From: Paludibacter sp.
Lineage (GTDB): Bacteria; Bacteroidota; Bacteroidia; Bacteroidales; Paludibacteraceae
DNA: 64,000 bases
Direction of reading: 5' to 3'
Assembly: GCA_031292575.1 (NCBI GenBank)
Contig: JARLGX010000019.1
Span: 1 to 64,000 of the forward strand
Each line of letters begins with the position of its first letter. The first letter of the stretch is position 1. The position numbers were made by a program, and so were the translations under genes. Shown in pieces: positions 1 through 64,000 of this stretch. The notes under the pieces were generated by a model that saw only the letters and a list, made by a program, of their open reading frames with translations, did not search any database and was not told the origin of the DNA.

Positions 1-314
1 ACTTAGAATATTACTGCGAATTTTCTTCTAAGATAATGATTTTCAGAGAATTGAACAAACTATTTTACACTTATTTCCTTTATTATAAACACTTTAAACT
101 AACAAAGAATTACGGAGTCTCTACTCCTGATTCGCATGAATGACAAAATTTTGATGGTACTTAGTGTTTAGGTAATCCATTCTATTTTGTAGAACTCAAT
201 TCAAATCAATATTTTTAAAAAAATCAAGGACAAATATAAACAAAAAACCATTGAATGCTGTTATTAAGGTATTAACAAACTAATTTTTAAACTAAATTAT
301 AAGATTCATTTATT
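1..314. other. Gene-free AT-rich stretch at window edge
   Basis: No convincing coding frame is seen. The only structure is a short hairpin, GGAG-TCTCTA-CTCC, at 114-127. The last part must contain the promoter and leader of the thiol peroxidase gene, but no clear TAnnTTTG element is visible. Confidence 0.5.
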
Positions 315-806
315 ATGGCAACAGTAAAATTTAAAGGTGGCGATGTTCAAACAAACGGTCAATTACCAGTAGTAGGAAGTCAGGCTCCTGATTTCAAATT
401 GGTAGGCAGCGGTTTAGAAGAAATTCATTTAAGTGATTACAAAGGGAAACGTGTATTATTAAATATTTTTCCTAGTTTGGACACAGCTACATGTGCAGCC
501 TCAGTTCGTAAATTCAACAAATGGGTTTCAGAAAAAGACAATGTAATTGTAATATGTGTATCAAAAGATTTACCTTTTGCCCAAAGTCGGTTTTGTGGTG
601 CTGAAGGATTAGAAAATGTAATTACGGCATCTGATTTCAGATACAACACTTTTGCAACTGATTATGGAGTTTTGTTAACGGACGGACCACTTAAAGGTTT
701 AATGTCTCGTTCTGTTGTGGCTGTTGATGAAAAAGGCAAAGTCATTTACACTGAATTGGTTCCTGAGATCGTTGAAGAGCCAAATTACGATATTTCTGTA
801 TTTTAA
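315..806 (+). CDS. tpx: Thiol peroxidase (Tpx, atypical 2-Cys peroxiredoxin)
   Basis: The 163-residue protein has the normal Tpx length and the family signature [12 protein letters not shown]60 is the likely peroxidatic cysteine and C94 (RFCGAEG) the resolving one. Tpx enzymes reduce lipid and hydrogen peroxides in the cytoplasm using thioredoxin. The gene stands alone, with a hairpin terminator about 65 bp after the stop. Nothing unusual is seen; the assignment is secure at family level. Confidence 0.95.
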
Positions 807-868
807 AAAACTTGTTTGTTAGCAAGTATTTTGTGTGAGTAGATAAAACAACAAAACTTTAAATGACA

Positions 869-904
869 ACCTCTCTTTGCTGTGAAGCTCAGAGAGGTTT
901 TTTT
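869..904 (+). terminator. Rho-independent terminator of tpx
   Basis: Stem ACCTCTCT (869-876) pairs with AGAGAGGT (891-898), followed by a run of T. It probably serves tpx; the gene on the other side ends at 984 on the minus strand. Confidence 0.8.
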
Positions 905-983
905 ATATGTAAGTTAATTGATTTTTCAGAACTAAAATATAGAGCTAAATATATTCAATTTTTCGGATATATTTGACCATGCT

Positions 984-1532
984 TTATAGTTTCTTCAACG
1001 CCACTCCAAGTTTTTTTAATCCATCTTGTACATTAAGAGCTTCAACAGTTTGAAAAGCTTTCAAAGCAATCTGAGCACAAGCTTGAGCATCATCACCAGC
1101 CCGATGATGATTAAACTTAATGTTATGATATTGACTCACAACACCCAACGAATGACCGGGCAATTGTTTCCATGTTTTACGGGAAACACTGACACTACAA
1201 AAGTACTCTGCACATGGAATTGCCAAATCGTAATAAGCCAATGCTGACCTTAAAACACGCATATCAAAAGCTGCATTGTGCGCAACCAAATAATTGTCAT
1301 TAAACCAAGGTTTTAATTCGCTCCAAAGTTCTTCAAAGGTAAGTGCTGATGATACATCTGCAGGTGAAATTCCATGTACTTGCTGATTCCTTGGGTTCAT
1401 ATAAGGAAAGCAAGCCGGTTTAATTAACCATGATTTTGAATTAATTATTACACCATTCTCAACACGAGTCAGTCCTATTTCGCAGGGAAATTCAGCGTGT
1501 GCCGTTTCAAAATCAATTGCTGTAAAATTCAT
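984..1532 (-). CDS. 3'-5' exonuclease, DnaQ/DNA polymerase III epsilon-like
   Basis: This 182-residue protein is a single DEDDh exonuclease domain. Exo I is IDFETA (D7, E9), Exo II is HNAAFD near residue 90, and Exo III is HHRAGDDA with the catalytic H and D near 143-147. It lacks the C-terminal polymerase-binding extension of full epsilon subunits, so it is a stand-alone repair or RNA/DNA trimming nuclease rather than the replicative proofreader. It lies convergent to tpx and is not in an operon. Confidence 0.88.
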   Translation of the reverse strand: MNFTAIDFETAHAEFPCEIGLTRVENGVIINSKSWLIKPACFPYMNPRNQQVHGISPADVSSALTFEELWSELKPWFNDNYLVAHNAAFDMRVLRSALAYYDLAIPCAEYFCSVSVSRKTWKQLPGHSLGVVSQYHNIKFNHHRAGDDAQACAQIALKAFQTVEALNVQDGLKKLGVALKKL

Positions 1533-1749
1533 CTATATATAAATTTAATTATTCAAAGATATATTTTTAAACCGAAATATCAACGACTGTATGATTATTA
1601 ATTCTATTTCTGATATTGAAACTACAAATCAATAACGATTTTATTTCTATTTTTCAAATAATTATGCAGAAACACATTAATATCTGATGAATTCTGTTAA
1701 ATATGAGACAGATAACTATATTGCTTCATTATGTATGCTCAATTATGCG

Positions 1750-1757
1750 TACATTTG
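1750..1757 (+). promoter_or_regulatory. -7 promoter element (TACATTTG) of nitronate monooxygenase gene
   Basis: TACATTTG matches the Bacteroidetes primary sigma factor -7 consensus TAnnTTTG. It sits inside the longest possible reading frame, 26 bp before the ATG at 1783, which supports the shorter start. A TTG at 1721 lies further upstream than usual. Confidence 0.5.
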
Positions 1758-1782
1758 CACAATAATCATCAAAATGTGCAAT

Positions 1783-2901
1783 ATGAATAATTTGAAAATT
1801 GGAAATTTAACAGCTCGTCTGCCTATTATTCAAGGTGGAATGGGTGTTGGAATTTCGTTGAATGGATTAGCGTCTGCAGTTGCAAATGAAGGAGGAGTAG
1901 GCGTTATTTCGTGTGCGGGGCTTGGTCTTATTTATCGCAATACCGCGAAAGACTATATGGAAGCTTGTATTTGTGGGTTGAAAGAGGAAATTAGAAAAGC
2001 AAAGGAAAAAACTTCAGGTATTATTGGAGTAAATATTATGATGGCGTTAACCAATTTCAATGAAATGGTTAAAACAGCAATTGCCGAAAAAGCTGATGTA
2101 ATTTTTGCTGGAGCAGGTCTCCCCCTGGACTTACCTAAATTCAGGACTGAGGGTTGTACCACGAAACTTGTGCCTATTGTTTCGTCGGCAAGGGCAGCCA
2201 AAATTATCTGCGAAAAATGGAAAGCATTATACGATTATTTGCCCGATTTAGTTGTAGTGGAAGGTCCAAAAGCCGGTGGTCATCTAGGATTTAAAAATGA
2301 TCAAATTGCTGATCCAAATTTCTCACTCGAGAAATTGATTCCAGAAGTAGTAAGGGAAGTTTCTTTTTTTGAAGAAAAATACAATCAGGAAATTCCGGTA
2401 GTAGCTGCAGGAGGAATTTATTCGGGCGAAGATATGTACAAGTTTATGCAACTGGGAGCCAAAGGAGTACAAATTGCCAGTCGGTTTGTAACAACACATG
2501 AATGTGATGCCGATGACAAATTCAAACAATCTTATATTAATGCAAAAAAGAATGATGTTGAAATCATTCAAAGCCCAGTTGGAATGCCCGGTCGCGCCTT
2601 AAATAATGCATTTTTAGATAAAGTGAAACTGGGACTTACGCGTCCAAAATCATGTCCTTACGATTGTCTTCGAACATGCGATTATAAAAAAGTGCCTTAT
2701 TGCATTATCGTGGCACTGTATAATGCTTACAAAGGAAATTTGGATAAAGGATATGCATTTGCAGGAAGTAATGCTTATTTAGCACCTCGGATTTTCTCCG
2801 TTAAAGAAGTTGTTGACGATATAAAAACTCATTTTGAAAAAGCTCATAAACAAGCAATTGCAAAAATAAAAAAGCAATTATCATTAGATAATGTAAAATA
2901 A
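1783..2901 (+). CDS. Nitronate monooxygenase family protein (2-nitropropane dioxygenase-like)
   Basis: The protein starts MNNLKIGNLTARLPIIQGGM and contains the FMN-barrel features of this family: the IQGGMG start, an EGPKAGGH motif near residue 165, and VAAGGIYSG plus GAKGVQIASRF in the phosphate-binding part. It is 372 residues from the internal ATG; the frame extends 32 codons upstream, but a promoter-like element lies there. A Cys-rich segment (CPYDCLRTCDYKKVPYC) precedes the end. Members are FMN enzymes that oxidise alkyl nitronates; some are FabK-type enoyl-ACP reductases, so the substrate is not settled. Confidence 0.85.
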   Translation: MNNLKIGNLTARLPIIQGGMGVGISLNGLASAVANEGGVGVISCAGLGLIYRNTAKDYMEACICGLKEEIRKAKEKTSGIIGVNIMMALTNFNEMVKTAIAEKADVIFAGAGLPLDLPKFRTEGCTTKLVPIVSSARAAKIICEKWKALYDYLPDLVVVEGPKAGGHLGFKNDQIADPNFSLEKLIPEVVREVSFFEEKYNQEIPVVAAGGIYSGEDMYKFMQLGAKGVQIASRFVTTHECDADDKFKQSYINAKKNDVEIIQSPVGMPGRALNNAFLDKVKLGLTRPKSCPYDCLRTCDYKKVPYCIIVALYNAYKGNLDKGYAFAGSNAYLAPRIFSVKEVVDDIKTHFEKAHKQAIAKIKKQLSLDNVK

Positions 2902-2933
2902 TTAGTCAAGGCGTTTTTTTATTTAAATTTAGG

Positions 2934-2974
2934 AAGAGGTTGTAAAATAATCAATTATTTACAACCTCTTTTTT
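2934..2974 (+). terminator. Rho-independent terminator
   Basis: AAGAGGTTGTAAA pairs with TTTACAACCTCTT across a short loop and is followed by T residues. It ends the nitronate monooxygenase transcript. Confidence 0.85.
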
Positions 2975-3153
2975 AATTTAAAATTAATCCCCGAAACTGA
3001 ATTTCATATTGATTTGCTTTACTTAAAATTTAATTTAATCCAACCAGATTAATTCTTTTCAAATAAAATCAATATTTAACTATATATTCTTATCATAAAA
3101 TTTCAATTTATCAGAATTATTGGTTAATATTGCAGAAAATTATAAATAAAAAA

Positions 3154-3804
3154 ATGAAGAACTTAATAATTCGATTAGTCGAAGCATTAAATGATACAAC
3201 TATAGAATCAGCAGGTGACATTCTTGATGATTTCGGTGATTGCAATACAGTTGAAATTTTAAATTGGGTAGAGACTTACCCGTATCGTCCTATTACACAA
3301 TTCAGTATAGCCAGATCCATTGACAGTATTTTTATAAAATTTTCAGTCAGGGGAAGTATGTTAAGGGCCATTTACTCCAACGATCAGGATCCCGTAAACG
3401 AAGATAGTAGTGTGGAATTCTTTTGTCAAGTACCAGGAAATGACAAATACATGAACTTTGAATTTAATTGCATTGGTACTTGTAAAGCTTCAAAGCGAGT
3501 GTCTCGCAACAAAGATGTAACACCTTTCAGCAAAGAAGAATTATCCATGATTAAACGTTATCCATCAATGGGTCGTAGAGCTTTTAATGAAATGGAAGGA
3601 ATGTTCGACTGGGAATTAACTGTAAAAATACCGTTAAGAATTATGGGCATTGACCCGAATCATTTGCCAAAAAAAATAATGGGCAATTTTTATAAATGCG
3701 CCGATGGAACAGATTCACCACATTATGTAACCTGGAATCCGGTTAAAACTGAGAGACCAGATTTTCACCGTCCTGAGTTTTTTGGTGAATTGCTTTTTGA
3801 ATAA
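3154..3804 (+). CDS. Carbohydrate-binding family 9-like protein, cytoplasmic
   Basis: This 216-residue protein resembles the CBM9-like proteins common in Bacteroidetes: a VEFF segment, WELTVKIPLRIMG in the middle and GNFYKCADGTDSPHYVTWNPVKTERPDFH near the end, where the family has its conserved N-x-Y-K-C and F-H-P-E-F residues. No signal peptide is visible. The start is the ATG at 3154; the frame is open only to a TTG upstream. The function is unknown and it is not obviously linked to its neighbours. Confidence 0.7.
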   Translation: MKNLIIRLVEALNDTTIESAGDILDDFGDCNTVEILNWVETYPYRPITQFSIARSIDSIFIKFSVRGSMLRAIYSNDQDPVNEDSSVEFFCQVPGNDKYMNFEFNCIGTCKASKRVSRNKDVTPFSKEELSMIKRYPSMGRRAFNEMEGMFDWELTVKIPLRIMGIDPNHLPKKIMGNFYKCADGTDSPHYVTWNPVKTERPDFHRPEFFGELLFE

Positions 3805-3834
3805 AAAACGAAGAAAGTAATACTATAATTTCAA

Positions 3835-3873
3835 AAATCGCCATGCTGTCCAAAATGATAGTATGGCGATTTA
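3835..3873 (+). terminator. Hairpin terminator
   Basis: AAATCGCCAT (3835-3844) pairs with ATGGCGATTT (3863-3872), followed by an AT-rich stretch. It probably ends the CBM9-like gene transcript. The rest of the gap to 4065 shows no gene. Confidence 0.65.
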
Positions 3874-4064
3874 TTTATAATATCACCATTAAATAAAAAA
3901 TAATTGTAAGCAAATTTTAATCTATGGAAACTAAACCTTTGAGAACAAAACAAGCTGGTTAACTGTTTTTAGAAATATAAATTAGAATTGTAAACTGAAT
4001 TTATTTGGGATGATTACAAATCTAAAAAAACAAACAATTATAATCAAATTTAAAAGAAACAATT

Positions 4065-4637
4065 ATGAGAAAAATTAGTCTTTCAATTGCAGTTATGTTA
4101 TTTGCTATTTCAGCATTTTCTCAAACGTGGACTTCTGATCCAGCTCACTCACGTTTAGGATTTAATATTACACATCTTATGATTTCACACGTAACCGGAA
4201 ATTTCAAACAATTTGAAATAACGGCAACTACTTCAAAACCTGATTACAGCGATGCCAAAGTTGAGCTTACAGCTCAAATTGCCAGCATAAACACCGATCA
4301 GGAACAGCGGGACACACATTTAAAAAGTGATGCCTTTTTTGATGCTCAAAAATTTCCTACCCTGAGTTTCAAAAGTACTTCTATTAAGCATATCAAAGAT
4401 AAAGAATACAAACTCTTTGGGAATCTTACGATGCATGGAATTACAAAACCTGTTGAATTAAATGTGGTATTTGAGGGAAAAATAACAAATCCTATGAATA
4501 AGAAAGAAATAGCTGTATTTACAATTACAGGACTTCTTAAAAGATCTGATTTCGGCATTGGCACTAAATTTCCTGCAGCAATGGTTGGCGATGATGTTAA
4601 CATAGAAGCCAGCGCAGAACTAAGCCCCAGCAACTAA
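4065..4637 (+). CDS. YceI family periplasmic lipid-binding protein
   Basis: A signal peptide (MRKISLSIAVMLFAISAFSQ) precedes a YceI lipocalin-like domain: WTSDPAHSRLGFNITHLMISHVTG at the mature start, LKSDAFFDAQKFPTLSFKS in the middle and FGIGTKFPAAMVGDDVNI near the end, all typical positions. The family forms a beta-barrel that binds polyisoprenoid or other lipids in the periplasm. Its length of 190 residues is normal. It is monocistronic, with a terminator 30 bp downstream. Confidence 0.92.
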   Translation: MRKISLSIAVMLFAISAFSQTWTSDPAHSRLGFNITHLMISHVTGNFKQFEITATTSKPDYSDAKVELTAQIASINTDQEQRDTHLKSDAFFDAQKFPTLSFKSTSIKHIKDKEYKLFGNLTMHGITKPVELNVVFEGKITNPMNKKEIAVFTITGLLKRSDFGIGTKFPAAMVGDDVNIEASAELSPSN

Positions 4638-4667
4638 ACTTCGGCACATTTTTTTTTGAACATCAAA

Positions 4668-4706
4668 AACAGGCATATCCAGAAGATGTTTATGCCTGTT
4701 CTTTTT
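4668..4706 (+). terminator. Rho-independent terminator of yceI-like gene
   Basis: AACAGGCAT (4668-4676) pairs with ATGCCTGTT (4692-4700), followed by CTTTTT. Confidence 0.8.
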
Positions 4707-4771
4707 ACATCAATTTGAGCTATATTTTACTAAATTTCAGCCAAGACACAAACACTATCGTTAGTATTGAC

Positions 4772-4779
4772 TAAATTTG
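4772..4779 (+). promoter_or_regulatory. -7 promoter element (TAAATTTG)
   Basis: TAAATTTG matches TAnnTTTG and lies 43 bp before the ATG at 4823. It makes the TTG at 4793 an unlikely start for the epimerase-like gene. Confidence 0.5.
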
Positions 4780-4822
4780 CAAGATATAAGAATTGTCTAA
4801 TTTATCAGAAAAAAATAACACT

Positions 4823-5821
4823 ATGAATATTGAAAAAATTAACTGGCATGGAATTGATGCCGTGTTGCTCGAAACAAATGTATATGAAGCCATCATTGTG
4901 CCATCAGTAGGTGCCAACCTGGTAAAGCTTTATAATAAAGATAAAAAGGTTGATATTCTGAGAACTCCTGAAGATGATGAAATGGAAACATTTTTAAGCC
5001 GTCCACAGATATTTGGCGTACCATTGCTTTTCCCTCCAAACCGGATTGAAGATGGTAAATACACCTATCATGGTAAGAGTTATAAATATCCTATTACCAT
5101 TCCTGATCAAAATAATTATCATCACGGAATCATTAAATCACAACCATTTACAATTACAGGTACCCGTTTTTCTAACGACGCCGTGGAAATAGAAGCAAGT
5201 TTTTACTCAAACAGAATAAATAATGCTATCTATTCCAACTTTCCACATGAATTTGTTTGTAAAATAAGATTTATCTTAACTGACAACGAACTAACTCATA
5301 TTGTTACTTTCAATAACCTGGGTACAGAAATTATGCCGCTGGGGGTTGGATTTCACACACCTATCCGATTACCATTCTCTGAAAACACAAAGAAATCTGA
5401 TTATAAGTTAAGACTTTCTGCCGGCAAACGTTGGGAATTATCAGATCGAAGTTTGCCTACCGGAAATTTATTGGATTTATCGGATGAAGAATCACTTCTG
5501 CGTACAGAAGGAATGACTGTAAACGGCAAACCGATAGAAATTGCACTGACCGACGAAGCTATAGTTGAAAACGGAAAACCATATCACGGTGCAATTCTTA
5601 CCAATAATAAAGACAATATCAGTGTTTATTACGAAGTGGACAACCAGTTTAAACATTGGACTCTTTGGAATAACGGAGGTGAAGTAAACTGGGTATGCCC
5701 CGAACCACAAACATGGGCAATAAATGCACCCAATCTGAATTTACCCAAAGAAATAACTGGCATACAATCAGTTGGAGCCGGCAAAAGTTGGAGTGGAACA
5801 ACCAGGCTCTATGTAAAGTAA
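4823..5821 (+). CDS. Aldose 1-epimerase family protein
   Basis: This protein of 332 residues has the galactose mutarotase-like fold signature: an N-terminal strand with PSVGANLVKLY, a NYHHGI segment (catalytic His in the family), PLGVGFHTPIRLP in the middle and WVCPEPQTWAINAPNLN, where PE.QT is the usual substrate-binding stretch. The family interconverts alpha and beta anomers of sugars or sugar phosphates. It is distant from classical GalM, so the substrate is open. The start is the ATG at 4823. Confidence 0.85.
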   Translation: MNIEKINWHGIDAVLLETNVYEAIIVPSVGANLVKLYNKDKKVDILRTPEDDEMETFLSRPQIFGVPLLFPPNRIEDGKYTYHGKSYKYPITIPDQNNYHHGIIKSQPFTITGTRFSNDAVEIEASFYSNRINNAIYSNFPHEFVCKIRFILTDNELTHIVTFNNLGTEIMPLGVGFHTPIRLPFSENTKKSDYKLRLSAGKRWELSDRSLPTGNLLDLSDEESLLRTEGMTVNGKPIEIALTDEAIVENGKPYHGAILTNNKDNISVYYEVDNQFKHWTLWNNGGEVNWVCPEPQTWAINAPNLNLPKEITGIQSVGAGKSWSGTTRLYVK

Positions 5822-5841
5822 TAAAACAAGAAACTGTAATT

Positions 5842-5878
5842 AAAAAAGGAAGAACCTGGCAGTTCTTCCTTTTTTTTT
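5842..5878 (+). terminator. Rho-independent terminator
   Basis: AAAGGAAGAAC pairs with GTTCTTCCTTT across CTGGCA and is followed by T8. It ends the epimerase-like gene. Confidence 0.9.
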
Positions 5879-5938
5879 GTAACTATTTTTTACTGAAATA
5901 TATTATAACGTATTTGTTCAGAAAGGTATAAGCAGGAA

Positions 5939-6385
5939 CTATACTTTTTTTACACGAACGGCATTTATTCCTTTTCTTCCTTGCTCAAGTTCAAAAGCAA
6001 CCATATCACCTTCTTTTATTTCCTGCAAACATCCATTAACATGAACAAAATATTTTTCCTGCGTGCCGGTTTCTTTAATAAAACCGAAACCTTTCGAATC
6101 GTCAAAAAAGTCTACGCGTCCATTCCTAAAAGGCGAAACTACTTCTTCTTCACGTCGAGGCACACCTATTTCGATAGTTGAAGCATCAACTTTTGTTTTC
6201 TTGGTTGGATCGGGTGGCGTATCTGTTAGCCTTCCGAACTCGTCAACATAAGCAATCATATTGTTAAGCCCACCTTCCGAAGGATTTAGTCTCTGTTCTT
6301 CCCGTCTTTCTTGTTTTTCTTTTCGTTTTTTTAAACGTTTCTTTTCGTTTTCCTGTTTGTTAAGTGTATTTTGAGATTTTGCCAT
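5939..6385 (-). CDS. Cold-shock domain protein with basic N-terminal extension
   Basis: The C-terminal half (residues about 85-148) is a cold-shock domain with RNP1 KGFGFI and RNP2-like KYFVHVN. The first 40 residues are very basic and charged (KKRLKKRKEKQERREEQR). The central part is a linker. Such proteins are common in Bacteroidetes and bind single-stranded nucleic acid, probably acting as RNA chaperones. The likely promoter is more than 150 bp upstream, giving a long leader, as is usual for cold-shock genes. Confidence 0.88.
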   Translation of the reverse strand: MAKSQNTLNKQENEKKRLKKRKEKQERREEQRLNPSEGGLNNMIAYVDEFGRLTDTPPDPTKKTKVDASTIEIGVPRREEEVVSPFRNGRVDFFDDSKGFGFIKETGTQEKYFVHVNGCLQEIKEGDMVAFELEQGRKGINAVRVKKV

Positions 6386-6532
6386 TCAGTTGTATAATTT
6401 TTTTTAAATGAAATCGTAAATATGTATAATTAAAGTAGATTGAAATATTTATTTGAAAGGGGAAACTGTCTTTGAAACCAATTTCATGCAAATTGCAAGA
6501 AAGTTCAACTGAAAGAAGGATGATTGATCTAT

Positions 6533-6550
6533 TATCTTTGTGCAAAGATA
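6533..6550. promoter_or_regulatory. Head-to-head -7 elements forming a palindrome
   Basis: TATCTTTGTGCAAAGATA holds a TAnnTTTG element on each strand, separated by 2 bp. The minus-strand copy (6543-6550) would start a transcript reaching the cold-shock gene after a leader of about 150 nt. No gene is seen for the plus-strand copy. No good -33 TTG is evident for either. Confidence 0.45.
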
Positions 6551-6608
6551 CAAAAAAAAACGAGATTTCTTATTTATTGATTTTTAGTCAATTAAAAATG
6601 ACAAATTA

Positions 6609-7658
6609 TTAATTGGTTTTAGTATGTCTGGCTATTTTTTTTAAGTTCAAAATCTGATCTTCATTTCCAAATACCAATAACTTGTCGTCCAGTTGAATAA
6701 GATTATCAGCAGTAGGATTTACCTGTAACTCGCTGGTTGAAGAATAATAACCAATAACCACAAGATTTGTTCGTTGTGGAATATTAGCCTCTCGATAAGT
6801 TTTATTAATCAAATCACTACCGACTTTAATCTCTACCAATCCAAATTTATAATCTTTCAGTTCTTCTTTTCCACCTGCAAATTCAACAAAACTAAAGAAA
6901 TCAGTACTGGTAGTGGCAATTGAAATAATCCTGTCAGTAGCAATTTCTATGGGCGAAACAATAAAGTCAGCTCCGGCTTTCTTAAATTTCTCGGATGAAT
7001 TTCCTTCGGCAACGCGGGTTATTATTTTAATTTCTTTGTTTAAATCTTTAGCACTCAGTGTTACAAACAGATTTTCAGCATCGGTTGATAATACGGAAAT
7101 AAGAATCTTAGCTCTTTTAATTCCTGCCTGAATTAATACATCATCATCGGTTGCATCAGCATCCAGATGAATGAAATTTTTGCCGTACATCTCTTTCAAT
7201 TTTTCACTCCGTTCCGTGTTATTCTCAATAATAACAACGTCTAATCCCTTATTCATAAGATCTTCGAGCACACGTTTTCCTGTTTTTCCATAACCACAAA
7301 CAATGTAATGGTCATTCATTGAGTCAAGCACTTTGTTCATTTTTCTTAGCTTTAATAATTTAGATAACTCGCCTTCTACAAAAAAAGCCGAAATTTTGCC
7401 AACAGCATATAAACCAACTGTAAATCCTGAAATTATAATGCAGATAGTAAAAATCTTACCTGCATCCGTTTTGGGAACTACATCGCCATAACCAATTGTA
7501 GCAAAGGTTATTACCATCATGTACAAAGATTTCAACGGGCTAAAACCTTCAATAATGATATAGCCGAAAAAAGCAATTATCAATATAACGAACACTGCCA
7601 CCATTGGGACAAGTAATTCTTTCAATATCAATCTTCTTACTTTTGATCTCTGCTCCAT
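6609..7658 (-). CDS. Two-TM potassium channel with RCK (TrkA-N/TrkA-C) domains
   Basis: From the chosen ATG the protein has 349 residues: TM1 about 15-37, a pore loop with the K+ selectivity filter TIGYGD (54-59), TM2 about 67-90, a Rossmann RCK_N domain starting HYIVCGYGKTGKRV (about 117-130) and a TrkA_C-like domain after residue 260. It is a Kch/MthK-like, probably nucleotide- or ion-gated, K+ channel in the inner membrane. The frame is open 33 codons further, overlapping the upstream gene, but a -7 element (7694-7701) lies in that extension. Confidence 0.9.
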   Translation of the reverse strand: MEQRSKVRRLILKELLVPMVAVFVILIIAFFGYIIIEGFSPLKSLYMMVITFATIGYGDVVPKTDAGKIFTICIIISGFTVGLYAVGKISAFFVEGELSKLLKLRKMNKVLDSMNDHYIVCGYGKTGKRVLEDLMNKGLDVVIIENNTERSEKLKEMYGKNFIHLDADATDDDVLIQAGIKRAKILISVLSTDAENLFVTLSAKDLNKEIKIITRVAEGNSSEKFKKAGADFIVSPIEIATDRIISIATTSTDFFSFVEFAGGKEELKDYKFGLVEIKVGSDLINKTYREANIPQRTNLVVIGYYSSTSELQVNPTADNLIQLDDKLLVFGNEDQILNLKKIARHTKTN

Positions 7659-7693
7659 ATTGAATTTATGTATCTTTACTGTAAATGATTTTT

Positions 7694-7701
7694 CAAAGAT
7701 A
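7694..7701 (-). promoter_or_regulatory. -7 promoter element (TATCTTTG) of the K+ channel gene
   Basis: On the minus strand TATCTTTG lies 36 bp before the ATG at 7658, with a TTG 17 bp further upstream. It supports the short start and an independent transcript for the channel. Confidence 0.5.
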
Positions 7702-7728
7702 AGTTTTTTTTGCAATTTCAATATATAA

Positions 7729-8484
7729 TCAATCGCAAAGTGCATATAAATCACCACGCGGATTGACCAGCAGAACCGGTATTGCAGATTTTTTTACTAC
7801 ATGATATTCTTTTGGTCCAAAAAGTATGTCATCCAATCCATAATCGCGCGAAGCCGAAACAATAATTAATCCTGCATTTTCACTCTCAGCAACTTGAATA
7901 GATTCAGCTTCTACTTTAAAACTGTCTTTGGTGGCTTTCTCTAAAGTGTATTTGAAATCAAATTTATCGAATAATTCTTTCATCTTTTCAGCATTGGTAG
8001 CTGCTTTAGAACCATAATCTTTTGCAAGCAACATTTTTATTTTAGAACCACAAAATCGCCCGAACGCAGCTGCAAATTGAGCTTTTTCCAACTCTTCTTC
8101 CAAAAATCCTACCGGTAAAATAACTTTTGTCAAATCAAGTTCTGTAAATGAATCTTTGTAAAACAAATAAGGTATCCGCAATTCATGGCAATCGTTCAAC
8201 AAACTTCGAATATTCCTGGTTTGTCCGTTTGGCAACTGGATAAACAAAAATGAAGCTTCCAGTTCTTCACAAACTGATGATATTGTGTTAGTTTTAGAAT
8301 TCCGAACCGTAATTTGAGTCTCTTGCAAGATTTTTTTTAGTTCATTTTCGCGTTCAGCAACAAGCTCATCCGAATCGACAAAACTGATAACACCAAATGA
8401 TTTAATCAGTTGAGTTGCGAGTTTTGACGCGCTTTTCAAAAGAACTTTTGCTGTATCTAATTTTTGAAGATGAACCAGAATCAT
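7729..8484 (-). CDS. Universal stress protein (UspA)-like protein
   Basis: This 251-residue protein looks like a two-domain Usp protein: a degenerate N-terminal half, then TKVILPVGFLEEELEKAQFAAAFGRFCGSKIKMLLAKDYG and AGLIIVSASRDYGLDDILFGPKEYHVVKKSAIPVLLVNP, the usual Usp strand 4 and C-terminal IPVLLV strand. The ATP-binding G-2x-G-9x-G motif is not clear. It lies directly upstream of the K+ channel; a regulatory link is possible but not shown. Confidence 0.7.
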   Translation of the reverse strand: MILVHLQKLDTAKVLLKSASKLATQLIKSFGVISFVDSDELVAERENELKKILQETQITVRNSKTNTISSVCEELEASFLFIQLPNGQTRNIRSLLNDCHELRIPYLFYKDSFTELDLTKVILPVGFLEEELEKAQFAAAFGRFCGSKIKMLLAKDYGSKAATNAEKMKELFDKFDFKYTLEKATKDSFKVEAESIQVAESENAGLIIVSASRDYGLDDILFGPKEYHVVKKSAIPVLLVNPRGDLYALCD

Positions 8485-8497
8485 GAGTTAATATTTT

Positions 8498-8603
8498 AAT
8501 GTGATAATATGCCAATGTGATAATTTGGTAATAGGACAAACTGTTAGTTGATTTCTAAATTTCTTAATACATTCATTTCTTGATTCTTTCATTAGCATAT
8601 TAT
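8498..8603. repeat. Intergenic direct/inverted repeat (AATGTGATAAT words)
   Basis: AATGTGATAAT occurs twice (8498-8508, 8514-8524; period 16). GATAATATGC (8502-8511) is mirrored by GCATATTATC (8594-8603), and CAATGT by ACATTG just beyond. The element fills the gap between murF-alr and the usp-like gene. Confidence 0.6.
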
Positions 8604-8622
8604 CAAATTAGTACATTGAATT

Positions 8623-11082
8623 TCATTCCTGAAAATAAATTCGTTTCACTCGTCTCGAAACACTTGTAAGCACTTCATAAGGAATTGTTTTCAACCAGCC
8701 TGATACTTCAGAGATTGTCAGATTATCTCCAAATATTTCAACCACATCTCCTTCGTTTGCTTCTATGTTTGTAACGTCTATCATAACCAGGTCCATGCAC
8801 ACGTTTCCAATTACTTTTGTACGCTTTCCGTTTATTAGCACCTCTCCTACTCCATTTCCTAATTTACGGTCAAAACCATCGGCATAACCAATTGGAATAA
8901 CTGCAATCCGTTTATCGGCTTCAACAATTCCTTTGCGGCTGTAACCTACAGTTTCCCCTGCTTTTACAGTTTTAATCTGAAGAATAACTGTTTTCAACGC
9001 ACAAACTTGTTTCAGATTTGCTTCAGGCAAGGAGCTAATGCCATAATGGCCAATTCCTAACCGAACCATATCAAACTGATATTCGGGAAAACGTTCGATG
9101 CCAGCTGAATTCAGTATATGTCGCATAATGTGATGTGAGAAAGTAGCCGAAAACTGATCAGCACAAGTTGTAAAGGTGGCTATTTGTTGTTTAGTAAATG
9201 CATCAAATTTTGCTTCGTCCGAACCAGACAAATGGGAGAAAACAGATCGGACTTTCACCTGATTTTGTCTTTTAAGCCGGGCAAGTAATTGATCCATATC
9301 CTGTGGTTCAAAACCAAGTCGATGCATGCCGCTATCTATTTTTATATGAATTGGATAGTCTGTTAATCCCAGTTTTTCGGCTGCTGCAATAAACGAATCG
9401 AGCAAACGGAAACTATAAATTTCAGGTTCCAGTTTATTATCGAAAATCATCCCAAAACTACCTTTTTCGGGATTCATTACCACAATTGGAATACGAATGC
9501 CTTCGTTACGTAAGTCTGCACCCTCGTCGGCAACAGCCACTGCCAGGTAATCAACGCGATGATGCTGCAGTGTACGAGCCACTTCTACAGCTCCACTACC
9601 ATAAGCAAAAGCTTTTACCATACACATCATTTTCGTTTCGGGGCGAAGTTTCGCACGGAAATAGTTTAGATTATCCACCAAGGCATTCAGGTTTACCTCC
9701 AGAATAGTTTCGTGGGTTACCAATTCCAGCTTTTCAGAAATATCTTCGAAATGATATTTTCTGGAGCCTTTCAACAAAATGATTTCATTCTTCAACTCCC
9801 TTAAAATAGTTGATTTCAGAAAGTCTTCGGTATGTTCAAAAAAAGTTTTATCAATGGATTCAAAGGTATCAGCATGTTTAGAAATATCTGACCCAATGCC
9901 GATAATGCGTTGAATATTCTTGTTTTTTACAAGCTCAGAAACTGTTTTATAAAGTTGATCGGCTGTTTGCCCGCTTTGCAAAATATCCGAAAGAATCAGT
10001 GTTTTCGATAAGTTTTTAGCCGTGGCTTGTTGATTCAGAAAATCGAGCGCAATACTTAAGGAATTTAAATCTGAATTATAACTGTCGTTTATTATCAGGC
10101 AATCGCGAACACCTTCTTTTACTTCCAGTCGCATGGCAACTGCTTCAAGGATCAAAATGCGTTTGGCTATATCAATCGGTTTCATCCCCAAATAAAGCAT
10201 GATAGTTACACATTGAAGTGCATTTTCTATTGATGCATCATCTGTAAACGGAATAATAACGGTCGATTCTGAACCGACATATTTAAACTGAACTTTGGTG
10301 TTTTGTGAAGTTTTTTCAACGTTTAGAATTTGTACAATTGCTTTATCCGATTTTCCCCACGAAAATAATTTCCCTCTAAAATCGGACTGAGCCACTGAAA
10401 TTTCAACCAATTTATTATCGGAACAATAAATCAAAACCTCAGATTGAACAAAAAGTTGAAGTTTCTCTTCGCATTTTTGTTTTAATCCAACAAAATTCTC
10501 CTGATGAGCTTCACCTAAATTAGTAAAAACGCCTATAGTTGGTTGAATAATTGGTTGTAAATGAATCATTTCGTTCATTTCAGAAATTCCTGCTTCGAAA
10601 ATTCCCAATTGCGTATTTTCATTCATTGCCCATACCGATAACGGCACACCTATTTGTGAATTATAGCTGCGTGGCGAACGGGTAATGACATAATCGGTGT
10701 GTAAAAGCTGATAAAGCCATTCTTTCACCACAGTTTTACCATTGCTTCCTGTAATTCCAATTACCGGTACTTTAAATGCAGATCGATGCGCAGCAGCCAA
10801 ACGCTGTAAGGCTTGCAATGTATCCGTCACTTGCAGAAAAACAGCATCTGTCATTTTTTCAAACTCTGGATGCATTTCACTTACTACAAAATAGCGAAGA
10901 TTCTGCCGGTAAAGTTCCTGAATGTAATTATGACCGTTGTTTCTGGCGGTGTGAATAGCAAAAAATAAACTCTCAGCCGGAAAAGATAATGAACGGCTAT
11001 CGGTCAATAGCCAGTTTATTTCAATATCAGGAATGCTTTTTCCTTTAGCACCAATTAATTGGGCAATATTTGTTAATTTCAT
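8623..11082 (-). CDS. murF-alr: Bifunctional MurF ligase / alanine racemase
   Basis: The 819-residue protein fuses two cell-wall enzymes. Residues 1 to about 455 are MurF, with P-loop ITGSNGKTVVKEW near residue 115; it adds D-Ala-D-Ala to UDP-MurNAc-tripeptide. Residues about 460-819 are a fold-type III PLP alanine racemase with the PLP lysine in MVKAFAYGSG (near 490) and the second catalytic tyrosine in GETVGYSRKG. The racemase makes D-Ala for the pathway that MurF completes. This fusion is known from Bacteroidetes. Both halves look intact. Confidence 0.96.
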   Translation of the reverse strand: MKLTNIAQLIGAKGKSIPDIEINWLLTDSRSLSFPAESLFFAIHTARNNGHNYIQELYRQNLRYFVVSEMHPEFEKMTDAVFLQVTDTLQALQRLAAAHRSAFKVPVIGITGSNGKTVVKEWLYQLLHTDYVITRSPRSYNSQIGVPLSVWAMNENTQLGIFEAGISEMNEMIHLQPIIQPTIGVFTNLGEAHQENFVGLKQKCEEKLQLFVQSEVLIYCSDNKLVEISVAQSDFRGKLFSWGKSDKAIVQILNVEKTSQNTKVQFKYVGSESTVIIPFTDDASIENALQCVTIMLYLGMKPIDIAKRILILEAVAMRLEVKEGVRDCLIINDSYNSDLNSLSIALDFLNQQATAKNLSKTLILSDILQSGQTADQLYKTVSELVKNKNIQRIIGIGSDISKHADTFESIDKTFFEHTEDFLKSTILRELKNEIILLKGSRKYHFEDISEKLELVTHETILEVNLNALVDNLNYFRAKLRPETKMMCMVKAFAYGSGAVEVARTLQHHRVDYLAVAVADEGADLRNEGIRIPIVVMNPEKGSFGMIFDNKLEPEIYSFRLLDSFIAAAEKLGLTDYPIHIKIDSGMHRLGFEPQDMDQLLARLKRQNQVKVRSVFSHLSGSDEAKFDAFTKQQIATFTTCADQFSATFSHHIMRHILNSAGIERFPEYQFDMVRLGIGHYGISSLPEANLKQVCALKTVILQIKTVKAGETVGYSRKGIVEADKRIAVIPIGYADGFDRKLGNGVGEVLINGKRTKVIGNVCMDLVMIDVTNIEANEGDVVEIFGDNLTISEVSGWLKTIPYEVLTSVSRRVKRIYFQE

Positions 11083-11089
11083 TGTAAAA

Positions 11090-11154
11090 CAGTTAGCAGT
11101 GAATGGTCATCAGTGATCAGTCATTTTCTTATTGATAACCGTTCACTGATAACT
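11090..11154. repeat. 18-bp imperfect inverted repeat between bax-inhibitor gene and murF-alr
   Basis: CAGTTAGCAGTGAATGGT on the left is mirrored by ACCGTTCACTGATAACTG on the right with two mismatches. The loop holds another CAGTGATCAG word. It could form a long hairpin and resembles dispersed CAGT-type repeats rather than a classical terminator, since no T-run follows. Confidence 0.65.
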
Positions 11155-11160
11155 GGAATA

Positions 11161-11859
11161 TTATCTTCGTCTTCCAAAAATCCGCAATAAAAACAGAAAT
11201 AAATTAATGAAATCGAGGTATAAGATTAATGCTCCGATAATGGATTCCTTTTTGTCTTCGTCAGTACCTTCATTGCCTATTACATTAAGTTTCTTCAACT
11301 TTTGAGTATCGTAAGCAATTAACCCTACAAAAATCAAAACTCCAGCGTAAGTAGTTATCCAATAAAGCATTTCATTACTGAAAAACATATTCACAATTGA
11401 AGCAATTATCAATCCGAATAAAGCCATTACGAGAATATTACCCAATTTTGTGAGATCGGATTTTGTAAAATAGCCATACAAACTCATGGCTGCAAAAGTT
11501 CCGGCAGTGATAAAAAACGTAGAAGCTAAAGAATCGGTTGTAAATACAAAAAAAATAGAAGCCAGCGTAACTCCGTTCAGTATTGAATACAATACAAAAA
11601 CAATGGTAGCAGTTATAGCAGACATTTTTTGAATGGCTCCAACCAAAACGCCAACCATTACTAATTCGAGAATCAGCATACCATAAAATACAAATTTTTG
11701 TCCGAAGATAAAATTAATAATTTCGGGAGTTGTAGCTGTTCTGTAAGCCACTAATCCGGTAATAACCAATGCCATCGACATCCAGGCATAAACCCTTACA
11801 AAGAATCGCTTGGTTTCAGCAATTTCCTGTTCTTTCGAAATTTCATAAAAGCTATCCAT
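11161..11859 (-). CDS. Bax inhibitor-1/YccA family membrane protein
   Basis: About 232 residues with seven hydrophobic segments and the BI-1 pattern: a soluble start (MDSFYEISKEQEIAETKRFFVRVYAWMSMALVITGLVAY), a central GVTLASIF, the sixth segment WITTYAGVLIFVGLIAYDTQKLKKL with the conserved Y-D-T-Q, and the LYLDFINLFLFLLRI end. Bacterial members are pH-sensitive Ca2+ leak channels or protease-regulating proteins of the inner membrane. The ATG at 11859 was chosen because the longer frame overlaps the next gene. Confidence 0.92.
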   Translation of the reverse strand: MDSFYEISKEQEIAETKRFFVRVYAWMSMALVITGLVAYRTATTPEIINFIFGQKFVFYGMLILELVMVGVLVGAIQKMSAITATIVFVLYSILNGVTLASIFFVFTTDSLASTFFITAGTFAAMSLYGYFTKSDLTKLGNILVMALFGLIIASIVNMFFSNEMLYWITTYAGVLIFVGLIAYDTQKLKKLNVIGNEGTDEDKKESIIGALILYLDFINLFLFLLRIFGRRR

Positions 11860-11882
11860 AATCTTGATTTTAAATATATTAT

Positions 11883-12671
11883 CTATTTGTTTAGTTCTAA
11901 TGGTAATGCCAGCCATACTTCTTCCGGTTGTCCGATACGTTTTTCGGAAACTATAATTGAATCGGAAATCGTGTAGAGAGAATATCCACCTATCGCATTA
12001 TTTCCACGCAAAGTTGAACGGTTTACAATTCCCGGAATTCCGTCGTAATTCAGCAATACATTGCGATGATAATGACCATTCAAAACCGCTTTGACATTGA
12101 ATTTCTGCAATACATCTATCATATCTTTTCCATTATCCACATCACCAGGTAAAAGCGGATAGTGTGTAACCACAAATACGGGTTTACTCTTGCCTGTTTT
12201 TTCTAAAACCTTTTTCATCCAGTCAATATCTGTCTGTAGTATTATTCCATTGCTCGATTTAGTAAGCGGTGCTGTGGTAAAACCAATAAATTCAAATCCA
12301 TTGTGACCGAATATGAATTTATCATCCCTAAAAATCTTCTTAAAATTTCCGGCATTTGGTTCGTTCCATTTTATATCATGATTTCCCGGAATAACATAAT
12401 AAGGCATCTTAAGATTTTGAAGCAATTTTCTGGCTATTTTTAGTGAAACAGTATCACCCAAATTCGACACATCACCCGAAACAAGCACAAAATCAATGTT
12501 TTTCAATGAATTCACATCGTTTACAGCATGTTGGAGATCTTCAGTTGGGTGTGAATTTGTTGGAGAAATATGCGTATCCGAGAAAAGTGCAAATCGAAAA
12601 GGTTTCGTAGCAAATGCAGCGAATGTAAACTGAATGAGGAGCAGAAAAAAGATAAAATGATATTTTTTCAT
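11883..12671 (-). CDS. Secreted metallophosphoesterase (calcineurin-like)
   Basis: A signal peptide (MKKYHFIFFLLLIQFTFAAFA) is followed by a complete metallophosphoesterase motif set: FSDTHIS, VSGDVSNLGD, PGNHDIKW, VVTHYPL and LNGHYHRN. These supply the two-metal site that hydrolyses phosphoesters. The 262-residue protein is likely periplasmic. It lies 23 bp upstream of the BI-1 gene on the same strand and may be co-transcribed with it. The substrate cannot be told. Confidence 0.9.
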   Translation of the reverse strand: MKKYHFIFFLLLIQFTFAAFATKPFRFALFSDTHISPTNSHPTEDLQHAVNDVNSLKNIDFVLVSGDVSNLGDTVSLKIARKLLQNLKMPYYVIPGNHDIKWNEPNAGNFKKIFRDDKFIFGHNGFEFIGFTTAPLTKSSNGIILQTDIDWMKKVLEKTGKSKPVFVVTHYPLLPGDVDNGKDMIDVLQKFNVKAVLNGHYHRNVLLNYDGIPGIVNRSTLRGNNAIGGYSLYTISDSIIVSEKRIGQPEEVWLALPLELNK

Positions 12672-12814
12672 GCGAATAACTTGAAATAAAGCATTTTAAT
12701 GCCAAACTATAAGTTTATACTTTGTCGAACAAAGATACTAAAGCTTAAACAATTTATAGTCCATCAGGAGTAAAAGTTTTTGAAAACCTTAAAATTATTT
12801 TTGATATAAAAAGA

Positions 12815-12847
12815 AAAGGAGCAAAATCTAAACAGATTCACTCCTTT
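12815..12847 (-). terminator. Hairpin terminator of the acyl-CoA carboxylase operon
   Basis: AAAGGAG (12815-12821) pairs with CTCCTTT, with an inner stem AATCT/AGATT. On the minus strand it is followed by TTTCTTTTTA, as expected for the end of the biotin carrier gene transcript. Confidence 0.7.
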
Positions 12848-12878
12848 CCTTCTTATATTTTTTTGCATCTACAAATAA

Positions 12879-13427
12879 TTACACATCAATTGAAGTCACT
12901 TCAACCAATAAATCATCTTTCATAACAGATTGACCGGGTACAACGTGAATTTTTCCAATAACTCCATTACAAGTAGCTGTAATTTCATTTTGCATTTTCA
13001 TGGCTTCCAGGCTCAAAATAGGTTCACCAACATTTACCAAATCTCCCTCAGCCAAAAATAAGTCAACAATTTTCCCCGGCATTGGCGATAAAATATTATT
13101 TTCATCAATCTGCTTTCCTTCTTTGTCAATCATTCCATGGCGAATATACGAAAAAAGCGATTCAAGACTGAATTTATATTCAACTCCATTCACTTTTATA
13201 ACCATTTTATTCTGATCGCGAGAAACAAGTTCGCAGTTATATCGCTTATCTTTCCAATTAAATGTATATTGATAATCTGATTGTTCGATGAAGTTTATAT
13301 CCTTTTCCTCATTATCAATAACTGGTTTCGATTCCTTTGGAAGATATATTTTGAATCGTTTTCCATTTTCGCGCATGGCAATAAAAAGCCTTGATGCATC
13401 GCGTTTATATACATAAGAAGTTCCCAT
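12879..13427 (-). CDS. Biotin carboxyl carrier subunit of an acyl-CoA carboxylase
   Basis: The 182-residue protein ends in a biotinyl domain with EAMKMQNEI; K144 is the predicted biotinylation site. A PMPGKIVDLFL segment opens the domain. The N-terminal part resembles the linker region of propionyl-CoA carboxylase alpha chains, split here from the biotin carboxylase. It sits 2 bp after accC and is clearly the last gene of the carboxylase operon. Confidence 0.9.
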   Translation of the reverse strand: MGTSYVYKRDASRLFIAMRENGKRFKIYLPKESKPVIDNEEKDINFIEQSDYQYTFNWKDKRYNCELVSRDQNKMVIKVNGVEYKFSLESLFSYIRHGMIDKEGKQIDENNILSPMPGKIVDLFLAEGDLVNVGEPILSLEAMKMQNEITATCNGVIGKIHVVPGQSVMKDDLLVEVTSIDV

Positions 13428-13429
13428 AA

Positions 13430-14926
13430 TTACTTATTAATTCGTTTATTCAACACCCAAACATTTAAAGATTCATTCCTGGAAGCCGGTAAATCGGAAG
13501 CTATTTGTAAATACTCGGTTGCATAAATAATTGTTGCAGCCAAAGCTCCTATCAACTCATCATCCGGATTTTCCAACATTTCGGGTTTAAAATACTGTGT
13601 AACCCAACGTGTTGTGTAGCGTGCCGAAACAAACTCAGGATGCTGCAAAACTGCCCTGCAAAACGGAACAGTAGTTTTCATTCCCATCAACCCAAAATCC
13701 TGCAAAGCTTCCAATGTTTTATTAATTGCATCCTGTCGGTTATTTCCGTGTACAATAATTTTGGCAATCATTGAATCAAAATAAGGCGTAACAACCGAAC
13801 CGTTTTGAACACCTGTTTCTATGCGGACATTAGGATTTTGTGGAAAGCGGATTTTTTCAATAAATCCTGTTTGCGGACTAAATCTGTTTTGTGGATCTTC
13901 TGTATTTACACGACATTCTATAGCCCAACCTGTTGTTTTTACTTCCGATTGTTTGACGGTTAGTTTTTCGCCCAGAGCAATTTTTATTTGCCAGTCAACC
14001 AAATCCACACCACTTACCATTTCTGTAACAGGATGTTCCACTTGTATGCGGGTATTCATTTCCATAAAATAGAAAGTACCATCTTCATCTAGAATATACT
14101 CAATTGTTCCAGCGGAAAAATAACCAATTGACTCAGCAAATTTCACAGCCATTTTCCCCATTTTCTTTCTTATACGGGGAGAAATACTTGCTGAAGGAGC
14201 TTCTTCAAGTAATTTTTGATGCTTTCGTTGCAACGAACATTCACGCTCTCCTAATTGAATCACATGTCCATATTTATCGCCTAAAATCTGAAATTCCAAA
14301 TGTTTCGGATTTTCTAAATATTTTTCAATAAATAAATCGCCATTTCCAAAAGCAGCTGTAGCTTCATCAAAAGCCGACTTAAAATTGCGTTCCATTGTTT
14401 CGGGTTTCTCCACAATGCGCATTCCGCGTCCGCCACCGCCGGCTGATGCTTTCAGTAAAACAGGGTAGCCAATTTTTTTGGCAAATTCCAATGCAACCTT
14501 TGCATCCTTAACCGCGCCATCACTGCCCGGAACCAAAGGTAAACCTGCATCAATAGCCATTTTCTTGGCAATGGTTTTAATGCCCATTTCCCTAATTAAT
14601 TTAGGAGACGGTCCAATAAAATTAAGTCCATTATCTTCACAAAGTTGTGCAAAATCGGGATTTTCGGATAAAAATCCATAACCGGGATGAATCATGTCGA
14701 TTTGATTTTCGAGTGCTAATTGCACAATCTTTTCGGCATCCAAAAAGATCGGTTTATCGCTCGAACCATCGTTTGCCAGAATAACTTCATCGGCATAATT
14801 CAAATAAAGTGCATCTGGCTCTTTTTCGCTTTGCAACACGATTGCAGTCAATCCAAGTTTGTGAGCAGAACGTATAATTCGTATTGCTATTTCACTCCGA
14901 TTGGCAATTAAAAGGCGTTTATTCAT
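13430..14926 (-). CDS. accC: Biotin carboxylase subunit (AccC-type)
   Basis: At 498 residues it has the biotin carboxylase layout: KRLLIANRSEIAIRIIR at the start, the ATP-grasp glycine loop KASAGGGGRGMRIV (near 160), GERECSLQRKHQKLLEEAPS, MEMNTRIQVEHPVTE and the C-terminal domain. It carboxylates biotin on the carrier protein with ATP and bicarbonate. The final 45 residues extend beyond AccC of fatty-acid synthesis, as in propionyl/methylcrotonyl-type enzymes. The neighbouring CT subunit supports an acyl-CoA, not just acetyl-CoA, role. Confidence 0.93.
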   Translation of the reverse strand: MNKRLLIANRSEIAIRIIRSAHKLGLTAIVLQSEKEPDALYLNYADEVILANDGSSDKPIFLDAEKIVQLALENQIDMIHPGYGFLSENPDFAQLCEDNGLNFIGPSPKLIREMGIKTIAKKMAIDAGLPLVPGSDGAVKDAKVALEFAKKIGYPVLLKASAGGGGRGMRIVEKPETMERNFKSAFDEATAAFGNGDLFIEKYLENPKHLEFQILGDKYGHVIQLGERECSLQRKHQKLLEEAPSASISPRIRKKMGKMAVKFAESIGYFSAGTIEYILDEDGTFYFMEMNTRIQVEHPVTEMVSGVDLVDWQIKIALGEKLTVKQSEVKTTGWAIECRVNTEDPQNRFSPQTGFIEKIRFPQNPNVRIETGVQNGSVVTPYFDSMIAKIIVHGNNRQDAINKTLEALQDFGLMGMKTTVPFCRAVLQHPEFVSARYTTRWVTQYFKPEMLENPDDELIGALAATIIYATEYLQIASDLPASRNESLNVWVLNKRINK

Positions 14927-14956
14927 TTTTATTTAATTGAATAGTTTTGTAAGTTT

Positions 14957-15080
14957 ATTAGTTAATCGGTTTTTAGTTGATTGGGTTATTAGTTGATAGG
15001 TCTATTTAAAATGCGTAAAAATAATCCATTTTAAACAACTTCTCGCCTTAACCTATTAAACAAATCAACCTTTCAGCAAT
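14957..15080. repeat. Degenerate TTAGTTGATTGG direct repeats between carboxylase genes
   Basis: TTAGTT-AT-GG words occur at 14958, 14973 and 14989 (spacing 15-16). Mirrored words (CCTATTAA, AATCAACC, AATTAACC) occur at 15050-15085. There is no gene here; the 162-bp gap separates accC from the carboxyltransferase gene. Confidence 0.5.
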
Positions 15081-15088
15081 TAACCACC

Positions 15089-16624
15089 TTATAGTGGTAT
15101 ACTTCCATGCTTGCGCTCGGGTGCGGAATATTGCTTATTGGATAATACTTCAAATGCCGTAATCAAGATTCTGCGAGTATCCGAAGGATTTATCACTTCA
15201 TCAATTAAGCCTAATTCTTCAGCTTTATAGGGGTTAGCAATCTCGTTTTTATATTTTTCAGTCAGAATTTTTTCCATCTCAACTTTATTTTCAGCCTTGG
15301 CTAATTCTGCCCTATTTACAATTTTAATAGCTCCTGCAGGTCCCATAACCGCAATTTCGGCTGTTGGCCAGGCAAAATTAAAATCACCCCCTGTATTTTT
15401 ACTACTCATCACAATGTATGCTCCACCATAGGCTTTGCGGGTAATGACAGTAATTTTCGGAACGGTTGCTTCGCAAAATGCATATAACAGCTTCGCGCCA
15501 TTTCGGATAATTCCATTATATTCCTGATCGGTACCCGGTAAAAAGCCCGGAACATCTTCAAGAATAAGCAAGGGAATATTGTAAGCATCACAGAAACGCA
15601 CAAACCGGGCTCCTTTAACACTCGCATTTATATCTAGCGTTCCGGCCATTACTTTGGGTTGATTGGCCACAATACCAATCGTTTTACCATCCAAACGGGC
15701 AAAGCCTACCAAAATATTCTGTGCATATTTTTCATGAACCTCAAAAAATGAATCTTTATCAACCAAAATATTGATAATTTCTTTCATATCGTATGGACGA
15801 TTGGCATCATCGGGAATAATTTTATCCAGAAACTCCTGACGTGTTTCGTAAAACTGAACATTTGTAGAAATAGGAATTGGCTCAAAATTGTTGGAAGGTA
15901 AATAAGACAACAACTTGCGAACATACATAATGGCATGTTCTTCATCATCGTAAACAAAATGAGCAACTCCGCTTTTCTGGGCATGAACATTTCCACCACC
16001 CAGTGTTTCCATATCAATATCTTCGTTCAATACTTCTTTAACCACATCCGGACCGGTAACAAACATGTACGAAGTTTGGTTTGTCATAAAAATGAAATCT
16101 GTCAAAGCAGGCGAATAAACCGCTCCACCGGCAGCAGGTCCAAGAATAACGCTAATTTGCGGAATGATACCAGAAGAACGTACATTGTTGCGAAAAATTG
16201 ATGCATAAGCCGAAAGACTTTTTAAACCTTCCTGAATACGTGCGCCACCTGAATCAATTAATCCAACAACAGGTGCACCAAGTTTCAACGCCATTTCCTG
16301 TATTTTAGCAATTTTTTGTCCATGAGCAAAGCCCAACGAGCCACCTAAAACCGTAAAATCCTGTGCATAAGCAAAAACACTTCTACCTTGCACCAACCCG
16401 CGTCCTACCACCACACCATCACCAAAAACCGATTGCTTTCCACTCGTTGAACTTTGAGCCGGCTCTACAAAAGCGTCAAATTCAAAAAATGTTCCTTCAT
16501 CAAATAAAACTGTAATTCGTTCGCGGGCAGTAAGTTTTCCTTTTAAATGCTGTTTAACTACGGCATTATCTTCCATTTGTTGCAGTGCTTTTTTTCGCTG
16601 CTCAAATACTTCGTTTTTGTTCAT
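15089..16624 (-). CDS. Acyl-CoA carboxylase carboxyltransferase subunit (propionyl-CoA carboxylase beta type)
   Basis: The 511-residue protein matches PccB/MmdA-type carboxyltransferases: KLTARERITVLFDEGTF, GLIDSGGARIQEG, AAGGAVYSPALTDF, VANQPKVMAGTLDINAS, VPGFLPGTDQEY and ITRKAYGGAYIVM. It moves the carboxyl group between biotin and an acyl-CoA. With the two downstream genes it forms a complete three-subunit enzyme. Propionyl-CoA/methylmalonyl-CoA is the likely substrate, inferred from family and from propionate metabolism in this phylum. Confidence 0.92.
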   Translation of the reverse strand: MNKNEVFEQRKKALQQMEDNAVVKQHLKGKLTARERITVLFDEGTFFEFDAFVEPAQSSTSGKQSVFGDGVVVGRGLVQGRSVFAYAQDFTVLGGSLGFAHGQKIAKIQEMALKLGAPVVGLIDSGGARIQEGLKSLSAYASIFRNNVRSSGIIPQISVILGPAAGGAVYSPALTDFIFMTNQTSYMFVTGPDVVKEVLNEDIDMETLGGGNVHAQKSGVAHFVYDDEEHAIMYVRKLLSYLPSNNFEPIPISTNVQFYETRQEFLDKIIPDDANRPYDMKEIINILVDKDSFFEVHEKYAQNILVGFARLDGKTIGIVANQPKVMAGTLDINASVKGARFVRFCDAYNIPLLILEDVPGFLPGTDQEYNGIIRNGAKLLYAFCEATVPKITVITRKAYGGAYIVMSSKNTGGDFNFAWPTAEIAVMGPAGAIKIVNRAELAKAENKVEMEKILTEKYKNEIANPYKAEELGLIDEVINPSDTRRILITAFEVLSNKQYSAPERKHGSIPL

Positions 16625-16790
16625 TCTATTTTACTTAGCATTTATAGTCACAAAACTTTAAACAAAATAATTGGATAAAAGTTAAATGAAAAATTAAAAA
16701 AAAATCATTTTATATTCTAAAGCCTTAAAATCTAATTGATATTAATTGGAATGGGATGAAATTTATACCAATTTCAAACAAAAAACTGCG

Positions 16791-16819
16791 CAAATGTAAT
16801 TAATTTGTGCAGAAAACAA
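16791..16819 (-). promoter_or_regulatory. Putative promoter of the acyl-CoA carboxylase operon
   Basis: On the minus strand a TTG (16819-16817) is followed after 18 bp by TACATTTG (16798-16791), matching the Bacteroidetes -33/-7 pattern. The leader to the ATG at 16624 would be about 160 nt. The gap 16625-16894 shows no gene. Confidence 0.5.
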
Positions 16820-16894
16820 TCATTTTTAATGTAAATATTGGATTTAATTAAAAGAAAAGATTCAAGGAAACTTATGTTTTCAGAGTAAATTTAA

Positions 16895-17572
16895 TCAGGC
16901 AAACCACCATAATAAAATGACTACCACAATCAAAGCAGGAAGCATATTCATGATACGGAGCTTTTTTATTTCAAGAACATTTATCCCCAGACCAATAAGT
17001 AAAATACCACCAACACTGGTTAAACCTAGAATAATAGATGGAGTAAAAAATGAACTTGCAAACATGGCCACCAAGGTCAATGCTCCCTGAAAAAGAAAAA
17101 GAGGAATAGATGATACTATAACACCTACCCCAAAAGCTGAAGCAAGCAACAAAGCCGAGAAAAAGTCCATCAACGATTTGGTGAAAAGCAAATCAGATGA
17201 ACCGCCTGTACCCTCCTGGATAGTGCCGAGTATGGTCATAGAGCCGATACAAAACAGCAGAAAAGCTGTAATCAAACCTTCGGAAAATTTATCATTGCCA
17301 ATGTGGAAACGCCGCTTTAAATATTCACTCATACGCTCGGTTCCAGCTTCAATATTTATCCATTCACCTAATAATGAGCCAATAGCCAGACTGCTAACCA
17401 CAATAAGGATATGTTCCATTTTCACTACCATGGAAATACCTATGGCCAGCGTAAACAAGCCCACCGCCTGAAAATAAATGGTTGTAACGCGTTGAGGCAT
17501 ATTTTTTTTCAACATTAAACCAATGGTTCCGCCTACAATTACGGCTGCTGTGTTGACAAGGGTTCCAATCAT
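16895..17572 (-). CDS. DUF554 family membrane protein
   Basis: This 225-residue hydrophobic protein begins MIGTLVNTAAVIVGGTIGLMLKK and contains GLFTLAIGISM, a conserved GSMTILGTIQEG motif and LTSVGGILLIGLGINVLEIKKLRI, the YdfK/DUF554 pattern. It has about seven transmembrane segments. Its function is unknown. It is divergent from the nuclease gene at 17697. Confidence 0.9.
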   Translation of the reverse strand: MIGTLVNTAAVIVGGTIGLMLKKNMPQRVTTIYFQAVGLFTLAIGISMVVKMEHILIVVSSLAIGSLLGEWINIEAGTERMSEYLKRRFHIGNDKFSEGLITAFLLFCIGSMTILGTIQEGTGGSSDLLFTKSLMDFFSALLLASAFGVGVIVSSIPLFLFQGALTLVAMFASSFFTPSIILGLTSVGGILLIGLGINVLEIKKLRIMNMLPALIVVVILLWWFA

Positions 17573-17696
17573 TGTAGTTAAAAGTTATGAGTAACTAAAT
17601 TGCATCTTAGAATATAAAAATCATTTGCAAAAGTAAGAAAATTTTGTGTATTTTAGCAGTCTGTAAAAATGCAATAGTTCGACTAAACCAAATCCA

Positions 17697-20570
17697 ATGA
17701 ATTCCTTTCTTTACCGTATAGCCCAAACATATTATTCCGAGTTCAAAGAACCTATCAGCGATTTTACGTTCGTATTTCCTAATCGCCGTGCAGGTCTTTT
17801 CTTTCAGCGATATGTTTCCGAAATTGCTGCCAAACCTATTTTCTCTCCCGAAATCATAACGATCAATGAATGTTTTGCTTCTGCATCTCAATGGCAAACT
17901 GCCGATCGGTTGAGTAATTTATTCCGTCTATATCGTATTTACAGCGAGCAAAGCGGTAGTGAAGAAACATTTGATTCATTCGTTTTTTGGGGAGAAATGT
18001 TGTTATCCGATTTTGAAGATGTTGATAAATACCGGGTTGATGCAAAGCAATTATTCACAAATATTACCGAACTCAAGCAAATAGACCAACTTTTCAATGT
18101 TTTTTCCGAAAAGCAGGTAGAAGCTATCCGACAATTCTGGAGCAATTTTGTACCGGTAACTGAAGGTAAAACTTCGGAAGACTTTGTTGCAACCTGGAAA
18201 ATTCTATTGCCCGTTTACGAACAATTCCGTGCTGAACTTATTGCCGAAAACACAGCCACAGAAGGCATGATTTGCCGCGATGTAGCCGATAGGTTACGAG
18301 CAAAAGAGGATATTCCTGAATTTAGTACCAAACAATTTGTCTTTGTTGGTTTCAATGCGCTAAATCCTTGCGAACGCACCTTAATGTCGGAACTACAAAA
18401 AAGGAATCAAGCTGATTTTTATTGGGATTATGAAGCAGTGGAACTTCGCGACAGCGATAATCAGGCTTCGCGCTTTTATGCAGATAACATTCACATTTTT
18501 CCATCAAAATATCCAATTGAAGTAAATATAGAATCGTTACAGGATAAAGAAATTGAACTTATTGCAGTTCCGTCGGCTGTGGGACAAGCAAAACAAGCGT
18601 ATGCTATTTTAAACAAACTTTTTCCACCCGAAGTTACTAATTTGAGTTGGATAAAAACCGCTGTGGTGCTGCCCGACGAAAGTTTGCTTGTGCCCCTACT
18701 CCATTCTTTACCGGCTCAAATTGAGAAAGTGAATGTTACAATGGGATTTCCGCTGAAATCTACACCTGTTTCAGGATTAATTGAACATATTTTTGAATTA
18801 CAGAAACGATTACGCATTTCGGGCGAACGGGTTTCCTTTTATCATCAAACTGTTTCAAACATTCTCAACCATCAGTATATTGCCTTGTTATGCAACGATG
18901 AAGCAAATCGGTTAACAAGTCAAATGGCAGAAAACAACTGGATTTACATTGATGCTGAAGAGTTGATAAAGAATGAATTACTTGCTGCAATTTTTACTCC
19001 TCAAACTAATACACAATCCTTTTTGCCTTATTTGCTGCATATTCTGCGAAGTTTGCAAAACGGTTGGCAGCAAGCTTCAAACGAAGAACATAACTACCAA
19101 CTGGAATGTGATTTTTTGTATCAGTATTATGTCACCATCAATCGTATGGCAGACATATTGAAAAACAAACCAGTGGAAGTTGATATGAGTATGGATACGT
19201 TGGTGCGTCTCACACGACAACTTACAGCCGGTATTACCATTCCGTTTGTAGGTGAACCACTCGACGGTTTACAAGTAATGGGCGTACTCGAAACACGTGG
19301 TCTCGACTTTGAAAATCTCATCATAACGTCTTTCAACGAAGGAATTTTCCCGACCAAAAGTAGCACAAACAGTTTTATACCTTACAATCTGCGCCGGGGT
19401 TTCGAGTTACCAACCACAGAACATCAAGATGCCATTACGGCGTATAATTTTTATCGCTTAATTCATAGAGCTAAACGTATTTTCTTTCTCTATGATTCAC
19501 GAACCGAAGGCATGCAAACTGGTGAAGTCAGTCGCTTCATGCATCAATTACATTATCATTACGGAGTTAAAATTCAGAAAAAAAATATATCGTTCGATAT
19601 TGGCTTTGATAATGCACAAGCCATTCAGGTTGAAAAGACTCCTACAGTAATGGAAAAGCTGCTCAAATTTACTTCAACAGCGGAATTTAGCCCATCACTT
19701 TCGGCTAGTTCAATTAATACTTATATTGATTGTCCGTTACAATTTTATTTGACCAAAGTAGAAGATGTGGAAGAAGCCGATGAAGTGCTCGAAACCGTTG
19801 AAGCCAATATGTTTGGTACGCTTTTTCATGCAGTAATGGAAAATCTGTATCTTCCATTTAAAGGTCACATTATTCAATCGGATGATTTCGATCAACTGAT
19901 TAAAAACCCATTGCAAATTGACAAAGAAGTTACGGTTGCTTTTGCCACAAAGTATTTCAAAAAGAAAAACAATGCAATTGTACCACTGGAAGGCAATAAT
20001 TTGCTGATTGCCAGTGTACTTCGTAAATATATTTTGCAGGTTTTGAAAATAGACAAGCAACATGCTCCTTTCCGCTATATCAGTTCCGAAGAACGATGTA
20101 AGATTGAATATCCAATACTAAATGGCAATTTCAACGTAAATATCAAAGGTTTTATTGATCGCATTGATGAGAAAGAAGGCCGTTTACGTATTCTGGATTA
20201 TAAAACAGGAACCGGAAAACTTGATTTTAAAAATCTGGAAGAAGTTTTTGAACACAACAAAGAGAACAGACCAAAATTTGTTCTTCAGACTTTTTTATAT
20301 TGTGTTCTTTATGAGGAAAATAACCACATTAAAAATACAATCCCGGGCATTTATTATATTCGGGACGTATTTAAGGATGAATTTAATACTGAACTAACAA
20401 ACAAAGAACTTAAAGAAAAAGTAACAGATTTTGCGATATATGAAAACGAATTCAAGAAACTTTTGACAACGTGTCTGGAAGAAATTTTCAATCCGGAAAT
20501 TCCGTTTAAGCAAACAGAAAATGTGAAGATTTGTCAGTACTGTCCTTATATTGGAGTTTGTAATCGGTAA
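17697..20570 (+). CDS. AddB-like PD-(D/E)XK nuclease family protein
   Basis: The 957-residue protein has an inactivated helicase-like N-terminus (FVFPNRRAGLFFQRYV replaces a Walker A), a helicase-like GLDFENLIITSFNEGIFP segment near residue 540, and a C-terminal RecB-type nuclease with FIDRIDEKEG and ILDYKTG (D and K near 834-836). One cysteine near 679 (CPLQFYL) and the terminal CQYCPYIGVC are placed like the 4Fe-4S ligands of AddB. It should process DNA ends with an AddA helicase, but no addA lies in the window. Confidence 0.88.
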   Translation: MNSFLYRIAQTYYSEFKEPISDFTFVFPNRRAGLFFQRYVSEIAAKPIFSPEIITINECFASASQWQTADRLSNLFRLYRIYSEQSGSEETFDSFVFWGEMLLSDFEDVDKYRVDAKQLFTNITELKQIDQLFNVFSEKQVEAIRQFWSNFVPVTEGKTSEDFVATWKILLPVYEQFRAELIAENTATEGMICRDVADRLRAKEDIPEFSTKQFVFVGFNALNPCERTLMSELQKRNQADFYWDYEAVELRDSDNQASRFYADNIHIFPSKYPIEVNIESLQDKEIELIAVPSAVGQAKQAYAILNKLFPPEVTNLSWIKTAVVLPDESLLVPLLHSLPAQIEKVNVTMGFPLKSTPVSGLIEHIFELQKRLRISGERVSFYHQTVSNILNHQYIALLCNDEANRLTSQMAENNWIYIDAEELIKNELLAAIFTPQTNTQSFLPYLLHILRSLQNGWQQASNEEHNYQLECDFLYQYYVTINRMADILKNKPVEVDMSMDTLVRLTRQLTAGITIPFVGEPLDGLQVMGVLETRGLDFENLIITSFNEGIFPTKSSTNSFIPYNLRRGFELPTTEHQDAITAYNFYRLIHRAKRIFFLYDSRTEGMQTGEVSRFMHQLHYHYGVKIQKKNISFDIGFDNAQAIQVEKTPTVMEKLLKFTSTAEFSPSLSASSINTYIDCPLQFYLTKVEDVEEADEVLETVEANMFGTLFHAVMENLYLPFKGHIIQSDDFDQLIKNPLQIDKEVTVAFATKYFKKKNNAIVPLEGNNLLIASVLRKYILQVLKIDKQHAPFRYISSEERCKIEYPILNGNFNVNIKGFIDRIDEKEGRLRILDYKTGTGKLDFKNLEEVFEHNKENRPKFVLQTFLYCVLYEENNHIKNTIPGIYYIRDVFKDEFNTELTNKELKEKVTDFAIYENEFKKLLTTCLEEIFNPEIPFKQTENVKICQYCPYIGVCNR

Positions 20571-20584
20571 ACAAATTTAGAATT

Positions 20585-21058
20585 ATGGAAATTGAACGAA
20601 AGTTTTTAGTAAAGGGAGAATATAAATCTCATGCTGAAAGGTCATTTAGAATTGTACAAGGTTATCTGTCTTCGGCTACCGGCAGAACTGTACGCATTCG
20701 TATAAAGGGCGACAAAGGATATATAACCATAAAAGGCAAAAGCAACGAATCTGGTTTGAGTAGGTACGAATGGGAAAAAGAAATACCGCTGAACGAAGCC
20801 GAAGAACTTTTACAACTATGTGAACCGGGTGCAATTGATAAAACCCGTTACGAAATTCCTGTTGGCAAACATACCTTTGAAGTAGATGAATTTTATGGTG
20901 AAAATAGTGGTTTAATACTTGCTGAAATTGAGTTGGAGAATGAAAACGAAAATTTTATAAAACCCGACTGGTTAGGAGAAGAAGTTACCGGAGACAGACG
21001 ATATTACAACTCCAGTTTGACAAAAAATCCGTATAAAAATTGGGGAAAAATGCAATAA
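20585..21058 (+). CDS. CYTH domain protein (inorganic triphosphatase-like)
   Basis: The 157-residue protein starts MEIERKFLV, the diagnostic EXEXK-type motif of CYTH/triphosphate tunnel enzymes, and continues with RIRIKGDKGYITIKGK and YEWEKEIP, giving alternating basic and acidic tunnel residues. Family members hydrolyse inorganic triphosphate or, less often, make cAMP. It starts 15 bp after the nuclease gene and is probably in the same transcript, without an obvious functional link. Confidence 0.9.
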   Translation: MEIERKFLVKGEYKSHAERSFRIVQGYLSSATGRTVRIRIKGDKGYITIKGKSNESGLSRYEWEKEIPLNEAEELLQLCEPGAIDKTRYEIPVGKHTFEVDEFYGENSGLILAEIELENENENFIKPDWLGEEVTGDRRYYNSSLTKNPYKNWGKMQ

Positions 21059-21113
21059 ATACGCTAAAAGAATATTATATTTGGCGTGAAATAAAAATTG
21101 AAATTTTAGTCTT

Positions 21114-21884
21114 ATGAAAAAGAATATCACATTATCGCTGCTTTTGTTTTGTATCTGCATGTTGGCTCAATCTCAGAATGATTCTTTTCAAAAAAAAGAG
21201 TTTATTTATAAAGGTGACACATTACGTTATCGTGTTTTATTTCCAAAAAACTACGATAAATCAAAAACTTACCCGTTGGTTCTTTTCCTGCATGGCTCCG
21301 GCGAAAAGGGAAATGACAATACTAAACAACTTGTATGGGGTGCTTCACTTTTTACAGATTCACTCAATCGACAGAATTATCCGGCAATAGTTCTTTTCCC
21401 TCAATGTCCGGTAAATCAAAGCTGGATGACAATTACAGAAAGATCTGATACTAAATTCAATTTACTTGACCCAAAAGAACCTGCAAAACCATTATTTTTA
21501 GCCAAAAAACTTGTAGATTTTGTTCAAAAAACGGAAGCAGTTAACAGAAAACGTATTTATGTACTGGGTCTGTCATTGGGAGGTATGGGTACATTTGATT
21601 TGATATGCAGGTATCCGAATCTTTTTGCCGCTGCCATTCCAATTTGTGGTGCAGTTAATGTTGATCGATTAAAAAAAGTCACCAAAATGCCTATTCGGAT
21701 TTACAATGGAGACAGTGATAACATAGTATCTCCTGAATATTCGCGTAATGCATTTATTGAATTGAAAGCGGACGGTTCTCAACAAGTTGAACACATCGAA
21801 TTTCCGGGTGTAGGGCACAACAGCTGGACTCCTGCATTTGCTGAGCCGGATTTTTTAAAATGGCTTTTTTCTCAAAAAAAATAA
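21114..21884 (+). CDS. Secreted alpha/beta-hydrolase (prolyl-oligopeptidase/esterase type)
   Basis: After a signal peptide (MKKNITLSLLLFCICMLAQSQ), the 256-residue protein shows an esterase core: PLVLFLHGSGEKG (oxyanion region), the nucleophile elbow GLSLGGMGT near residue 153, NGDSDNIVSPEYS with the acidic residue, and GVGHNSW with the catalytic His. It resembles the PHB-depolymerase/feruloyl-esterase-like phospholipases of Bacteroidetes. It probably acts in the periplasm on an ester substrate; specificity is unknown. Confidence 0.87.
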   Translation: MKKNITLSLLLFCICMLAQSQNDSFQKKEFIYKGDTLRYRVLFPKNYDKSKTYPLVLFLHGSGEKGNDNTKQLVWGASLFTDSLNRQNYPAIVLFPQCPVNQSWMTITERSDTKFNLLDPKEPAKPLFLAKKLVDFVQKTEAVNRKRIYVLGLSLGGMGTFDLICRYPNLFAAAIPICGAVNVDRLKKVTKMPIRIYNGDSDNIVSPEYSRNAFIELKADGSQQVEHIEFPGVGHNSWTPAFAEPDFLKWLFSQKK

Positions 21885-21992
21885 ATCTGATGTTTGTATT
21901 TTAAAGCATCGAATTAAGAAAAACAAGTGATTTTAGAAGCACAAAAAAACTAAAAAGCTACATTCAGAGTTATTCTTTGAACATTTTTTTGT

Positions 21993-22000
21993 TACATTTG
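21993..22000 (+). promoter_or_regulatory. -7 promoter element (TACATTTG) of the kor operon
   Basis: TACATTTG lies 25 bp before the first gene of the oxoacid:ferredoxin oxidoreductase operon. A TTTG at 21976-21979 is closer than the usual spacing. Confidence 0.55.
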
Positions 22001-22025
22001 TGCGTCAATTTTAAATCATTATATA

Positions 22026-22250
22026 ATGGCAAAAATAAAAGGAGCAGTTGTAGTCAATATAGAGCGCTGTAAAGGCTGTAATTTATGTGTAGTGGCTTGT
22101 CCGTCAAACGTATTAGCATTAAATAAAGAAGCAAATTCTAAAGGATACAATTATAGTATTATGGTCGATCCAGACTCATGTGTTGGTTGTGCTGCATGTG
22201 CTTATGTATGTCCCGATGCATGTATAACCGTATATAAAGTTAGAGTATAG
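22026..22250 (+). CDS. korD: 2-oxoacid:ferredoxin oxidoreductase, ferredoxin subunit
   Basis: The 74-residue protein carries two 4Fe-4S cluster motifs, CKGCNLCVVACP and CVGCAACAYVCP. It is the delta (ferredoxin-like) subunit that passes electrons from the thiamine enzyme to soluble ferredoxin. It is the first of four consecutive genes encoding a complete KOR/VOR-type enzyme. Confidence 0.92.
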   Translation: MAKIKGAVVVNIERCKGCNLCVVACPSNVLALNKEANSKGYNYSIMVDPDSCVGCAACAYVCPDACITVYKVRV

Positions 22251-22289
22251 GCTTTTAGAATATCTTTCAATTTAAACAGTATTAATAAA

Positions 22290-23393
22290 ATGAATGATTC
22301 AAAGAAACAGAATATAGAGGAAGTAAGACTGATGAAAGGAAACGAAGCTATTGCACATGCAGCAGTTCGTTGTGGTTGTGATGGTTATTTTGGCTATCCA
22401 ATTACACCACAGTCAGAAATCATGGAAACCCTTATGGAGCTTGAACCCTGGAATACAACCGGAATGGTGGTGTTACAAGCCGAAAGTGAAACTTCATCAA
22501 TCAACATGGTTTATGGTGGTGCAGGCTGTGGTAAAAGAACTATGACGAGTTCTTCAAGCCCTGGAGTAAGTTTGATGCAAGAGGGAATTTCCTATATAGC
22601 GTGTGCTGAATTACCATGCTTAATTGTAAATGTAATGCGTGGTGGACCCGGCTTAGGCACAATTCAACCAAGTCAGGCAGACTACTACCAATCGGTAAAA
22701 GGTGGTGGACACGGTGATTACAAATTAATTACTCTTGCACCAGCTTCTGTACAAGAAATGGCAGACCATACAGTTTTAGCTTTTGATTTAGCATTTAAAT
22801 ATTGTACTCCGGCGCTTATTTTAGCTGATGGTGTAATTGGACAGATGATGGAAAAAGTTGTGCTTCCACCTTTCCAACCACGTTTGACAGAAGAAGAAAT
22901 TCGTGAAAAATATCCATGGGCCACATTGGGAAAACCATCAAGCCGGAAACCCAACATTATAACTTCTTTATCACTCGAAGCCGAAGAAATGGAAACAATA
23001 AATCTTCGTTTGCAACGCAAATACCGGGAAATTGAGAAAAATGAAGTTTTGTTTGAAGAATTCTCTTGCGAAGATGCTGAATACCTTGTAGTTGCATTTG
23101 GAACTACTGCCCGTGTATGTCAAAAAGCCGTTGAAATGGCACGCGCTGAAGGGATTAAAGCAGGATTGTTACGTCCAATAACTCTTTTCCCATTCCCTAC
23201 CATTGCAATTAGTAATTATGCCGACAAAGTAAAAGGTATGCTTACCGTTGAAATGAGTGCAGGTCAAATGATTGATGATGTGAAGCTTGTCGTCAACGGT
23301 CGTGTTCCTGTTCAATTCTACGGCAGGATGGGCGGAATAGTTCCTTCACCTGATGAGGTTCTAAAAGCATTGAAAGAAAAAGTTGTAAAATAA
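22290..23393 (+). CDS. korA: 2-oxoacid:ferredoxin oxidoreductase alpha subunit (KorA/VorB type)
   Basis: At 367 residues it matches the alpha subunit: LMKGNEAIAHAAVRCGCDGYFGYPITPQSEI at the start, QAESETSSINMVYGGAGCGKRTMTSSSSPG, a central LADGVIGQMMEKV and the C-terminal transketolase-like part (LRPITLFPFP). It belongs to the 2-oxoglutarate or branched-chain (VOR) branch; the two cannot be separated here. It acts with the beta, gamma and delta subunits to form acyl-CoA, CO2 and reduced ferredoxin. Confidence 0.93.
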   Translation: MNDSKKQNIEEVRLMKGNEAIAHAAVRCGCDGYFGYPITPQSEIMETLMELEPWNTTGMVVLQAESETSSINMVYGGAGCGKRTMTSSSSPGVSLMQEGISYIACAELPCLIVNVMRGGPGLGTIQPSQADYYQSVKGGGHGDYKLITLAPASVQEMADHTVLAFDLAFKYCTPALILADGVIGQMMEKVVLPPFQPRLTEEEIREKYPWATLGKPSSRKPNIITSLSLEAEEMETINLRLQRKYREIEKNEVLFEEFSCEDAEYLVVAFGTTARVCQKAVEMARAEGIKAGLLRPITLFPFPTIAISNYADKVKGMLTVEMSAGQMIDDVKLVVNGRVPVQFYGRMGGIVPSPDEVLKALKEKVVK

Positions 23394-23436
23394 TTCATAA
23401 TAGAAGATTCATAGTTTAAATCGATGAATTGTGAAT
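23392..23436. repeat. ATTCAT/ATGAAT phased words between korA and korB
   Basis: AATTCAT and GATTCAT on the left are mirrored by GATGAATT and GTGAAT on the right. The short gap lies inside an operon and looks like the other intergenic word repeats of this window. Confidence 0.45.
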
Positions 23437-23482
23437 AAAAAATTATAAATTGTGTATTCTTAATTTTGTATTAAAAAATATT

Positions 23483-24244
23483 ATGACAACAAACGAAATA
23501 ATAAGCCCCGAAAACTTAGTTTATACCAAAACAAAAGTATTAAATGACACTCCTATGCATTATTGTCCGGGGTGTAGTCATGGTGTGGTGCATAAACTTA
23601 TTGCAGAAATCATTGAAGAAATGGATTTTCAGGACAAAACTATTGGTATTGCTCCTGTTGGATGTGCAGTGTTTGCTTATAAATACCTTGATATAGACTG
23701 GCAACAGGCCGCTCATGGTCGTGCACCGGCATTGGCAACAGCTGTAAAGCGATTACTTCCCGATCGTCTTGTATTTACTTATCAGGGGGATGGGGATTTA
23801 GCCGCAATAGGTACTGCCGAAACAATTCATGCAGCCAATCGGGGTGAAAATATTGCCATTATTTTCATAAACAATGGCATATATGGAATGACTGGTGGGC
23901 AAATGGCACCAACCACATTGTTAGGGATGAAATCATCTACTTCGCCAAATGGCCGTACAGCTCCATTAAATGGAAATCCACTTGATATAACAAAATTGCT
24001 GGCTCAATTAGAAGGAACTTGTTATGTTACACGTCAAAGCGTTCATAACGTAGCTTCTGTTCGTAAAACAAAAAAAGCTATCAGAAAAGCCTTTGAAAAT
24101 TCGATGGAAGGTAAAGGAACCTCAGTTGTAGAAGTTGTTTCAACCTGTAACTCAGGTTGGAAATTATCGCCGGCAGCATCAAATGATTGGATGGTTGAAA
24201 ATATGTTTCCAGCCTATCCTATTTGCGATTTAAAAGATCTTTAA
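23483..24244 (+). CDS. korB: 2-oxoacid:ferredoxin oxidoreductase beta subunit (TPP-binding)
   Basis: The ATG at 23483 gives 253 residues; the longer frame begins with a TTG. CPGCSHG near the start is a conserved cluster/cofactor motif, and GDGDLAAIGTAETIHAANRG followed by FINNGIYGMTGGQ is the thiamine diphosphate/Mg site. This subunit decarboxylates the 2-oxoacid. Confidence 0.94.
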   Translation: MTTNEIISPENLVYTKTKVLNDTPMHYCPGCSHGVVHKLIAEIIEEMDFQDKTIGIAPVGCAVFAYKYLDIDWQQAAHGRAPALATAVKRLLPDRLVFTYQGDGDLAAIGTAETIHAANRGENIAIIFINNGIYGMTGGQMAPTTLLGMKSSTSPNGRTAPLNGNPLDITKLLAQLEGTCYVTRQSVHNVASVRKTKKAIRKAFENSMEGKGTSVVEVVSTCNSGWKLSPAASNDWMVENMFPAYPICDLKDL

Positions 24245-24262
24245 TAATTTACAATTTAGAGC

Positions 24263-24808
24263 ATGAAAGAAGAAATAATAATAGCCGGATTCGGTGGTCA
24301 GGGAGTACTTTCGATGGGTAAAATCTTAGCATACTCAGGATTAATGCAGGGACAAGAAGTAAGTTGGATGCCATCTTATGGACCTGAACAACGTGGTGGA
24401 ACTGCCAATGTAACCGTTATTTTAAGTGACGAACGTATTAGTTCTCCTGTTCTTAATTCGTATGACACTGCCATAGTTTTGAATCAGCCTTCGTTGGAAC
24501 GTTTTGAAAGTAAAGTAAAGCCAGGCGGAACACTGATTTTTGATAGTAATGGATTTCATAAATTTCCGACACGCACTGATATAAATATCTATCGGATAGA
24601 TGCAACTGAATATGCTTATGCAAATGATTCTACAAAGACAATGAACATGATTATCCTCGGTGGACTACTTAAAGTTCGACCAATTGTGAAGGTTGCCAAT
24701 GTGCTTAAAGGATTGAAAAAATCTCTTCCTGATCGTCATCATCATTTAATTCCAATGAATGAAAAAGCGATCGAAGTAGGTATGGAGTTAATTCAAAAAG
24801 TGAACTAA
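24263..24808 (+). CDS. korC: 2-oxoacid:ferredoxin oxidoreductase gamma subunit
   Basis: The 181-residue protein starts MKEEIIIAGFGGQGVLSMGKILAYSGLMQGQEVSWMPSYGPEQRGG shape-wise as the gamma subunit, with the GFGGQG loop and PSYGPEQRGGTA motif. It completes the korDABC set. The gene ends just before a strong terminator shared with the convergent prmA. Confidence 0.94.
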   Translation: MKEEIIIAGFGGQGVLSMGKILAYSGLMQGQEVSWMPSYGPEQRGGTANVTVILSDERISSPVLNSYDTAIVLNQPSLERFESKVKPGGTLIFDSNGFHKFPTRTDINIYRIDATEYAYANDSTKTMNMIILGGLLKVRPIVKVANVLKGLKKSLPDRHHHLIPMNEKAIEVGMELIQKVN

Positions 24809-24830
24809 TAAAATGTTCTTATACAAATAA

Positions 24831-24868
24831 AAAAAACGCTGTGATTGTTAATTTCGCAGCGTTTTTTT
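24831..24868. terminator. Bidirectional terminator between korC and prmA
   Basis: AACGCTG pairs with CAGCGTT (24857-24863), with A-run on the left and T-run on the right, so it can work in both directions for the convergent genes. Confidence 0.85.
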
Positions 24869-24890
24869 GTGAATAATATTTTATGATTTT

Positions 24891-25730
24891 TCAATTCTTT
24901 ACTGTTTTCACAACCACCCAATTGTTTTTTTCGTTATAGTCTATCATTTTCAATCCATTACGATTGGCTTCAGCTTCTATTAAAGGAATATCTTCTTTAT
25001 AAAAACCACTCATATATAATTCGCCACCACTTGATAGACAGGCTGCATAATTTTCCATATCAGACAATAAAATATTTCGGTTGATATTAGCCAGTATAAT
25101 ATCAAAATGTAATCCGGCAAGTAGCTCAGCTCCACCCAGTAGAACTTTGACGTCTGAAATTTTATTTATTGCAATGTTTTCCAGCGAATTTTCGGTACAC
25201 CAGGTATCAATATCAATGGCTAAAATATCCTTAGCACCACGCATTGCAGCCAAAATGGCTAAAACAGCTGTTCCACAACCCATATCGAGCAATGTTTTAC
25301 CCTGTAATTCCATTTGTAAAATCCTTCCAATAACCAAACTCGTAGTTTCGTGATGTCCTGTTCCGAAAGCCATTTTAGGATCTATTACAATATCATACGT
25401 TGCTTTTGGCACATTTTTATGAAAAGAACTATGAATTACACAATCATTTCCTATAACAATTGGTTCAAAATAGTGTTTTTCCCACTCTTCATTCCAGTTT
25501 TTCGACTCAATTTTTGTAACTTTGTAGTCTATAATCGCTTCAATTGGAAAATTATCCAATAAATTTTTTATTTTTAACTCATCAAAAGACGTTTCGATAA
25601 TATATGCATCCAAACCCACTTCGGTTGGTACAAAGCTGTCGAATCCAATTTCGCCTAATTCTTCGGCTAAAAGATCAGAAATATATTCTTCGTAAGGCTC
25701 TATGAAAAAATTAACCTCAAAATAATCCAT
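24891..25730 (-). CDS. prmA: Ribosomal protein L11 methyltransferase
   Basis: From the ATG at 25730 the protein has 279 residues. It starts MDYFEVNFFIEPYEEYISDLLAEELGEIGFDSF, the L11-binding domain, then AFGTGHHETT and the SAM-binding LLDMGCGTAVLAILAAMRGA, with ILANINRNIL as motif IV. PrmA trimethylates L11 of the 50S subunit. The frame extends 21 codons upstream with a hydrophobic tail that is probably not translated. Confidence 0.94.
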   Translation of the reverse strand: MDYFEVNFFIEPYEEYISDLLAEELGEIGFDSFVPTEVGLDAYIIETSFDELKIKNLLDNFPIEAIIDYKVTKIESKNWNEEWEKHYFEPIVIGNDCVIHSSFHKNVPKATYDIVIDPKMAFGTGHHETTSLVIGRILQMELQGKTLLDMGCGTAVLAILAAMRGAKDILAIDIDTWCTENSLENIAINKISDVKVLLGGAELLAGLHFDIILANINRNILLSDMENYAACLSSGGELYMSGFYKEDIPLIEAEANRNGLKMIDYNEKNNWVVVKTVKN

Positions 25731-25997
25731 ATAAATAAATAAATAAAAGTTAAAAGTTATAATCCGGATACAATTATCAAAAAAATAATGCATTCAATTA
25801 AACATTCTGGTTTATTTTCTGTCTAATAAATAAAAATAGTTTACAAAAGTACAATATCTTTATCAATAAATCATCTCAAATTTTGATTTGAATTTTTAGT
25901 AATACAAAGTATAACAAGAAGCCTTCAAATGGCACGATTATTGTTATAAAATAACAACAAACAGTCTGAATAAGACTAAAATATAGGAGATATTATC

Positions 25998-27521
25998 ATG
26001 AAACGATCCACATTTTTTATTTTTATGTTGACTTTACTTTTTCCGCTTGCAGGAATTAGTCAAAACCAGTCGACTATTGTAGATGACATTTACTATAAAC
26101 CCGGCAAAGACAAAACTTTGCAAACCGAGAATACAAATCAAACTACACAAAATCAGAATTTTAATAACAATTCGAGTCCAAATTACAAAAACGGGGCAAA
26201 GGAAATTATTTATACTGAACGTAAAACTACAAATCCAACTATTGTACATGATACCGTATATGTTGTAGGAATGGCCAGTGATGTACATAGGAATGGAATT
26301 AAACGAGCAAGTAATTTGGCTAGTTATGATAGTAAAACTGGATCGATGGTTATTCACGACACCATTTATGTTGCTGATAATAATCAAGATAACGTGGCAA
26401 ATCAACCAAATGACAGCACAGAAAATAATCAAGAACAAGGTTATTATTTGAATGGATTTAATGGTAATGAATCCGATATGGAATATGCTGAAAGGATTAG
26501 ACGTTTTCATAATCCTAAATATGAAATTTTTATTGGAGATCCAAGATACAACGATATTTACTTCCTCAATAATAGCGACTGGAATGTATATGTAGATGGT
26601 TCGTACGCATACGTAACTCCAACCTGGACAAATCCTTATTGGTGGAATTATAATATCGACCCTTACTTTGGAGGATTTGGCTGGGGAGGATATGGATATG
26701 GTTGGAACAGTCCTTGGGGATTTAATAATTTTTATGGTGGATATGGTTTAGGAGATTATTACGGCTATGGTTATGGATACCCATATTATGGTTATGGCGG
26801 TTATTATGGATATGGTTATGGATACCCATATTATGGCTATGGTGGCTATGGTGGCTATGGTGGATTCAATCGAAATAAAAACTACGATGAAGGAAATAGA
26901 CGTGAAATACCAAATTACAATGGAAGCAATAGATTAGGCGGCACAAGAAATTCAGCATCATCAACAATAGGTGGAGGAACTTATTCAGCATCCAATCAAT
27001 TTACAACGGTGACGGGTTCACGTAATAGTTCTTTAGCAAGTAACACGTCTTTAAGTACAAGAACAACTGTTACTTCTAATTCAAGAATAACTACAAATTC
27101 GGTAAATGGAATTGGGATAGTGAGAGCCAACGGACTCAGATTTAACAATCAAAGTTCGGGTACAAGTTCTATCGCAAGATCAAACACATATAATATAAAT
27201 ACACGACCACGTACTTACACAACCTCAATTTCGAATGTACCTACAGGAAATACAACCGGCAGACAAAGTATTAATTACAACAGTACATCACGCAGCAATT
27301 ATTCTACGGGAATAACTTCACGCTCATCAAGCAATTCAATTATAAATTCTTCCAATAACAATTATCGTAGTAACAGTCCCTCTTATTCAAGAGAAAGCAC
27401 AAACTACAGTAGTGGAAACTCTGGGAGTTCATATTCTGGAGGTGGCAGAAGTTCTGGTGGCAGCAGCAGCGGAGGTGGTGGAGGCCGCAGTTCTGGTGGT
27501 GGTGGAGGTGGTAGACGCTAA
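25998..27521 (+). CDS. Secreted Gly/Tyr-rich low-complexity protein
   Basis: A signal peptide (MKRSTFFIFMLTLLFPLAGISQ) leads a 507-residue protein. A folded-looking segment (about 155-215: FHNPKYEIFIGDPRYNDIYFLN, DWNVYVDGSYAYVTPTW) is followed by a Trp/Tyr/Gly-rich stretch with two 15-residue GYGYPYYGYGG repeats (45-bp DNA repeat at about 26770-26850), a Ser/Asn/Thr-rich region and a polar SGGGG-RSSGGGG tail. An AGGAGA precedes the start, rare in this window. I do not recognise a function; a surface or envelope role is likely. Confidence 0.75.
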   Translation: MKRSTFFIFMLTLLFPLAGISQNQSTIVDDIYYKPGKDKTLQTENTNQTTQNQNFNNNSSPNYKNGAKEIIYTERKTTNPTIVHDTVYVVGMASDVHRNGIKRASNLASYDSKTGSMVIHDTIYVADNNQDNVANQPNDSTENNQEQGYYLNGFNGNESDMEYAERIRRFHNPKYEIFIGDPRYNDIYFLNNSDWNVYVDGSYAYVTPTWTNPYWWNYNIDPYFGGFGWGGYGYGWNSPWGFNNFYGGYGLGDYYGYGYGYPYYGYGGYYGYGYGYPYYGYGGYGGYGGFNRNKNYDEGNRREIPNYNGSNRLGGTRNSASSTIGGGTYSASNQFTTVTGSRNSSLASNTSLSTRTTVTSNSRITTNSVNGIGIVRANGLRFNNQSSGTSSIARSNTYNINTRPRTYTTSISNVPTGNTTGRQSINYNSTSRSNYSTGITSRSSSNSIINSSNNNYRSNSPSYSRESTNYSSGNSGSSYSGGGRSSGGSSSGGGGGRSSGGGGGGRR

Positions 27522-27581
27522 TACTTAGAATTATTGATACAAGATAAATCCTGACGTTTTAGAAAACTAAATAAATACAAT

Positions 27582-29132
27582 ATGAAAAAGAATATATTAG
27601 CCTTGGCAGTAATTTTAAACTGCACAGCCATCTTTGCACAAACAGAATTTGATGCACAAAAGTTTGTATTAACAGATATAAATGGAACTGCCAGATATAT
27701 GGGCATGGCTGGTGCTTTCGGAGCATTGGGTGGTGATCCCTCTGCAATTAAAGACAATCCAGCTGGGTTGGGGATTTATCGAAGTTCAGAAATGACTGGT
27801 ACTCTAAATTTATTGATGCAAAACAGCAATGCAACATGGAATGGAACAAAAACCAGTGATAATTTAAATAACTTTAGTTTTACCAACTTTTCATATGTTA
27901 AATCTTATCCAACGTTCAGAAGTCAAAATAGTAGCGATGGACTTTTAAACTCTAATTGGTCATTTTCCTACAACAGACTTAGAGACTTTAATCGAAACTC
28001 AACCATAAGCAGTGGTTACCAAAACTCTTCAATGACAGATTATCTTGCCTATTTTACCGGCAATATTAAAAGTGCTGATTTGAGTTCCAGCAATGATCCT
28101 TATAATAATACAAGTATACCGTGGATGTCTGAATTAGCATATCAGGGATACCTTATCAATGAAACTGTTGATGCTAACGGTATAAGTACTTGGTCACCAT
28201 TATTGAGCTTAAATGAACAAGTTAAACCAACATTTAGCATACAGGAAAGTGGTTTTTTAGATGAATACTCTGTTGGATGGGCTGGTAATTTCAGCAACCT
28301 GCTTTATTTAGGAGCAAATTTAAATTTACAATCCATTAATTATACTGAAAGAAGTCAATACTCCGAAATGTTTGGTGCCGGCGACAACCAGAGTATGACT
28401 TTTGATAACAATATCATGACCAACGGAGCTGGTTTAAATGTTAATTTTGGGGCTATTCTCAGACCAATAGACATTGTGCGGATAGGCTTTTCGGTGCATT
28501 CTCCAACTGTTTTTGCATTGACTGATAATAATTATACTAGTCTAAATTACTATATTAGCAGCTCCAACAACGGTAATATAACTACACCAACAGGTTATAA
28601 CTCTTATATGTTATCAACACCGTGGAAATTTAATGCAAGTGCAGCAGTAATTCTAGGACAAAGAGGTTTACTTAGTGCCGAATATGATTACAACCTGAAT
28701 TCTAATACTACATTAATGGATCAAAATGGTAATTCACAAAACTATGCCGATGAAAACACTGGTATTAAAAGCGTTTTGAATAATGTAAGAACTTTAAAAA
28801 TTGGTGGAGAATATAAATTGACTGATCATTTCTCCTTAAGAGCTGGATATGCAAATATGAGTGCAGGAACAAATCCAAATTCAGATAAACTCATGAGATA
28901 CAACACTACAAGAACTGATACAGAATATTTTATAAACAACAGTACAAATTATCTTACTGCTGGCTTTGGTTATCGGGAAGCAAGCTGGTATATTGATTTT
29001 GCATACGTGAACAAAATTTTGGACGAAACGTTTTATCCATATAATTCTAATAGTTTAATTTACGCTGTTAATCCGGCAAATGTGAAAACTGCAAATAATA
29101 ATTTAGTAGTAACATTAGGGTTTAAGTTTTAA
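27582..29132 (+). CDS. OmpP1/FadL-like outer membrane protein
   Basis: A signal peptide (MKKNILALAVILNCTAIFAQ) is followed by TARYMGMAGAFGALGGDPSAIKDNPAGLGIYRSSEMTGTL, the N-terminal hatch pattern of OmpP1/FadL-type transporters, and then alternating beta-barrel strands ending NNLVVTLGFKF with a terminal aromatic. Length 516 fits a 14-strand barrel. Such proteins import hydrophobic compounds; in Bacteroidetes they are sometimes annotated as hemin receptors. It is 60 bp after the Gly-rich protein gene and probably co-transcribed. Confidence 0.82.
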   Translation: MKKNILALAVILNCTAIFAQTEFDAQKFVLTDINGTARYMGMAGAFGALGGDPSAIKDNPAGLGIYRSSEMTGTLNLLMQNSNATWNGTKTSDNLNNFSFTNFSYVKSYPTFRSQNSSDGLLNSNWSFSYNRLRDFNRNSTISSGYQNSSMTDYLAYFTGNIKSADLSSSNDPYNNTSIPWMSELAYQGYLINETVDANGISTWSPLLSLNEQVKPTFSIQESGFLDEYSVGWAGNFSNLLYLGANLNLQSINYTERSQYSEMFGAGDNQSMTFDNNIMTNGAGLNVNFGAILRPIDIVRIGFSVHSPTVFALTDNNYTSLNYYISSSNNGNITTPTGYNSYMLSTPWKFNASAAVILGQRGLLSAEYDYNLNSNTTLMDQNGNSQNYADENTGIKSVLNNVRTLKIGGEYKLTDHFSLRAGYANMSAGTNPNSDKLMRYNTTRTDTEYFINNSTNYLTAGFGYREASWYIDFAYVNKILDETFYPYNSNSLIYAVNPANVKTANNNLVVTLGFKF

Positions 29133-29176
29133 TTTATGCTTTGAAAATTAATAATTCAGGTTTATAATTTTGCATA

Positions 29177-29206
29177 AGAGGTCGGCTAAATGTCGACCTC
29201 TTTTTC
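29177..29206 (+). terminator. Rho-independent terminator
   Basis: AGAGGTCG pairs with CGACCTCT (29194-29201), followed by TTTTTC. It ends the porin transcript. Confidence 0.85.
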
Positions 29207-29271
29207 TTTAAATAATTGAATTTTAGATTTTTTCATTTTTTTGAATTTTATATTTTGAAGCATTTATTGAA

Positions 29272-29303
29272 TTTGCCCAATTGTTTTAAAAATAGTAACT
29301 TTG
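29272..29303 (+). promoter_or_regulatory. Promoter of prfC
   Basis: TTTG (29272-29275), a 20-bp spacer and TAACTTTG (29296-29303) match the Bacteroidetes -33/-7 consensus very well. Start of transcription would be near 29310, about 40 nt before the ATG. Confidence 0.7.
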
Positions 29304-29348
29304 CAAGCTTAAAAAACAGAACCGAATTAGCAAATCTTCCAATAAACA

Positions 29349-30926
29349 ATGTCTTTACAATCAGAAATCCAACGCCGTCGCACATTTGCCATTATTAGTC
29401 ACCCCGATGCAGGTAAAACCACGCTTACAGAGAAATTATTACTTTTTGGAGGCGCCATTCACGTAGCAGGTGCTGTTAAATCGAATAAAATAAAAAAAAC
29501 AGCTACTTCCGATTGGATGGAAATTGAGAAGCAACGTGGAATTTCAGTTGCAACTTCTGTGATGGGATTTGAATATCGTGACTATAAAATCAATATCCTT
29601 GACACACCTGGTCACCAGGACTTTGCAGAAGACACTTACCGAACGTTAACTGCGGTTGATAGCGTAATTATTGTAGTGGATACAGCCAAAGGTGTAGAAG
29701 CTCAAACCCGCAAACTTATGGAAGTTTGCCGAATGCGAAATACTCCGGTCATGATTTTTGTCAATAAAATGGATCGCGAAGGAAAAGAAGCTTTTGATTT
29801 GCTTGATGAACTGGAAGCTGAGCTTGGCATTGCAGTTCGTCCACTTAGTTGGCCTATTAACCAGGGATTTTCGTTCAAAGGCGTTTATAATATTCACAAA
29901 GAAAATCTTCAACTTTTTACACCAAACAAACAATCTATCAGCGAATCGGTTGAATTGTCTGATATTAACAGCAAAGAGTTAGACAAATTAGTTGGTGAGC
30001 ACGATGCCAATAAGCTACGTGAAGACATGGAACTTATTAACGGCGTTTACTCCGAATTCGACAATGAAAAATACCTTGCAGGACACTTGGCACCAGTTTT
30101 TTTTGGCAGCGCGCTGAATAACTTTGGAGTAAAGGAATTGCTCGATTGTTTTGTGGAAATTGCACCTTCACCCCGCCCCATTCATGCTCAGGAAAGAGAA
30201 ATAAATCCTTATGAAGAGGCTTTTTCGGGCTTTATTTTTAAAATCCATGCCAATATGGATCCAAATCATCGCAGTTGTATTGCATTCGTAAAAATTTGCT
30301 CAGGTAAATTTGAGCGAAATGTAAATTACAAGCACATTCGACATGGTAAAATGATGCGCTTCTCTTCACCAACAGCATTTATGGCTCAGAAAAAAGAAAC
30401 TGTCGACGAAGCCTATGCGGGTGATATTGTAGGTTTACCCGATACAGGTAATTTCAAAATTGGCGACACATTGACAGCTGGCGAAGACCTTCATTTCAAG
30501 GGAATTCCAAGCTTTTCGCCCGAAATGTTTAAATATATAGAAAATGCCGACCCAATGAAAACCAAACAATTAGATAAAGGAATTAATCAATTGATGGATG
30601 AAGGAGTAGCACAATTATTTACAAATCAATACAATGGACGTAAAATTATTGGAACTGTGGGTCAACTTCAATTTGAAGTAATTCAATATCGGTTGTTACA
30701 CGAATACAATGCACAATGCCGGTGGGATCCTATTTCGCTTTACAAAGCTTGTTGGATTGAAAGCGATAATGCCGTAGAACTCGATAATTTCAAAAAACGC
30801 AAAGCGCAATATATGGCTAAAGACAAAGAAGGACGTGATGTTTTTCTGGCTGATTCAGGTTATGTCCTTCAAATGGCGCAAAACGACTTTAAAAATATAA
30901 AGTTCCATTTTACTTCGGAATTTTAA
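29349..30926 (+). CDS. prfC: Peptide chain release factor 3
   Basis: The 525-residue GTPase has G1 [11 protein letters not shown]2 KQRGISV, G3 DTPGHQD and G4 NKMD, then the RF3-specific domains ([26 protein letters not shown] and [12 protein letters not shown]). RF3 removes RF1/RF2 from the ribosome after termination. Length is normal for RF3. It stands alone between its own promoter and terminator. Confidence 0.96.
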
Positions 30927-30960
30927 TATCTAAAGAAATGAATTAAGATCGAAAATGAAT

Positions 30961-30998
30961 CGGGCAACTCACAAAATGTAGGCTGCCCGTTTTTTTTG
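30961..30998 (+). terminator. Rho-independent terminator of prfC
   Basis: CGGGCA (30961-30966) pairs with TGCCCG, followed by T8. Confidence 0.85.
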
Positions 30999-31117
30999 AG
31001 AATTTTATGGAAAACATTTTTTTGAAATTTATGTTTTTTACTAAATATCCATTGCTTTATTGCAAATTCATTTTTTTTTTAGAACTTTGCACATAATCAC
31101 ATATAAAAGTAAACTAC

Positions 31118-33322
31118 ATGAAAAGTAAATCATTCAAGATTCTGTTGACAATCACTTCAGCTATAGCTATTATTGTGCTTATTTTAGCGTTAGGAATATC
31201 TCCGGTGACTAAAAATTATATTGAGAAACACAGCAAAGAGCTAATAGGACGAAAAGTTCAAATGAAAGGTTTACATATTAATATTTTCACCGGAACGTTA
31301 GAACTTGATTCAATTTATTTGTACGAAAAAAATAACAAAGACGTTTTTGCTTCCATCGACACGTTTTTTGTAAACATAGAGCTTACAAAGCTTCTGAGTA
31401 AAAACTTAGAAATAAGCGAATTAAAAGTAGTTCATCCCTATCTGGATGTTTTACAAAAAGGCGATGTTTTCAATTTTGATGACTTAATGTCTAAAAAAAA
31501 CAGTTCAAAAAAAGACACTGCGCATTCATCTTTCCCAAAATCCATAGTAATCAGAAATATTTATTTTAGAGGTGGAACATTGGTTTACACCGATCAGCTC
31601 CTAAAAAACACTATTAAAATGAACGATTTAGGTGTATCTATTCCCGAACTTAGTTTTGGAAATGGGAATACAAAAGGTGGTGTACATCTAAAAATTGGCG
31701 ATATAGCAACTTTGGATAGCAAGCTTGAAATTAATATGAAGACAGATGGTTACAAGCTCAATATTTTAGTCAAAAATCTGGCTGTCAATATTGTCAAACC
31801 TTATGTTCAACAATATTACAATATCAATCAGTTCGAAGGATTAGTGAGTGGAAATTTACTTATTGTGGGTAATACAAATCACATCATGGATTTCAAATTA
31901 AGTGGTACAAGCAGTGCTTCCGGATTCAAAATGACAAACAACAAAAATGAGCCTATAGTATCTGCAGAAACTGCTTCTGTAAAAATGAATAATATTTCTT
32001 ACAAAACTTCAACCTACCTTTTTGATTACATTCATGCTTCCAATGCCAAATTAGACTTTATTCTAAATCCTAAAACTAATAATATCAGCGCCTTATTTAA
32101 GCCTGAGGATAAAAGTAAATCGTCCAATTCTGCTCCAATGACATTCAAAGTAACCGACTTACATGTAGACAATTCCCAGTTAGTATATACCGATAATACT
32201 CTAAATTCACCATTTAAGTTGCCAATAAAGAGAATCGACTTTTTGGCAAAAAATTTTGATATGAATGGAAATAATGATTTCAAAATAAAAGGTTCGTTTC
32301 CCGAAGGTGGTACGGCACGATTCAGCTGGAAAGGTAATATGAATGACTTTTCTAACCAGCAAATAATGATGAATCTCCAAAACATGAGCCTGAAATTAAT
32401 GAGTCCATATTGCAAGTATTACACGGCTTACGACATTACTACCGGAAACATGAATTTTATAAGCAAAAACAATATTCGGAGCAACAATATTACAAGTTCA
32501 AACACAGTGGATGTTTATAAAATGAATGTTGGAAAAAAGCAAAAGCAGCTTAAAGTCAAATACAATGTTCCTCTTCGATTGGCTCTTTACATTATGAAAG
32601 ATAAAGATGATAAGATTAATTTTGATTTACCTGTAAAAGGAAATGTAAAAGATCCGAAATTCTCATACAAGAAAATTATTTTCAAAACAATTGTAAACCT
32701 GATGGTAAAAGTCGCATTATCACCTTTGAAATTTCTTGCAAATTCATTGGGTATGAATCCTGATAAAATGGAATCAATTGCAATTGAACCATTGCAATCT
32801 GGGTTCACAGCCGAGCAATACAGTCAGTTTAATAACCTGTCAACAATTATTAAAAAGAAGCCAGAGATGGTACTTTCACTCACTCAATACGTCAATTTAC
32901 CTGACGCAATGACAGAATTCGCCCTGTATAAAACAAAATTTTCATATTTAAATTCGCTACAAAAGTCTGAAAACAATACGGTGATTAGCAATCAAGATGT
33001 ACAATCCGTTCAGAATAACGATAAGGATTTTGTACAATACCTCGATACATTGGTAAAACATAATGGAATGGTTTCTTTACAAACTACTTTACAGGAAAAA
33101 GTCAATTCCCTTTATTCTCCAGATTCATTGCAGGTTGGATTACTCAATAAATTGGAGAAAAGAAATTCATACTTGAAAAATTATTTGATGACTTCGAATG
33201 AAATTCCCGAAAAAAATCTGGTTATTAAAACTGCTCAGATTGATTCTTTAAGAATGTATAAAGAAAATGCAATCTATAAAATCGGAATGACATTACCGGG
33301 TGCCGAAAAACCAAACGAATAA
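31118..33322 (+). CDS. AsmA/DUF748-like membrane-anchored protein
   Basis: A single N-terminal hydrophobic segment (about 8-30) anchors a large beta-rich periplasmic domain of 734 residues. Features such as LIGRKVQMKGLHINIFTGTLELDSIYLYE near the start, repeated 'TDxxL' strands (VDNSQLVYTDNTLNSPF) and a conserved LPVKGNVKDPKFSYKKIIFKTIVNLMVKVALSPLKFLA near residue 510 are those of DUF748/AsmA-like proteins. These resemble lipid-transfer bridge proteins between the membranes. The C-terminal 180 residues are helical and charged. Confidence 0.8.
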   Translation: MKSKSFKILLTITSAIAIIVLILALGISPVTKNYIEKHSKELIGRKVQMKGLHINIFTGTLELDSIYLYEKNNKDVFASIDTFFVNIELTKLLSKNLEISELKVVHPYLDVLQKGDVFNFDDLMSKKNSSKKDTAHSSFPKSIVIRNIYFRGGTLVYTDQLLKNTIKMNDLGVSIPELSFGNGNTKGGVHLKIGDIATLDSKLEINMKTDGYKLNILVKNLAVNIVKPYVQQYYNINQFEGLVSGNLLIVGNTNHIMDFKLSGTSSASGFKMTNNKNEPIVSAETASVKMNNISYKTSTYLFDYIHASNAKLDFILNPKTNNISALFKPEDKSKSSNSAPMTFKVTDLHVDNSQLVYTDNTLNSPFKLPIKRIDFLAKNFDMNGNNDFKIKGSFPEGGTARFSWKGNMNDFSNQQIMMNLQNMSLKLMSPYCKYYTAYDITTGNMNFISKNNIRSNNITSSNTVDVYKMNVGKKQKQLKVKYNVPLRLALYIMKDKDDKINFDLPVKGNVKDPKFSYKKIIFKTIVNLMVKVALSPLKFLANSLGMNPDKMESIAIEPLQSGFTAEQYSQFNNLSTIIKKKPEMVLSLTQYVNLPDAMTEFALYKTKFSYLNSLQKSENNTVISNQDVQSVQNNDKDFVQYLDTLVKHNGMVSLQTTLQEKVNSLYSPDSLQVGLLNKLEKRNSYLKNYLMTSNEIPEKNLVIKTAQIDSLRMYKENAIYKIGMTLPGAEKPNE

Positions 33323-33422
33323 ATTAAATAAGTATATTTATTCGCATTCAACTCATTTATTGACAATTTGATACCAATTATTTAAAAATCGGTTAAATAA
33401 AAAAAAATTCTCAGTTTTAGGG

Positions 33423-33453
33423 TTGCACAAAACAAGAAAAAGGAGTACTTTTG
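33423..33453 (+). promoter_or_regulatory. Promoter of the fused carbamoyl-phosphate synthase gene
   Basis: TTG (33423-33425), exactly 20 bp, then TACTTTTG (33446-33453). It lies inside the upstream extension of the reading frame, which therefore is not coding; the ATG is at 33505. Confidence 0.7.
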
Positions 33454-33504
33454 CACAAATTTGGACATTTGAGTCGGAACGACAATTCAATCAAAACACA
33501 ATAT

Positions 33505-36500
33505 ATGCAAAAGTACAAGCCTCTCCACTTAATTTTGGAAGATGGAACCATTTTTAAAGGAAAATCATTTGGTTACGAGAAGCCGGTAGCCGGCGAAGTT
33601 GTTTTTAATACTGCCATGGTTGGGTATCCCGAAAGTTTGACCGACCCATCCTATGCTGGTCAGTTGTTGACGATAACTTTTCCATTGGTTGGTAATTACG
33701 GTGTTCCGAATGACATCATCCAAAACGGACTTTCTACTTTTTATGAATCGGAAAAAATTCAAGCAACAGGCCTGATTATTTCCGATTTTTCTTTTGAATA
33801 TAGTCACTGGAATGCTGGAAAAAGCTTGAGCGAGTGGCTAATAGAAAACGAAGTTCCCGGAATTTTTGGTGTAGATACCCGCGAGTTGACAAAGTTGGTG
33901 CGTGAGAAAGGAACAATGAGAGGGAAGTTCGTTTTTCCTGATGGTGAAGACATAGATTTTATAAATCCTGATGATGAAAACCAGGTAGCCAAAGTAAGTT
34001 GCAAAGAAGTAATAACTTATGGAAGCGGAAAACACAAAGTTCTTTTGGTTGATTGCGGTGTAAAACATAACATTATCCGCTGCTTGTTGAAACGTGATAC
34101 TACGGTAATTCGTGTGCCATGGGATTATGACTTCAACCACATTGATTACGACGGTTTGTTTATATCAAATGGTCCTGGTGACCCTGAATATGCACAAGAC
34201 ACAGTTAAACATATTCAAACTGCCATGCTTACCGAGAAACCGATTTTTGGAATTTGTATGGGAAATCAATTGCTTGCGGTTGCTGGTGGAGCAAAAACAT
34301 ATAAACTGAAATACGGACACCGCAGCCATAACCAACCGGTACAATTGGTTGGAACACAACGTGCCTTTATTACTTCACAAAATCATGGTTTTGCCGTAGA
34401 TAATAAGACTATTGGAGCCGATTGGGAACCTTTGTTTGTAAACATGAACGACGGAACTAATGAAGGAATCCAACACAAAACAATGCCATGGTTTTCGGCA
34501 CAATTTCACCCTGAAGCTTCTTCGGGACCAACTGATACCGAATTTCTTTTCGATGTTTTTATCAAAACACTAACTGATTTTTCGAAACCAATTCCTCAAA
34601 TGATTGAAGAGGAACTGGAATCGCGCTTGGTAACCAAACATGTTTACACGGGAGCTGAAAAAGGCGAAATAAAGAAAGTACTGGTACTGGGTTCGGGAGC
34701 ATTGAAAATTGGCGAAGCAGGTGAATTTGATTATTCCGGCTCTCAAGCTTTAAAAGCATTGAAGGAAGAAGGAATTCAAACAGTTCTTATCAACCCGAAC
34801 ATTGCCACCGTGCAAACTTCCGAAGGTATTGCCGATAAAGTATATTTTCTGCCGGTTACCCCAGAGTTTGTTGAACGTGTTATTGAAAAAGAACGTCCAG
34901 ATGGCGTATTCCTGTCGTTTGGAGGACAAACAGCATTAAATTGCGGTGTGGCTTTATTCCGGAATAAAGTTTTCGAAAAATATAACATCAAAGTTCTTGG
35001 AACTCCGGTTCAATCAATTATTGACACCGAAGACCGCGAAATATTCAACCAAAAACTGCATGAAATTGATGTAAAATATATCAAGAGTGAGGCAGTAAAT
35101 GATCTTGAAAACGCAGTTCGTGCTGCTAATGAACTTGGTTATCCGGTTATAGTTCGGGCAGCTTATGCACTAGGTGGAATGGGTAGTGGCTTCTGCGACA
35201 ACGATACTGAATTAAGAACGTTGGTTGAAAAAGCATTTGCTTATTCGTCTCAGGTTTTGGTTGAGAAATCGTTGAAAGGATGGAAAGAAATTGAATATGA
35301 AGTAGTGCGTGATAAATACGACAACTGTATCACGGTTTGTAACATGGAAAACTTTGATCCACTTGGGATACACACCGGTGAAAGTATTGTAGTTGCACCT
35401 TCGCAAACATTGACCAACAGCGAATACCACAAACTCCGCGAACTTGCTATTCGCATTATTCGCCATATTGGTATTGTAGGTGAATGTAATGTGCAATATG
35501 CGTTCGACACTGTTTCTGAAGATTACCGTGTAATTGAAGTAAATGCCCGTCTGAGCCGCTCTTCAGCATTGGCTTCTAAAGCAACCGGTTATCCGTTGGC
35601 TTTCGTAGCCGCAAAACTTGGTTTAGGTTACGGACTTCCTGAATTGAAAAACTCGGTAACAAAAGATACTTCAGCATTTTTCGAACCAGCATTAGATTAT
35701 ATTGTTTGTAAAATTCCTCGTTGGGATTTGGGAAAATTCCAGGGCGTTTCTCGTCAATTGGGATCAAGCATGAAATCGGTGGGTGAAATTATGTCTATTG
35801 GACGTAACTTTGAAGAAGCATTCCAGAAAGGCTTGCGTATGATTGGGCTTGGTATGCACGGATTTGTGGCCAATAAAGATTTTTATGCCGATGATGTGGA
35901 TACAGCTCTCTCCCAGCCTACCGACAAACGCGTATTCTATTTGGCCCAAGCGCTTCACAGCGGTTATAATGTTGACAGACTCCACGAATTGACTAAAATA
36001 GACTGCTGGTTCTTATACAAATTAAAAGCAATCGTTGAAAAAGAACATGAACTGGAAACATTTAATTCGTTGAATGAATTGCCAGATAATGTACTACGCC
36101 GTGCAAAAGAAATGGGATTCTCCGATTTCCAAATTACCCGGTTGGTAACCAAATGTAGTAGCGATGATATTGACGAAAATATAAAACTTACTCGCCATCA
36201 TCGTAAGGAACGTGGAATTGTTCCGGTAGTAAAACAAATTGATACGCTTGCCGCCGAATATCCCGCACAAACTAACTATTTGTACCTGACCTACGGCGGT
36301 ACAGCCAGTGATGTAAAATACCTCGGTGACCACCGCTCGGTTGTAGTTCTAGGTTCGGGTGCTTATCGGATAGGTTCTTCTGTAGAATTTGACTGGTGCG
36401 GTGTAAATGCGCTGATGACCATTCGCAAGGAAGGTTTCCGCTCTGTTATGATCAACTACAATCCCGAAACGGTATCGACCGACTACGATATGTGCGACCG

Positions 36501-37875
36501 ACTGTATTTTGACGAACTGAGTTTTGAGCGCGTAATGGATATCATTGAGATGGAAAATCCAATGGGAACAATTGTTTCTACAGGGGGTCAGATTCCAAAC
36601 AACTTAGCATTGAAGTTAGCCGACGAAAAAGTCACAATCTTAGGAACACAAGCCATTGATATTGACCGTGCCGAAGACCGTCATAAATTCTCTTCGATGC
36701 TCGACACATTGAAAATAGATCAACCACGTTGGAAAGAATTAACCACGTTCGACGATGTGAATGAGTTTGTAGATGGTATCGGATATCCGGTGCTGGTTCG
36801 TCCTTCGTATGTACTTTCGGGTGCTGCTATGAACGTGTGCTACGATGCTTCGCAATTAGAAAACTTCCTGAAACTGGCTACCGATGTATCAAAAAAACAT
36901 CCGGTAGTAATTTCAGAATTTATCGAGCGTTGCAAGGAAATCGAAATTGATGCAGTAGCTGACAAAGGAGAGATTTTGGTTTACGCCATTTCTGAACATG
37001 TGGAATTTGCCGGAGTTCACTCGGGTGACGCTACCACACAATTTCCTCCGCAAAAAATCTATGTGGAAACTATTCGCAGAATCAAGAAGATAGCCAGTGA
37101 AATTGCTAAATCGCTCAACATTTCGGGACCATTCAATATCCAATTCCTGGCGCGCGACAATTATATCAAGGTCATTGAATGCAATCTGCGCTCGTCACGT
37201 AGTTTCCCATTTGTATCCAAAGTATTGAAAATAAACTTTATCGAACTGGCTACGAAAGTAATGCTTGGATTGCCTGTTGAAAAACCTGAGAAATCGGCTT
37301 TCGACCTGGATTATGTGGGTATCAAAGCTTCACAATTTTCATTTGCCCGCTTGCAACAAGCCGATCCAGTATTGGGTGTGGATATGGCTTCAACCGGTGA
37401 AGTTGGTTGTATAGGTGATGATTTCTCGGAAGCAATTCTGAAATCATTGCTATCTGTTGGTTATCGCATTCCAAAAAAACGGATTATGATTTCTTCGGGC
37501 GAAACAAAATCGAAAGTTGAACTGTCGGATGCATGTCTATTACTTCAAAAGAAAGGTTACGAACTCTACGCTACACGCGGTACTCAAAAATTCTTAAAAG
37601 AAAACGGAGTTAATGCGACAGCAGTAAATTGGCCGGACGAGGATGGTGAATTGAATGTAAAAAATATGATTTCAAATAAAGAATTCGATTTGGTTATCAA
37701 CATTCCTAAAAATACCACCAAACGAGAATTAGCAAACGATTATATCATTCGTCGCGGAGCTATTGACTTCAATATTCCATTATTTACCAATGCCCGCCTG
37801 GCTTCTGCCTTTATCAATGCCTTCTGCACCATGAGCTTCGAAGACATTAAGATAAAAAGTTGGGATGAATATTGA
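33505..37875 (+). CDS. carAB: Glutamine-dependent carbamoyl-phosphate synthase, CarA-CarB fusion
   Basis: One unbroken 1456-residue frame holds both subunits. Residues 1 to about 375 are CarA: an N-terminal swivel domain and a class I glutaminase with nucleophile C251 (FGICMGNQ) and H335/E337 (QFHPEA). From about 390 comes CarB: two ATP-grasp halves ([22 protein letters not shown] and [22 protein letters not shown]) and an MGS-like regulatory domain in the last 130 residues. It makes carbamoyl phosphate for pyrimidines and arginine. The fused order is the eukaryotic CPS order. It has its own promoter and terminator; pyrBI lies 17 kb away. Confidence 0.96.
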   Translation: [1456 protein letters not shown]

Positions 37876-37920
37876 TTCGGGATTAAGATACTAGAACCAA
37901 GATTTTAGACTATATAAGTA

Positions 37921-37957
37921 AACAGCCTTTTGCATTGCTGCAAAAGGCTGTTTTTGC
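37921..37957 (+). terminator. Rho-independent terminator of carAB
   Basis: AACAGCCTTTTGCA pairs perfectly with TGCAAAAGGCTGTT across a TTGC loop, followed by TTTTT. The remainder of the gap to 38197 holds only the promoter of the next gene. Confidence 0.9.
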
Positions 37958-38127
37958 ATCTAACGGGAAATTTAGCAATGTCTAATTTTGTAACTGGTTG
38001 GAATCACATTATTCACACTGCTTTAAAAGATTATCTAGAAACCGGTTCATAAGTTTTGTAAAGTGTCCAGCACCTACTCCGTTAAATTATAATGAGTAAA
38101 AAATTAGTTTTCAAAGTTATAAAACCG

Positions 38128-38135
38128 TACCTTTG
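38128..38135 (+). promoter_or_regulatory. -7 promoter element (TACCTTTG)
   Basis: TACCTTTG lies 62 bp before the ATG at 38197 and inside the longer open frame that starts at 38092. It favours the shorter start for the J/KTSC protein. Confidence 0.5.
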
Positions 38136-38196
38136 TGCCCGATTTATAAAAGCTGCGAAGCAATTTACCACCAAAACATTTAGAAACCACAAATTC

Positions 38197-38643
38197 ATGA
38201 AACGTATTAACGAATACAAAAAATTATTTAATGTTGAACCTGACACTGACCTTAAAACTCTAAAAACAACATATCGTAATTTAGTAAAAGAATGGCATCC
38301 CGACAAATTCTCGACTAATGATGAGCTTGCTTATGAAGCAGAACAAAAGAGCCGCCAAATTATAGACGGTTACCATTTTTTGGTAAGCATTGCACCTGAA
38401 ACAATTGCGGCAAACGAACCAGAACATATTGTTTCAATTGAATCAGGCCTGGCTGATTTCAAACTCAAAGGACAATTACTGGAAGTTTCATTTATGGATG
38501 GCTCAACATACGAGTATTTCGGTGTTTCAAAAAACATCTATACCCGCCTGATTAATGCAGACAAACAACTCAGGTTTGCCAAACGCAACATTTTTAATTC
38601 ATATCTATATCGTAAGTCAAAGAAAGCTATTGAAGCAGCTTAA
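38197..38643 (+). CDS. J-domain plus KTSC-domain protein
   Basis: The 148-residue protein has an N-terminal DnaJ-like domain with the HPD motif (LVKEWHPDKFS, near residue 34) and a C-terminal KTSC domain (VSFMDGSTYEYFGVSKNIYTRLINADKQLRFAKRNIFNSYLYRK). KTSC domains occur with lysyl-tRNA synthetase and phage proteins and may bind RNA; the role of this combination is not known. The frame is open 35 codons upstream but a promoter element lies there. Confidence 0.82.
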   Translation: MKRINEYKKLFNVEPDTDLKTLKTTYRNLVKEWHPDKFSTNDELAYEAEQKSRQIIDGYHFLVSIAPETIAANEPEHIVSIESGLADFKLKGQLLEVSFMDGSTYEYFGVSKNIYTRLINADKQLRFAKRNIFNSYLYRKSKKAIEAA

Positions 38644-38687
38644 TCCAAATCCAATTGGACATTTTTATTCAGATGGCTTAGTAATTG

Positions 38688-38722
38688 AACAGCAGATTGC
38701 ATTGCTGCAATCTGCTGTTTCT
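38688..38722 (+). terminator. Hairpin terminator, same loop as the carAB terminator
   Basis: AACAGCAGATTGCA (38688-38701) pairs with TGCAATCTGCTGTT across a TTGC loop, followed by TCTCATTTT. The stem differs from that at 37921 but every change is compensated. Confidence 0.7.
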
Positions 38723-38784
38723 CATTTTGAAAAAAAACTATCACCTAATACTAAACAAAATATTTATTTCTATTTGCAAACAAA

Positions 38785-39705
38785 TTATCTGACAGCAGAA
38801 ATCAATGTATTTTTTATCAACAATGAAGTATTAAAATCTATATCAGCTTGCATTGCATAATGATCTGAAAGATTTGAATGTTCCCGTCCTACCATTGCAT
38901 AAAAAGTTTGAACTTTGCGCTCAATACGATTAATCCATTGATCGTTTCTTATCAAAATATAATCAATTACTTTCTTTTTCCCCGATTCTTTTCGTACCAA
39001 CGTATTCTCAATTTCATCATAGGTAAACTTTACATCGCCGGTAATTTCACCATTACGGGCTTCGAGTGTATGGAGCATTAATCTGTAGTTAACATGATCG
39101 TCCATTTCAATATTAAAGTCTCCACAAATAATTTGAGGAATATCCGGATCGAAATACTGGTTCAATAAATGATCCTTAATTTCATTGCACTGTTGTTCCC
39201 TCACTTGATGTAAACTGTCGGCCTGCAAATGTGTGGTAAGCAGTTGAAATTTTGCTCCACGGAACTCACCCCCGAACAGGACGGCACCTTTGCGGGCTAT
39301 CACATCAAATCCCTTGCTTATGCTAAACTCAATCTTATCGGTAAGCGTAAGAGGAATTTTACTTACAACCCACAATCCGCTACTTGTGCGGAAAGGAGTA
39401 TAGCATTTATTTGCAGGTCCGTATTGATAAGGATAGGCTTTTGTGAGGCGTTTTGCCAGAATATTACGGCATTTACTGCTGAATGCTTCCTGAAAAACAA
39501 TTATATGGCAATCGGAATACTGCAACTTTTCGGCAATTGCTTCCGCCCTTTCATCATTGTGGTTAAACAAACTGATGTATGGCAACATGTAAATGTTCCA
39601 ACTTAGAATTTTAAGCGTTTCAGCATCTATAACCTGTCTTTCATTCAATTGTTTGTCCTTACTCGTCGGGTGTATGGTGGTAGGTTGTATCATAAATGGC
39701 AACAT
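38785..39705 (-). CDS. Endonuclease/exonuclease/phosphatase family protein, neutral sphingomyelinase-like
   Basis: The 306-residue protein has the DNase I-like fold motifs: LKILSWNIYMLPY, VFQEAFSS (catalytic E), LTTHLQAD, ICGDFNIEMDD and a final SNLSDHYAMQAD (catalytic D-H). The spacing and SGLWVVSKIPL resemble neutral sphingomyelinases. No signal peptide is seen, so it may act inside the cell or on membrane lipid head groups. Bacteroidetes make sphingolipids, which makes such a substrate plausible but unproven. Confidence 0.8.
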   Translation of the reverse strand: MLPFMIQPTTIHPTSKDKQLNERQVIDAETLKILSWNIYMLPYISLFNHNDERAEAIAEKLQYSDCHIIVFQEAFSSKCRNILAKRLTKAYPYQYGPANKCYTPFRTSSGLWVVSKIPLTLTDKIEFSISKGFDVIARKGAVLFGGEFRGAKFQLLTTHLQADSLHQVREQQCNEIKDHLLNQYFDPDIPQIICGDFNIEMDDHVNYRLMLHTLEARNGEITGDVKFTYDEIENTLVRKESGKKKVIDYILIRNDQWINRIERKVQTFYAMVGREHSNLSDHYAMQADIDFNTSLLIKNTLISAVR

Positions 39706-39829
39706 AAAGGTTTTGTAATTAAGTAAAATAATTACGATTGCAAATAAACAGTAAGTAGTTTACAAAAAGATTAAGAATAAATGACTATTCGGTTAAATCT
39801 GAATCTGGAGTTTTTAGCTATAATTATTG

Positions 39830-39837
39830 TATCTTTG
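39830..39837 (+). promoter_or_regulatory. -7 promoter element (TATCTTTG)
   Basis: TATCTTTG lies 35 bp before the flavodoxin-type reductase gene at 39873. No TTG is found at the best spacing. Confidence 0.5.
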
Positions 39838-39872
39838 CTATTGAAAAAGTTCAAAAGACAAGCGTAAAAAAA

Positions 39873-40508
39873 ATGAAAGTAGTAGCAATAAACGGAAGCC
39901 CACACAAAGAAGGCAATACTTACCATGCATTAAGGTTAGTAGGTTCAAAATTAGAAGAAAACGGTATTGAGTTTGAAATAATCCATGTAGGGCACAAAGC
40001 CGTGAGAGGTTGCATGGGCTGTGGCACGTGCCGGAAAATGCAGAATGAAAAGTGCGTTTATTCCACAGACCCTGTAAATGATTGGATTCAGATAATGAAA
40101 GATGCCGACGGCATTATTATATCTTCGCCGGTATATTATTCGGGCGTGGCGGGAACCATGAAAAGTTTTCTCGATCGGGTGTTTTACGTTTCGGGCAGCA
40201 ACGGAAACTTTTTCCGCCATAAAGTAGGTGCAGCCGTAGTGGCAGTGCGCCGCACAGGTGGCTCTTCCACACTGGACACGCTGAATCATTACCTTGCGTA
40301 TTCCGAAATGATGCTTGCCACTTCCAGTTACTGGAACGTTATACACGGAACTTCACAGGGCGATGCACTACAGGATGCCGAAGGTGTACAGATTATGGAA
40401 ACACTCGGCGAAAATATGGCATGGCAACTCAAGATGCGCCAAATGACCAAAGACACCCTCCCCGCTCCCACCAGAAAACAAAAAGTAATGACAAGTTTTA
40501 TCAGATAA
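39873..40508 (+). CDS. Flavodoxin-family NAD(P)H-dependent oxidoreductase
   Basis: The 211-residue protein opens with the FMN-binding INGSPHKEGNTYHAL loop and continues with CMGCGTCRK, a Cys-rich stretch seen in iron-sulfur flavoproteins of this family, and IIISSPVYYSGVAGTMKSFLDRVF. It probably reduces quinones, nitro compounds or metals with FMN. The cysteines could hold an Fe-S cluster, though the spacing is not fully classical. It is monocistronic. Confidence 0.87.
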   Translation: MKVVAINGSPHKEGNTYHALRLVGSKLEENGIEFEIIHVGHKAVRGCMGCGTCRKMQNEKCVYSTDPVNDWIQIMKDADGIIISSPVYYSGVAGTMKSFLDRVFYVSGSNGNFFRHKVGAAVVAVRRTGGSSTLDTLNHYLAYSEMMLATSSYWNVIHGTSQGDALQDAEGVQIMETLGENMAWQLKMRQMTKDTLPAPTRKQKVMTSFIR

Positions 40509-40587
40509 AATGATACAGCCGGTTGCAACAATGCGATCGGCTGTTATTCTGTGTTTACAATAATAAGACAATAAACATACAGTCCTA

Positions 40588-41133
40588 TTAAATGTAATAG
40601 GGGTCGTCCTTCCAGTTTTCAATGTTCCCATCGATATAAGCACCAATACGCCGGCATTCTTCGTAGTCACGGATAACATGATCGTGAAACCGGGTCTGCC
40701 AAACCGCAGTGCCCTGGGTATGCCGCAACGTATTTATCCGTGCTGTAACAGCCGATTTAAAACCGGCAACAAACGATGATATCGATTTCGGTTCACGATA
40801 TGCAGCGCCATTACCATCACGTCCAACACGCGGATTGGTATCATTCCCATGTAGAGACGCACGGCCGTGCGTCTCTAGGTATGGATCATCGGCATCATTA
40901 GACGCACGGCCGGGCGTCTCTACAATAATGGCGGGATTTTCAATGCGTAATATGGCGTGGATATGGTTAGGCATGATGACGAATGCGTCACAAAATAATT
41001 CCGACCGGATTTCAAATGATTTCTGCCATTTCTCCGCCACTATTTGCCCGCATTCCGACAAATACATTTCTTTATCAACTATACTACCAAACAAAAATTC
41101 GCGGTACGCAGCGTTGATGGTAATAAAATACAA
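40588..41133 (-). CDS. RayT/REP-associated tyrosine transposase, possibly 5'-truncated
   Basis: This protein of about 181 residues belongs to the Y1 (IS200-like) transposases of the RayT type: YFITINAAYREFLFG at the start, HUH motif MPNHIHAIL near residue 57, SSFVAGFKSAVTARIN, VWQTRFHDHVIRDYEE and AYIDGNIENW with the candidate nucleophilic Tyr. There is no ATG start; only a TTG, and a TAA closes the frame 11 codons upstream. A 40-residue Gly/Arg/Asp-rich insert (about 68-108) is encoded by two REP palindromes. No terminal inverted repeats of an IS are seen. Confidence 0.82.
   Translation of the reverse strand: MYFITINAAYREFLFGSIVDKEMYLSECGQIVAEKWQKSFEIRSELFCDAFVIMPNHIHAILRIENPAIIVETPGRASNDADDPYLETHGRASLHGNDTNPRVGRDGNGAAYREPKSISSFVAGFKSAVTARINTLRHTQGTAVWQTRFHDHVIRDYEECRRIGAYIDGNIENWKDDPYYI
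40851..40924. repeat. Inverted pair of GTAG-type REP palindromes inside the rayT frame
   Basis: The first is a perfect palindrome (40852-40877) with arm TAGAGACGCACGG and 5' GTAG on the plus strand. The second (40900-40923) has arm AGACGCACGG with one mismatch and its GTAG on the minus strand. The GTAG tetranucleotides face outward, the arrangement of a BIME. Both are in frame with the transposase. Confidence 0.8.
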
Positions 41134-41218
41134 TCTCTCACTGCCTATAAGCCCAAGCCTGTATTAATATGTTTAGTCTAAATTTAATAGGTGCTTTAAT
41201 AATTCAGATTTTCTTTAG

Positions 41219-41226
41219 TATATTTG
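41219..41226 (+). promoter_or_regulatory. -7 promoter element (TATATTTG) of the Septu-like operon
   Basis: TATATTTG matches TAnnTTTG and lies 28 bp before the ATG at 41254, ruling out the TTG at 41224 as start. Confidence 0.55.
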
Positions 41227-41253
41227 CACTTCAATATATTTAAAATAAAAGTT

Positions 41254-42501
41254 ATGAGCTACTTCCTGACAAACATTCACGTCAACAAGATTTTTCATCT
41301 CGAAAATTTTGATATTCCATTAGAGAATGACAGTCTGAAACATTTGATTATAACCGGTAAAAATGGTAGTGGAAAAACTATATTGCTAAATGCTATTGTG
41401 GAGTTTTTAGATAAGATTAAGTCTGATAATAGTTTATCATTTCTTTCCTATAAGGAATATTTAAGAAACCATATTCAAAGTTTAGAAGGAATTAGGAAGA
41501 ATAACCCTAACGCAACTGATATACCTCAACGGGAGGAAATTATTAGAAATTTTGAAAATCAAATAAATAATACTTTTGGAAAAGTGGAACTGACCTTTAA
41601 TAATATTGTAGATATTTCCAAAGCAAGCCAACAAGGTAACTTTATCTTTGCCTTTTATGCAGCCGATAGAAAAACAAATATAATTGAACCAATAAATCCA
41701 ACAAAACCTACTTATCGAATTTCTTATGAAATTAAGAACGATAGAATGGTTGATCAGTTTCTCAACTTTCTGGTTGATTTAAAGGTTCAAGAAGCCTTGG
41801 CAAGAAATGAAAAGATGCTTACGGATGCTGATGAGATTAAGGCTTGGTTTGAAAACTTTGAGCAATTATTGAAAGAGATATTCCAAAATCAAAACATAAA
41901 GTTGGAGTTCGATTACAAAGACTATAGTTTTTACATTCTCGATAATCAGAAAAAATTTAAATTCAATCAATTATCAGATGGTTATTCTGCAATTATAGAT
42001 ATTGTTGCCGATTTAATATTGAAGATGCAAGAGAAAACCTCACCTAACAGGGAATATCTGAAACATGGAATTGTTATCATTGACGAAATAGAAACGCACC
42101 TGCATTTAGAACTACAACGGCTAATCTTACCCATGCTTACACGCATATTTCCGAATATTCAGTTTATCGTAACAACTCATTCGCCATTTATACTGAACTC
42201 GCTTACAAATGCTGTTGCTTTTGATTTAGAGAATCGCGAAAAGCTGGAAGACCTGACCGAATACTCTTACGAAGCTTTATCTGAAGGTTATTTCGGTGTC
42301 AAGTCAGAGTCAAGTTATCTGGAAATTCGATTTGACAAATTCAAAGAATTGGCAATTAAAGAAACACTGACTGTTGGCGAAAAAGCAGAACTTCTGGAAC
42401 TTATTAAAGAATTCAACGACGTTTCCGAAGTTGTGTCTCCACAAATAAAGGCTGAATATCTTAGCATAAAATTAACTGCAAAAAACATAGTTAGTTTATG
42501 A
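41254..42501 (+). CDS. Septu-like AAA/ABC-type ATPase (PtuA-like)
   Basis: The 415-residue ATPase has Walker A GKNGSGKT (35-42), an ABC/SMC-type core with QLSDGYSAIIDIVADLI (signature-like), Walker B IVIIDEIETHLH, and an H-loop FIVTTHSPFIL. A helical insert lies between. Its last codons overlap the HNH gene by an ATGA. An SMC-like ATPase followed directly by a small HNH protein is the layout of the Septu anti-phage system (PtuA/PtuB) and of the effector pair in some retrons; no reverse transcriptase is present here. Confidence 0.85.
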   Translation: MSYFLTNIHVNKIFHLENFDIPLENDSLKHLIITGKNGSGKTILLNAIVEFLDKIKSDNSLSFLSYKEYLRNHIQSLEGIRKNNPNATDIPQREEIIRNFENQINNTFGKVELTFNNIVDISKASQQGNFIFAFYAADRKTNIIEPINPTKPTYRISYEIKNDRMVDQFLNFLVDLKVQEALARNEKMLTDADEIKAWFENFEQLLKEIFQNQNIKLEFDYKDYSFYILDNQKKFKFNQLSDGYSAIIDIVADLILKMQEKTSPNREYLKHGIVIIDEIETHLHLELQRLILPMLTRIFPNIQFIVTTHSPFILNSLTNAVAFDLENREKLEDLTEYSYEALSEGYFGVKSESSYLEIRFDKFKELAIKETLTVGEKAELLELIKEFNDVSEVVSPQIKAEYLSIKLTAKNIVSL

Positions 42502-43148
42502 TAAGAGTTGCCAAAAGTGCCGTTGTTCCACATTCATTATTAGTTGTTGGCAATACCAAATACAATCATCAGGATGTTCAAAAACAGCTGATTGAAGACC
42601 ACAAAAGCAAGTGCTATTTATGCGAGAGAACTCTTGTAACTGATTATGAAATTGAGCATCTAAGACCTTCAGCAAAAAATAATCAGAAACTAAAAACGTC
42701 ATGGAGCAATTTGTTTCTTTCTTGTGGATATTGCAACAAGAAAAAGCTTCATCATTTTGATAATATTTTAAATCCGTCGCTTCATAATATAGAAGAAATT
42801 ATTCTGTGCAATTTAGCTACGACTAAAAGTGTATCTTTTAGTTCTAATATGTCAGGTAATTTTCAGGTAGCTGAAACAATAGCATTATTGACTCGAATTT
42901 TTAATGGTACTGGTAAAATCAGACAAATTAAGGAAGAACAGTTTTACGAATACTTCCTTAGTAGAATGAATAATTTCTACTCTTCACTTGATAAATATAT
43001 TTCTGCTAAAACACCTGAAAACAAAGCTATAATGATTGAAGAGTTAGAGATTAAGCAAGAGTTTCTCGCATTCAAATATCATATATTGAAGCAAAGACAA
43101 GATTTGTTTGATGAATTTACACCCTATATGGTTTGGAATAAAGTCTAA
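42498..43148 (+). CDS. Septu-like HNH endonuclease (PtuB-like)
   Basis: The 216-residue protein holds an HNH-type core with zinc ligands: CYLC (C39, C42), EIEHLRP (H54), WSNLFLSCGYCNKKK (N71, C76, C79) and a final DNILNPS. The pattern matches the TIGR02646/PtuB type. The start overlaps the ATPase stop by 4 bp, so the two are translationally coupled. The C-terminal 110 residues are helical. Nuclease action on nucleic acid during phage infection is inferred from the family. Confidence 0.85.
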   Translation: MIRVAKSAVVPHSLLVVGNTKYNHQDVQKQLIEDHKSKCYLCERTLVTDYEIEHLRPSAKNNQKLKTSWSNLFLSCGYCNKKKLHHFDNILNPSLHNIEEIILCNLATTKSVSFSSNMSGNFQVAETIALLTRIFNGTGKIRQIKEEQFYEYFLSRMNNFYSSLDKYISAKTPENKAIMIEELEIKQEFLAFKYHILKQRQDLFDEFTPYMVWNKV

Positions 43149-43185
43149 AAATAAAAGTTTCCCAAATTAGCTACACATATTCAGC

Positions 43186-43213
43186 GGCTGAATCTCCCCA
43201 CAGAAGTTCAGCC
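43186..43213 (+). terminator. Stem-loop after the Septu-like operon
   Basis: GGCTGAA (43186-43192) pairs with TTCAGCC (43207-43213). It is followed by TTTCCCCCC, not a clean T-run, so termination may be partial and transcription could enter the hairpin array. Confidence 0.45.
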
Positions 43214-43221
43214 TTTCCCCC

Positions 43222-43445
43222 CTCACCGCCCCGAGCATTTACCCCCTTTTTTAAGATTCAAGCTACCGCCCCGGGCGGAAGCATGAGTTGGAATGAATTT
43301 GCCCAACCGCTCCGAGCGGATGCTCGCCCTAAAATGAATTCACGATTTCGCTCCGAGCGAAAGCTCCCTTTCAAATGATTTTGACCTTTCGCTCGGGGCG
43401 ATTGGTCGCTTCGGAAAAATTTCTACATTTCGCCCGGAGCGGAAA
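43222..43445. repeat. Array of six GC-rich hairpin units with 41-bp period
   Basis: Palindromic cores CGCCCCGAGCA, CGCCCCGGGCG, CGCTCCGAGCG (twice), CGCTCGGGGCG and CGCCCGGAGCG start at 43227, 43267, 43308, 43349, 43390 and 43431. Spacing is 40 and then 41 bp four times. Flanking bases co-vary: CC..GG in one unit, TTT..AAA in others. Between cores, AATGAATTT-like bases recur, so whole 41-bp units were duplicated and diverged. The array is strikingly GC-rich against an AT-rich background and lies 160 bp before the DUF6261 gene. Confidence 0.85.
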
Positions 43446-43554
43446 CCCTTTGTTAATCGAGACTGTAGAAATAGCAGTATATATTCACGAAAAATAAATG
43501 TATAATGTACAAAATATTTTTCCTATTTGTGGTTAAGTTTTCAGAATTTATATA

Positions 43555-43562
43555 TATTTTTG
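43555..43562 (+). promoter_or_regulatory. -7 promoter element (TATTTTTG) of the DUF6261 gene
   Basis: TATTTTTG lies 43 bp before the ATG at 43606. TTTG at 43526-43529 is 25 bp upstream, a little far for a -33 element. It would start the DUF6261 transcript downstream of the hairpin array. Confidence 0.45.
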
Positions 43563-43605
43563 TGTTATTAATTTTCTATTATTAACCAATACATTTAAAT
43601 TTTTT

Positions 43606-44370
43606 ATGAAAGTCACTATTATTCGCGTACAGCTTAGTCATCTGTGGAACAGTGAGTATTGTATGTTTGTTAGTCAGATTGTTGCTATTTTTCTAAAATT
43701 TAATGCCGAAACTTTACATCTGAAAAAGGCATTTGACAGGGTGTTGGCACTAATGCCCGAGATTACAAAAATTAAAGCTCAAGAGTTGGGTAATGCCATC
43801 AGCAACCAGCTGGCCGACCTGAACACCGAACGCCGGACGTTGATTAAATCGATCATGGATCAGGTAACAACTTTTGGAAAACTGAGCATTCCTTCAATGG
43901 CTCAGAATGTGGTGGTGATGAACCGTTTTCTGGATAAACACGGCAGGGATATTGGCGATATAAACTATAACGACAATACAAAACGATTCAATGATTTGCT
44001 GGCCGACTATGATGGCAATGCCGAAGTTCAGGCAGCTGCAACAGCTATGCAATTTTCTATTTTATTCAACCATTTGCGGGAAATTAATACTCAGTTTGCC
44101 ACACTGTATATGCAACGTAGCGACGAAGATTCATCTGTTGAGGTGGTAGATGCACATCAAATTCGTTCTGAAACAGACAAGGCTTTGACTGCTTTTTACG
44201 ATGCTTTTGAATTTTGCAGTACCGAATATGAAGACCAAGACTACCAGACTCCGGCCGATAAAATGAATGACATAATTTCGCACTACAAAACCCAGCTGAA
44301 AGCCCGCCAGACACGCAGGCATACTGGTGAGCAAGTTCATACCGAAGCTCCGATAACTGCTGCTTCCTAA
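43606..44370 (+). CDS. DUF6261 family protein
   Basis: The 254-residue, mostly helical and charged protein shows the DUF6261 pattern: a short N-terminal RVQLSHLWNSEYCMFVSQ, then DRVLALMPEITKIKAQELGNAISNQLADLNTERRTLIKSIMDQVTTF and FNDLLADYDG..VQAAATAMQFSILFNHLREINTQFATLYMQR, with TPADKMNDIISHYKTQLKAR at the end. The family is, as far as I know, restricted to Bacteroidetes and of unknown function. It sits alone between the hairpin array and a strong terminator. Confidence 0.78.
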   Translation: MKVTIIRVQLSHLWNSEYCMFVSQIVAIFLKFNAETLHLKKAFDRVLALMPEITKIKAQELGNAISNQLADLNTERRTLIKSIMDQVTTFGKLSIPSMAQNVVVMNRFLDKHGRDIGDINYNDNTKRFNDLLADYDGNAEVQAAATAMQFSILFNHLREINTQFATLYMQRSDEDSSVEVVDAHQIRSETDKALTAFYDAFEFCSTEYEDQDYQTPADKMNDIISHYKTQLKARQTRRHTGEQVHTEAPITAAS

Positions 44371-44407
44371 CAAAGTCTCTCTTCAAATTCATTATATTTA
44401 AATTGCG

Positions 44408-44442
44408 AACGGCCGACACCTCAGGGTATCGGCCGTTATTAT
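44408..44442 (+). terminator. Rho-independent terminator of the DUF6261 gene
   Basis: AACGGCCGA (44408-44416) pairs with TCGGCCGTT (44429-44437), followed by ATTATT. Confidence 0.75.
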
Positions 44443-44765
44443 TCAACCTTCCCTAAGTTTCCAAACGTAAAGAAAATCATTCTATTTCCTACTTAATACG
44501 CATCAATCTACCGTTTAACGTTTTCATGTATATTCATCCCCAATAGGGTGTAATTCTAAACTGCAGTTTATTTATTATTTCGTCTGCAACCACTGTAAGC
44601 AATAAGTACTATCGGAATCTTTCGATTCAGATAATGCTTATTTCTTAAAAGTTATTTACAAATTCTTCGTTACAGAACCTTATCAATGTTTGATTGTTAT
44701 AAACGTCAATAAAGCAATTATTTAAAACCATTCTATATAATATTGATTGTTCAAATATAATAAAT
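44443..44765. other. Gene-free gap before the dehydrogenase operon
   Basis: No coding frame is credible here. A nested hairpin at 44596-44640 has outer arms TAAGCA/TGCTTA and an inner GAATC-TTTC-GATTC; its role is unclear. The promoter of the E1 alpha gene should lie here but no TAnnTTTG is obvious. Confidence 0.45.
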
Positions 44766-45854
44766 ATGATTTTTAACGATTTTGATCCAAAGGAAGATAA
44801 GATATTCAGAGTAATCGACAACGAGGGCAAGGTTATAAACAAGAACCTAATGCCTGATTTGGATGACGAAACAGTTATTCAGGCATATAAGCATATGCTT
44901 TTTTTTCGTGCCGCCGACGAAATGGCTGTTTCTTATCAGCGTCAGGGGCGCATGTACACGTATCCGCCATGTATTGGTCACGAAGCCATTCACGCAGCAG
45001 CAGGGATGATTATCAGAGATCAGGACTGGCTTGCACCGGCTTTCCGCGAAGTTGGGATAATGCTTTTGAAAGGTGTAACTATGAAGGAGATCTTTCTCTA
45101 TTACATGGGAAACGAGGAAGGCAGTAACTTTAAAAAAGCAAACCATGTATTGCCCATTAGTATTTCTATCGGCTCACAATATTTACACGCCACGGGCATT
45201 GGTTATTCGGTTAAACACCAGAGAAAAGATGAGATTGTTTTCACGTCAATTGGCGATGGAGGAACATCGGAAGGTGATTTTAGCGAAGCACTTAATTTTG
45301 CCGGGTTATGGAAAGTGCCGGTAATTTATACAATTCAGAATAATCAATATGCAATTTCTGTTCCCGTTCGAAATCAAACAAATGCTGTAAATCTGGCCAT
45401 AAAATCATACGGTTTCGGTATACCCGGAGTAAAAGTGGATGGTAATGACTTCTTTGCCATGTATGCCACTTACAAAGAAGCTACTGAATATGCCAGAGCC
45501 GGAAAAGGAGCAGTCTTGATAGAAGCATTAACCTACCGAAAAGGTGCACATACAACATCGGATGACCCGACAAAATACCGCACAAAAGAAGAAGAACTGG
45601 AATGGGCAAAAACAGATCCAATGATTCGACTAAAAAAATACATGGATAATAAAGGTATCTGGAAAGAAAATGAAGAAGAATTAATTGAAAAATACAAACT
45701 GGAAGTGGATAAACAATTTGAAGAAGCCGAAAATATGGCTCCCTATAAATTAGAAGATGTTTTCAACTATATGTATGTGGATATGCCCGATGATTTAAAA
45801 AGGCAAAAAACAGATTATGAACAATTTCTAACATGGAAGGAGAGCAAAAAATGA
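44766..45854 (+). CDS. 2-oxoacid dehydrogenase E1 component, alpha subunit (pyruvate/branched-chain)
   Basis: The 362-residue protein has the E1 alpha layout of heterotetrameric dehydrogenases: GRMYTYPPCIGHEAIHAAAGM, the TPP motif GDGGTSEGDFSEALNFAGLWKVPVIYTIQNNQYAI, and TYRKGAHTTSDDPTKYRT (phosphorylation-loop region). It resembles Firmicute PdhA and BfmBAA; pyruvate or branched-chain 2-oxoacids are both possible. It leads a compact operon with E1 beta, E2 and E3. Confidence 0.92.
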   Translation: MIFNDFDPKEDKIFRVIDNEGKVINKNLMPDLDDETVIQAYKHMLFFRAADEMAVSYQRQGRMYTYPPCIGHEAIHAAAGMIIRDQDWLAPAFREVGIMLLKGVTMKEIFLYYMGNEEGSNFKKANHVLPISISIGSQYLHATGIGYSVKHQRKDEIVFTSIGDGGTSEGDFSEALNFAGLWKVPVIYTIQNNQYAISVPVRNQTNAVNLAIKSYGFGIPGVKVDGNDFFAMYATYKEATEYARAGKGAVLIEALTYRKGAHTTSDDPTKYRTKEEELEWAKTDPMIRLKKYMDNKGIWKENEEELIEKYKLEVDKQFEEAENMAPYKLEDVFNYMYVDMPDDLKRQKTDYEQFLTWKESKK

Positions 45855-46828
45855 GTGTAATGACTATCGTACAGGCAATCAATAATGCATTAGATATTAT
45901 GCTTGAAGAAGATAAAACAGTCGTGGTTTTTGGTGAAGATGCCGGAGTTGAAGGCGGTGTATTCAGGGTAACAGAAGGGTTACAAAAAAAACACGGTGTT
46001 GAACGGGTTTTTGATACACCCATTGCCGAATCGGCCATCGTAGGCACCGGACTTGGAATGGCTTTATCGGGATTAAGACCTGTAGTTGAATTACAATTTG
46101 ATGGTTTTTCATATCCGGGTTTTAATCAGATTATATCCAATGTGTCACGCATGAATAACCGCTCGCGTGGAATGTACAAAGCACCGATGGTAATTCGTTT
46201 TCCGTACGGCGGGGGAATAAATGCATTGGAACATCACTCCGAAAGTCCCGAAGCCTTGTATTCTCATATTCCCGGTTTAAAAGTAGTGGTACCTTCCACA
46301 CCACACGATGCCAAAGGTTTAATGATTGCCGCCATAGAAAGCAATGATCCGGTTATTTTTATGGAACCTAAACGCATTTACAGGGCTATCAAACAAGAAG
46401 TTTCTGACGATAAATTTTCTATTCCCCTTGGCAAAGCTAAAGTGCTGAATGAAGGAACTGATGTTACAGTTGTGGCATTCGGAACCATGATTCGCGAATG
46501 TCAAAAGGCATTGGTTATGACTAAAGAAGCAGGAATTTCGGTGGAACTGATTGATTTGCGGACAATTTATCCTATCGACAAGGAAACCATTGTAAATTCA
46601 ATAAAGAAAACCAGTAAACTCGTTATCGTGGCCGAAGCACCCACATCGTTTAGTGTAGGTGGAGAACTTATGGCTATTGCCAATGAAGAAGCATTCTTAT
46701 ACCTGGAAGCACCTCCAAAACGTGTGATGGGATTTGATACCATTGTTCCGTTGGCAAAAGGGGAACCTCTCTACATGATTACTCCCGAACGTATTTTCTA
46801 TGAAATTGAACGCACCGTTAAATTCTAA
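45851..46828 (+). CDS. 2-oxoacid dehydrogenase E1 component, beta subunit
   Basis: From the ATG at 45851 it has 325 residues. This start overlaps the E1 alpha stop by ATGA and has an AAGGAG 10 bp upstream; an ATG 18 bp earlier is also possible. MTIVQAINNALDIMLEEDKTVVVFGEDAG-type start, FDTPIAESAIVGTGLGMA, PYGGGINALEHHSESPE and the C-terminal VVAFGTMIRECQKAL/LIDLRTIYPID are typical. It completes the thiamine enzyme. Confidence 0.93.
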   Translation: MSVMTIVQAINNALDIMLEEDKTVVVFGEDAGVEGGVFRVTEGLQKKHGVERVFDTPIAESAIVGTGLGMALSGLRPVVELQFDGFSYPGFNQIISNVSRMNNRSRGMYKAPMVIRFPYGGGINALEHHSESPEALYSHIPGLKVVVPSTPHDAKGLMIAAIESNDPVIFMEPKRIYRAIKQEVSDDKFSIPLGKAKVLNEGTDVTVVAFGTMIRECQKALVMTKEAGISVELIDLRTIYPIDKETIVNSIKKTSKLVIVAEAPTSFSVGGELMAIANEEAFLYLEAPPKRVMGFDTIVPLAKGEPLYMITPERIFYEIERTVKF

Positions 46829-46840
46829 ACTTCTAACACG

Positions 46841-48130
46841 ATGAGATATATTTTTAATTTTCCCGACATTGGTGAAGGACTTGAAGAAGGTACCATTCTG
46901 GAATGGTACGTTGCAAAAGGTCAGGCGGTAAAAGCAGGGCAAGCACTTGTGAACATGGAAACCGATAAAGTAGTAACCGATATTCCCTCTCCAAAATCGG
47001 GAACTATTGTGGCTATTTACGGCAGTGTAGGCGAAACCATTCGTGTTGGAAGTCCATTGGTAGAGATTGAAATTGAAGGAGTTTCGGGTGCAGATGCTGT
47101 TGTTGAAGCAAAAGCGCCACTTACTGTACCGATTGATGAAGGAGGTGCCGGAGTGGTTGGTACTATGGAACTGGCTGCAAGTAATGCTTTACTGGCAGCA
47201 AGCGACGAAGGTTCTTCCAAACCGAAAGCTGAAGAAAAAACGCCCTCTAAAGTATTGGCAACTCCACTCGCACGTGCCATGGCACGTGACCTGAATATTG
47301 ATATAAATAAATTATCCGGCACCGGTCCTTCGGGCAGAGTGACAAAAGAGGATATTCAAAAGGCGGTGGAATCAAAGAGTCCAACTGTTGCGCATAAAAA
47401 AACAGAAACCTTTACGCAAACTTTTTCGGGCGACGAAGTTACTTACGAACCTCTTTCGCAAATCAGAAAAGCAATTGCCAAAAACATGCTGAATTCAAAA
47501 CAGAATACAGCTCACATGACGCTTTTTGAAGAAGTGGAAATATCGGAATTAATGCGTATACGGGAAAAACTAAAACCGAAGTTTTCTGATAAGAATACTA
47601 AACTAACGTATCTTCCTTTTATTGTAAAAGCTATTGTGCAAGCATTGAAAGCACATCGCCAGTTGAATTCGCAAATGGACATGGAAAATGATCGGATGGT
47701 ATTTAAAAATCGCTACAACATTGCTGTTGCTGTGGATACGCCCGAAGGTTTAGTTGTTCCGGTGATTAAAGATGCCGATAGGCTTTCAATTTTACAGATT
47801 GCACAAAAGATTGCTGAATTATCTGATAAAGCAAGGGATCGGAAACTATCGATGGACGACATGAAGGATGGAACTTTCACCATCACAAACTATGGTTCGA
47901 TAGGTGGTGTATTTGCCACTCCGGTAATAAATTATCCTCAGGCAGGGATACTTGGAATCGGGCGGATTGTTACAAAACCAATCGTAAAAGGTGATCAGAT
48001 TGTTGTCGGACATGTGTTGCCACTGTCACTTTCGGTCGATCACCGGATAGTCGACGGCGGTGAAGCTTCACGCTTTATAAATCAGGTGATGGAGTATTTG
48101 TCCAATCCGGTTTTAATGCTGGTGGAATAA
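46841..48130 (+). CDS. Dihydrolipoamide acyltransferase (E2) of a 2-oxoacid dehydrogenase
   Basis: Of 429 residues, 1-80 are one lipoyl domain with lipoyl-lysine K43 (METDKVVTD), a linker rich in Ala and Glu follows, the E1/E3-binding domain is at about 140-178 (VLATPLARAMARDLNIDINKLSGTGPSGRVTKEDI), and the catalytic domain ends with DHRIVDGGEA (H and D). It carries the acyl group from E1 to CoA and forms the complex core. It needs lipoate attachment, which the downstream ligase may provide. Confidence 0.94.
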   Translation: MRYIFNFPDIGEGLEEGTILEWYVAKGQAVKAGQALVNMETDKVVTDIPSPKSGTIVAIYGSVGETIRVGSPLVEIEIEGVSGADAVVEAKAPLTVPIDEGGAGVVGTMELAASNALLAASDEGSSKPKAEEKTPSKVLATPLARAMARDLNIDINKLSGTGPSGRVTKEDIQKAVESKSPTVAHKKTETFTQTFSGDEVTYEPLSQIRKAIAKNMLNSKQNTAHMTLFEEVEISELMRIREKLKPKFSDKNTKLTYLPFIVKAIVQALKAHRQLNSQMDMENDRMVFKNRYNIAVAVDTPEGLVVPVIKDADRLSILQIAQKIAELSDKARDRKLSMDDMKDGTFTITNYGSIGGVFATPVINYPQAGILGIGRIVTKPIVKGDQIVVGHVLPLSLSVDHRIVDGGEASRFINQVMEYLSNPVLMLVE

Positions 48131-48154
48131 CTAATTAATAATTTATAATTGAAT

Positions 48155-49501
48155 ATGGAATACGATGTTGTAATTATTGGAGCAGGACCGGCCGGGTATG
48201 TAGCCGCCATTCGTGCAGGGCAAGTTGGACTAAAAACTGCGATTGTCGAAAAAATGTATATGGGTGGAATGTGCCTCAACTGGGGTTGCATACCTACTAA
48301 AGCTATTTTGGAGAGTGCTAAAATATTTAGCAAAATAAAACATGCCGATGAGTTTGGTATAGATGGCATATTTGAGCATAACATCTCTTTAAACTGGGAA
48401 AAAGTAAAAGGGCGGTCGAAAAGAATATCCGGGAGGCTTAGTTCTGGAGTAAGTTACTTGCTCAAAAAAAATGGGGTTGATATTCTCACAGGCACAGCTA
48501 AAATTGGTGCTGACCACATAGTTTTTGTCGACGACAAAAAAATTAGCGCAAAGCATATTATTATTGCTACAGGATCAAAACCAAAAGTCAGTGATAAGTC
48601 AATAGCCAATGCTCCTATAATTGAGATGGAAAAACTATTTTCGCTCGAGAAAATACCCGAAAATATAGTAGTTACAGGAAATCATATTTCGGCTGTGGAA
48701 ATGGCTCAATTTTTTAAGCTCATTGGCAAAAAAGTTACATTAGTTGCCAACAGCGATTACTTTTTGGATGGATTGGATGAGTTTCTAATTTCGTATATCA
48801 CTAAAATGATTGAAACTGAAAAAATTGGACTGATACTGAAAACATATCCTGAGAAATTCGAAAATGGAGAACTATTCATTGGCGGAAAAAAAATAAAATG
48901 CGATTTACTGGTCAACTGCAACTCACGCAAAGCAATTATTCCCGAAAGTGAAGTTCCATTTGAACTTACCGAACGTAATTTTATCAAAACTTCCGAGAAC
49001 TTTGAAACAAGCATCAAAGATGTATATGCTATTGGCGATGTTAGCGGAAAAAGTTTTCTAGCTCATTTGGCATCGGCCCATGGAATTTATGTTATCAATC
49101 ACATTAAAGGCATAAAATCAGTTTTCGATCCGCAGAATTATCCAATCAACATGTACACTTCTCCCGAGATTTCTCAGGTTGGAATGACTGAAAAGGAAAT
49201 GAAAGCTGAAGGACTGGATTACAAAATAAGTGAATTTCCCTTATCAGCAAATGGGAAAGCACTGATAGAAGGCAACACCGAAGGATTTATCCGCATGCTT
49301 TCCGATAAAAAATACGGTCAGGTTATGGGTGTGCAAATTGTAGCCGCCAATGCCACAGATATGATTGCCGAAGCAAGTGCGTTTATGTCGGTAGATGGTA
49401 CTGTTTACGATGTTGCACAAACAATTCACGCACATCCTACCGTTTCCGAAATATACATGGAAGCAGGTTTTGACGCTATTGATAAAGCCATTCACAAATA
49501 A
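48155..49501 (+). CDS. lpdA: Dihydrolipoyl dehydrogenase (E3)
   Basis: The 449-residue flavoprotein starts MEYDVVIIGAGPAGYVAAIRAGQ (FAD site), with the redox disulfide GMCLNWGCIPTK, a second Rossmann region that is unusually degenerate (NIVVTGNHISAVEMAQFFKLIGK rather than GGG-xGxE), VYAIGDVSG and the terminal AHPTVSEIYMEAG with the catalytic His-Glu. It reoxidises lipoamide with NAD+. The start is the ATG at 48155; the frame reaches a TTG two codons earlier. Confidence 0.92.
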   Translation: MEYDVVIIGAGPAGYVAAIRAGQVGLKTAIVEKMYMGGMCLNWGCIPTKAILESAKIFSKIKHADEFGIDGIFEHNISLNWEKVKGRSKRISGRLSSGVSYLLKKNGVDILTGTAKIGADHIVFVDDKKISAKHIIIATGSKPKVSDKSIANAPIIEMEKLFSLEKIPENIVVTGNHISAVEMAQFFKLIGKKVTLVANSDYFLDGLDEFLISYITKMIETEKIGLILKTYPEKFENGELFIGGKKIKCDLLVNCNSRKAIIPESEVPFELTERNFIKTSENFETSIKDVYAIGDVSGKSFLAHLASAHGIYVINHIKGIKSVFDPQNYPINMYTSPEISQVGMTEKEMKAEGLDYKISEFPLSANGKALIEGNTEGFIRMLSDKKYGQVMGVQIVAANATDMIAEASAFMSVDGTVYDVAQTIHAHPTVSEIYMEAGFDAIDKAIHK

Positions 49502-49510
49502 AATTCTGCC

Positions 49511-50125
49511 ATGTTGAACCCAACGGATTATTATTTGCCGGACATACAACTACTCGAAAAGAAAACAAATCAATTTTTGGTTTGGATACCCGATAAATTT
49601 TATGTTGTGCTGGGTGCATCAAATCATGCTATCGATTCGTTGAACATGGAAAATATAAAAAGGGATAACATCACCGTACTGAAACGTCCTTCGGGTGGAC
49701 AAACAGTGGTGCTTACTCCCAACAATATAATAATTGCTGCCGTATATTTCGATCAAAAAGATATTCACCCGAAAGAGATTTTCAATCGTGTCAATCGACT
49801 GATTATTTCTACCATTGAAAAATCCGGAATTCATGATTTATCGTTAATGGGGATTTCGGACATTGCCATTTCTGGCAAAAAGATTTTGGGATCGGCCATT
49901 TACCGGAGCAAAGATGCTCTTTTATATCACGCAGTTCTGAATTTAGGTGAACCTGCCTCTACTTTTGAAAAATACCTGAAACATCCGGTTAAAGAACCTG
50001 ATTACAGGCAAGGCAGGTCGCATTCCGAGTTTGTAACATCGCTAAAAGAAAAAGGTTACACCAAAAGTTATCATCATTTGGAGAATGCCCTCATAAACTC
50101 TTTTGAAAAATCATTCAATTTATGA
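49511..50125 (+). CDS. Lipoate-protein ligase A family protein
   Basis: The 204-residue protein is one BPL/LplA-type catalytic domain: VLKRPSGGQTVVLTPNNIIIAAVY (the RRxSGG.xV motif), a GISDIAISGKKILGSAIYRSKDALLYHAVLNL block with the conserved lysine, and a short end. It is shorter than LplA of E. coli and lacks the accessory domain, so it might be a ligase or an amidotransferase. It follows lpdA by 9 bp, which points to lipoylation of the E2 of this operon. Confidence 0.85.
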   Translation: MLNPTDYYLPDIQLLEKKTNQFLVWIPDKFYVVLGASNHAIDSLNMENIKRDNITVLKRPSGGQTVVLTPNNIIIAAVYFDQKDIHPKEIFNRVNRLIISTIEKSGIHDLSLMGISDIAISGKKILGSAIYRSKDALLYHAVLNLGEPASTFEKYLKHPVKEPDYRQGRSHSEFVTSLKEKGYTKSYHHLENALINSFEKSFNL

Positions 50126-50910
50126 TCCCAACTGATCATAGGGAATTAAAACTCTTGCTCGATTCGCGTGTAAACCAATACAACAGCACTGACTTTATCC
50201 ACTCCGACCCTATTCAGATACCGCATAGGTTTACACGAAAAGAAGACATTGAAATTGCGGGATTCCTCACTGCAACAATATCATGGGGACAACGAAAAAG
50301 CATTATTAATAATGCCAACAGGCTAATAAATTTGATGGATAATTCGCCTTATGAATTTATCATGGAAACCGAAAATAGTGACTGGAAACATATTGAAAAC
50401 TTTGTACACCGCACTTTCAACGGCGACGATTGTTTGTATTTTTTGGAATCATTGAAAAATATCTATACACATTATCACGGTCTGGAAAGCGTTTTCACCA
50501 CAGGTTACCATGTTGAAGGCAGCATTTTTGGGGCGTTGAATCACTTCCGCCAAGTCTTTTTATCCATTCCTCATGCCGAAAGAGTAAAGAAACATATTTC
50601 GAATGTATCGGCCAATTCTTCTGCAAAAAGATTAAATATGTTCCTTCGTTGGATGGTTCGAAGCGATGTGCATGAAGTAGATTTTGGGCTGTGGAATAAA
50701 ATTCCTACCTCGGCACTTATGCTTCCGCTCGATGTTCATACAGGCGAAGTTGCACGTGGACTGGGTTTGCTTCAACGCAAGCAAAACGACTGGAAGGCAG
50801 TGGAAGAAATTACGTCAGTTCTCATCACGTTCGATGCCGATGACCCTGTTAAATACGATTTTGCCCTATTCGGAATTGGTGTTTTTGAAGGCAAGAATTT
50901 TATTCTCTGA
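50122..50910 (+). CDS. TIGR02757 family protein
   Basis: The 262-residue protein matches this uncharacterised family: FIHSDPIQIPHRFTRKEDIEIAGFLTATISWGQRKSIINNANRLI near the start, NFVHRTFNGDDCLYFLESLK, SSAKRLNMFLRWMVRSD and PLDVHTGEVARGLGLL, then DPVKYDFALFGIGV at the end. The last part recalls HhH-GPD DNA glycosylases (LPLDVHT with the D), which suggests a DNA- or nucleotide-related role. It overlaps the lipoate ligase gene by 4 bp (ATGA). Confidence 0.88.
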   Translation: MIPTDHRELKLLLDSRVNQYNSTDFIHSDPIQIPHRFTRKEDIEIAGFLTATISWGQRKSIINNANRLINLMDNSPYEFIMETENSDWKHIENFVHRTFNGDDCLYFLESLKNIYTHYHGLESVFTTGYHVEGSIFGALNHFRQVFLSIPHAERVKKHISNVSANSSAKRLNMFLRWMVRSDVHEVDFGLWNKIPTSALMLPLDVHTGEVARGLGLLQRKQNDWKAVEEITSVLITFDADDPVKYDFALFGIGVFEGKNFIL

Positions 50911-50960
50911 AAAAAAAGATCATCAAATAGGGTAATTGAATGTTGAAAAGACCAAATGAG

Positions 50961-51002
50961 AAACGGCTGAACTTCGTTATTGAAGTTCAGCCGTTTCATT
51001 TC
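50961..51002. terminator. Terminator of the dehydrogenase operon
   Basis: AAACGGCTGAACTTC (50961-50975) pairs with GAAGTTCAGCCGTTT (50982-50996), followed by CATTTCTT. Its near-symmetric form can serve the convergent TonB receptor gene too. Confidence 0.8.
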
Positions 51003-51031
51003 TTAATAAATCAAATTTGCAATCACATCAT

Positions 51032-53305
51032 TTAGAATTCAAACTTCACCGTTGCGCCAAATTGTACAGGTTTTCCTTGTTGGAAAAACTGACTGCCCGA
51101 AGAATTGAAATAGAATGCATTGTATTTGGTATCAAAGATATTTTTTGCCCATAATTCCAAGCCTATTTCACCTTTGCTTACAGCTACTTTAGCATCTACC
51201 TGCGAATAATAATTTTGGGAAATATCATTTGCTTCAGTCCAGTAAATTTTACCAATACCTGTATATTGTACAGTTGCCATTAAGCGATCGATAATAGCAT
51301 TTTTAAATGAATGTTCGTACCTTGCATTCAAATTCAACGTGTTTTGTGGCGCATAAGGCACGTATTTGCCTTTGTAATCTACTTTTGTGTTTACAGTTTT
51401 ATGGGTTGTTGGGTCAGTTGTCTGTACCGAATCGGTATAATTTGTAAAAGTTGCATTGGCATATCCATAATTTATACCGGCACTGAAACCAGCACCCAAA
51501 TTAGCGTCGAAAGATACTTCCAGCCCTTTACTTACAGCGGCTCCGGCATTTGAAATCTTTCGTCCTAAACCATTAGGAACAAATTGAGTAAGTTGGATAT
51601 CAGTTACATTATTATAAAATAAAGATATACTCGATTTTAAATGATCGTTTAATGACAAGCATTGTCCACCAATTTCATAATTCCAGCTTGTTTCCGGTTT
51701 ATACGAAATTGTTTTTAACACTGTTTCAGGAGTTGTGGCCGACTTTACACCTTGCAGACCGGCTGTGACCAAATCGGCAAACATTTGTACGTTGAATCCT
51801 CCGGCTTTATAACCTTTTGAAACTGTACCATAAATAAACTGCTTATTTCTCCATTCGTATTTTAAAGCCACTTTTGGTAATAATTCCGAGAAATGAATTG
51901 CTAAATTATTTTTCAACGTGTCTGCCAATTGATATGGGCCGGTATAATAAGGAGAAACCATGTTCACATTCATTAAACTACTGGTGTTATAATCAAGTTT
52001 TATGTTTTCATAGTCCAACCGCAAACCTGCAGTAAGCGATAGTCCATCTACGAACAAATTATTCAATGTTGATTGATGAAAAATAGCACCACCGGCAGTG
52101 TTTGTATTAAAAATTCCTGGAGTTGTAATCACATTATCAGTAATTGTCATCTGTGGAGCACCATACAATGCAGCCATATCAAAACTAGGTTGAAGTATGT
52201 ATTTTATTGCGTCACTTTCCATGTAAAATGGTGCATTAATATCCAATTGCTGAATAAATCCGGTTAATCCAAAGCTCCATTGATAATTACTCTTAGATTT
52301 CGATTTCAGGATAATTTCTTCGTTCCAGGCATTTTGTTTTTGCAATTGCTTTAAAGAAAAAAGCGACAATGTGTCAAAGTCATTATCCATTTTCATATAA
52401 TCGCTAAAATACTGTTGCGACGTAACCGAGCTCATTGTCCATTTTTTTGTATTGTATTGCAATAACAAACTATTTGTAAACATTGTGCGGGTATACGTGC
52501 TTGGATCATTGAAATTTGGCAATGATGTTTTTCCTGTAGTTGGGTCGTATGCTCCATAAGGAAATGCTCCCTGATCAACATAATCTAAGTTAAAAGTATA
52601 CTGGGCTTTAAAGTCGGGAGTAATATTCCAATCGAGTTTAGCGCGTCCGCCTGCCGAGGTGCTTGCATCAGCAGCCTTATTTGTATATAGATTTTTAAAA
52701 AAACCATCATAGTGGTTATAATATCCACTTACCGAGTAGCCTAAATTATTGCTAAGTTTTCCATAATGAGCTAATTTTTCATTTATCAGCCCATAGTTTC
52801 CAACATTAAGCGACAGCTTGGTTCCCTGATAATTCAAAGGTGAAAGGGTATAGATATTGATGATTCCACTTTCGGCATTCCTTCCGTAAAGCGTTCCTTG
52901 CGAGCCGCGCAGCACTTCTATTTGCTTAATATCATAAAAGTCGAAATCAAAAGTAGACTTGTCAAAATAAGGAACATTATCTACATACAATGCCATAGAT
53001 TGTCCGCTGTTTCTCGATCCAATGCCACGAATATAAGAAGTCGTTGACATAGCCGAACCGTAATCGGGAATATAAAAATTTGGAACAAATCCACTTAAAT
53101 CGCGAATATTAGTGATTTGAGCATCGTTAATTTGTTTAGAAGTTAATACTGTTGACGATACCGGTGTTTGATGTGGCGAAGTTTCTTTCAACGAATTGAC
53201 AATGACCTCATCCAGTTTTACAACGTGGGTACTATCTGTGGGATTTTGTGCCGCAGAAATAAGAGATATTGATGTGAATACTGTTAGAATAATATTTCTA
53301 TTCAT
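51032..53305 (-). CDS. TonB-dependent outer membrane receptor
   Basis: A signal peptide (MNRNIILTVFTSISLISAAQ) precedes a plug domain (VVKLDEVIVNSLK as TonB box region, TSKQINDAQITNIRDLSGFVPNF, GSQGTLYGRNAESGIINI) and a large beta-barrel ending QFGATVKFEF with a terminal Phe. At 757 residues it resembles FecA/siderophore-type receptors rather than SusC, since no SusD gene or carboxypeptidase-like N-domain is present. It imports an unknown ligand using TonB energy. Confidence 0.94.
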   Translation of the reverse strand: MNRNIILTVFTSISLISAAQNPTDSTHVVKLDEVIVNSLKETSPHQTPVSSTVLTSKQINDAQITNIRDLSGFVPNFYIPDYGSAMSTTSYIRGIGSRNSGQSMALYVDNVPYFDKSTFDFDFYDIKQIEVLRGSQGTLYGRNAESGIINIYTLSPLNYQGTKLSLNVGNYGLINEKLAHYGKLSNNLGYSVSGYYNHYDGFFKNLYTNKAADASTSAGGRAKLDWNITPDFKAQYTFNLDYVDQGAFPYGAYDPTTGKTSLPNFNDPSTYTRTMFTNSLLLQYNTKKWTMSSVTSQQYFSDYMKMDNDFDTLSLFSLKQLQKQNAWNEEIILKSKSKSNYQWSFGLTGFIQQLDINAPFYMESDAIKYILQPSFDMAALYGAPQMTITDNVITTPGIFNTNTAGGAIFHQSTLNNLFVDGLSLTAGLRLDYENIKLDYNTSSLMNVNMVSPYYTGPYQLADTLKNNLAIHFSELLPKVALKYEWRNKQFIYGTVSKGYKAGGFNVQMFADLVTAGLQGVKSATTPETVLKTISYKPETSWNYEIGGQCLSLNDHLKSSISLFYNNVTDIQLTQFVPNGLGRKISNAGAAVSKGLEVSFDANLGAGFSAGINYGYANATFTNYTDSVQTTDPTTHKTVNTKVDYKGKYVPYAPQNTLNLNARYEHSFKNAIIDRLMATVQYTGIGKIYWTEANDISQNYYSQVDAKVAVSKGEIGLELWAKNIFDTKYNAFYFNSSGSQFFQQGKPVQFGATVKFEF

Positions 53306-53414
53306 TTTTTTTCATTTTATGGTTAATACGTAAAGTGTTGACGCAATAAAAAAGCAACAACTAAATTCAAACAAATACAATTTATTTGAAAATTAAAAAC
53401 TTAAATCAGTAAAA

Positions 53415-53765
53415 TTATAATGAAAAAAAATGTGGAGGAGGGCGCGAGAAGTCAATAAAACTAATGCCTTCTGATGTAGAAAAATGAGACTCAAATGTGA
53501 TGGTAATCGCATTCTCAATGAAGCGTGGAAGTGAATATTTTGCTTCCGAAACAGCTTCGGTCTCAAGTTCAAATTTATAAGTTGATTGTTGATTGTTTGT
53601 AGTAGATTGATAATTATAAGTTGAAACCTGAGCAACGATTGGCGTTTGATCATTAGTGGATTTATTTGACTGAAAACCGGGAGTGAACAAGCACAAAACG
53701 AAGCCTATAACCATGAGAATCTCAGGGATAAACGTCGCAAGTATACCGTTTTCAAACATCAACAT
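53415..53765 (-). CDS. Small membrane-anchored protein of unknown function
   Basis: The 116-residue frame has one clear transmembrane segment (about 10-30, FIPEILMVIGFVLCLFTPGF), then a Gln/Asn/Thr-rich linker and a short C-terminal part ending in PPPHFF. It lies 45 bp from tRNA-Thr and upstream of the TonB receptor on the same strand. I do not recognise the family. A second frame at 53393-53653 overlaps it, but the hydrophobic anchor favours this one. Confidence 0.5.
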   Translation of the reverse strand: MLMFENGILATFIPEILMVIGFVLCLFTPGFQSNKSTNDQTPIVAQVSTYNYQSTTNNQQSTYKFELETEAVSEAKYSLPRFIENAITITFESHFSTSEGISFIDFSRPPPHFFSL

Positions 53766-53835
53766 AATTAGTTACAAGTGTTTAGTTAGAAGTTACAAAT
53801 AAAAGAATTTCCATTGTCAACTGTCAATTAAAACG

Positions 53836-53908
53836 AGCCTCTCATGGGACTCGAACCCGCGACCTATTCATTACGAATGAATTGCTCTACCAACTGAGCT
53901 AAAGAGGC
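53836..53908 (-). tRNA. tRNA-Thr (anticodon CGT)
   Basis: The minus strand folds as a cloverleaf of 73 nt: acceptor GCCTCTT/GAGAGGC with discriminator T, D-arm GCTC/GAGC, anticodon stem ATTCA/TGAAT with loop TTCGTAA (CGT) and T-loop TTCGAGT. CCA is not encoded. The T-stem GCGGG/CCCAT has one C-A mismatch. Confidence 0.9.
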
Positions 53909-54028
53909 ATATTCTGACAATTGAAATTGGTTAACAGTTGTCAGGATTTGGGTGCAAATATACAGCTTTTTTATTTTTTCAAGAGCATTTTCTACAATTT
54001 AACGATTTTATTTCATCAATTATAATTG

Positions 54029-54036
54029 TACTTTTG
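54029..54036 (+). promoter_or_regulatory. -7 promoter element (TACTTTTG) of the yigZ gene
   Basis: TACTTTTG lies 50 bp before the ATG at 54087. No clean -33 TTG is seen at 20 bp. Confidence 0.45.
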
Positions 54037-54086
54037 TACGATTACCAAATTAAGCAGTCCAATATCTTTACAATTTTGTTATCTAA

Positions 54087-54683
54087 ATGACTGATACCTA
54101 TAAAACAATAATTGCATTTTCAGAAGGGATTTACAAAGAAAAAGGAAGTAAATTTCTGGCCTTCTCCATGCCGGTAAGTTCGGTGGAAGAAATAAAGGAA
54201 ATTGTCAAGAACTACAAAAAAGAATATTACGACGCAAGGCACGTTTGTTATGCATACATGCTTGGATCCGAACGAAAAGAGTTTCGGGCAAACGATGATG
54301 GAGAACCTTCTGGAACAGCCGGCCGACCAATTCTGGGACAAATTAACTCACGTGACCTGACTAATATTTTGGTTATTGTTGTACGTTATTTTGGAGGTAT
54401 TTTGCTTGGTACTGGAGGGTTAACATCTGCATACAAAGAAGCGGCTTCAGATGCACTTAATCATGCCGAAATAGTTGAAAAAACTGTTGACGAAATTCTG
54501 ACAATAAATTTTAATTACGAATTAATGAACGATGTTATGCGTGTGATTAAAGAAACCAATGCTCAGATTCTGCACAATTTCTATGAAAATAATTGCAAAC
54601 TCCAACTAAGTGTTCGACAAAACGAATCAGATCTATTAAAAATGAAACTTGAAAAGATTGTTGGTATCTTAATAGAGAATTAA
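54087..54683 (+). CDS. YigZ/IMPACT family protein
   Basis: The 198-residue protein has the UPF0029 N-terminal domain: KGSKFLAFSMPV, ARHVCYAYMLG, ANDDGEPSGTAGRPILGQI and VVRYFGGILLGTGGL, all family hallmarks, and a C-terminal DUF1949-like ferredoxin fold. It relates to eukaryotic IMPACT, a translation-stress protein; the bacterial role is not defined. It is monocistronic or reads into the pyrB leader. Confidence 0.93.
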   Translation: MTDTYKTIIAFSEGIYKEKGSKFLAFSMPVSSVEEIKEIVKNYKKEYYDARHVCYAYMLGSERKEFRANDDGEPSGTAGRPILGQINSRDLTNILVIVVRYFGGILLGTGGLTSAYKEAASDALNHAEIVEKTVDEILTINFNYELMNDVMRVIKETNAQILHNFYENNCKLQLSVRQNESDLLKMKLEKIVGILIEN

Positions 54684-54730
54684 ACAACAATAAACAATGG
54701 ATTTTTATTTCATTATTGCAAAATTTCAAC

Positions 54731-54738
54731 TATCTTTG
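54731..54738 (+). promoter_or_regulatory. -7 promoter element (TATCTTTG) of pyrB
   Basis: TATCTTTG lies about 215 bp before pyrB and just before a small open frame and a terminator hairpin. A TTG lies only 12 bp upstream, so the -33 part is weak. Confidence 0.5.
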
Positions 54739-54747
54739 TTGTCGAAA

Positions 54748-54849
54748 ATGGAAACGAGAAACTTTAAATATTTTTTCGAACAAAGCAACTCACATCAAAC
54801 TAGTTGCATAGAAAAGTTACCCCTAAGAAATTCAAAAAAACCAATATAA
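54748..54849 (+). CDS. Possible pyrB leader peptide (33 codons)
   Basis: A small frame starts METRNFKYFFEQ and stops at TAA 54847, inside the 5' arm of the downstream terminator hairpin. A U-rich run (54763-54775, CTTTAAATATTTTTTC in DNA) lies in its first third. This is the layout of the E. coli pyrBI attenuator leader. The ATG lies only about 5 nt after the predicted transcript start, so translation would be nearly leaderless. Translation is not proven. Confidence 0.35.
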   Translation: METRNFKYFFEQSNSHQTSCIEKLPLRNSKKPI

Positions 54850-54880
54850 ATCTTTGAAGATTTGTGTTGGTTTTTTTCTT
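54834..54880 (+). terminator. Strong terminator in the pyrB leader (possible attenuator)
   Basis: AACCAATATAAATC pairs (with two G-U pairs) with GATTTGTGTTGGTT and is followed by T7. It lies 66 bp before the pyrB ATG and 150 bp after yigZ. With a promoter between yigZ and the hairpin, it is better placed to attenuate pyrB than only to end yigZ. Confidence 0.75.
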
Positions 54881-54945
54881 TAGAAAAACAATAATAATAA
54901 GTGTAAGCAAGCGACTCTAAAACGTTGACAACAAAAGAACAGAAC

Positions 54946-55863
54946 ATGAAAAACAACAGTTTAGTATCAATTTCCGATTATAGCAAAGAAGAAATACTGG
55001 CAATTCTCGATTCTGCAGCTGACTTTGAAGCAAATCCGAACCGTAAAACGTTAGATGGAAAAGTAATTGCCACTTTATTTTTTGAACCTTCAACTCGCAC
55101 AAGATTAAGCTTTGAAACAGCCGTGATTCGCCTTGGTGGTTCTATTATTGGTTTTTCGGATGCAGCCACCAGCAGCTCGTCTAAAGGTGAAACCTTAAAT
55201 GACACCATACACATGGTAAGTTGTTATGCTGATGCAATTGTTATGCGCCATCCACTCGAAGGTACTGCTCGCTATGCTGCAGAAGTTTCTCCGGTTCCAA
55301 TTGTTAATGCTGGTGATGGTGCAAATCAACATCCTTCGCAAACTTTACTCGATTTATATTCAATTCTGAAAACCCAGGGAACACTCGAAAATCTGACAAT
55401 ATGCTTGGTGGGTGATTTAAAATACGGTCGTACAGTACATTCACTTATCATGGCCATGTCGCATTTCAATCCAACGTTTAAATTTATCGCGCCCGATGAA
55501 TTGAAAATGCCCGACGAATATAAGGTTTTTTGCAAAAAAAACAACATTTCGTTCACCGATGTTTCAGAACTTACAAATAACTTCAACGATGCTGATATTC
55601 TTTATATGACACGGGTTCAAAAAGAACGCTTTCAGGATTTAATGGAATATGAACGGGTTAAAAACGTGTATACGCTTAAAAATTCCATGCTTGAAAACAC
55701 CAAATCGAACTTGCGTATACTTCACCCACTACCACGTGTTTCTGAGATTGACCCCGATGTAGATAGCAACGAAAAGGCATATTATTTCCGTCAGGCTCAA
55801 AATGGATTGTATGTGCGACAAGCAATAATGAGTAAAGTAGTGCTTAATCAAAAGCAAGAGTAA
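54946..55863 (+). CDS. pyrB: Aspartate carbamoyltransferase catalytic subunit
   Basis: From the ATG at 54946 the protein has 305 residues, the normal catalytic chain length. The carbamoyl-phosphate motif [13 protein letters not shown], the HPLEG and [19 protein letters not shown] motifs and the [15 protein letters not shown] loop are all present. It condenses carbamoyl phosphate and aspartate, the second step of pyrimidine synthesis, and pairs with PyrI downstream. The frame reaches a TTG upstream, not used. Confidence 0.96.
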
Positions 55864-55877
55864 AGTAAGTCATGCAA

Positions 55878-55914
55878 AATTCGTGTAATTAGTATTAATT
55901 CATGTAGTTCGTAT
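55878..55914. repeat. AATTCGTGT-type phased words between pyrB and pyrI
   Basis: AATTCGTGT, AATTAGTAT, AATTCATGT and AGTTCGTAT follow one another at a 9-10-bp period. The gap lies inside an operon. Confidence 0.5.
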
Positions 55915-55918
55915 TTTT

Positions 55919-56374
55919 ATGGAAAAGAAATTAAAAGTAGCAGCACTTCGCAACGGAACCGTTATTGATCATATACCATCAGACAAATTATTCAAAGTGG
56001 TTTCAATACTTCATTTAGATACTTGTCTAAATCAAATTACGTTGGCAAATAATCTTGAAAGTGCAAAAATAGGATCAAAAGGGCTTGTAAAAATTTCGGA
56101 CCGTGCTTTAGAAGAAGATGAAACAAATAAAATTGCCCTCATTGCACCTAATGCAAAAATCAACATTATAAAGGAATATGAAGTTGTAGAAAAACGTCCA
56201 CTGGTTTTGCCTGACGAAATTAGGGAAATAGTACAATGCGGAAATCCTAATTGCATTACTAATCATCAACCTGTGGTAACGCGTTTCTTTGTGCTCAATG
56301 AAGAAGGGGTAAACCGACTTAAATGCAGATATTGCGAGCGTGAAGTGAGGTTAGAAGAAGTAAAAATTAAGTAG
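55919..56374 (+). CDS. pyrI: Aspartate carbamoyltransferase regulatory subunit
   Basis: The 151-residue protein has the allosteric domain (LKVAALRNGTVIDHIPSDKLFKVVSIL) that binds ATP/CTP and the C-terminal zinc domain with CGNPNC and CRYC, the four cysteine ligands that contact PyrB. It makes ATCase allosterically controlled. It lies 55 bp after pyrB. Confidence 0.95.
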   Translation: MEKKLKVAALRNGTVIDHIPSDKLFKVVSILHLDTCLNQITLANNLESAKIGSKGLVKISDRALEEDETNKIALIAPNAKINIIKEYEVVEKRPLVLPDEIREIVQCGNPNCITNHQPVVTRFFVLNEEGVNRLKCRYCEREVRLEEVKIK

Positions 56375-56423
56375 CTTGCATTTATAGTATCATTCTTGTA
56401 ATTCATTTTTATTTATATACTTT

Positions 56424-57026
56424 GTGGCAAAAAATAAAATAAACTGGAAACCCGGAACAATGATTTATCCTCTACCGGCTGCTTTAATATCATGTGGGAG
56501 TACAGAAGACGAATATAATTTAATTACAGTCAGTTGGGTAGGTACAATTTGTACAAATCCGCCTATGTGCTATATATCGTTGCGTCCCGAACGACATTCA
56601 TACAATATTATAAAAGAAACCGGCGAATTTGTTATTAACCTGACCAATGAAGAAATGGCATATGCAACCGATTGGTGTGGTGTGAAAAGTGGCAAAGATT
56701 TTAATAAATTTGCCGAAATGAAACTTACTCCAATAAAAGGAGAAAAAGTAACTGTCCCAATTGTTAGCGAATCACCTCTTTGCATTGAATGTAAAGTAAA
56801 AGAAATTGTAAAACTTGGTTCTCACGATATGTTTATTGCTGAAGTGGTGAATGTTCAGGCTGACTCTCAATATATTGATCCGATAACAGATACCTTTAAA
56901 CTTTCTGAAGCCAAACTGATTGCATATTCCCATGGGCATTATTACAAATTGGGCGAGGAAATAGGCAAATTTGGCTGGACGGTACAAAAAAAAAGACCCC
57001 AAACCCCTAAAGGGGTTCAAGGATAG
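56424..57026 (+). CDS. Flavin reductase-like FMN-binding protein with repeat-derived C-terminus
   Basis: At 200 residues it has the flavin reductase/DIM6 fold: NWKPGTMIYPLPAALISCG at the start, LITVSWVGTICTNPPMCYISLRPERHSYNII and FVINLTNEEM. A GTG start is needed, since the first ATG would cut off the conserved NWKPGT. The last 10 residues (KRPQTPKGVQG) come from a dispersed CCCCTAAAGGGG palindrome, so the original end was probably a little earlier. It likely binds FMN; the partner is unknown. Confidence 0.87.
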   Translation: MAKNKINWKPGTMIYPLPAALISCGSTEDEYNLITVSWVGTICTNPPMCYISLRPERHSYNIIKETGEFVINLTNEEMAYATDWCGVKSGKDFNKFAEMKLTPIKGEKVTVPIVSESPLCIECKVKEIVKLGSHDMFIAEVVNVQADSQYIDPITDTFKLSEAKLIAYSHGHYYKLGEEIGKFGWTVQKKRPQTPKGVQG

Positions 57027-57098
57027 CTTTTCTATTATCTATGTTATAATAAAATTAATAGTTGCAACTTATTTTCCCCTTTAGGGGTTAGGGTAGTA
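56993..57098. repeat. Two CCCCTAAAGGGG palindromes bracketing the gap before the CAT-like gene
   Basis: ACCCCAAACCCCTAAAGGGG at about 56996-57015 is inside the flavin reductase frame, and TTCCCCTTTAGGGGTTAGGG at about 57072-57091 lies before the next ATG. The two are in inverted orientation. Confidence 0.7.
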
Positions 57099-57100
57099 TT

Positions 57101-57730
57101 ATGAAACACGAAATAGACCTATCAACATGGAAACGCCGCGAGCATTTCGAAGTTTTTAAAAGCTTTGATGAACCTTTGTTTGGTATAACTGTTCGTGTTG
57201 AATGTTCGCAGGCTTACAAAAAATCTAAAGAATTGGGTTACCCATTTTCGCTATATTATCTATATTTGTCAATGAAAGCAGCAAATGAAATTGAAGAATT
57301 TCGTTATCGGATTGAGGACGATAAAGTAGTGTGTTATGATAGCGTTGGTGCAGGTCCTACAATTTTCAGAGAAGATGAAACGTACGGTTGTGGATATATG
57401 CCATACAATGAAGATATTGAAGAATTTATGCATCAGGCAACTGTCGAAGTAGCAAGAGTAAAGAATGAATCAGGATTGAAATTTACAAATGCAGGTGAAG
57501 ATATTTTACATTACTCAACACTTCCATGGGTCGACTTTACATCGGTAAATCATGCTCGGATTCTTAGCAGAGACAGAAGCATACCAAAAATTACTTTTGG
57601 TAAAATAACTCGCGATGAAGTTAAAACCCAAATGTGGTTACCAGTGGATGTTCATGTAAATCACGCATTGATGGATGGATATCATGTAGGAAAATTTATT
57701 GAACGATTTCAAGAGTTATTAAATGAATGA
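57101..57730 (+). CDS. CAT-family acyltransferase (chloramphenicol acetyltransferase-like)
   Basis: The 209-residue protein has the CAT fold pattern: IDLSTWKRREHFEVFKSFDEPLFGITVRVECS at the start, FRYRIEDDKVVCYDSVGAGPTI in the middle, and the catalytic HVNHALMDGYH (HxxxDG, His near residue 187). Many chromosomal Bacteroidetes copies have no proven antibiotic role, so I do not call resistance. It transfers an acetyl or other acyl group to a hydroxyl of an unknown acceptor. Confidence 0.88.
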   Translation: MKHEIDLSTWKRREHFEVFKSFDEPLFGITVRVECSQAYKKSKELGYPFSLYYLYLSMKAANEIEEFRYRIEDDKVVCYDSVGAGPTIFREDETYGCGYMPYNEDIEEFMHQATVEVARVKNESGLKFTNAGEDILHYSTLPWVDFTSVNHARILSRDRSIPKITFGKITRDEVKTQMWLPVDVHVNHALMDGYHVGKFIERFQELLNE

Positions 57731-57740
57731 TATGATACAT

Positions 57741-57760
57741 GGACAAGTCTCAACTTGTCC
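57741..57760. repeat. 20-bp hairpin between CAT-like gene and glyA
   Basis: GGACAAGT-CTCA-ACTTGTCC forms a perfect 8-bp stem. It is not followed by a T-run and resembles a dispersed REP-like element more than a terminator. Confidence 0.6.
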
Positions 57761-57797
57761 GCTAAAAAGAGAAAATCAATAATTAGATATATAAAAA

Positions 57798-59078
57798 ATG
57801 AAAAGAGACCAGGTTATTTTTGACATTATTGCACGCGAAAAACAACGTCAATTGAAAGGAATTGAGTTAATTGCGTCAGAAAATTTTGTAAGTGATCAAG
57901 TTATGGAAGCAATGGGCTCCGTACTAACAAACAAATATGCTGAAGGTTATCCGGGCAAACGCTATTATGGAGGTTGCGAAGTAGTGGACCAAAGTGAACA
58001 AATTGCCATCGACCGTTTGAAAGAAATTTTTGGTGCTGAATGGGCAAATGTTCAACCACACTCAGGTGCTCAGGCTAATGCAGCCGTATTTTTAGCTTGT
58101 TTAAATCCGGGTGATAAATTCATGGGATTGAATCTGGCTCATGGCGGGCACTTGTCTCACGGTTCATTGGTAAACAGTTCAGGCATTCTTTACAAACCTT
58201 GCGAATATAATGTAGACGAAAAAACCGGACGTGTAGATTACAACCAAATGGAAGAAGTTGCAATCCGTGAACAACCAAAAGTTATTGTGGGTGGAGGATC
58301 GGCTTATTCACGCGAATGGGATTACAAACGCATGCGCGAAATTGCTGACAAAGTTGGTGCAATTTTAATGATTGACATGGCACATCCGGCAGGTTTAATT
58401 GCTGCAGGATTATTGGAAAACCCTTTGAAATGGGCACACGTTGTAACTTCTACTACTCACAAAACATTGCGTGGACCTCGTGGTGGTATCATTTTATTAG
58501 GAAAAGATTTTCCAAATCCTTGGGGTAAAACTACTCCAAAAGGTGAAATTAAAATGATGTCTGCCCTACTCGATTCTGCTGTATTTCCTGGAATTCAGGG
58601 TGGTCCGCTGGAACATGTGATTGCTGCTAAAGCAGTTTCGTTCGGTGAATGTTTACAACCTGAATATAAACTTTATCAGGCACAAGTGAAAAAGAATGCT
58701 GCTGCTTTAGCAAATGCATTAATTGCTCGTGGATTTACAATTGTTTCAGGAGGAACAGACAATCATTCCATGTTGGTTGATTTACGCTCAAAATTTCCTG
58801 AATTGACGGGTAAAGTTGCTGAAAAAGTGTTGGTGGAAGCTGATATTACCGTAAATAAAAACATGGTTCCATTTGATAGCCGTTCTGCATTTCAGACCTC
58901 AGGAATCCGCTTAGGAACCCCTGCAATCACAACTCGAGGAGCAAAAGAGCCATTAATGGAAGAAATCGCCGAAATGATTGAAACAGTTCTTTCAAATGTT
59001 GAAAACGAAGAAGTTATCAAATCAGTTCGTGAACGCGTGAATAAAACAATGGAAAAATATCCATTATTTGCAGACTAA
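57798..59078 (+). CDS. glyA: Serine hydroxymethyltransferase
   Basis: The 426-residue PLP enzyme has [53 protein letters not shown] and the PLP-lysine motif [14 protein letters not shown], ending normally. It interconverts serine and glycine with tetrahydrofolate and feeds one-carbon units to purine and thymidylate synthesis. Length and motifs are those of bacterial GlyA. Confidence 0.97.
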
Positions 59079-59085
59079 AATTTAA

Positions 59086-59138
59086 AAGTAAGAAAGTAAG
59101 AGGAAAATTAAATGCCTCTTACTTTCTTGCGTCTTACT
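59086..59138. repeat. Hairpin of AAGTAAGA words after glyA (probable terminator)
   Basis: AAGTAAGA occurs twice in tandem and is mirrored by TCTTACTT, TCTTGCGT and CTTACT. The main stem AGAAAGTAAGAGG/CCTCTTACTTTCT has 13 perfect pairs. It may terminate glyA but lacks a clean T-run. Confidence 0.65.
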
Positions 59139-59150
59139 CCTTAAAATATT

Positions 59151-60101
59151 ATGATTGAAAAGATATTTGAACTTTCTGAGCTGACCGATACTACTGTTTT
59201 TTATGGAATAAACAATAACAATGTTCATTTAATAAAGAACTTACATCCTAACGTTCGATTTTCGGCAAGGGGAAATATTATAAAATTAGCCGGAAATGAA
59301 GGAGATATAAATAATCTGTTTTCAATCATTGAAAAATTGGAAAAGTATTGCATTGATAATAATACACTTTCCGAAGACAATATTATTGAAATAATAAAAG
59401 GTCACGAACCTGTTGAAATTAAGTTTGAAAACCTGATTTTGCATGGCGTCAACGGGAAATCCATAATGGCCCGCACTGCCAACCAACAAAAGTTGGTGAA
59501 AAATTTCGAGACTAACGATTTACTTTTTGCCATTGGACCCGCAGGTTCAGGTAAAACTTATACCGCTATTGCTTTAGCAGTTCGTTCTCTGAAAAACCGT
59601 GAAATAAAAAAAATTATCCTCAGTCGCCCGGCTGTAGAAGCAGGTGAAAAGCTCGGTTTTCTTCCAGGCGATATGAAAGAAAAAATAGATCCTTACCTGC
59701 AACCACTTTACGACGCTTTGCAGGATATGATTACGCCGCTGAAACTAAAAGAATACCTTGAAAACGGCACCATACAGATTGCTCCGCTTGCTTTTATGCG
59801 CGGACGAACGCTGAGCGATGCCGTGGTTATTCTGGACGAAGCGCAAAACTCCACCACCATGCAAATAAAAATGTTTCTGACACGTATGGGACTGAATGCC
59901 AAAATGATAGTAACGGGTGATACAACTCAGATTGATTTACCCTATCAACAAAAGTCCGGATTAATTGATGCATTGGATGTTCTCAAAAACATTAAGGGCA
60001 TTGCGCGTGTTGAATTTGATGTAAAAGATATTGTACGCCACAAATTGGTTCAACGAATTGTGGAAGCGTATGAAAATAGAGCTGCACGAACCTCTAAATG
60101 A
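59151..60101 (+). CDS. PhoH family ATPase
   Basis: The 316-residue protein has a short N-terminal KH-like part (about 1-90) and a P-loop domain with GPAGSGKTYTA (near 133), LSRPAVEAGEKLGFLPGDMKEKIDPYLQPLYDAL and VVILDEAQNSTTMQIKMFLTRMG, typical of PhoH. These ATPases work in RNA metabolism, often near YbeY. The neighbour purC is 150 bp away. Confidence 0.94.
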   Translation: MIEKIFELSELTDTTVFYGINNNNVHLIKNLHPNVRFSARGNIIKLAGNEGDINNLFSIIEKLEKYCIDNNTLSEDNIIEIIKGHEPVEIKFENLILHGVNGKSIMARTANQQKLVKNFETNDLLFAIGPAGSGKTYTAIALAVRSLKNREIKKIILSRPAVEAGEKLGFLPGDMKEKIDPYLQPLYDALQDMITPLKLKEYLENGTIQIAPLAFMRGRTLSDAVVILDEAQNSTTMQIKMFLTRMGLNAKMIVTGDTTQIDLPYQQKSGLIDALDVLKNIKGIARVEFDVKDIVRHKLVQRIVEAYENRAARTSK

Positions 60102-60254
60102 GTGAAATAAGCTGAAAATCAAGATGTTTTTTGAATTAAAAAAAGAAAATTAATTAAGTCTCAAACAAAAAACTCCTTACGAAATAAAAAGACCTTACTG
60201 CTTTATTTGCAGTACTAAATAAAATTATATATTAATCAAACAACTCCAATAATA

Positions 60255-61202
60255 ATGAACGCACTAACAAATACCGATTTCCATTTTGATGGACAAACAA
60301 ACGTGTATCACGGCAAAGTACGTGATGTGTACACCGTAAAAAACGACTTACTGGTAATGGTTGCCACCGACCGTATTTCGGCTTTCGATGTGGTTTTACC
60401 AAAAGGAATTCCTTATAAAGGACAAATGTTGAACCAGATTGCTGCCAAGTTCCTTGACGCAACTGCTGATATAGTTCCAAACTGGAAGCTGGCTAGTCCA
60501 GACCCAATGGTAACTGTAGGTTTGCGCTGCGAAGGATACCCAGTAGAAATGATTGTGCGCGGTTATCTTTGCGGAAGTGCATGGAGAACCTACAAAAGTG
60601 GTGTTCGGGAAATTTGTGGAGTAAAAATTCCTGACGGAATGCGTGAGAACCAACGTTTTCCACAACCTATTATTACTCCCACCACAAAAGCAGAATTAGG
60701 TCGTCACGACGAAGATATTACCCGGGAAGAAATCCTAAGCCAGGGGTTGATATCGGTTGAAGAATATGAAATGCTGGAAAAATACACCATGGAACTATTC
60801 CTGCGTGGAACCGAAATAGCTGCTAAACGTGGTTTAATTCTGGTTGATACAAAATATGAATTCGGACGTCGGGACGGTAAAATCTACCTGATTGACGAAA
60901 TTCATACGCCTGATTCTTCACGTTATTTCTATGCCGACAGTTATCAGGAACTTTTCGACAAAGGAGAAGCTCAAAAACAACTTTCTAAAGAATTTGTGCG
61001 TGAATGGTTAATGAACAATGGATTTCAGGGAAAAACCGGACAAACAGTTCCCGAAATGACGCCGGAAATTGTTTCAGGAATAAGCGAACGATACATCGAA
61101 TTATTTGAAAATATAACCGGAGAAGCCTTTGAGAAAGCTGATATAGTTAACATAACAGCACGTATCGAAAAAAATATAATAGATTATTTGAAAACAGTTT
61201 GA
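60255..61202 (+). CDS. purC: Phosphoribosylaminoimidazole-succinocarboxamide synthase (SAICAR synthetase)
   Basis: At 315 residues it is of the longer PurC type. [87 protein letters not shown] are the ATP/CAIR-binding motifs. It joins aspartate to CAIR in purine synthesis. The preceding 153 bp show no riboswitch. Confidence 0.95.
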
Positions 61203-61307
61203 TAAATTTTAGGATTAAATTTAAGATTCTTGATTGATTATAAGTTCACTAACTATTCAATCGGATTTCAACCCTAGAAAAATTGCAACTAATTTACATT
61301 TTACTTA

Positions 61308-61338
61308 TTTGGTAGTTTCGGGAAAAGCACTATCTTTG
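61308..61338 (+). promoter_or_regulatory. Promoter of tRNA-Ser
   Basis: TTTG (61308-61311), a 19-bp spacer and TATCTTTG (61331-61338) fit the consensus well; the tRNA starts 30 bp downstream. Confidence 0.7.
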
Positions 61339-61367
61339 CACCGCCTTACAAAAATAAGACGATCCCT

Positions 61368-61455
61368 GGAGAGATGGCAGAGTGATCGATTGCAGCGGTC
61401 TTGAAAACCGCCGTACTGCAAGGTACCGGGGGTTTGAATCCCTCTCTCTCCGCCA
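61368..61455 (+). tRNA. tRNA-Ser (anticodon TGA), CCA encoded
   Basis: Acceptor GGAGAGA/TCTCTCC, discriminator G and encoded CCA (61453-61455); anticodon stem GCGGT/ACCGC with loop CTTGAAA (TGA); a long variable arm (CGTACTGCAAGGTACCG) as in type II tRNAs. A T-rich stem-loop (GCTCAAC/GTTGAGC followed by T8) terminates it just downstream. Confidence 0.95.
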
Positions 61456-61460
61456 GTTAA

Positions 61461-61492
61461 ATGCTCAACTTTAATTAGTTGAGCATTTTTTT
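61461..61492 (+). terminator. Rho-independent terminator of tRNA-Ser
   Basis: TGCTCAACT (about 61461-61469) pairs with AGTTGAGCA, followed by T7. Confidence 0.85.
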
Positions 61493-61640
61493 ATTCTTAA
61501 TTTATTATAGTTTACCTGTGTTACAACCTACTAATTTAGTTCTTCTAAAAAACTAACTAAATTTATAATTAGTATACAACTAAATTTCAGATATTTACAA
61601 ATAAACAAACATATTTATATGTTAAAGTAATGATTTATTG

Positions 61641-61689
61641 ATACAACATATGAATATTAGTTGTATTTTTGCACAGTTGTTTAAACAAC
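61641..61689 (+). promoter_or_regulatory. marR promoter with two palindromic operators
   Basis: The -7 element TATTTTTG (61664-61671) is overlapped by ATACAAC-N12-GTTGTAT (61641-61666). GTTGTTTAAACAAC (61676-61689), a perfect 14-bp palindrome, covers the likely start of transcription. Such sites suit a MarR dimer and imply autorepression. Confidence 0.65.
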
Positions 61690-61707
61690 CATTAGTAACA
61701 CAACCAT

Positions 61708-62142
61708 ATGACACAATTACAAAATGACGAGATTTTCAACATTTTAGTTGGTAAAATCTCAACAGCAATTAACCGGACTTTCCTTCGTGCTTTTGCAAAT
61801 GAAGGGATGGAAATAACGACAGAACAATGGTCAGTTATGGCTTGTTTGTGGGAAAAAGATAAAGTTACACAACAAGCGCTTTGTGATATTACAGCTAAGG
61901 ATAAACCAAGTATGACAAGACTTATTGATAAGCTTGAAAAAAGGAACTTGGTGACACGTGTTTCAGATCATAACGACAGAAGGATTAACCTGATTCATCT
62001 TACAGATACAGGAGCATCGTTACAAAGGAAAGCAACTGAAATAGTACAAATGGTTGCAACTAAAACCTTGAATAACATAACAGAAGAAGAACTAAATACA
62101 AGCAGAATCGTGTTAAAAAAAATAATGGCTAATTTAAAATAA
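61708..62142 (+). CDS. MarR family transcriptional regulator
   Basis: The 144-residue protein has the winged-helix MarR pattern: TTEQWSVMACLWEKDKVTQQALCDITAKDKPSMTRLIDKLEKRNLVTRVSDHNDRRINLIHLTDTG, with the recognition helix at DKPSMTRLIDKLEKRNL and the wing at the DRR. It is the first gene of an efflux operon and probably represses it until a small molecule binds. Confidence 0.94.
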   Translation: MTQLQNDEIFNILVGKISTAINRTFLRAFANEGMEITTEQWSVMACLWEKDKVTQQALCDITAKDKPSMTRLIDKLEKRNLVTRVSDHNDRRINLIHLTDTGASLQRKATEIVQMVATKTLNNITEEELNTSRIVLKKIMANLK

Positions 62143-62158
62143 TTTTTTTATGCAATTG

Positions 62159-62172
62159 GTTGCATATGCAAC
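62159..62172 (+). promoter_or_regulatory. Palindromic operator candidate between marR and tolC-like gene
   Basis: GTTGCATATGCAAC is a perfect palindrome sharing the GTTG-N6-CAAC frame with the site at 61676-61689. It lies 34 bp before the TolC gene and may give the efflux genes a second point of control. Confidence 0.6.
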
Positions 62173-62205
62173 TATTGTTTGGTCAATTACATTTATTAAA
62201 AAAGT

Positions 62206-63711
62206 ATGAAGAAAAACGTATTCGTAACTATCGCAATCGTTGCCTCAATGCAACTGTACGCACAAAAAGTATTGCAATTGGAAGATTGCAGACAAATGGC
62301 ACTCATTCACAACAAAAATCTAAAAATGGCTCAGGAAAGTGTAAATGCAGCTCGAGAATTAAAAGCAGCAGCCTTTACACAATTTTTTCCCAATTTCTCG
62401 GCAAATGGAACGTATGCATGGAATCAAAAGAATCTGTCGCTTTTATCGGAAGATGCTTTACTACCAGTGTATAACATGAATGCAAATGGAACAAAGAATT
62501 ATGCAGGTTCATGGAATAATTCGTGGACAGTTGTGAATGGCAACCCGATTCCCCTGGATGCAAATGGAACGCCATTCAATCCTAACACTAATCCTGAAAA
62601 AATTGAATGGAAAAATTATGCCTTACTGCCTAAAAGTGCTATGGAATATGACATCCACAATGTATTTGCAGGTACAATCGGTTTTGTACAACCAATTTTT
62701 ATGGGAGGAAAAATCAAGGAACTTTACAATATAGCTAAATATGGAGAAAGCCTTGCTAAAGCACAACAAGAAAGTAAAGTAACCGAACTGATACTCGAAG
62801 TGGATGAAGCATACTGGCGGGTTGTTTCGCTCGAAAACAAAGTAAAGCTGGCAAAAGAATACCGGAATCTGGTGGCTCAGGTTGATTCAAATGTAAGTGT
62901 AATGATTGGCGAAGGTGTTGCAACAAAAGCTGAAGCATTGAAAGTAAAAGTAAAACTAAACGAGGCAGATATTACCGAAACTAAAGCCGAAGACGGGTTA
63001 AATCTTTCGAGAATGGCTCTAAACCAATTATGTGGAATATCGCTCGATGATGTATATACGCTTGCAGATGAAGATTTATCGAAGGAAACCGCCACTCCAC
63101 TTATTTCAATTGATGAAGCTATAAATAATCGTCCAGAAATCAAAGAATTAAAACAAATGGAAAACATAGCCAAATCGAATGAGAAAATCATGATATCTCG
63201 CTTCTTACCGAATATAGGTCTTACGGGTAACTACCTGATTTCAAATCCCAACATATATGATGGATACAAAAATCAATTCGGTGGAATGTTTACTGTCGGT
63301 GTTGTTGCAAACGTCCCTTTATTTCATTTTGGAGATAAATTTCACACCTTAAATGCTGCAAAAGCACAACATAGAATTGCAACACTGGAATTGGAAGAAA
63401 CAAAAGAAAAAATGCAACTTCAAATCAAGCAGAGCACTTATAAAGTTGCAGAAAGTTTAAAGAAACAAACTTCTACTCAACATAATATCAACCAAGCTGA
63501 AGAAAACTTACGCTATGCAAGGGATGGTTTCAAAGAAGGTGTTATCACATCGACAGATCTGTTGGGAGCACAAACAGCGTGGCTTTCGGCAAAATCTGAA
63601 TCAATTGATGCCAATATCGATGTAAAATTATGCAATTTGTATCTGTCAAAATCATTGGGAACACTCAATGCACCCGAACTCAAAGCTCAAAAACCAACTA
63701 TAAATAAATAA
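62206..63711 (+). CDS. TolC family outer membrane efflux protein
   Basis: A signal peptide (MKKNVFVTIAIVASMQLYAQ) leads a 501-residue protein with TolC features: LQLEDCRQMALIHNKNLKMAQESVNAAR, paired long helices (residues about 190-270 and 390-470) and the GFKEGVITSTDLLGAQTAWLSAKS repeat motif. It forms the outer membrane channel of an efflux pump. The HlyD-type adaptor starts 33 bp later. Confidence 0.94.
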   Translation: MKKNVFVTIAIVASMQLYAQKVLQLEDCRQMALIHNKNLKMAQESVNAARELKAAAFTQFFPNFSANGTYAWNQKNLSLLSEDALLPVYNMNANGTKNYAGSWNNSWTVVNGNPIPLDANGTPFNPNTNPEKIEWKNYALLPKSAMEYDIHNVFAGTIGFVQPIFMGGKIKELYNIAKYGESLAKAQQESKVTELILEVDEAYWRVVSLENKVKLAKEYRNLVAQVDSNVSVMIGEGVATKAEALKVKVKLNEADITETKAEDGLNLSRMALNQLCGISLDDVYTLADEDLSKETATPLISIDEAINNRPEIKELKQMENIAKSNEKIMISRFLPNIGLTGNYLISNPNIYDGYKNQFGGMFTVGVVANVPLFHFGDKFHTLNAAKAQHRIATLELEETKEKMQLQIKQSTYKVAESLKKQTSTQHNINQAEENLRYARDGFKEGVITSTDLLGAQTAWLSAKSESIDANIDVKLCNLYLSKSLGTLNAPELKAQKPTINK

Positions 63712-63744
63712 TCAAAAATAAACATATTAAATTTTCATACAGCA

Positions 63745-64000
63745 ATGAAAAAGAAAAATCAGGATTTAAGAACAGGCATTATAGCCTTAATCGTAGTTAT
63801 AGTTTTGATATTCATCGTCGGTATTATCATAAACAGACCGGAACCAATTATTATTCAGGGTGAAGCTGATGCTTCAGAAATTCGGATTTCAGGAAAGATT
63901 CCCGGACGGATAAGAGAATTCAAAGGTGAAGAAGGTTCCGAAGTGAAAGCAGGTGACACGCTCGTAATCATTGACAGTCCTGAACTTACGGCAAAACTGG
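63745..64000 (+). CDS. HlyD/EmrA-type membrane fusion protein, cut by window end
   Basis: The first 85 codons are visible: a basic start (MKKKNQDLRTG), one transmembrane segment (IIALIVVIVLIFIVGIIIN) and the beginning of a biotinyl-lipoyl-like beta domain (ADASEIRISGKIPGRIREFKGEEGSEVKAGDTLVIIDSPEL). It bridges the inner-membrane pump to the TolC protein. The pump gene itself should lie beyond the window. Confidence 0.92.
   Translation, partial: MKKKNQDLRTGIIALIVVIVLIFIVGIIINRPEPIIIQGEADASEIRISGKIPGRIREFKGEEGSEVKAGDTLVIIDSPELTAKL

Follow-up and report, generated by a model that had tools for sequence, protein, structure and literature searches.

The window, a 64,000-nucleotide stretch of a Paludibacter sp. 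contig (JARLGX010000019.1), carries a row of six 15-bp dyads between a Septu gene pair and a gene of the DUF6261 family. The features of this region are listed below.

40588-41133, minus strand: RAYT-like gene (NCBIfam match of 53.8 bits, under the cut-off of 80)
41224-43148: Septu genes for PtuA and PtuB, adjoining the array on its left (PADLOC, E 7.1e-117 and 4.3e-74)
43186..43213, plus strand: terminator-like hairpin GGCTGAA..TTCAGCC, just 5' of the array, recognised by eye from the sequence and alignments
43225..43239, no strand assigned: palindrome unit 1, degenerate (CGCCCCGAGCA), outside the chain found by the scan
43265..43279, no strand assigned: palindrome unit 2, from sequence and scan
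43306..43320, no strand assigned: palindrome unit 3, from sequence and scan
43347..43361, no strand assigned: palindrome unit 4, from sequence and scan
43388..43402, no strand assigned: palindrome unit 5, from sequence and scan, outer pairs imperfect
43429..43443, no strand assigned: palindrome unit 6, from sequence and scan, outer pairs imperfect
43555..43562, plus strand: TAnnTTTG, at -51 from the ATG and downstream of the array, from a motif scan
43606..44370, plus strand: DUF6261 gene, 254 aa (PF19775, 66.9 bits; predicted model all-helical, mean pLDDT 88.2)

The cores of the six dyads started at 43227, 43267, 43308, 43349, 43390 and 43431 (dyad centres at 43232, 43272, 43313, 43354, 43395 and 43436) and were spaced by 40, 41, 41, 41 and 41 bp, confirming the six cores and the near-exact 41-bp period of the original prediction. 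The Septu-like pair that had been placed to the left of the array was likewise borne out by the PADLOC matches to PtuA and PtuB. The array ended 165 bp 5' of the DUF6261 gene, with the last dyad centre 170 bp from the ATG. The motif CGCYCSGRGCG had five matches in the 64-kb window, all inside the array, compared to a mean of 0.01 in 100 shuffled windows, none of which reached five. The array was absent from the list produced by Tandem Repeats Finder. The T-run of the hairpin at 43186..43213 was degenerate in the window and intact (GTTTTTTTATCC) in L094, L095 and G015. This hairpin was not listed by a simple terminator scan, in which the single terminator-like site between 43100 and 43700, at 43428-43444, was palindrome unit 6 itself. 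CRISPR, which has identical repeats, unrelated acquired spacers and cas genes, was rejected, as it had been in the original prediction: units of many arrays had similar spacers, the spacers of different loci were homologous and in matching order, and a Pfam scan of six window proteins revealed no cas family.

PF19775 was the sole Pfam match of the DUF6261 protein, which had no match in PADLOC, NCBIfam or PHROGs. No known DNA-binding domain was found in domain and profile scans, and the predicted fold matched generic helical bundles only. DUF6261 proteins were mostly acidic, with a median pI of 6.2. No description of DUF6261 function was found in the literature searched, in which DUF6261 is named in one unrelated paper and PF19775 in none, and nothing relevant to such arrays was found in print, as judged from titles and the opening lines of abstracts. 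The RAYT-like gene lay 2.1 kb from the array; its sub-threshold NCBIfam match fell in two stretches and its middle seems to carry a long insert.

Linkage of arrays to DUF6261 genes was determined in a sample of 107 DUF6261 matches with flanks, drawn from 25 of 60 genomes (the window's own genome included), using a sequence-blind scan for palindrome chains at 39-43 bp. Under a strict call, which asked for a score of 8.8, at least three units and at least 400 bp of flank, arrays were found upstream of 34 of 94 DUF6261 genes, downstream of 4 of 102 and on either side of 37 of 89. Control ORFs (150 aa or more, from 1.165 Mb of two genomes, with DUF6261 and Fn3-type genes included) had arrays upstream in 14 of 666 cases and downstream in 12 of 666. 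Phased palindromes, which the original prediction had proposed to look for upstream of other DUF6261 genes, were thus enriched there; by the same call, 60 of the 94 genes had no upstream array. When regions of up to 600 bp upstream were compared with 294 shuffles, 45 of 98 reached the 99th percentile and 37 topped the highest shuffle; the corresponding numbers were 8 and 5 of 105 downstream regions and 1 and 1 of 107 gene bodies. The four DUF6261 loci with an array 3' of the gene had similar N-termini.

The period was also recovered when it was left free between 20 and 69 bp. Among the 98 upstream regions, 20 peaked at 41 bp, nine at 42 bp and four at 21 bp, with 0-1 at every other period; downstream there were four at 42 and one each at 21, 58 and 63. 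In the 1.165 Mb of bulk DNA, eight chains scored 13 or more at period 41, compared to 0, 0, 0, 0, 0, 1 and 1 at seven control periods, and 16 chains scored 8.8 or more, compared to 3, 1, 5, 1, 2, 2 and 5.

The predicted association of the array with DUF6261 therefore held as an enrichment but not as an exclusive one, since a second family has arrays and some arrays lie at neither gene. In 829 kb of the window's own genome there were eight arrays that scored 13 or more, classed here as strong. Four of them stood at that span's four DUF6261 genes, one preceded an Fn3-type gene, and the remaining three lay at neither family. These three were similar to DUF6261 arrays, either from this genome or from others, and may be what is left after loss of the gene. 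The genome has a fifth DUF6261 gene, which scored 5.4 in the scan, under the threshold, and has a 42-bp tandem repeat about 500 bp upstream. The Fn3-type family, modelled as a helical N-terminal part plus an Fn3 domain, had 55 matches in 16 of 48 genomes of the genus. Its loci had their own 41-42-bp palindrome arrays upstream in 12 of 28 examined, and one locus had three or more units downstream. Profile comparison revealed no relation between the Fn3-type and DUF6261 families, so that either two unrelated proteins read the arrays or neither does.

Three further observations concern the Fn3-type family. The gene at L244:11592-12206 (G000:C12:91592-92203) is a member of this multicopy family and has no Pfam match. 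Relatives named from Flavobacterium and Methylobacter were also seen. At L252:11023-14780 (G016), one group of GGGTGACTTGAAGTCACCC-type palindromes lies next to a transposase-like ORF (MPNHFH motif), and a second group follows an Fn3-type gene; these palindromes may be true REPs.

The anatomy of 45 arrays was analysed, of which 24 were odd-centred and 21 even-centred. The arms paired from two or three to seven bases off centre, and pairing fell from 0.82-0.89 at seven bases from the centre to 0.44-0.49 at eight. Spacings were 41 or 42 bp in 191 of 205 cases, within an imposed tolerance of 39-43, and the commonest number of units was six (17 of 45 arrays). Within arrays, the palindrome-arm columns were 0.88-0.95 alike, compared to 0.69-0.75 at 9-13 bases from the centre. 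Between loci the palindromes were unlike and were common mainly to close relatives (for example TCTACAATCTGTAGA, TTCCCAATGTTGGGAA, TTGCCCAAGCTGGGCAA and TTCTGAAAATTTCTGAA), with size and pitch constant. Several arrays, including L091 and L045, were near-perfect tandem copies; some of these had a period of 42, and equal spacing in such arrays proves nothing.

Arrays were also found beside distant members of the family. Four of eight phylum-wide loci reached a score of 8.8 with three units in 700 bp, although one third unit was doubtful and one array lay about 400 bp off. The DUF6261 gene of Prevotella nigrescens (NZ_CP082843.1), which encodes a protein 23.5% identical to the C28 protein, had five units of the TTGCCGAGGTTCGGCAA type, each exactly 41 bp from the next. 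The annotated start of this gene (L304:2839-3792) falls within the palindrome array, and the real start is probably 2978. Of two human-gut contigs labelled as phage, one had a weak array (9.6) and the other none. Upstream of L062, L148 and L155, a second dyad of the CTGCAA-G-TTGCAG type seems to be placed in the spacer at half pitch. At L024:2990-3220 (G000:C14:217.5k), alternating palindromes gave a double period of about 82 bp, or 2 x 41; no DUF6261 match was found on this contig, and the array was not flagged by the 41-bp scan.

The paired outer changes that had been reported for the window units were indeed present (ACC..GGA, TTT..AAA), but core positions 4 and 8 also varied independently (T-A, C-G, T.G, C.A), so that the window by itself gives weak evidence of pairing and the relatives supply that evidence. 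To this end, units of the window subfamily were picked by their outer TTGC N9 GCAA alone, which gave 37 units from 16 of 27 loci. Their inner pairs were complementary in 81, 68 and 65% of cases, compared to 27% expected, with many different inner triplets; the covariation across arrays for which the original prediction had proposed a check was therefore found. This outer-ascertained test was used in place of a within-array covariation score, which looked strong but was set aside because its top scorers, L005 and L106, have chains with doubtful units.

Whole rows had switched palindrome in two homologous pairs. L094 and L095 are paralogues in one genome whose proteins are 97.6% identical; their palindromes agreed at 59% of positions and their spacers at 79%, in four stem pairs both bases had changed, and 11 were paired in only one of the two arrays. 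The coding part may have undergone gene conversion in these paralogues, since the first 221 bases are identical. Between L037 and L243, an own-genome array at no DUF6261 gene, palindromes agreed at 60% and spacers at 86% (three units), and six pairs were changed on both sides. Across nine homologous pairs, the palindromes had changed more than the spacers in two and were more conserved in seven (in one narrowly, 0.73 vs 0.71). Palindromes are thus usually conserved and occasionally switch across the whole row.

One protein residue appeared to track in part one base of the palindrome, as judged from the aligned proteins and arrays. All 13 window-subfamily proteins whose arrays are G-type (TGC..GCA), with G at the third outer base, had Arg at residue 184, although 5 of these 13 labels rest on under-threshold or two-unit arrays. 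The residue was His, Glu, Val and Thr in the four window-subfamily proteins with TTTC/TTCC arrays, and it is His in the DUF6261 protein of the window. Of 254 columns it was the only one conserved in the G-type group and lost in all TTTC/TTCC proteins. The palindrome types were labelled by hand from the array consensus, after labelling by regular expression had given a negative result, with no separating column and with stray single matches labelling L174 and L176. For G015, the expected residue was written down before reading and the expectation held. There were counter-cases: the arrays of L098, L172 and L179 are non-G-type with Arg still at residue 184. L175 has His and a weak non-G array. 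Eight unlabelled loci all had Arg, which makes Arg at 184 the rule anyway. The tree allows three independent pairs, in which residue and base went the same way in one to three and never in opposite ways; this was not significant.

The position of the units relative to TAnnTTTG, which we take to be the -7 promoter motif of Bacteroidetes, bears on whether they are read as RNA or as DNA. Within the window subfamily, the motif scan gave 10 hits for 13 arrays at -60 to -41 of the ATG, after the array, and two hits in the 260 bp preceding the 13 arrays. For other DUF6261 genes there were 27 hits in the 260 bp preceding 31 arrays and four in the last 120 bp before the ATG, from which it follows that the arrays outside the window subfamily are probably transcribed, as part of the 5' leader. 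Deviations from the array consensus comprised 13 GT, 10 AC and 47 other mismatches, with both sides changed in 13; there was no sign of RNA wobble (G-U). Hairpins weaker than -3 kcal/mol made up 43% of other-DUF6261 units, 56% of Fn3-type units and 12% of window-subfamily units. The window array folded better than shuffles on both strands (z -3.4 sense, -3.5 antisense), and over 51 arrays the sense strand was favoured in 21, an uninformative split. In even-centred other-DUF6261 arrays the central pair was at chance (k=1 0.24). None of 15 loci searched gave an Rfam match that reached the gathering score; a JUMPstart match in the window region (E 0.63) was under the gathering score and at chance level, and a known Rfam family was therefore rejected. 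On balance, these sequence patterns lean towards units that act as duplex-DNA dyads rather than RNA hairpins.

The arrays were compared with known systems. Iteron and operator arrays lie beside the gene of their own binding protein, as in parC-ParR and plasmid iterons. The arrays described here resemble them in having phased, gene-linked sites of private specificity, with cognate binding presumed here, and differ in their four-turn pitch, palindromic units, lack of any known DNA-binding domain found, and a format common to two unrelated families. Type III toxin-antitoxin systems (ToxIN/CptIN/TenpIN) have an endoribonuclease toxin of the ToxN type and pseudoknotted RNA repeats, with one promoter ahead of the repeats serving both repeats and toxin. 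In these systems short tandem repeats precede a small protein gene, the two being mutually specific, and a Rho-independent terminator lies between repeats and toxin gene (PMC5086642). The present loci are alike in having short tandem repeats directly 5' of a small protein gene. They appear unlike in that the simple scan of the window gave no terminator separate from the array ahead of the gene, the units are simple dyads, the array is sometimes 3' of the gene, and the protein is predicted to be all-helical with DUF6261 as its sole family match. The promoter motif of the window subfamily also follows the array in the motif scan, whereas the other subfamilies would fit a single promoter before the repeats. 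In REP/RAYT systems one palindrome family is dispersed in many copies (PMC3733652); short extragenic palindromes and a nearby RAYT-like gene are found in the window too, but the palindrome varies by array and the linkage is to DUF6261, not to RAYT. The BrickBuilt MITE of Porphyromonas gingivalis, with a 23-nt repeat, a leader and tail and dispersed copies (PMC4596501), is likewise an intergenic tandem repeat in a Bacteroidales genome; it was rejected, since the unit here is a 41-bp dyad whose sequence differs by locus and the window array has one own-genome relative at 76% identity.

The reading that we favour, tentatively and with somewhat less than even confidence, is that the arrays are private phased dyad sites which the neighbouring protein reads as duplex DNA. 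About six dyads of 14-15 bp would line up along the same side of the helix, a pitch of 41-42 bp being about four helical turns, and selection would maintain them as the target to which the adjoining gene's protein is matched. That protein, here DUF6261, would bind each dyad as a dimer, with contacts between the dimers of a row, and the simplest role would be control of its own locus. Private dyad sequences at each locus would keep paralogues in the same genome from cross-reacting, and when the protein's reading residue changed the array units would follow. In its favour are the linkage to the gene, the fixed pitch and palindrome size, mismatches that show no G-U preference, the weak hairpins of many units, the two concerted switches and the partial agreement with residue 184. 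Proximity is also kept and transcript position is not: the array lies before the promoter motif in the window subfamily, after it in other DUF6261 loci, and 3' of the gene in four. Against it are the unrelated Fn3-type family with arrays of the same kind, the lack of a known DNA-binding domain in the scans, the mostly acidic proteins with generic fold matches, the few events behind the residue-184 link, the folding of both strands of the window array, the 60 of 94 genes with no upstream array by the strict call, and the seven of nine pairs whose palindromes diverged less than their spacers.

A possible but less probable explanation is an array of transcribed RNA hairpins, bound and perhaps cut by the neighbouring protein, which would serve in leader control or as a small-RNA partner in the manner of type III toxin-antitoxin systems. 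The probable 5' leader position outside the window subfamily agrees with this, as do centres of 3-4 nt that would fit loops (with the chance-level central pair), the folding of the window array relative to shuffles, and the 88% of window-subfamily units that fold at -3 kcal/mol or better. Yet the promoter motif of that subfamily stands 3' of the array, with a terminator-like hairpin ahead of the array in the loci read; the antisense strand folds equally well, units of the other arrays are in many cases too weakly paired to fold, and neither a G-U bias nor an Rfam match at gathering score was found. It is unlikely, though less so than the two alternatives that follow, that a trans-acting factor, either a nucleoid or regulatory protein or a maintenance or recombination enzyme, reads the dyad shape, with DUF6261 and Fn3-type genes as common cargo. 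An array type common to two unrelated protein families would suit such a factor, as would the four of eight strong own-genome arrays that lie away from DUF6261, one of them at the Fn3-type gene. However, arrays of the same genome mostly carry different palindromes, and one sequence-specific factor therefore cannot read all of them; the three arrays at neither gene may be relics, and residue 184 partly tracks the palindrome.

The original prediction had also raised a minisatellite of REP elements spread by the nearby RayT. In this form, or as a MITE with a trapped tandem repeat of the BrickBuilt type, a mobile minisatellite is improbable, despite the RAYT-like gene and the 76% identical second array at C12:56835-57053. 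Apart from that relative, only short pieces of the window array were found in its own genome; CGCTCCGAGCG, with up to one mismatch, had 21 stranded hits in the 3.46 Mb genome, 12 of them in three arrays, so that the palindrome is not one dispersed sequence. REP elements have a GTAG or CGTC tag at one end; inspection by eye showed no consistent tag, CTAC (the reverse of GTAG) being no more than 10 bases away from units 2 and 6 but not from the other four. In addition, arrays track DUF6261 across genomes and families with unrelated palindromes. Least probable of all, and very much so, is neutral tandem duplication with a palindromic bias, in which the pitch would be inherited from a single ancestral array and read by nothing. 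The near-perfect tandem copies are in its favour; against it stand the exact pitch despite diverged spacers, the greater likeness of the arm columns, the compensated switches, and the fact that Paludibacter and Prevotella both retain arrays near DUF6261, at 23.5% identity between their proteins.

Rows of the same pitch with private words beside related genes point to an undescribed recognition system. It involves a nucleic-acid signal whose sequence is free and whose geometry, symmetry and within-array likeness are fixed, a kind of signal to which ordinary motif searches are blind. Natural specificity switches are supplied by L094/L095, within one genome, and by L037/L243, and Prevotella nigrescens, the genome of which is public, is a named test species. 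More speculatively, and with considerable doubt on our part, these loci could represent a general format in Bacteroidota, in which a short protein gene from one of several unrelated families is joined to its own barcode of about six ruler-spaced palindromes, private to the locus and switchable while spacers and gene stay. If so, the barcode and not the protein fold would be conserved, as a homotypic address in DNA or RNA that separates paralogues. The arrays provide a first testable handle on DUF6261 and on the unnamed Fn3-type family.
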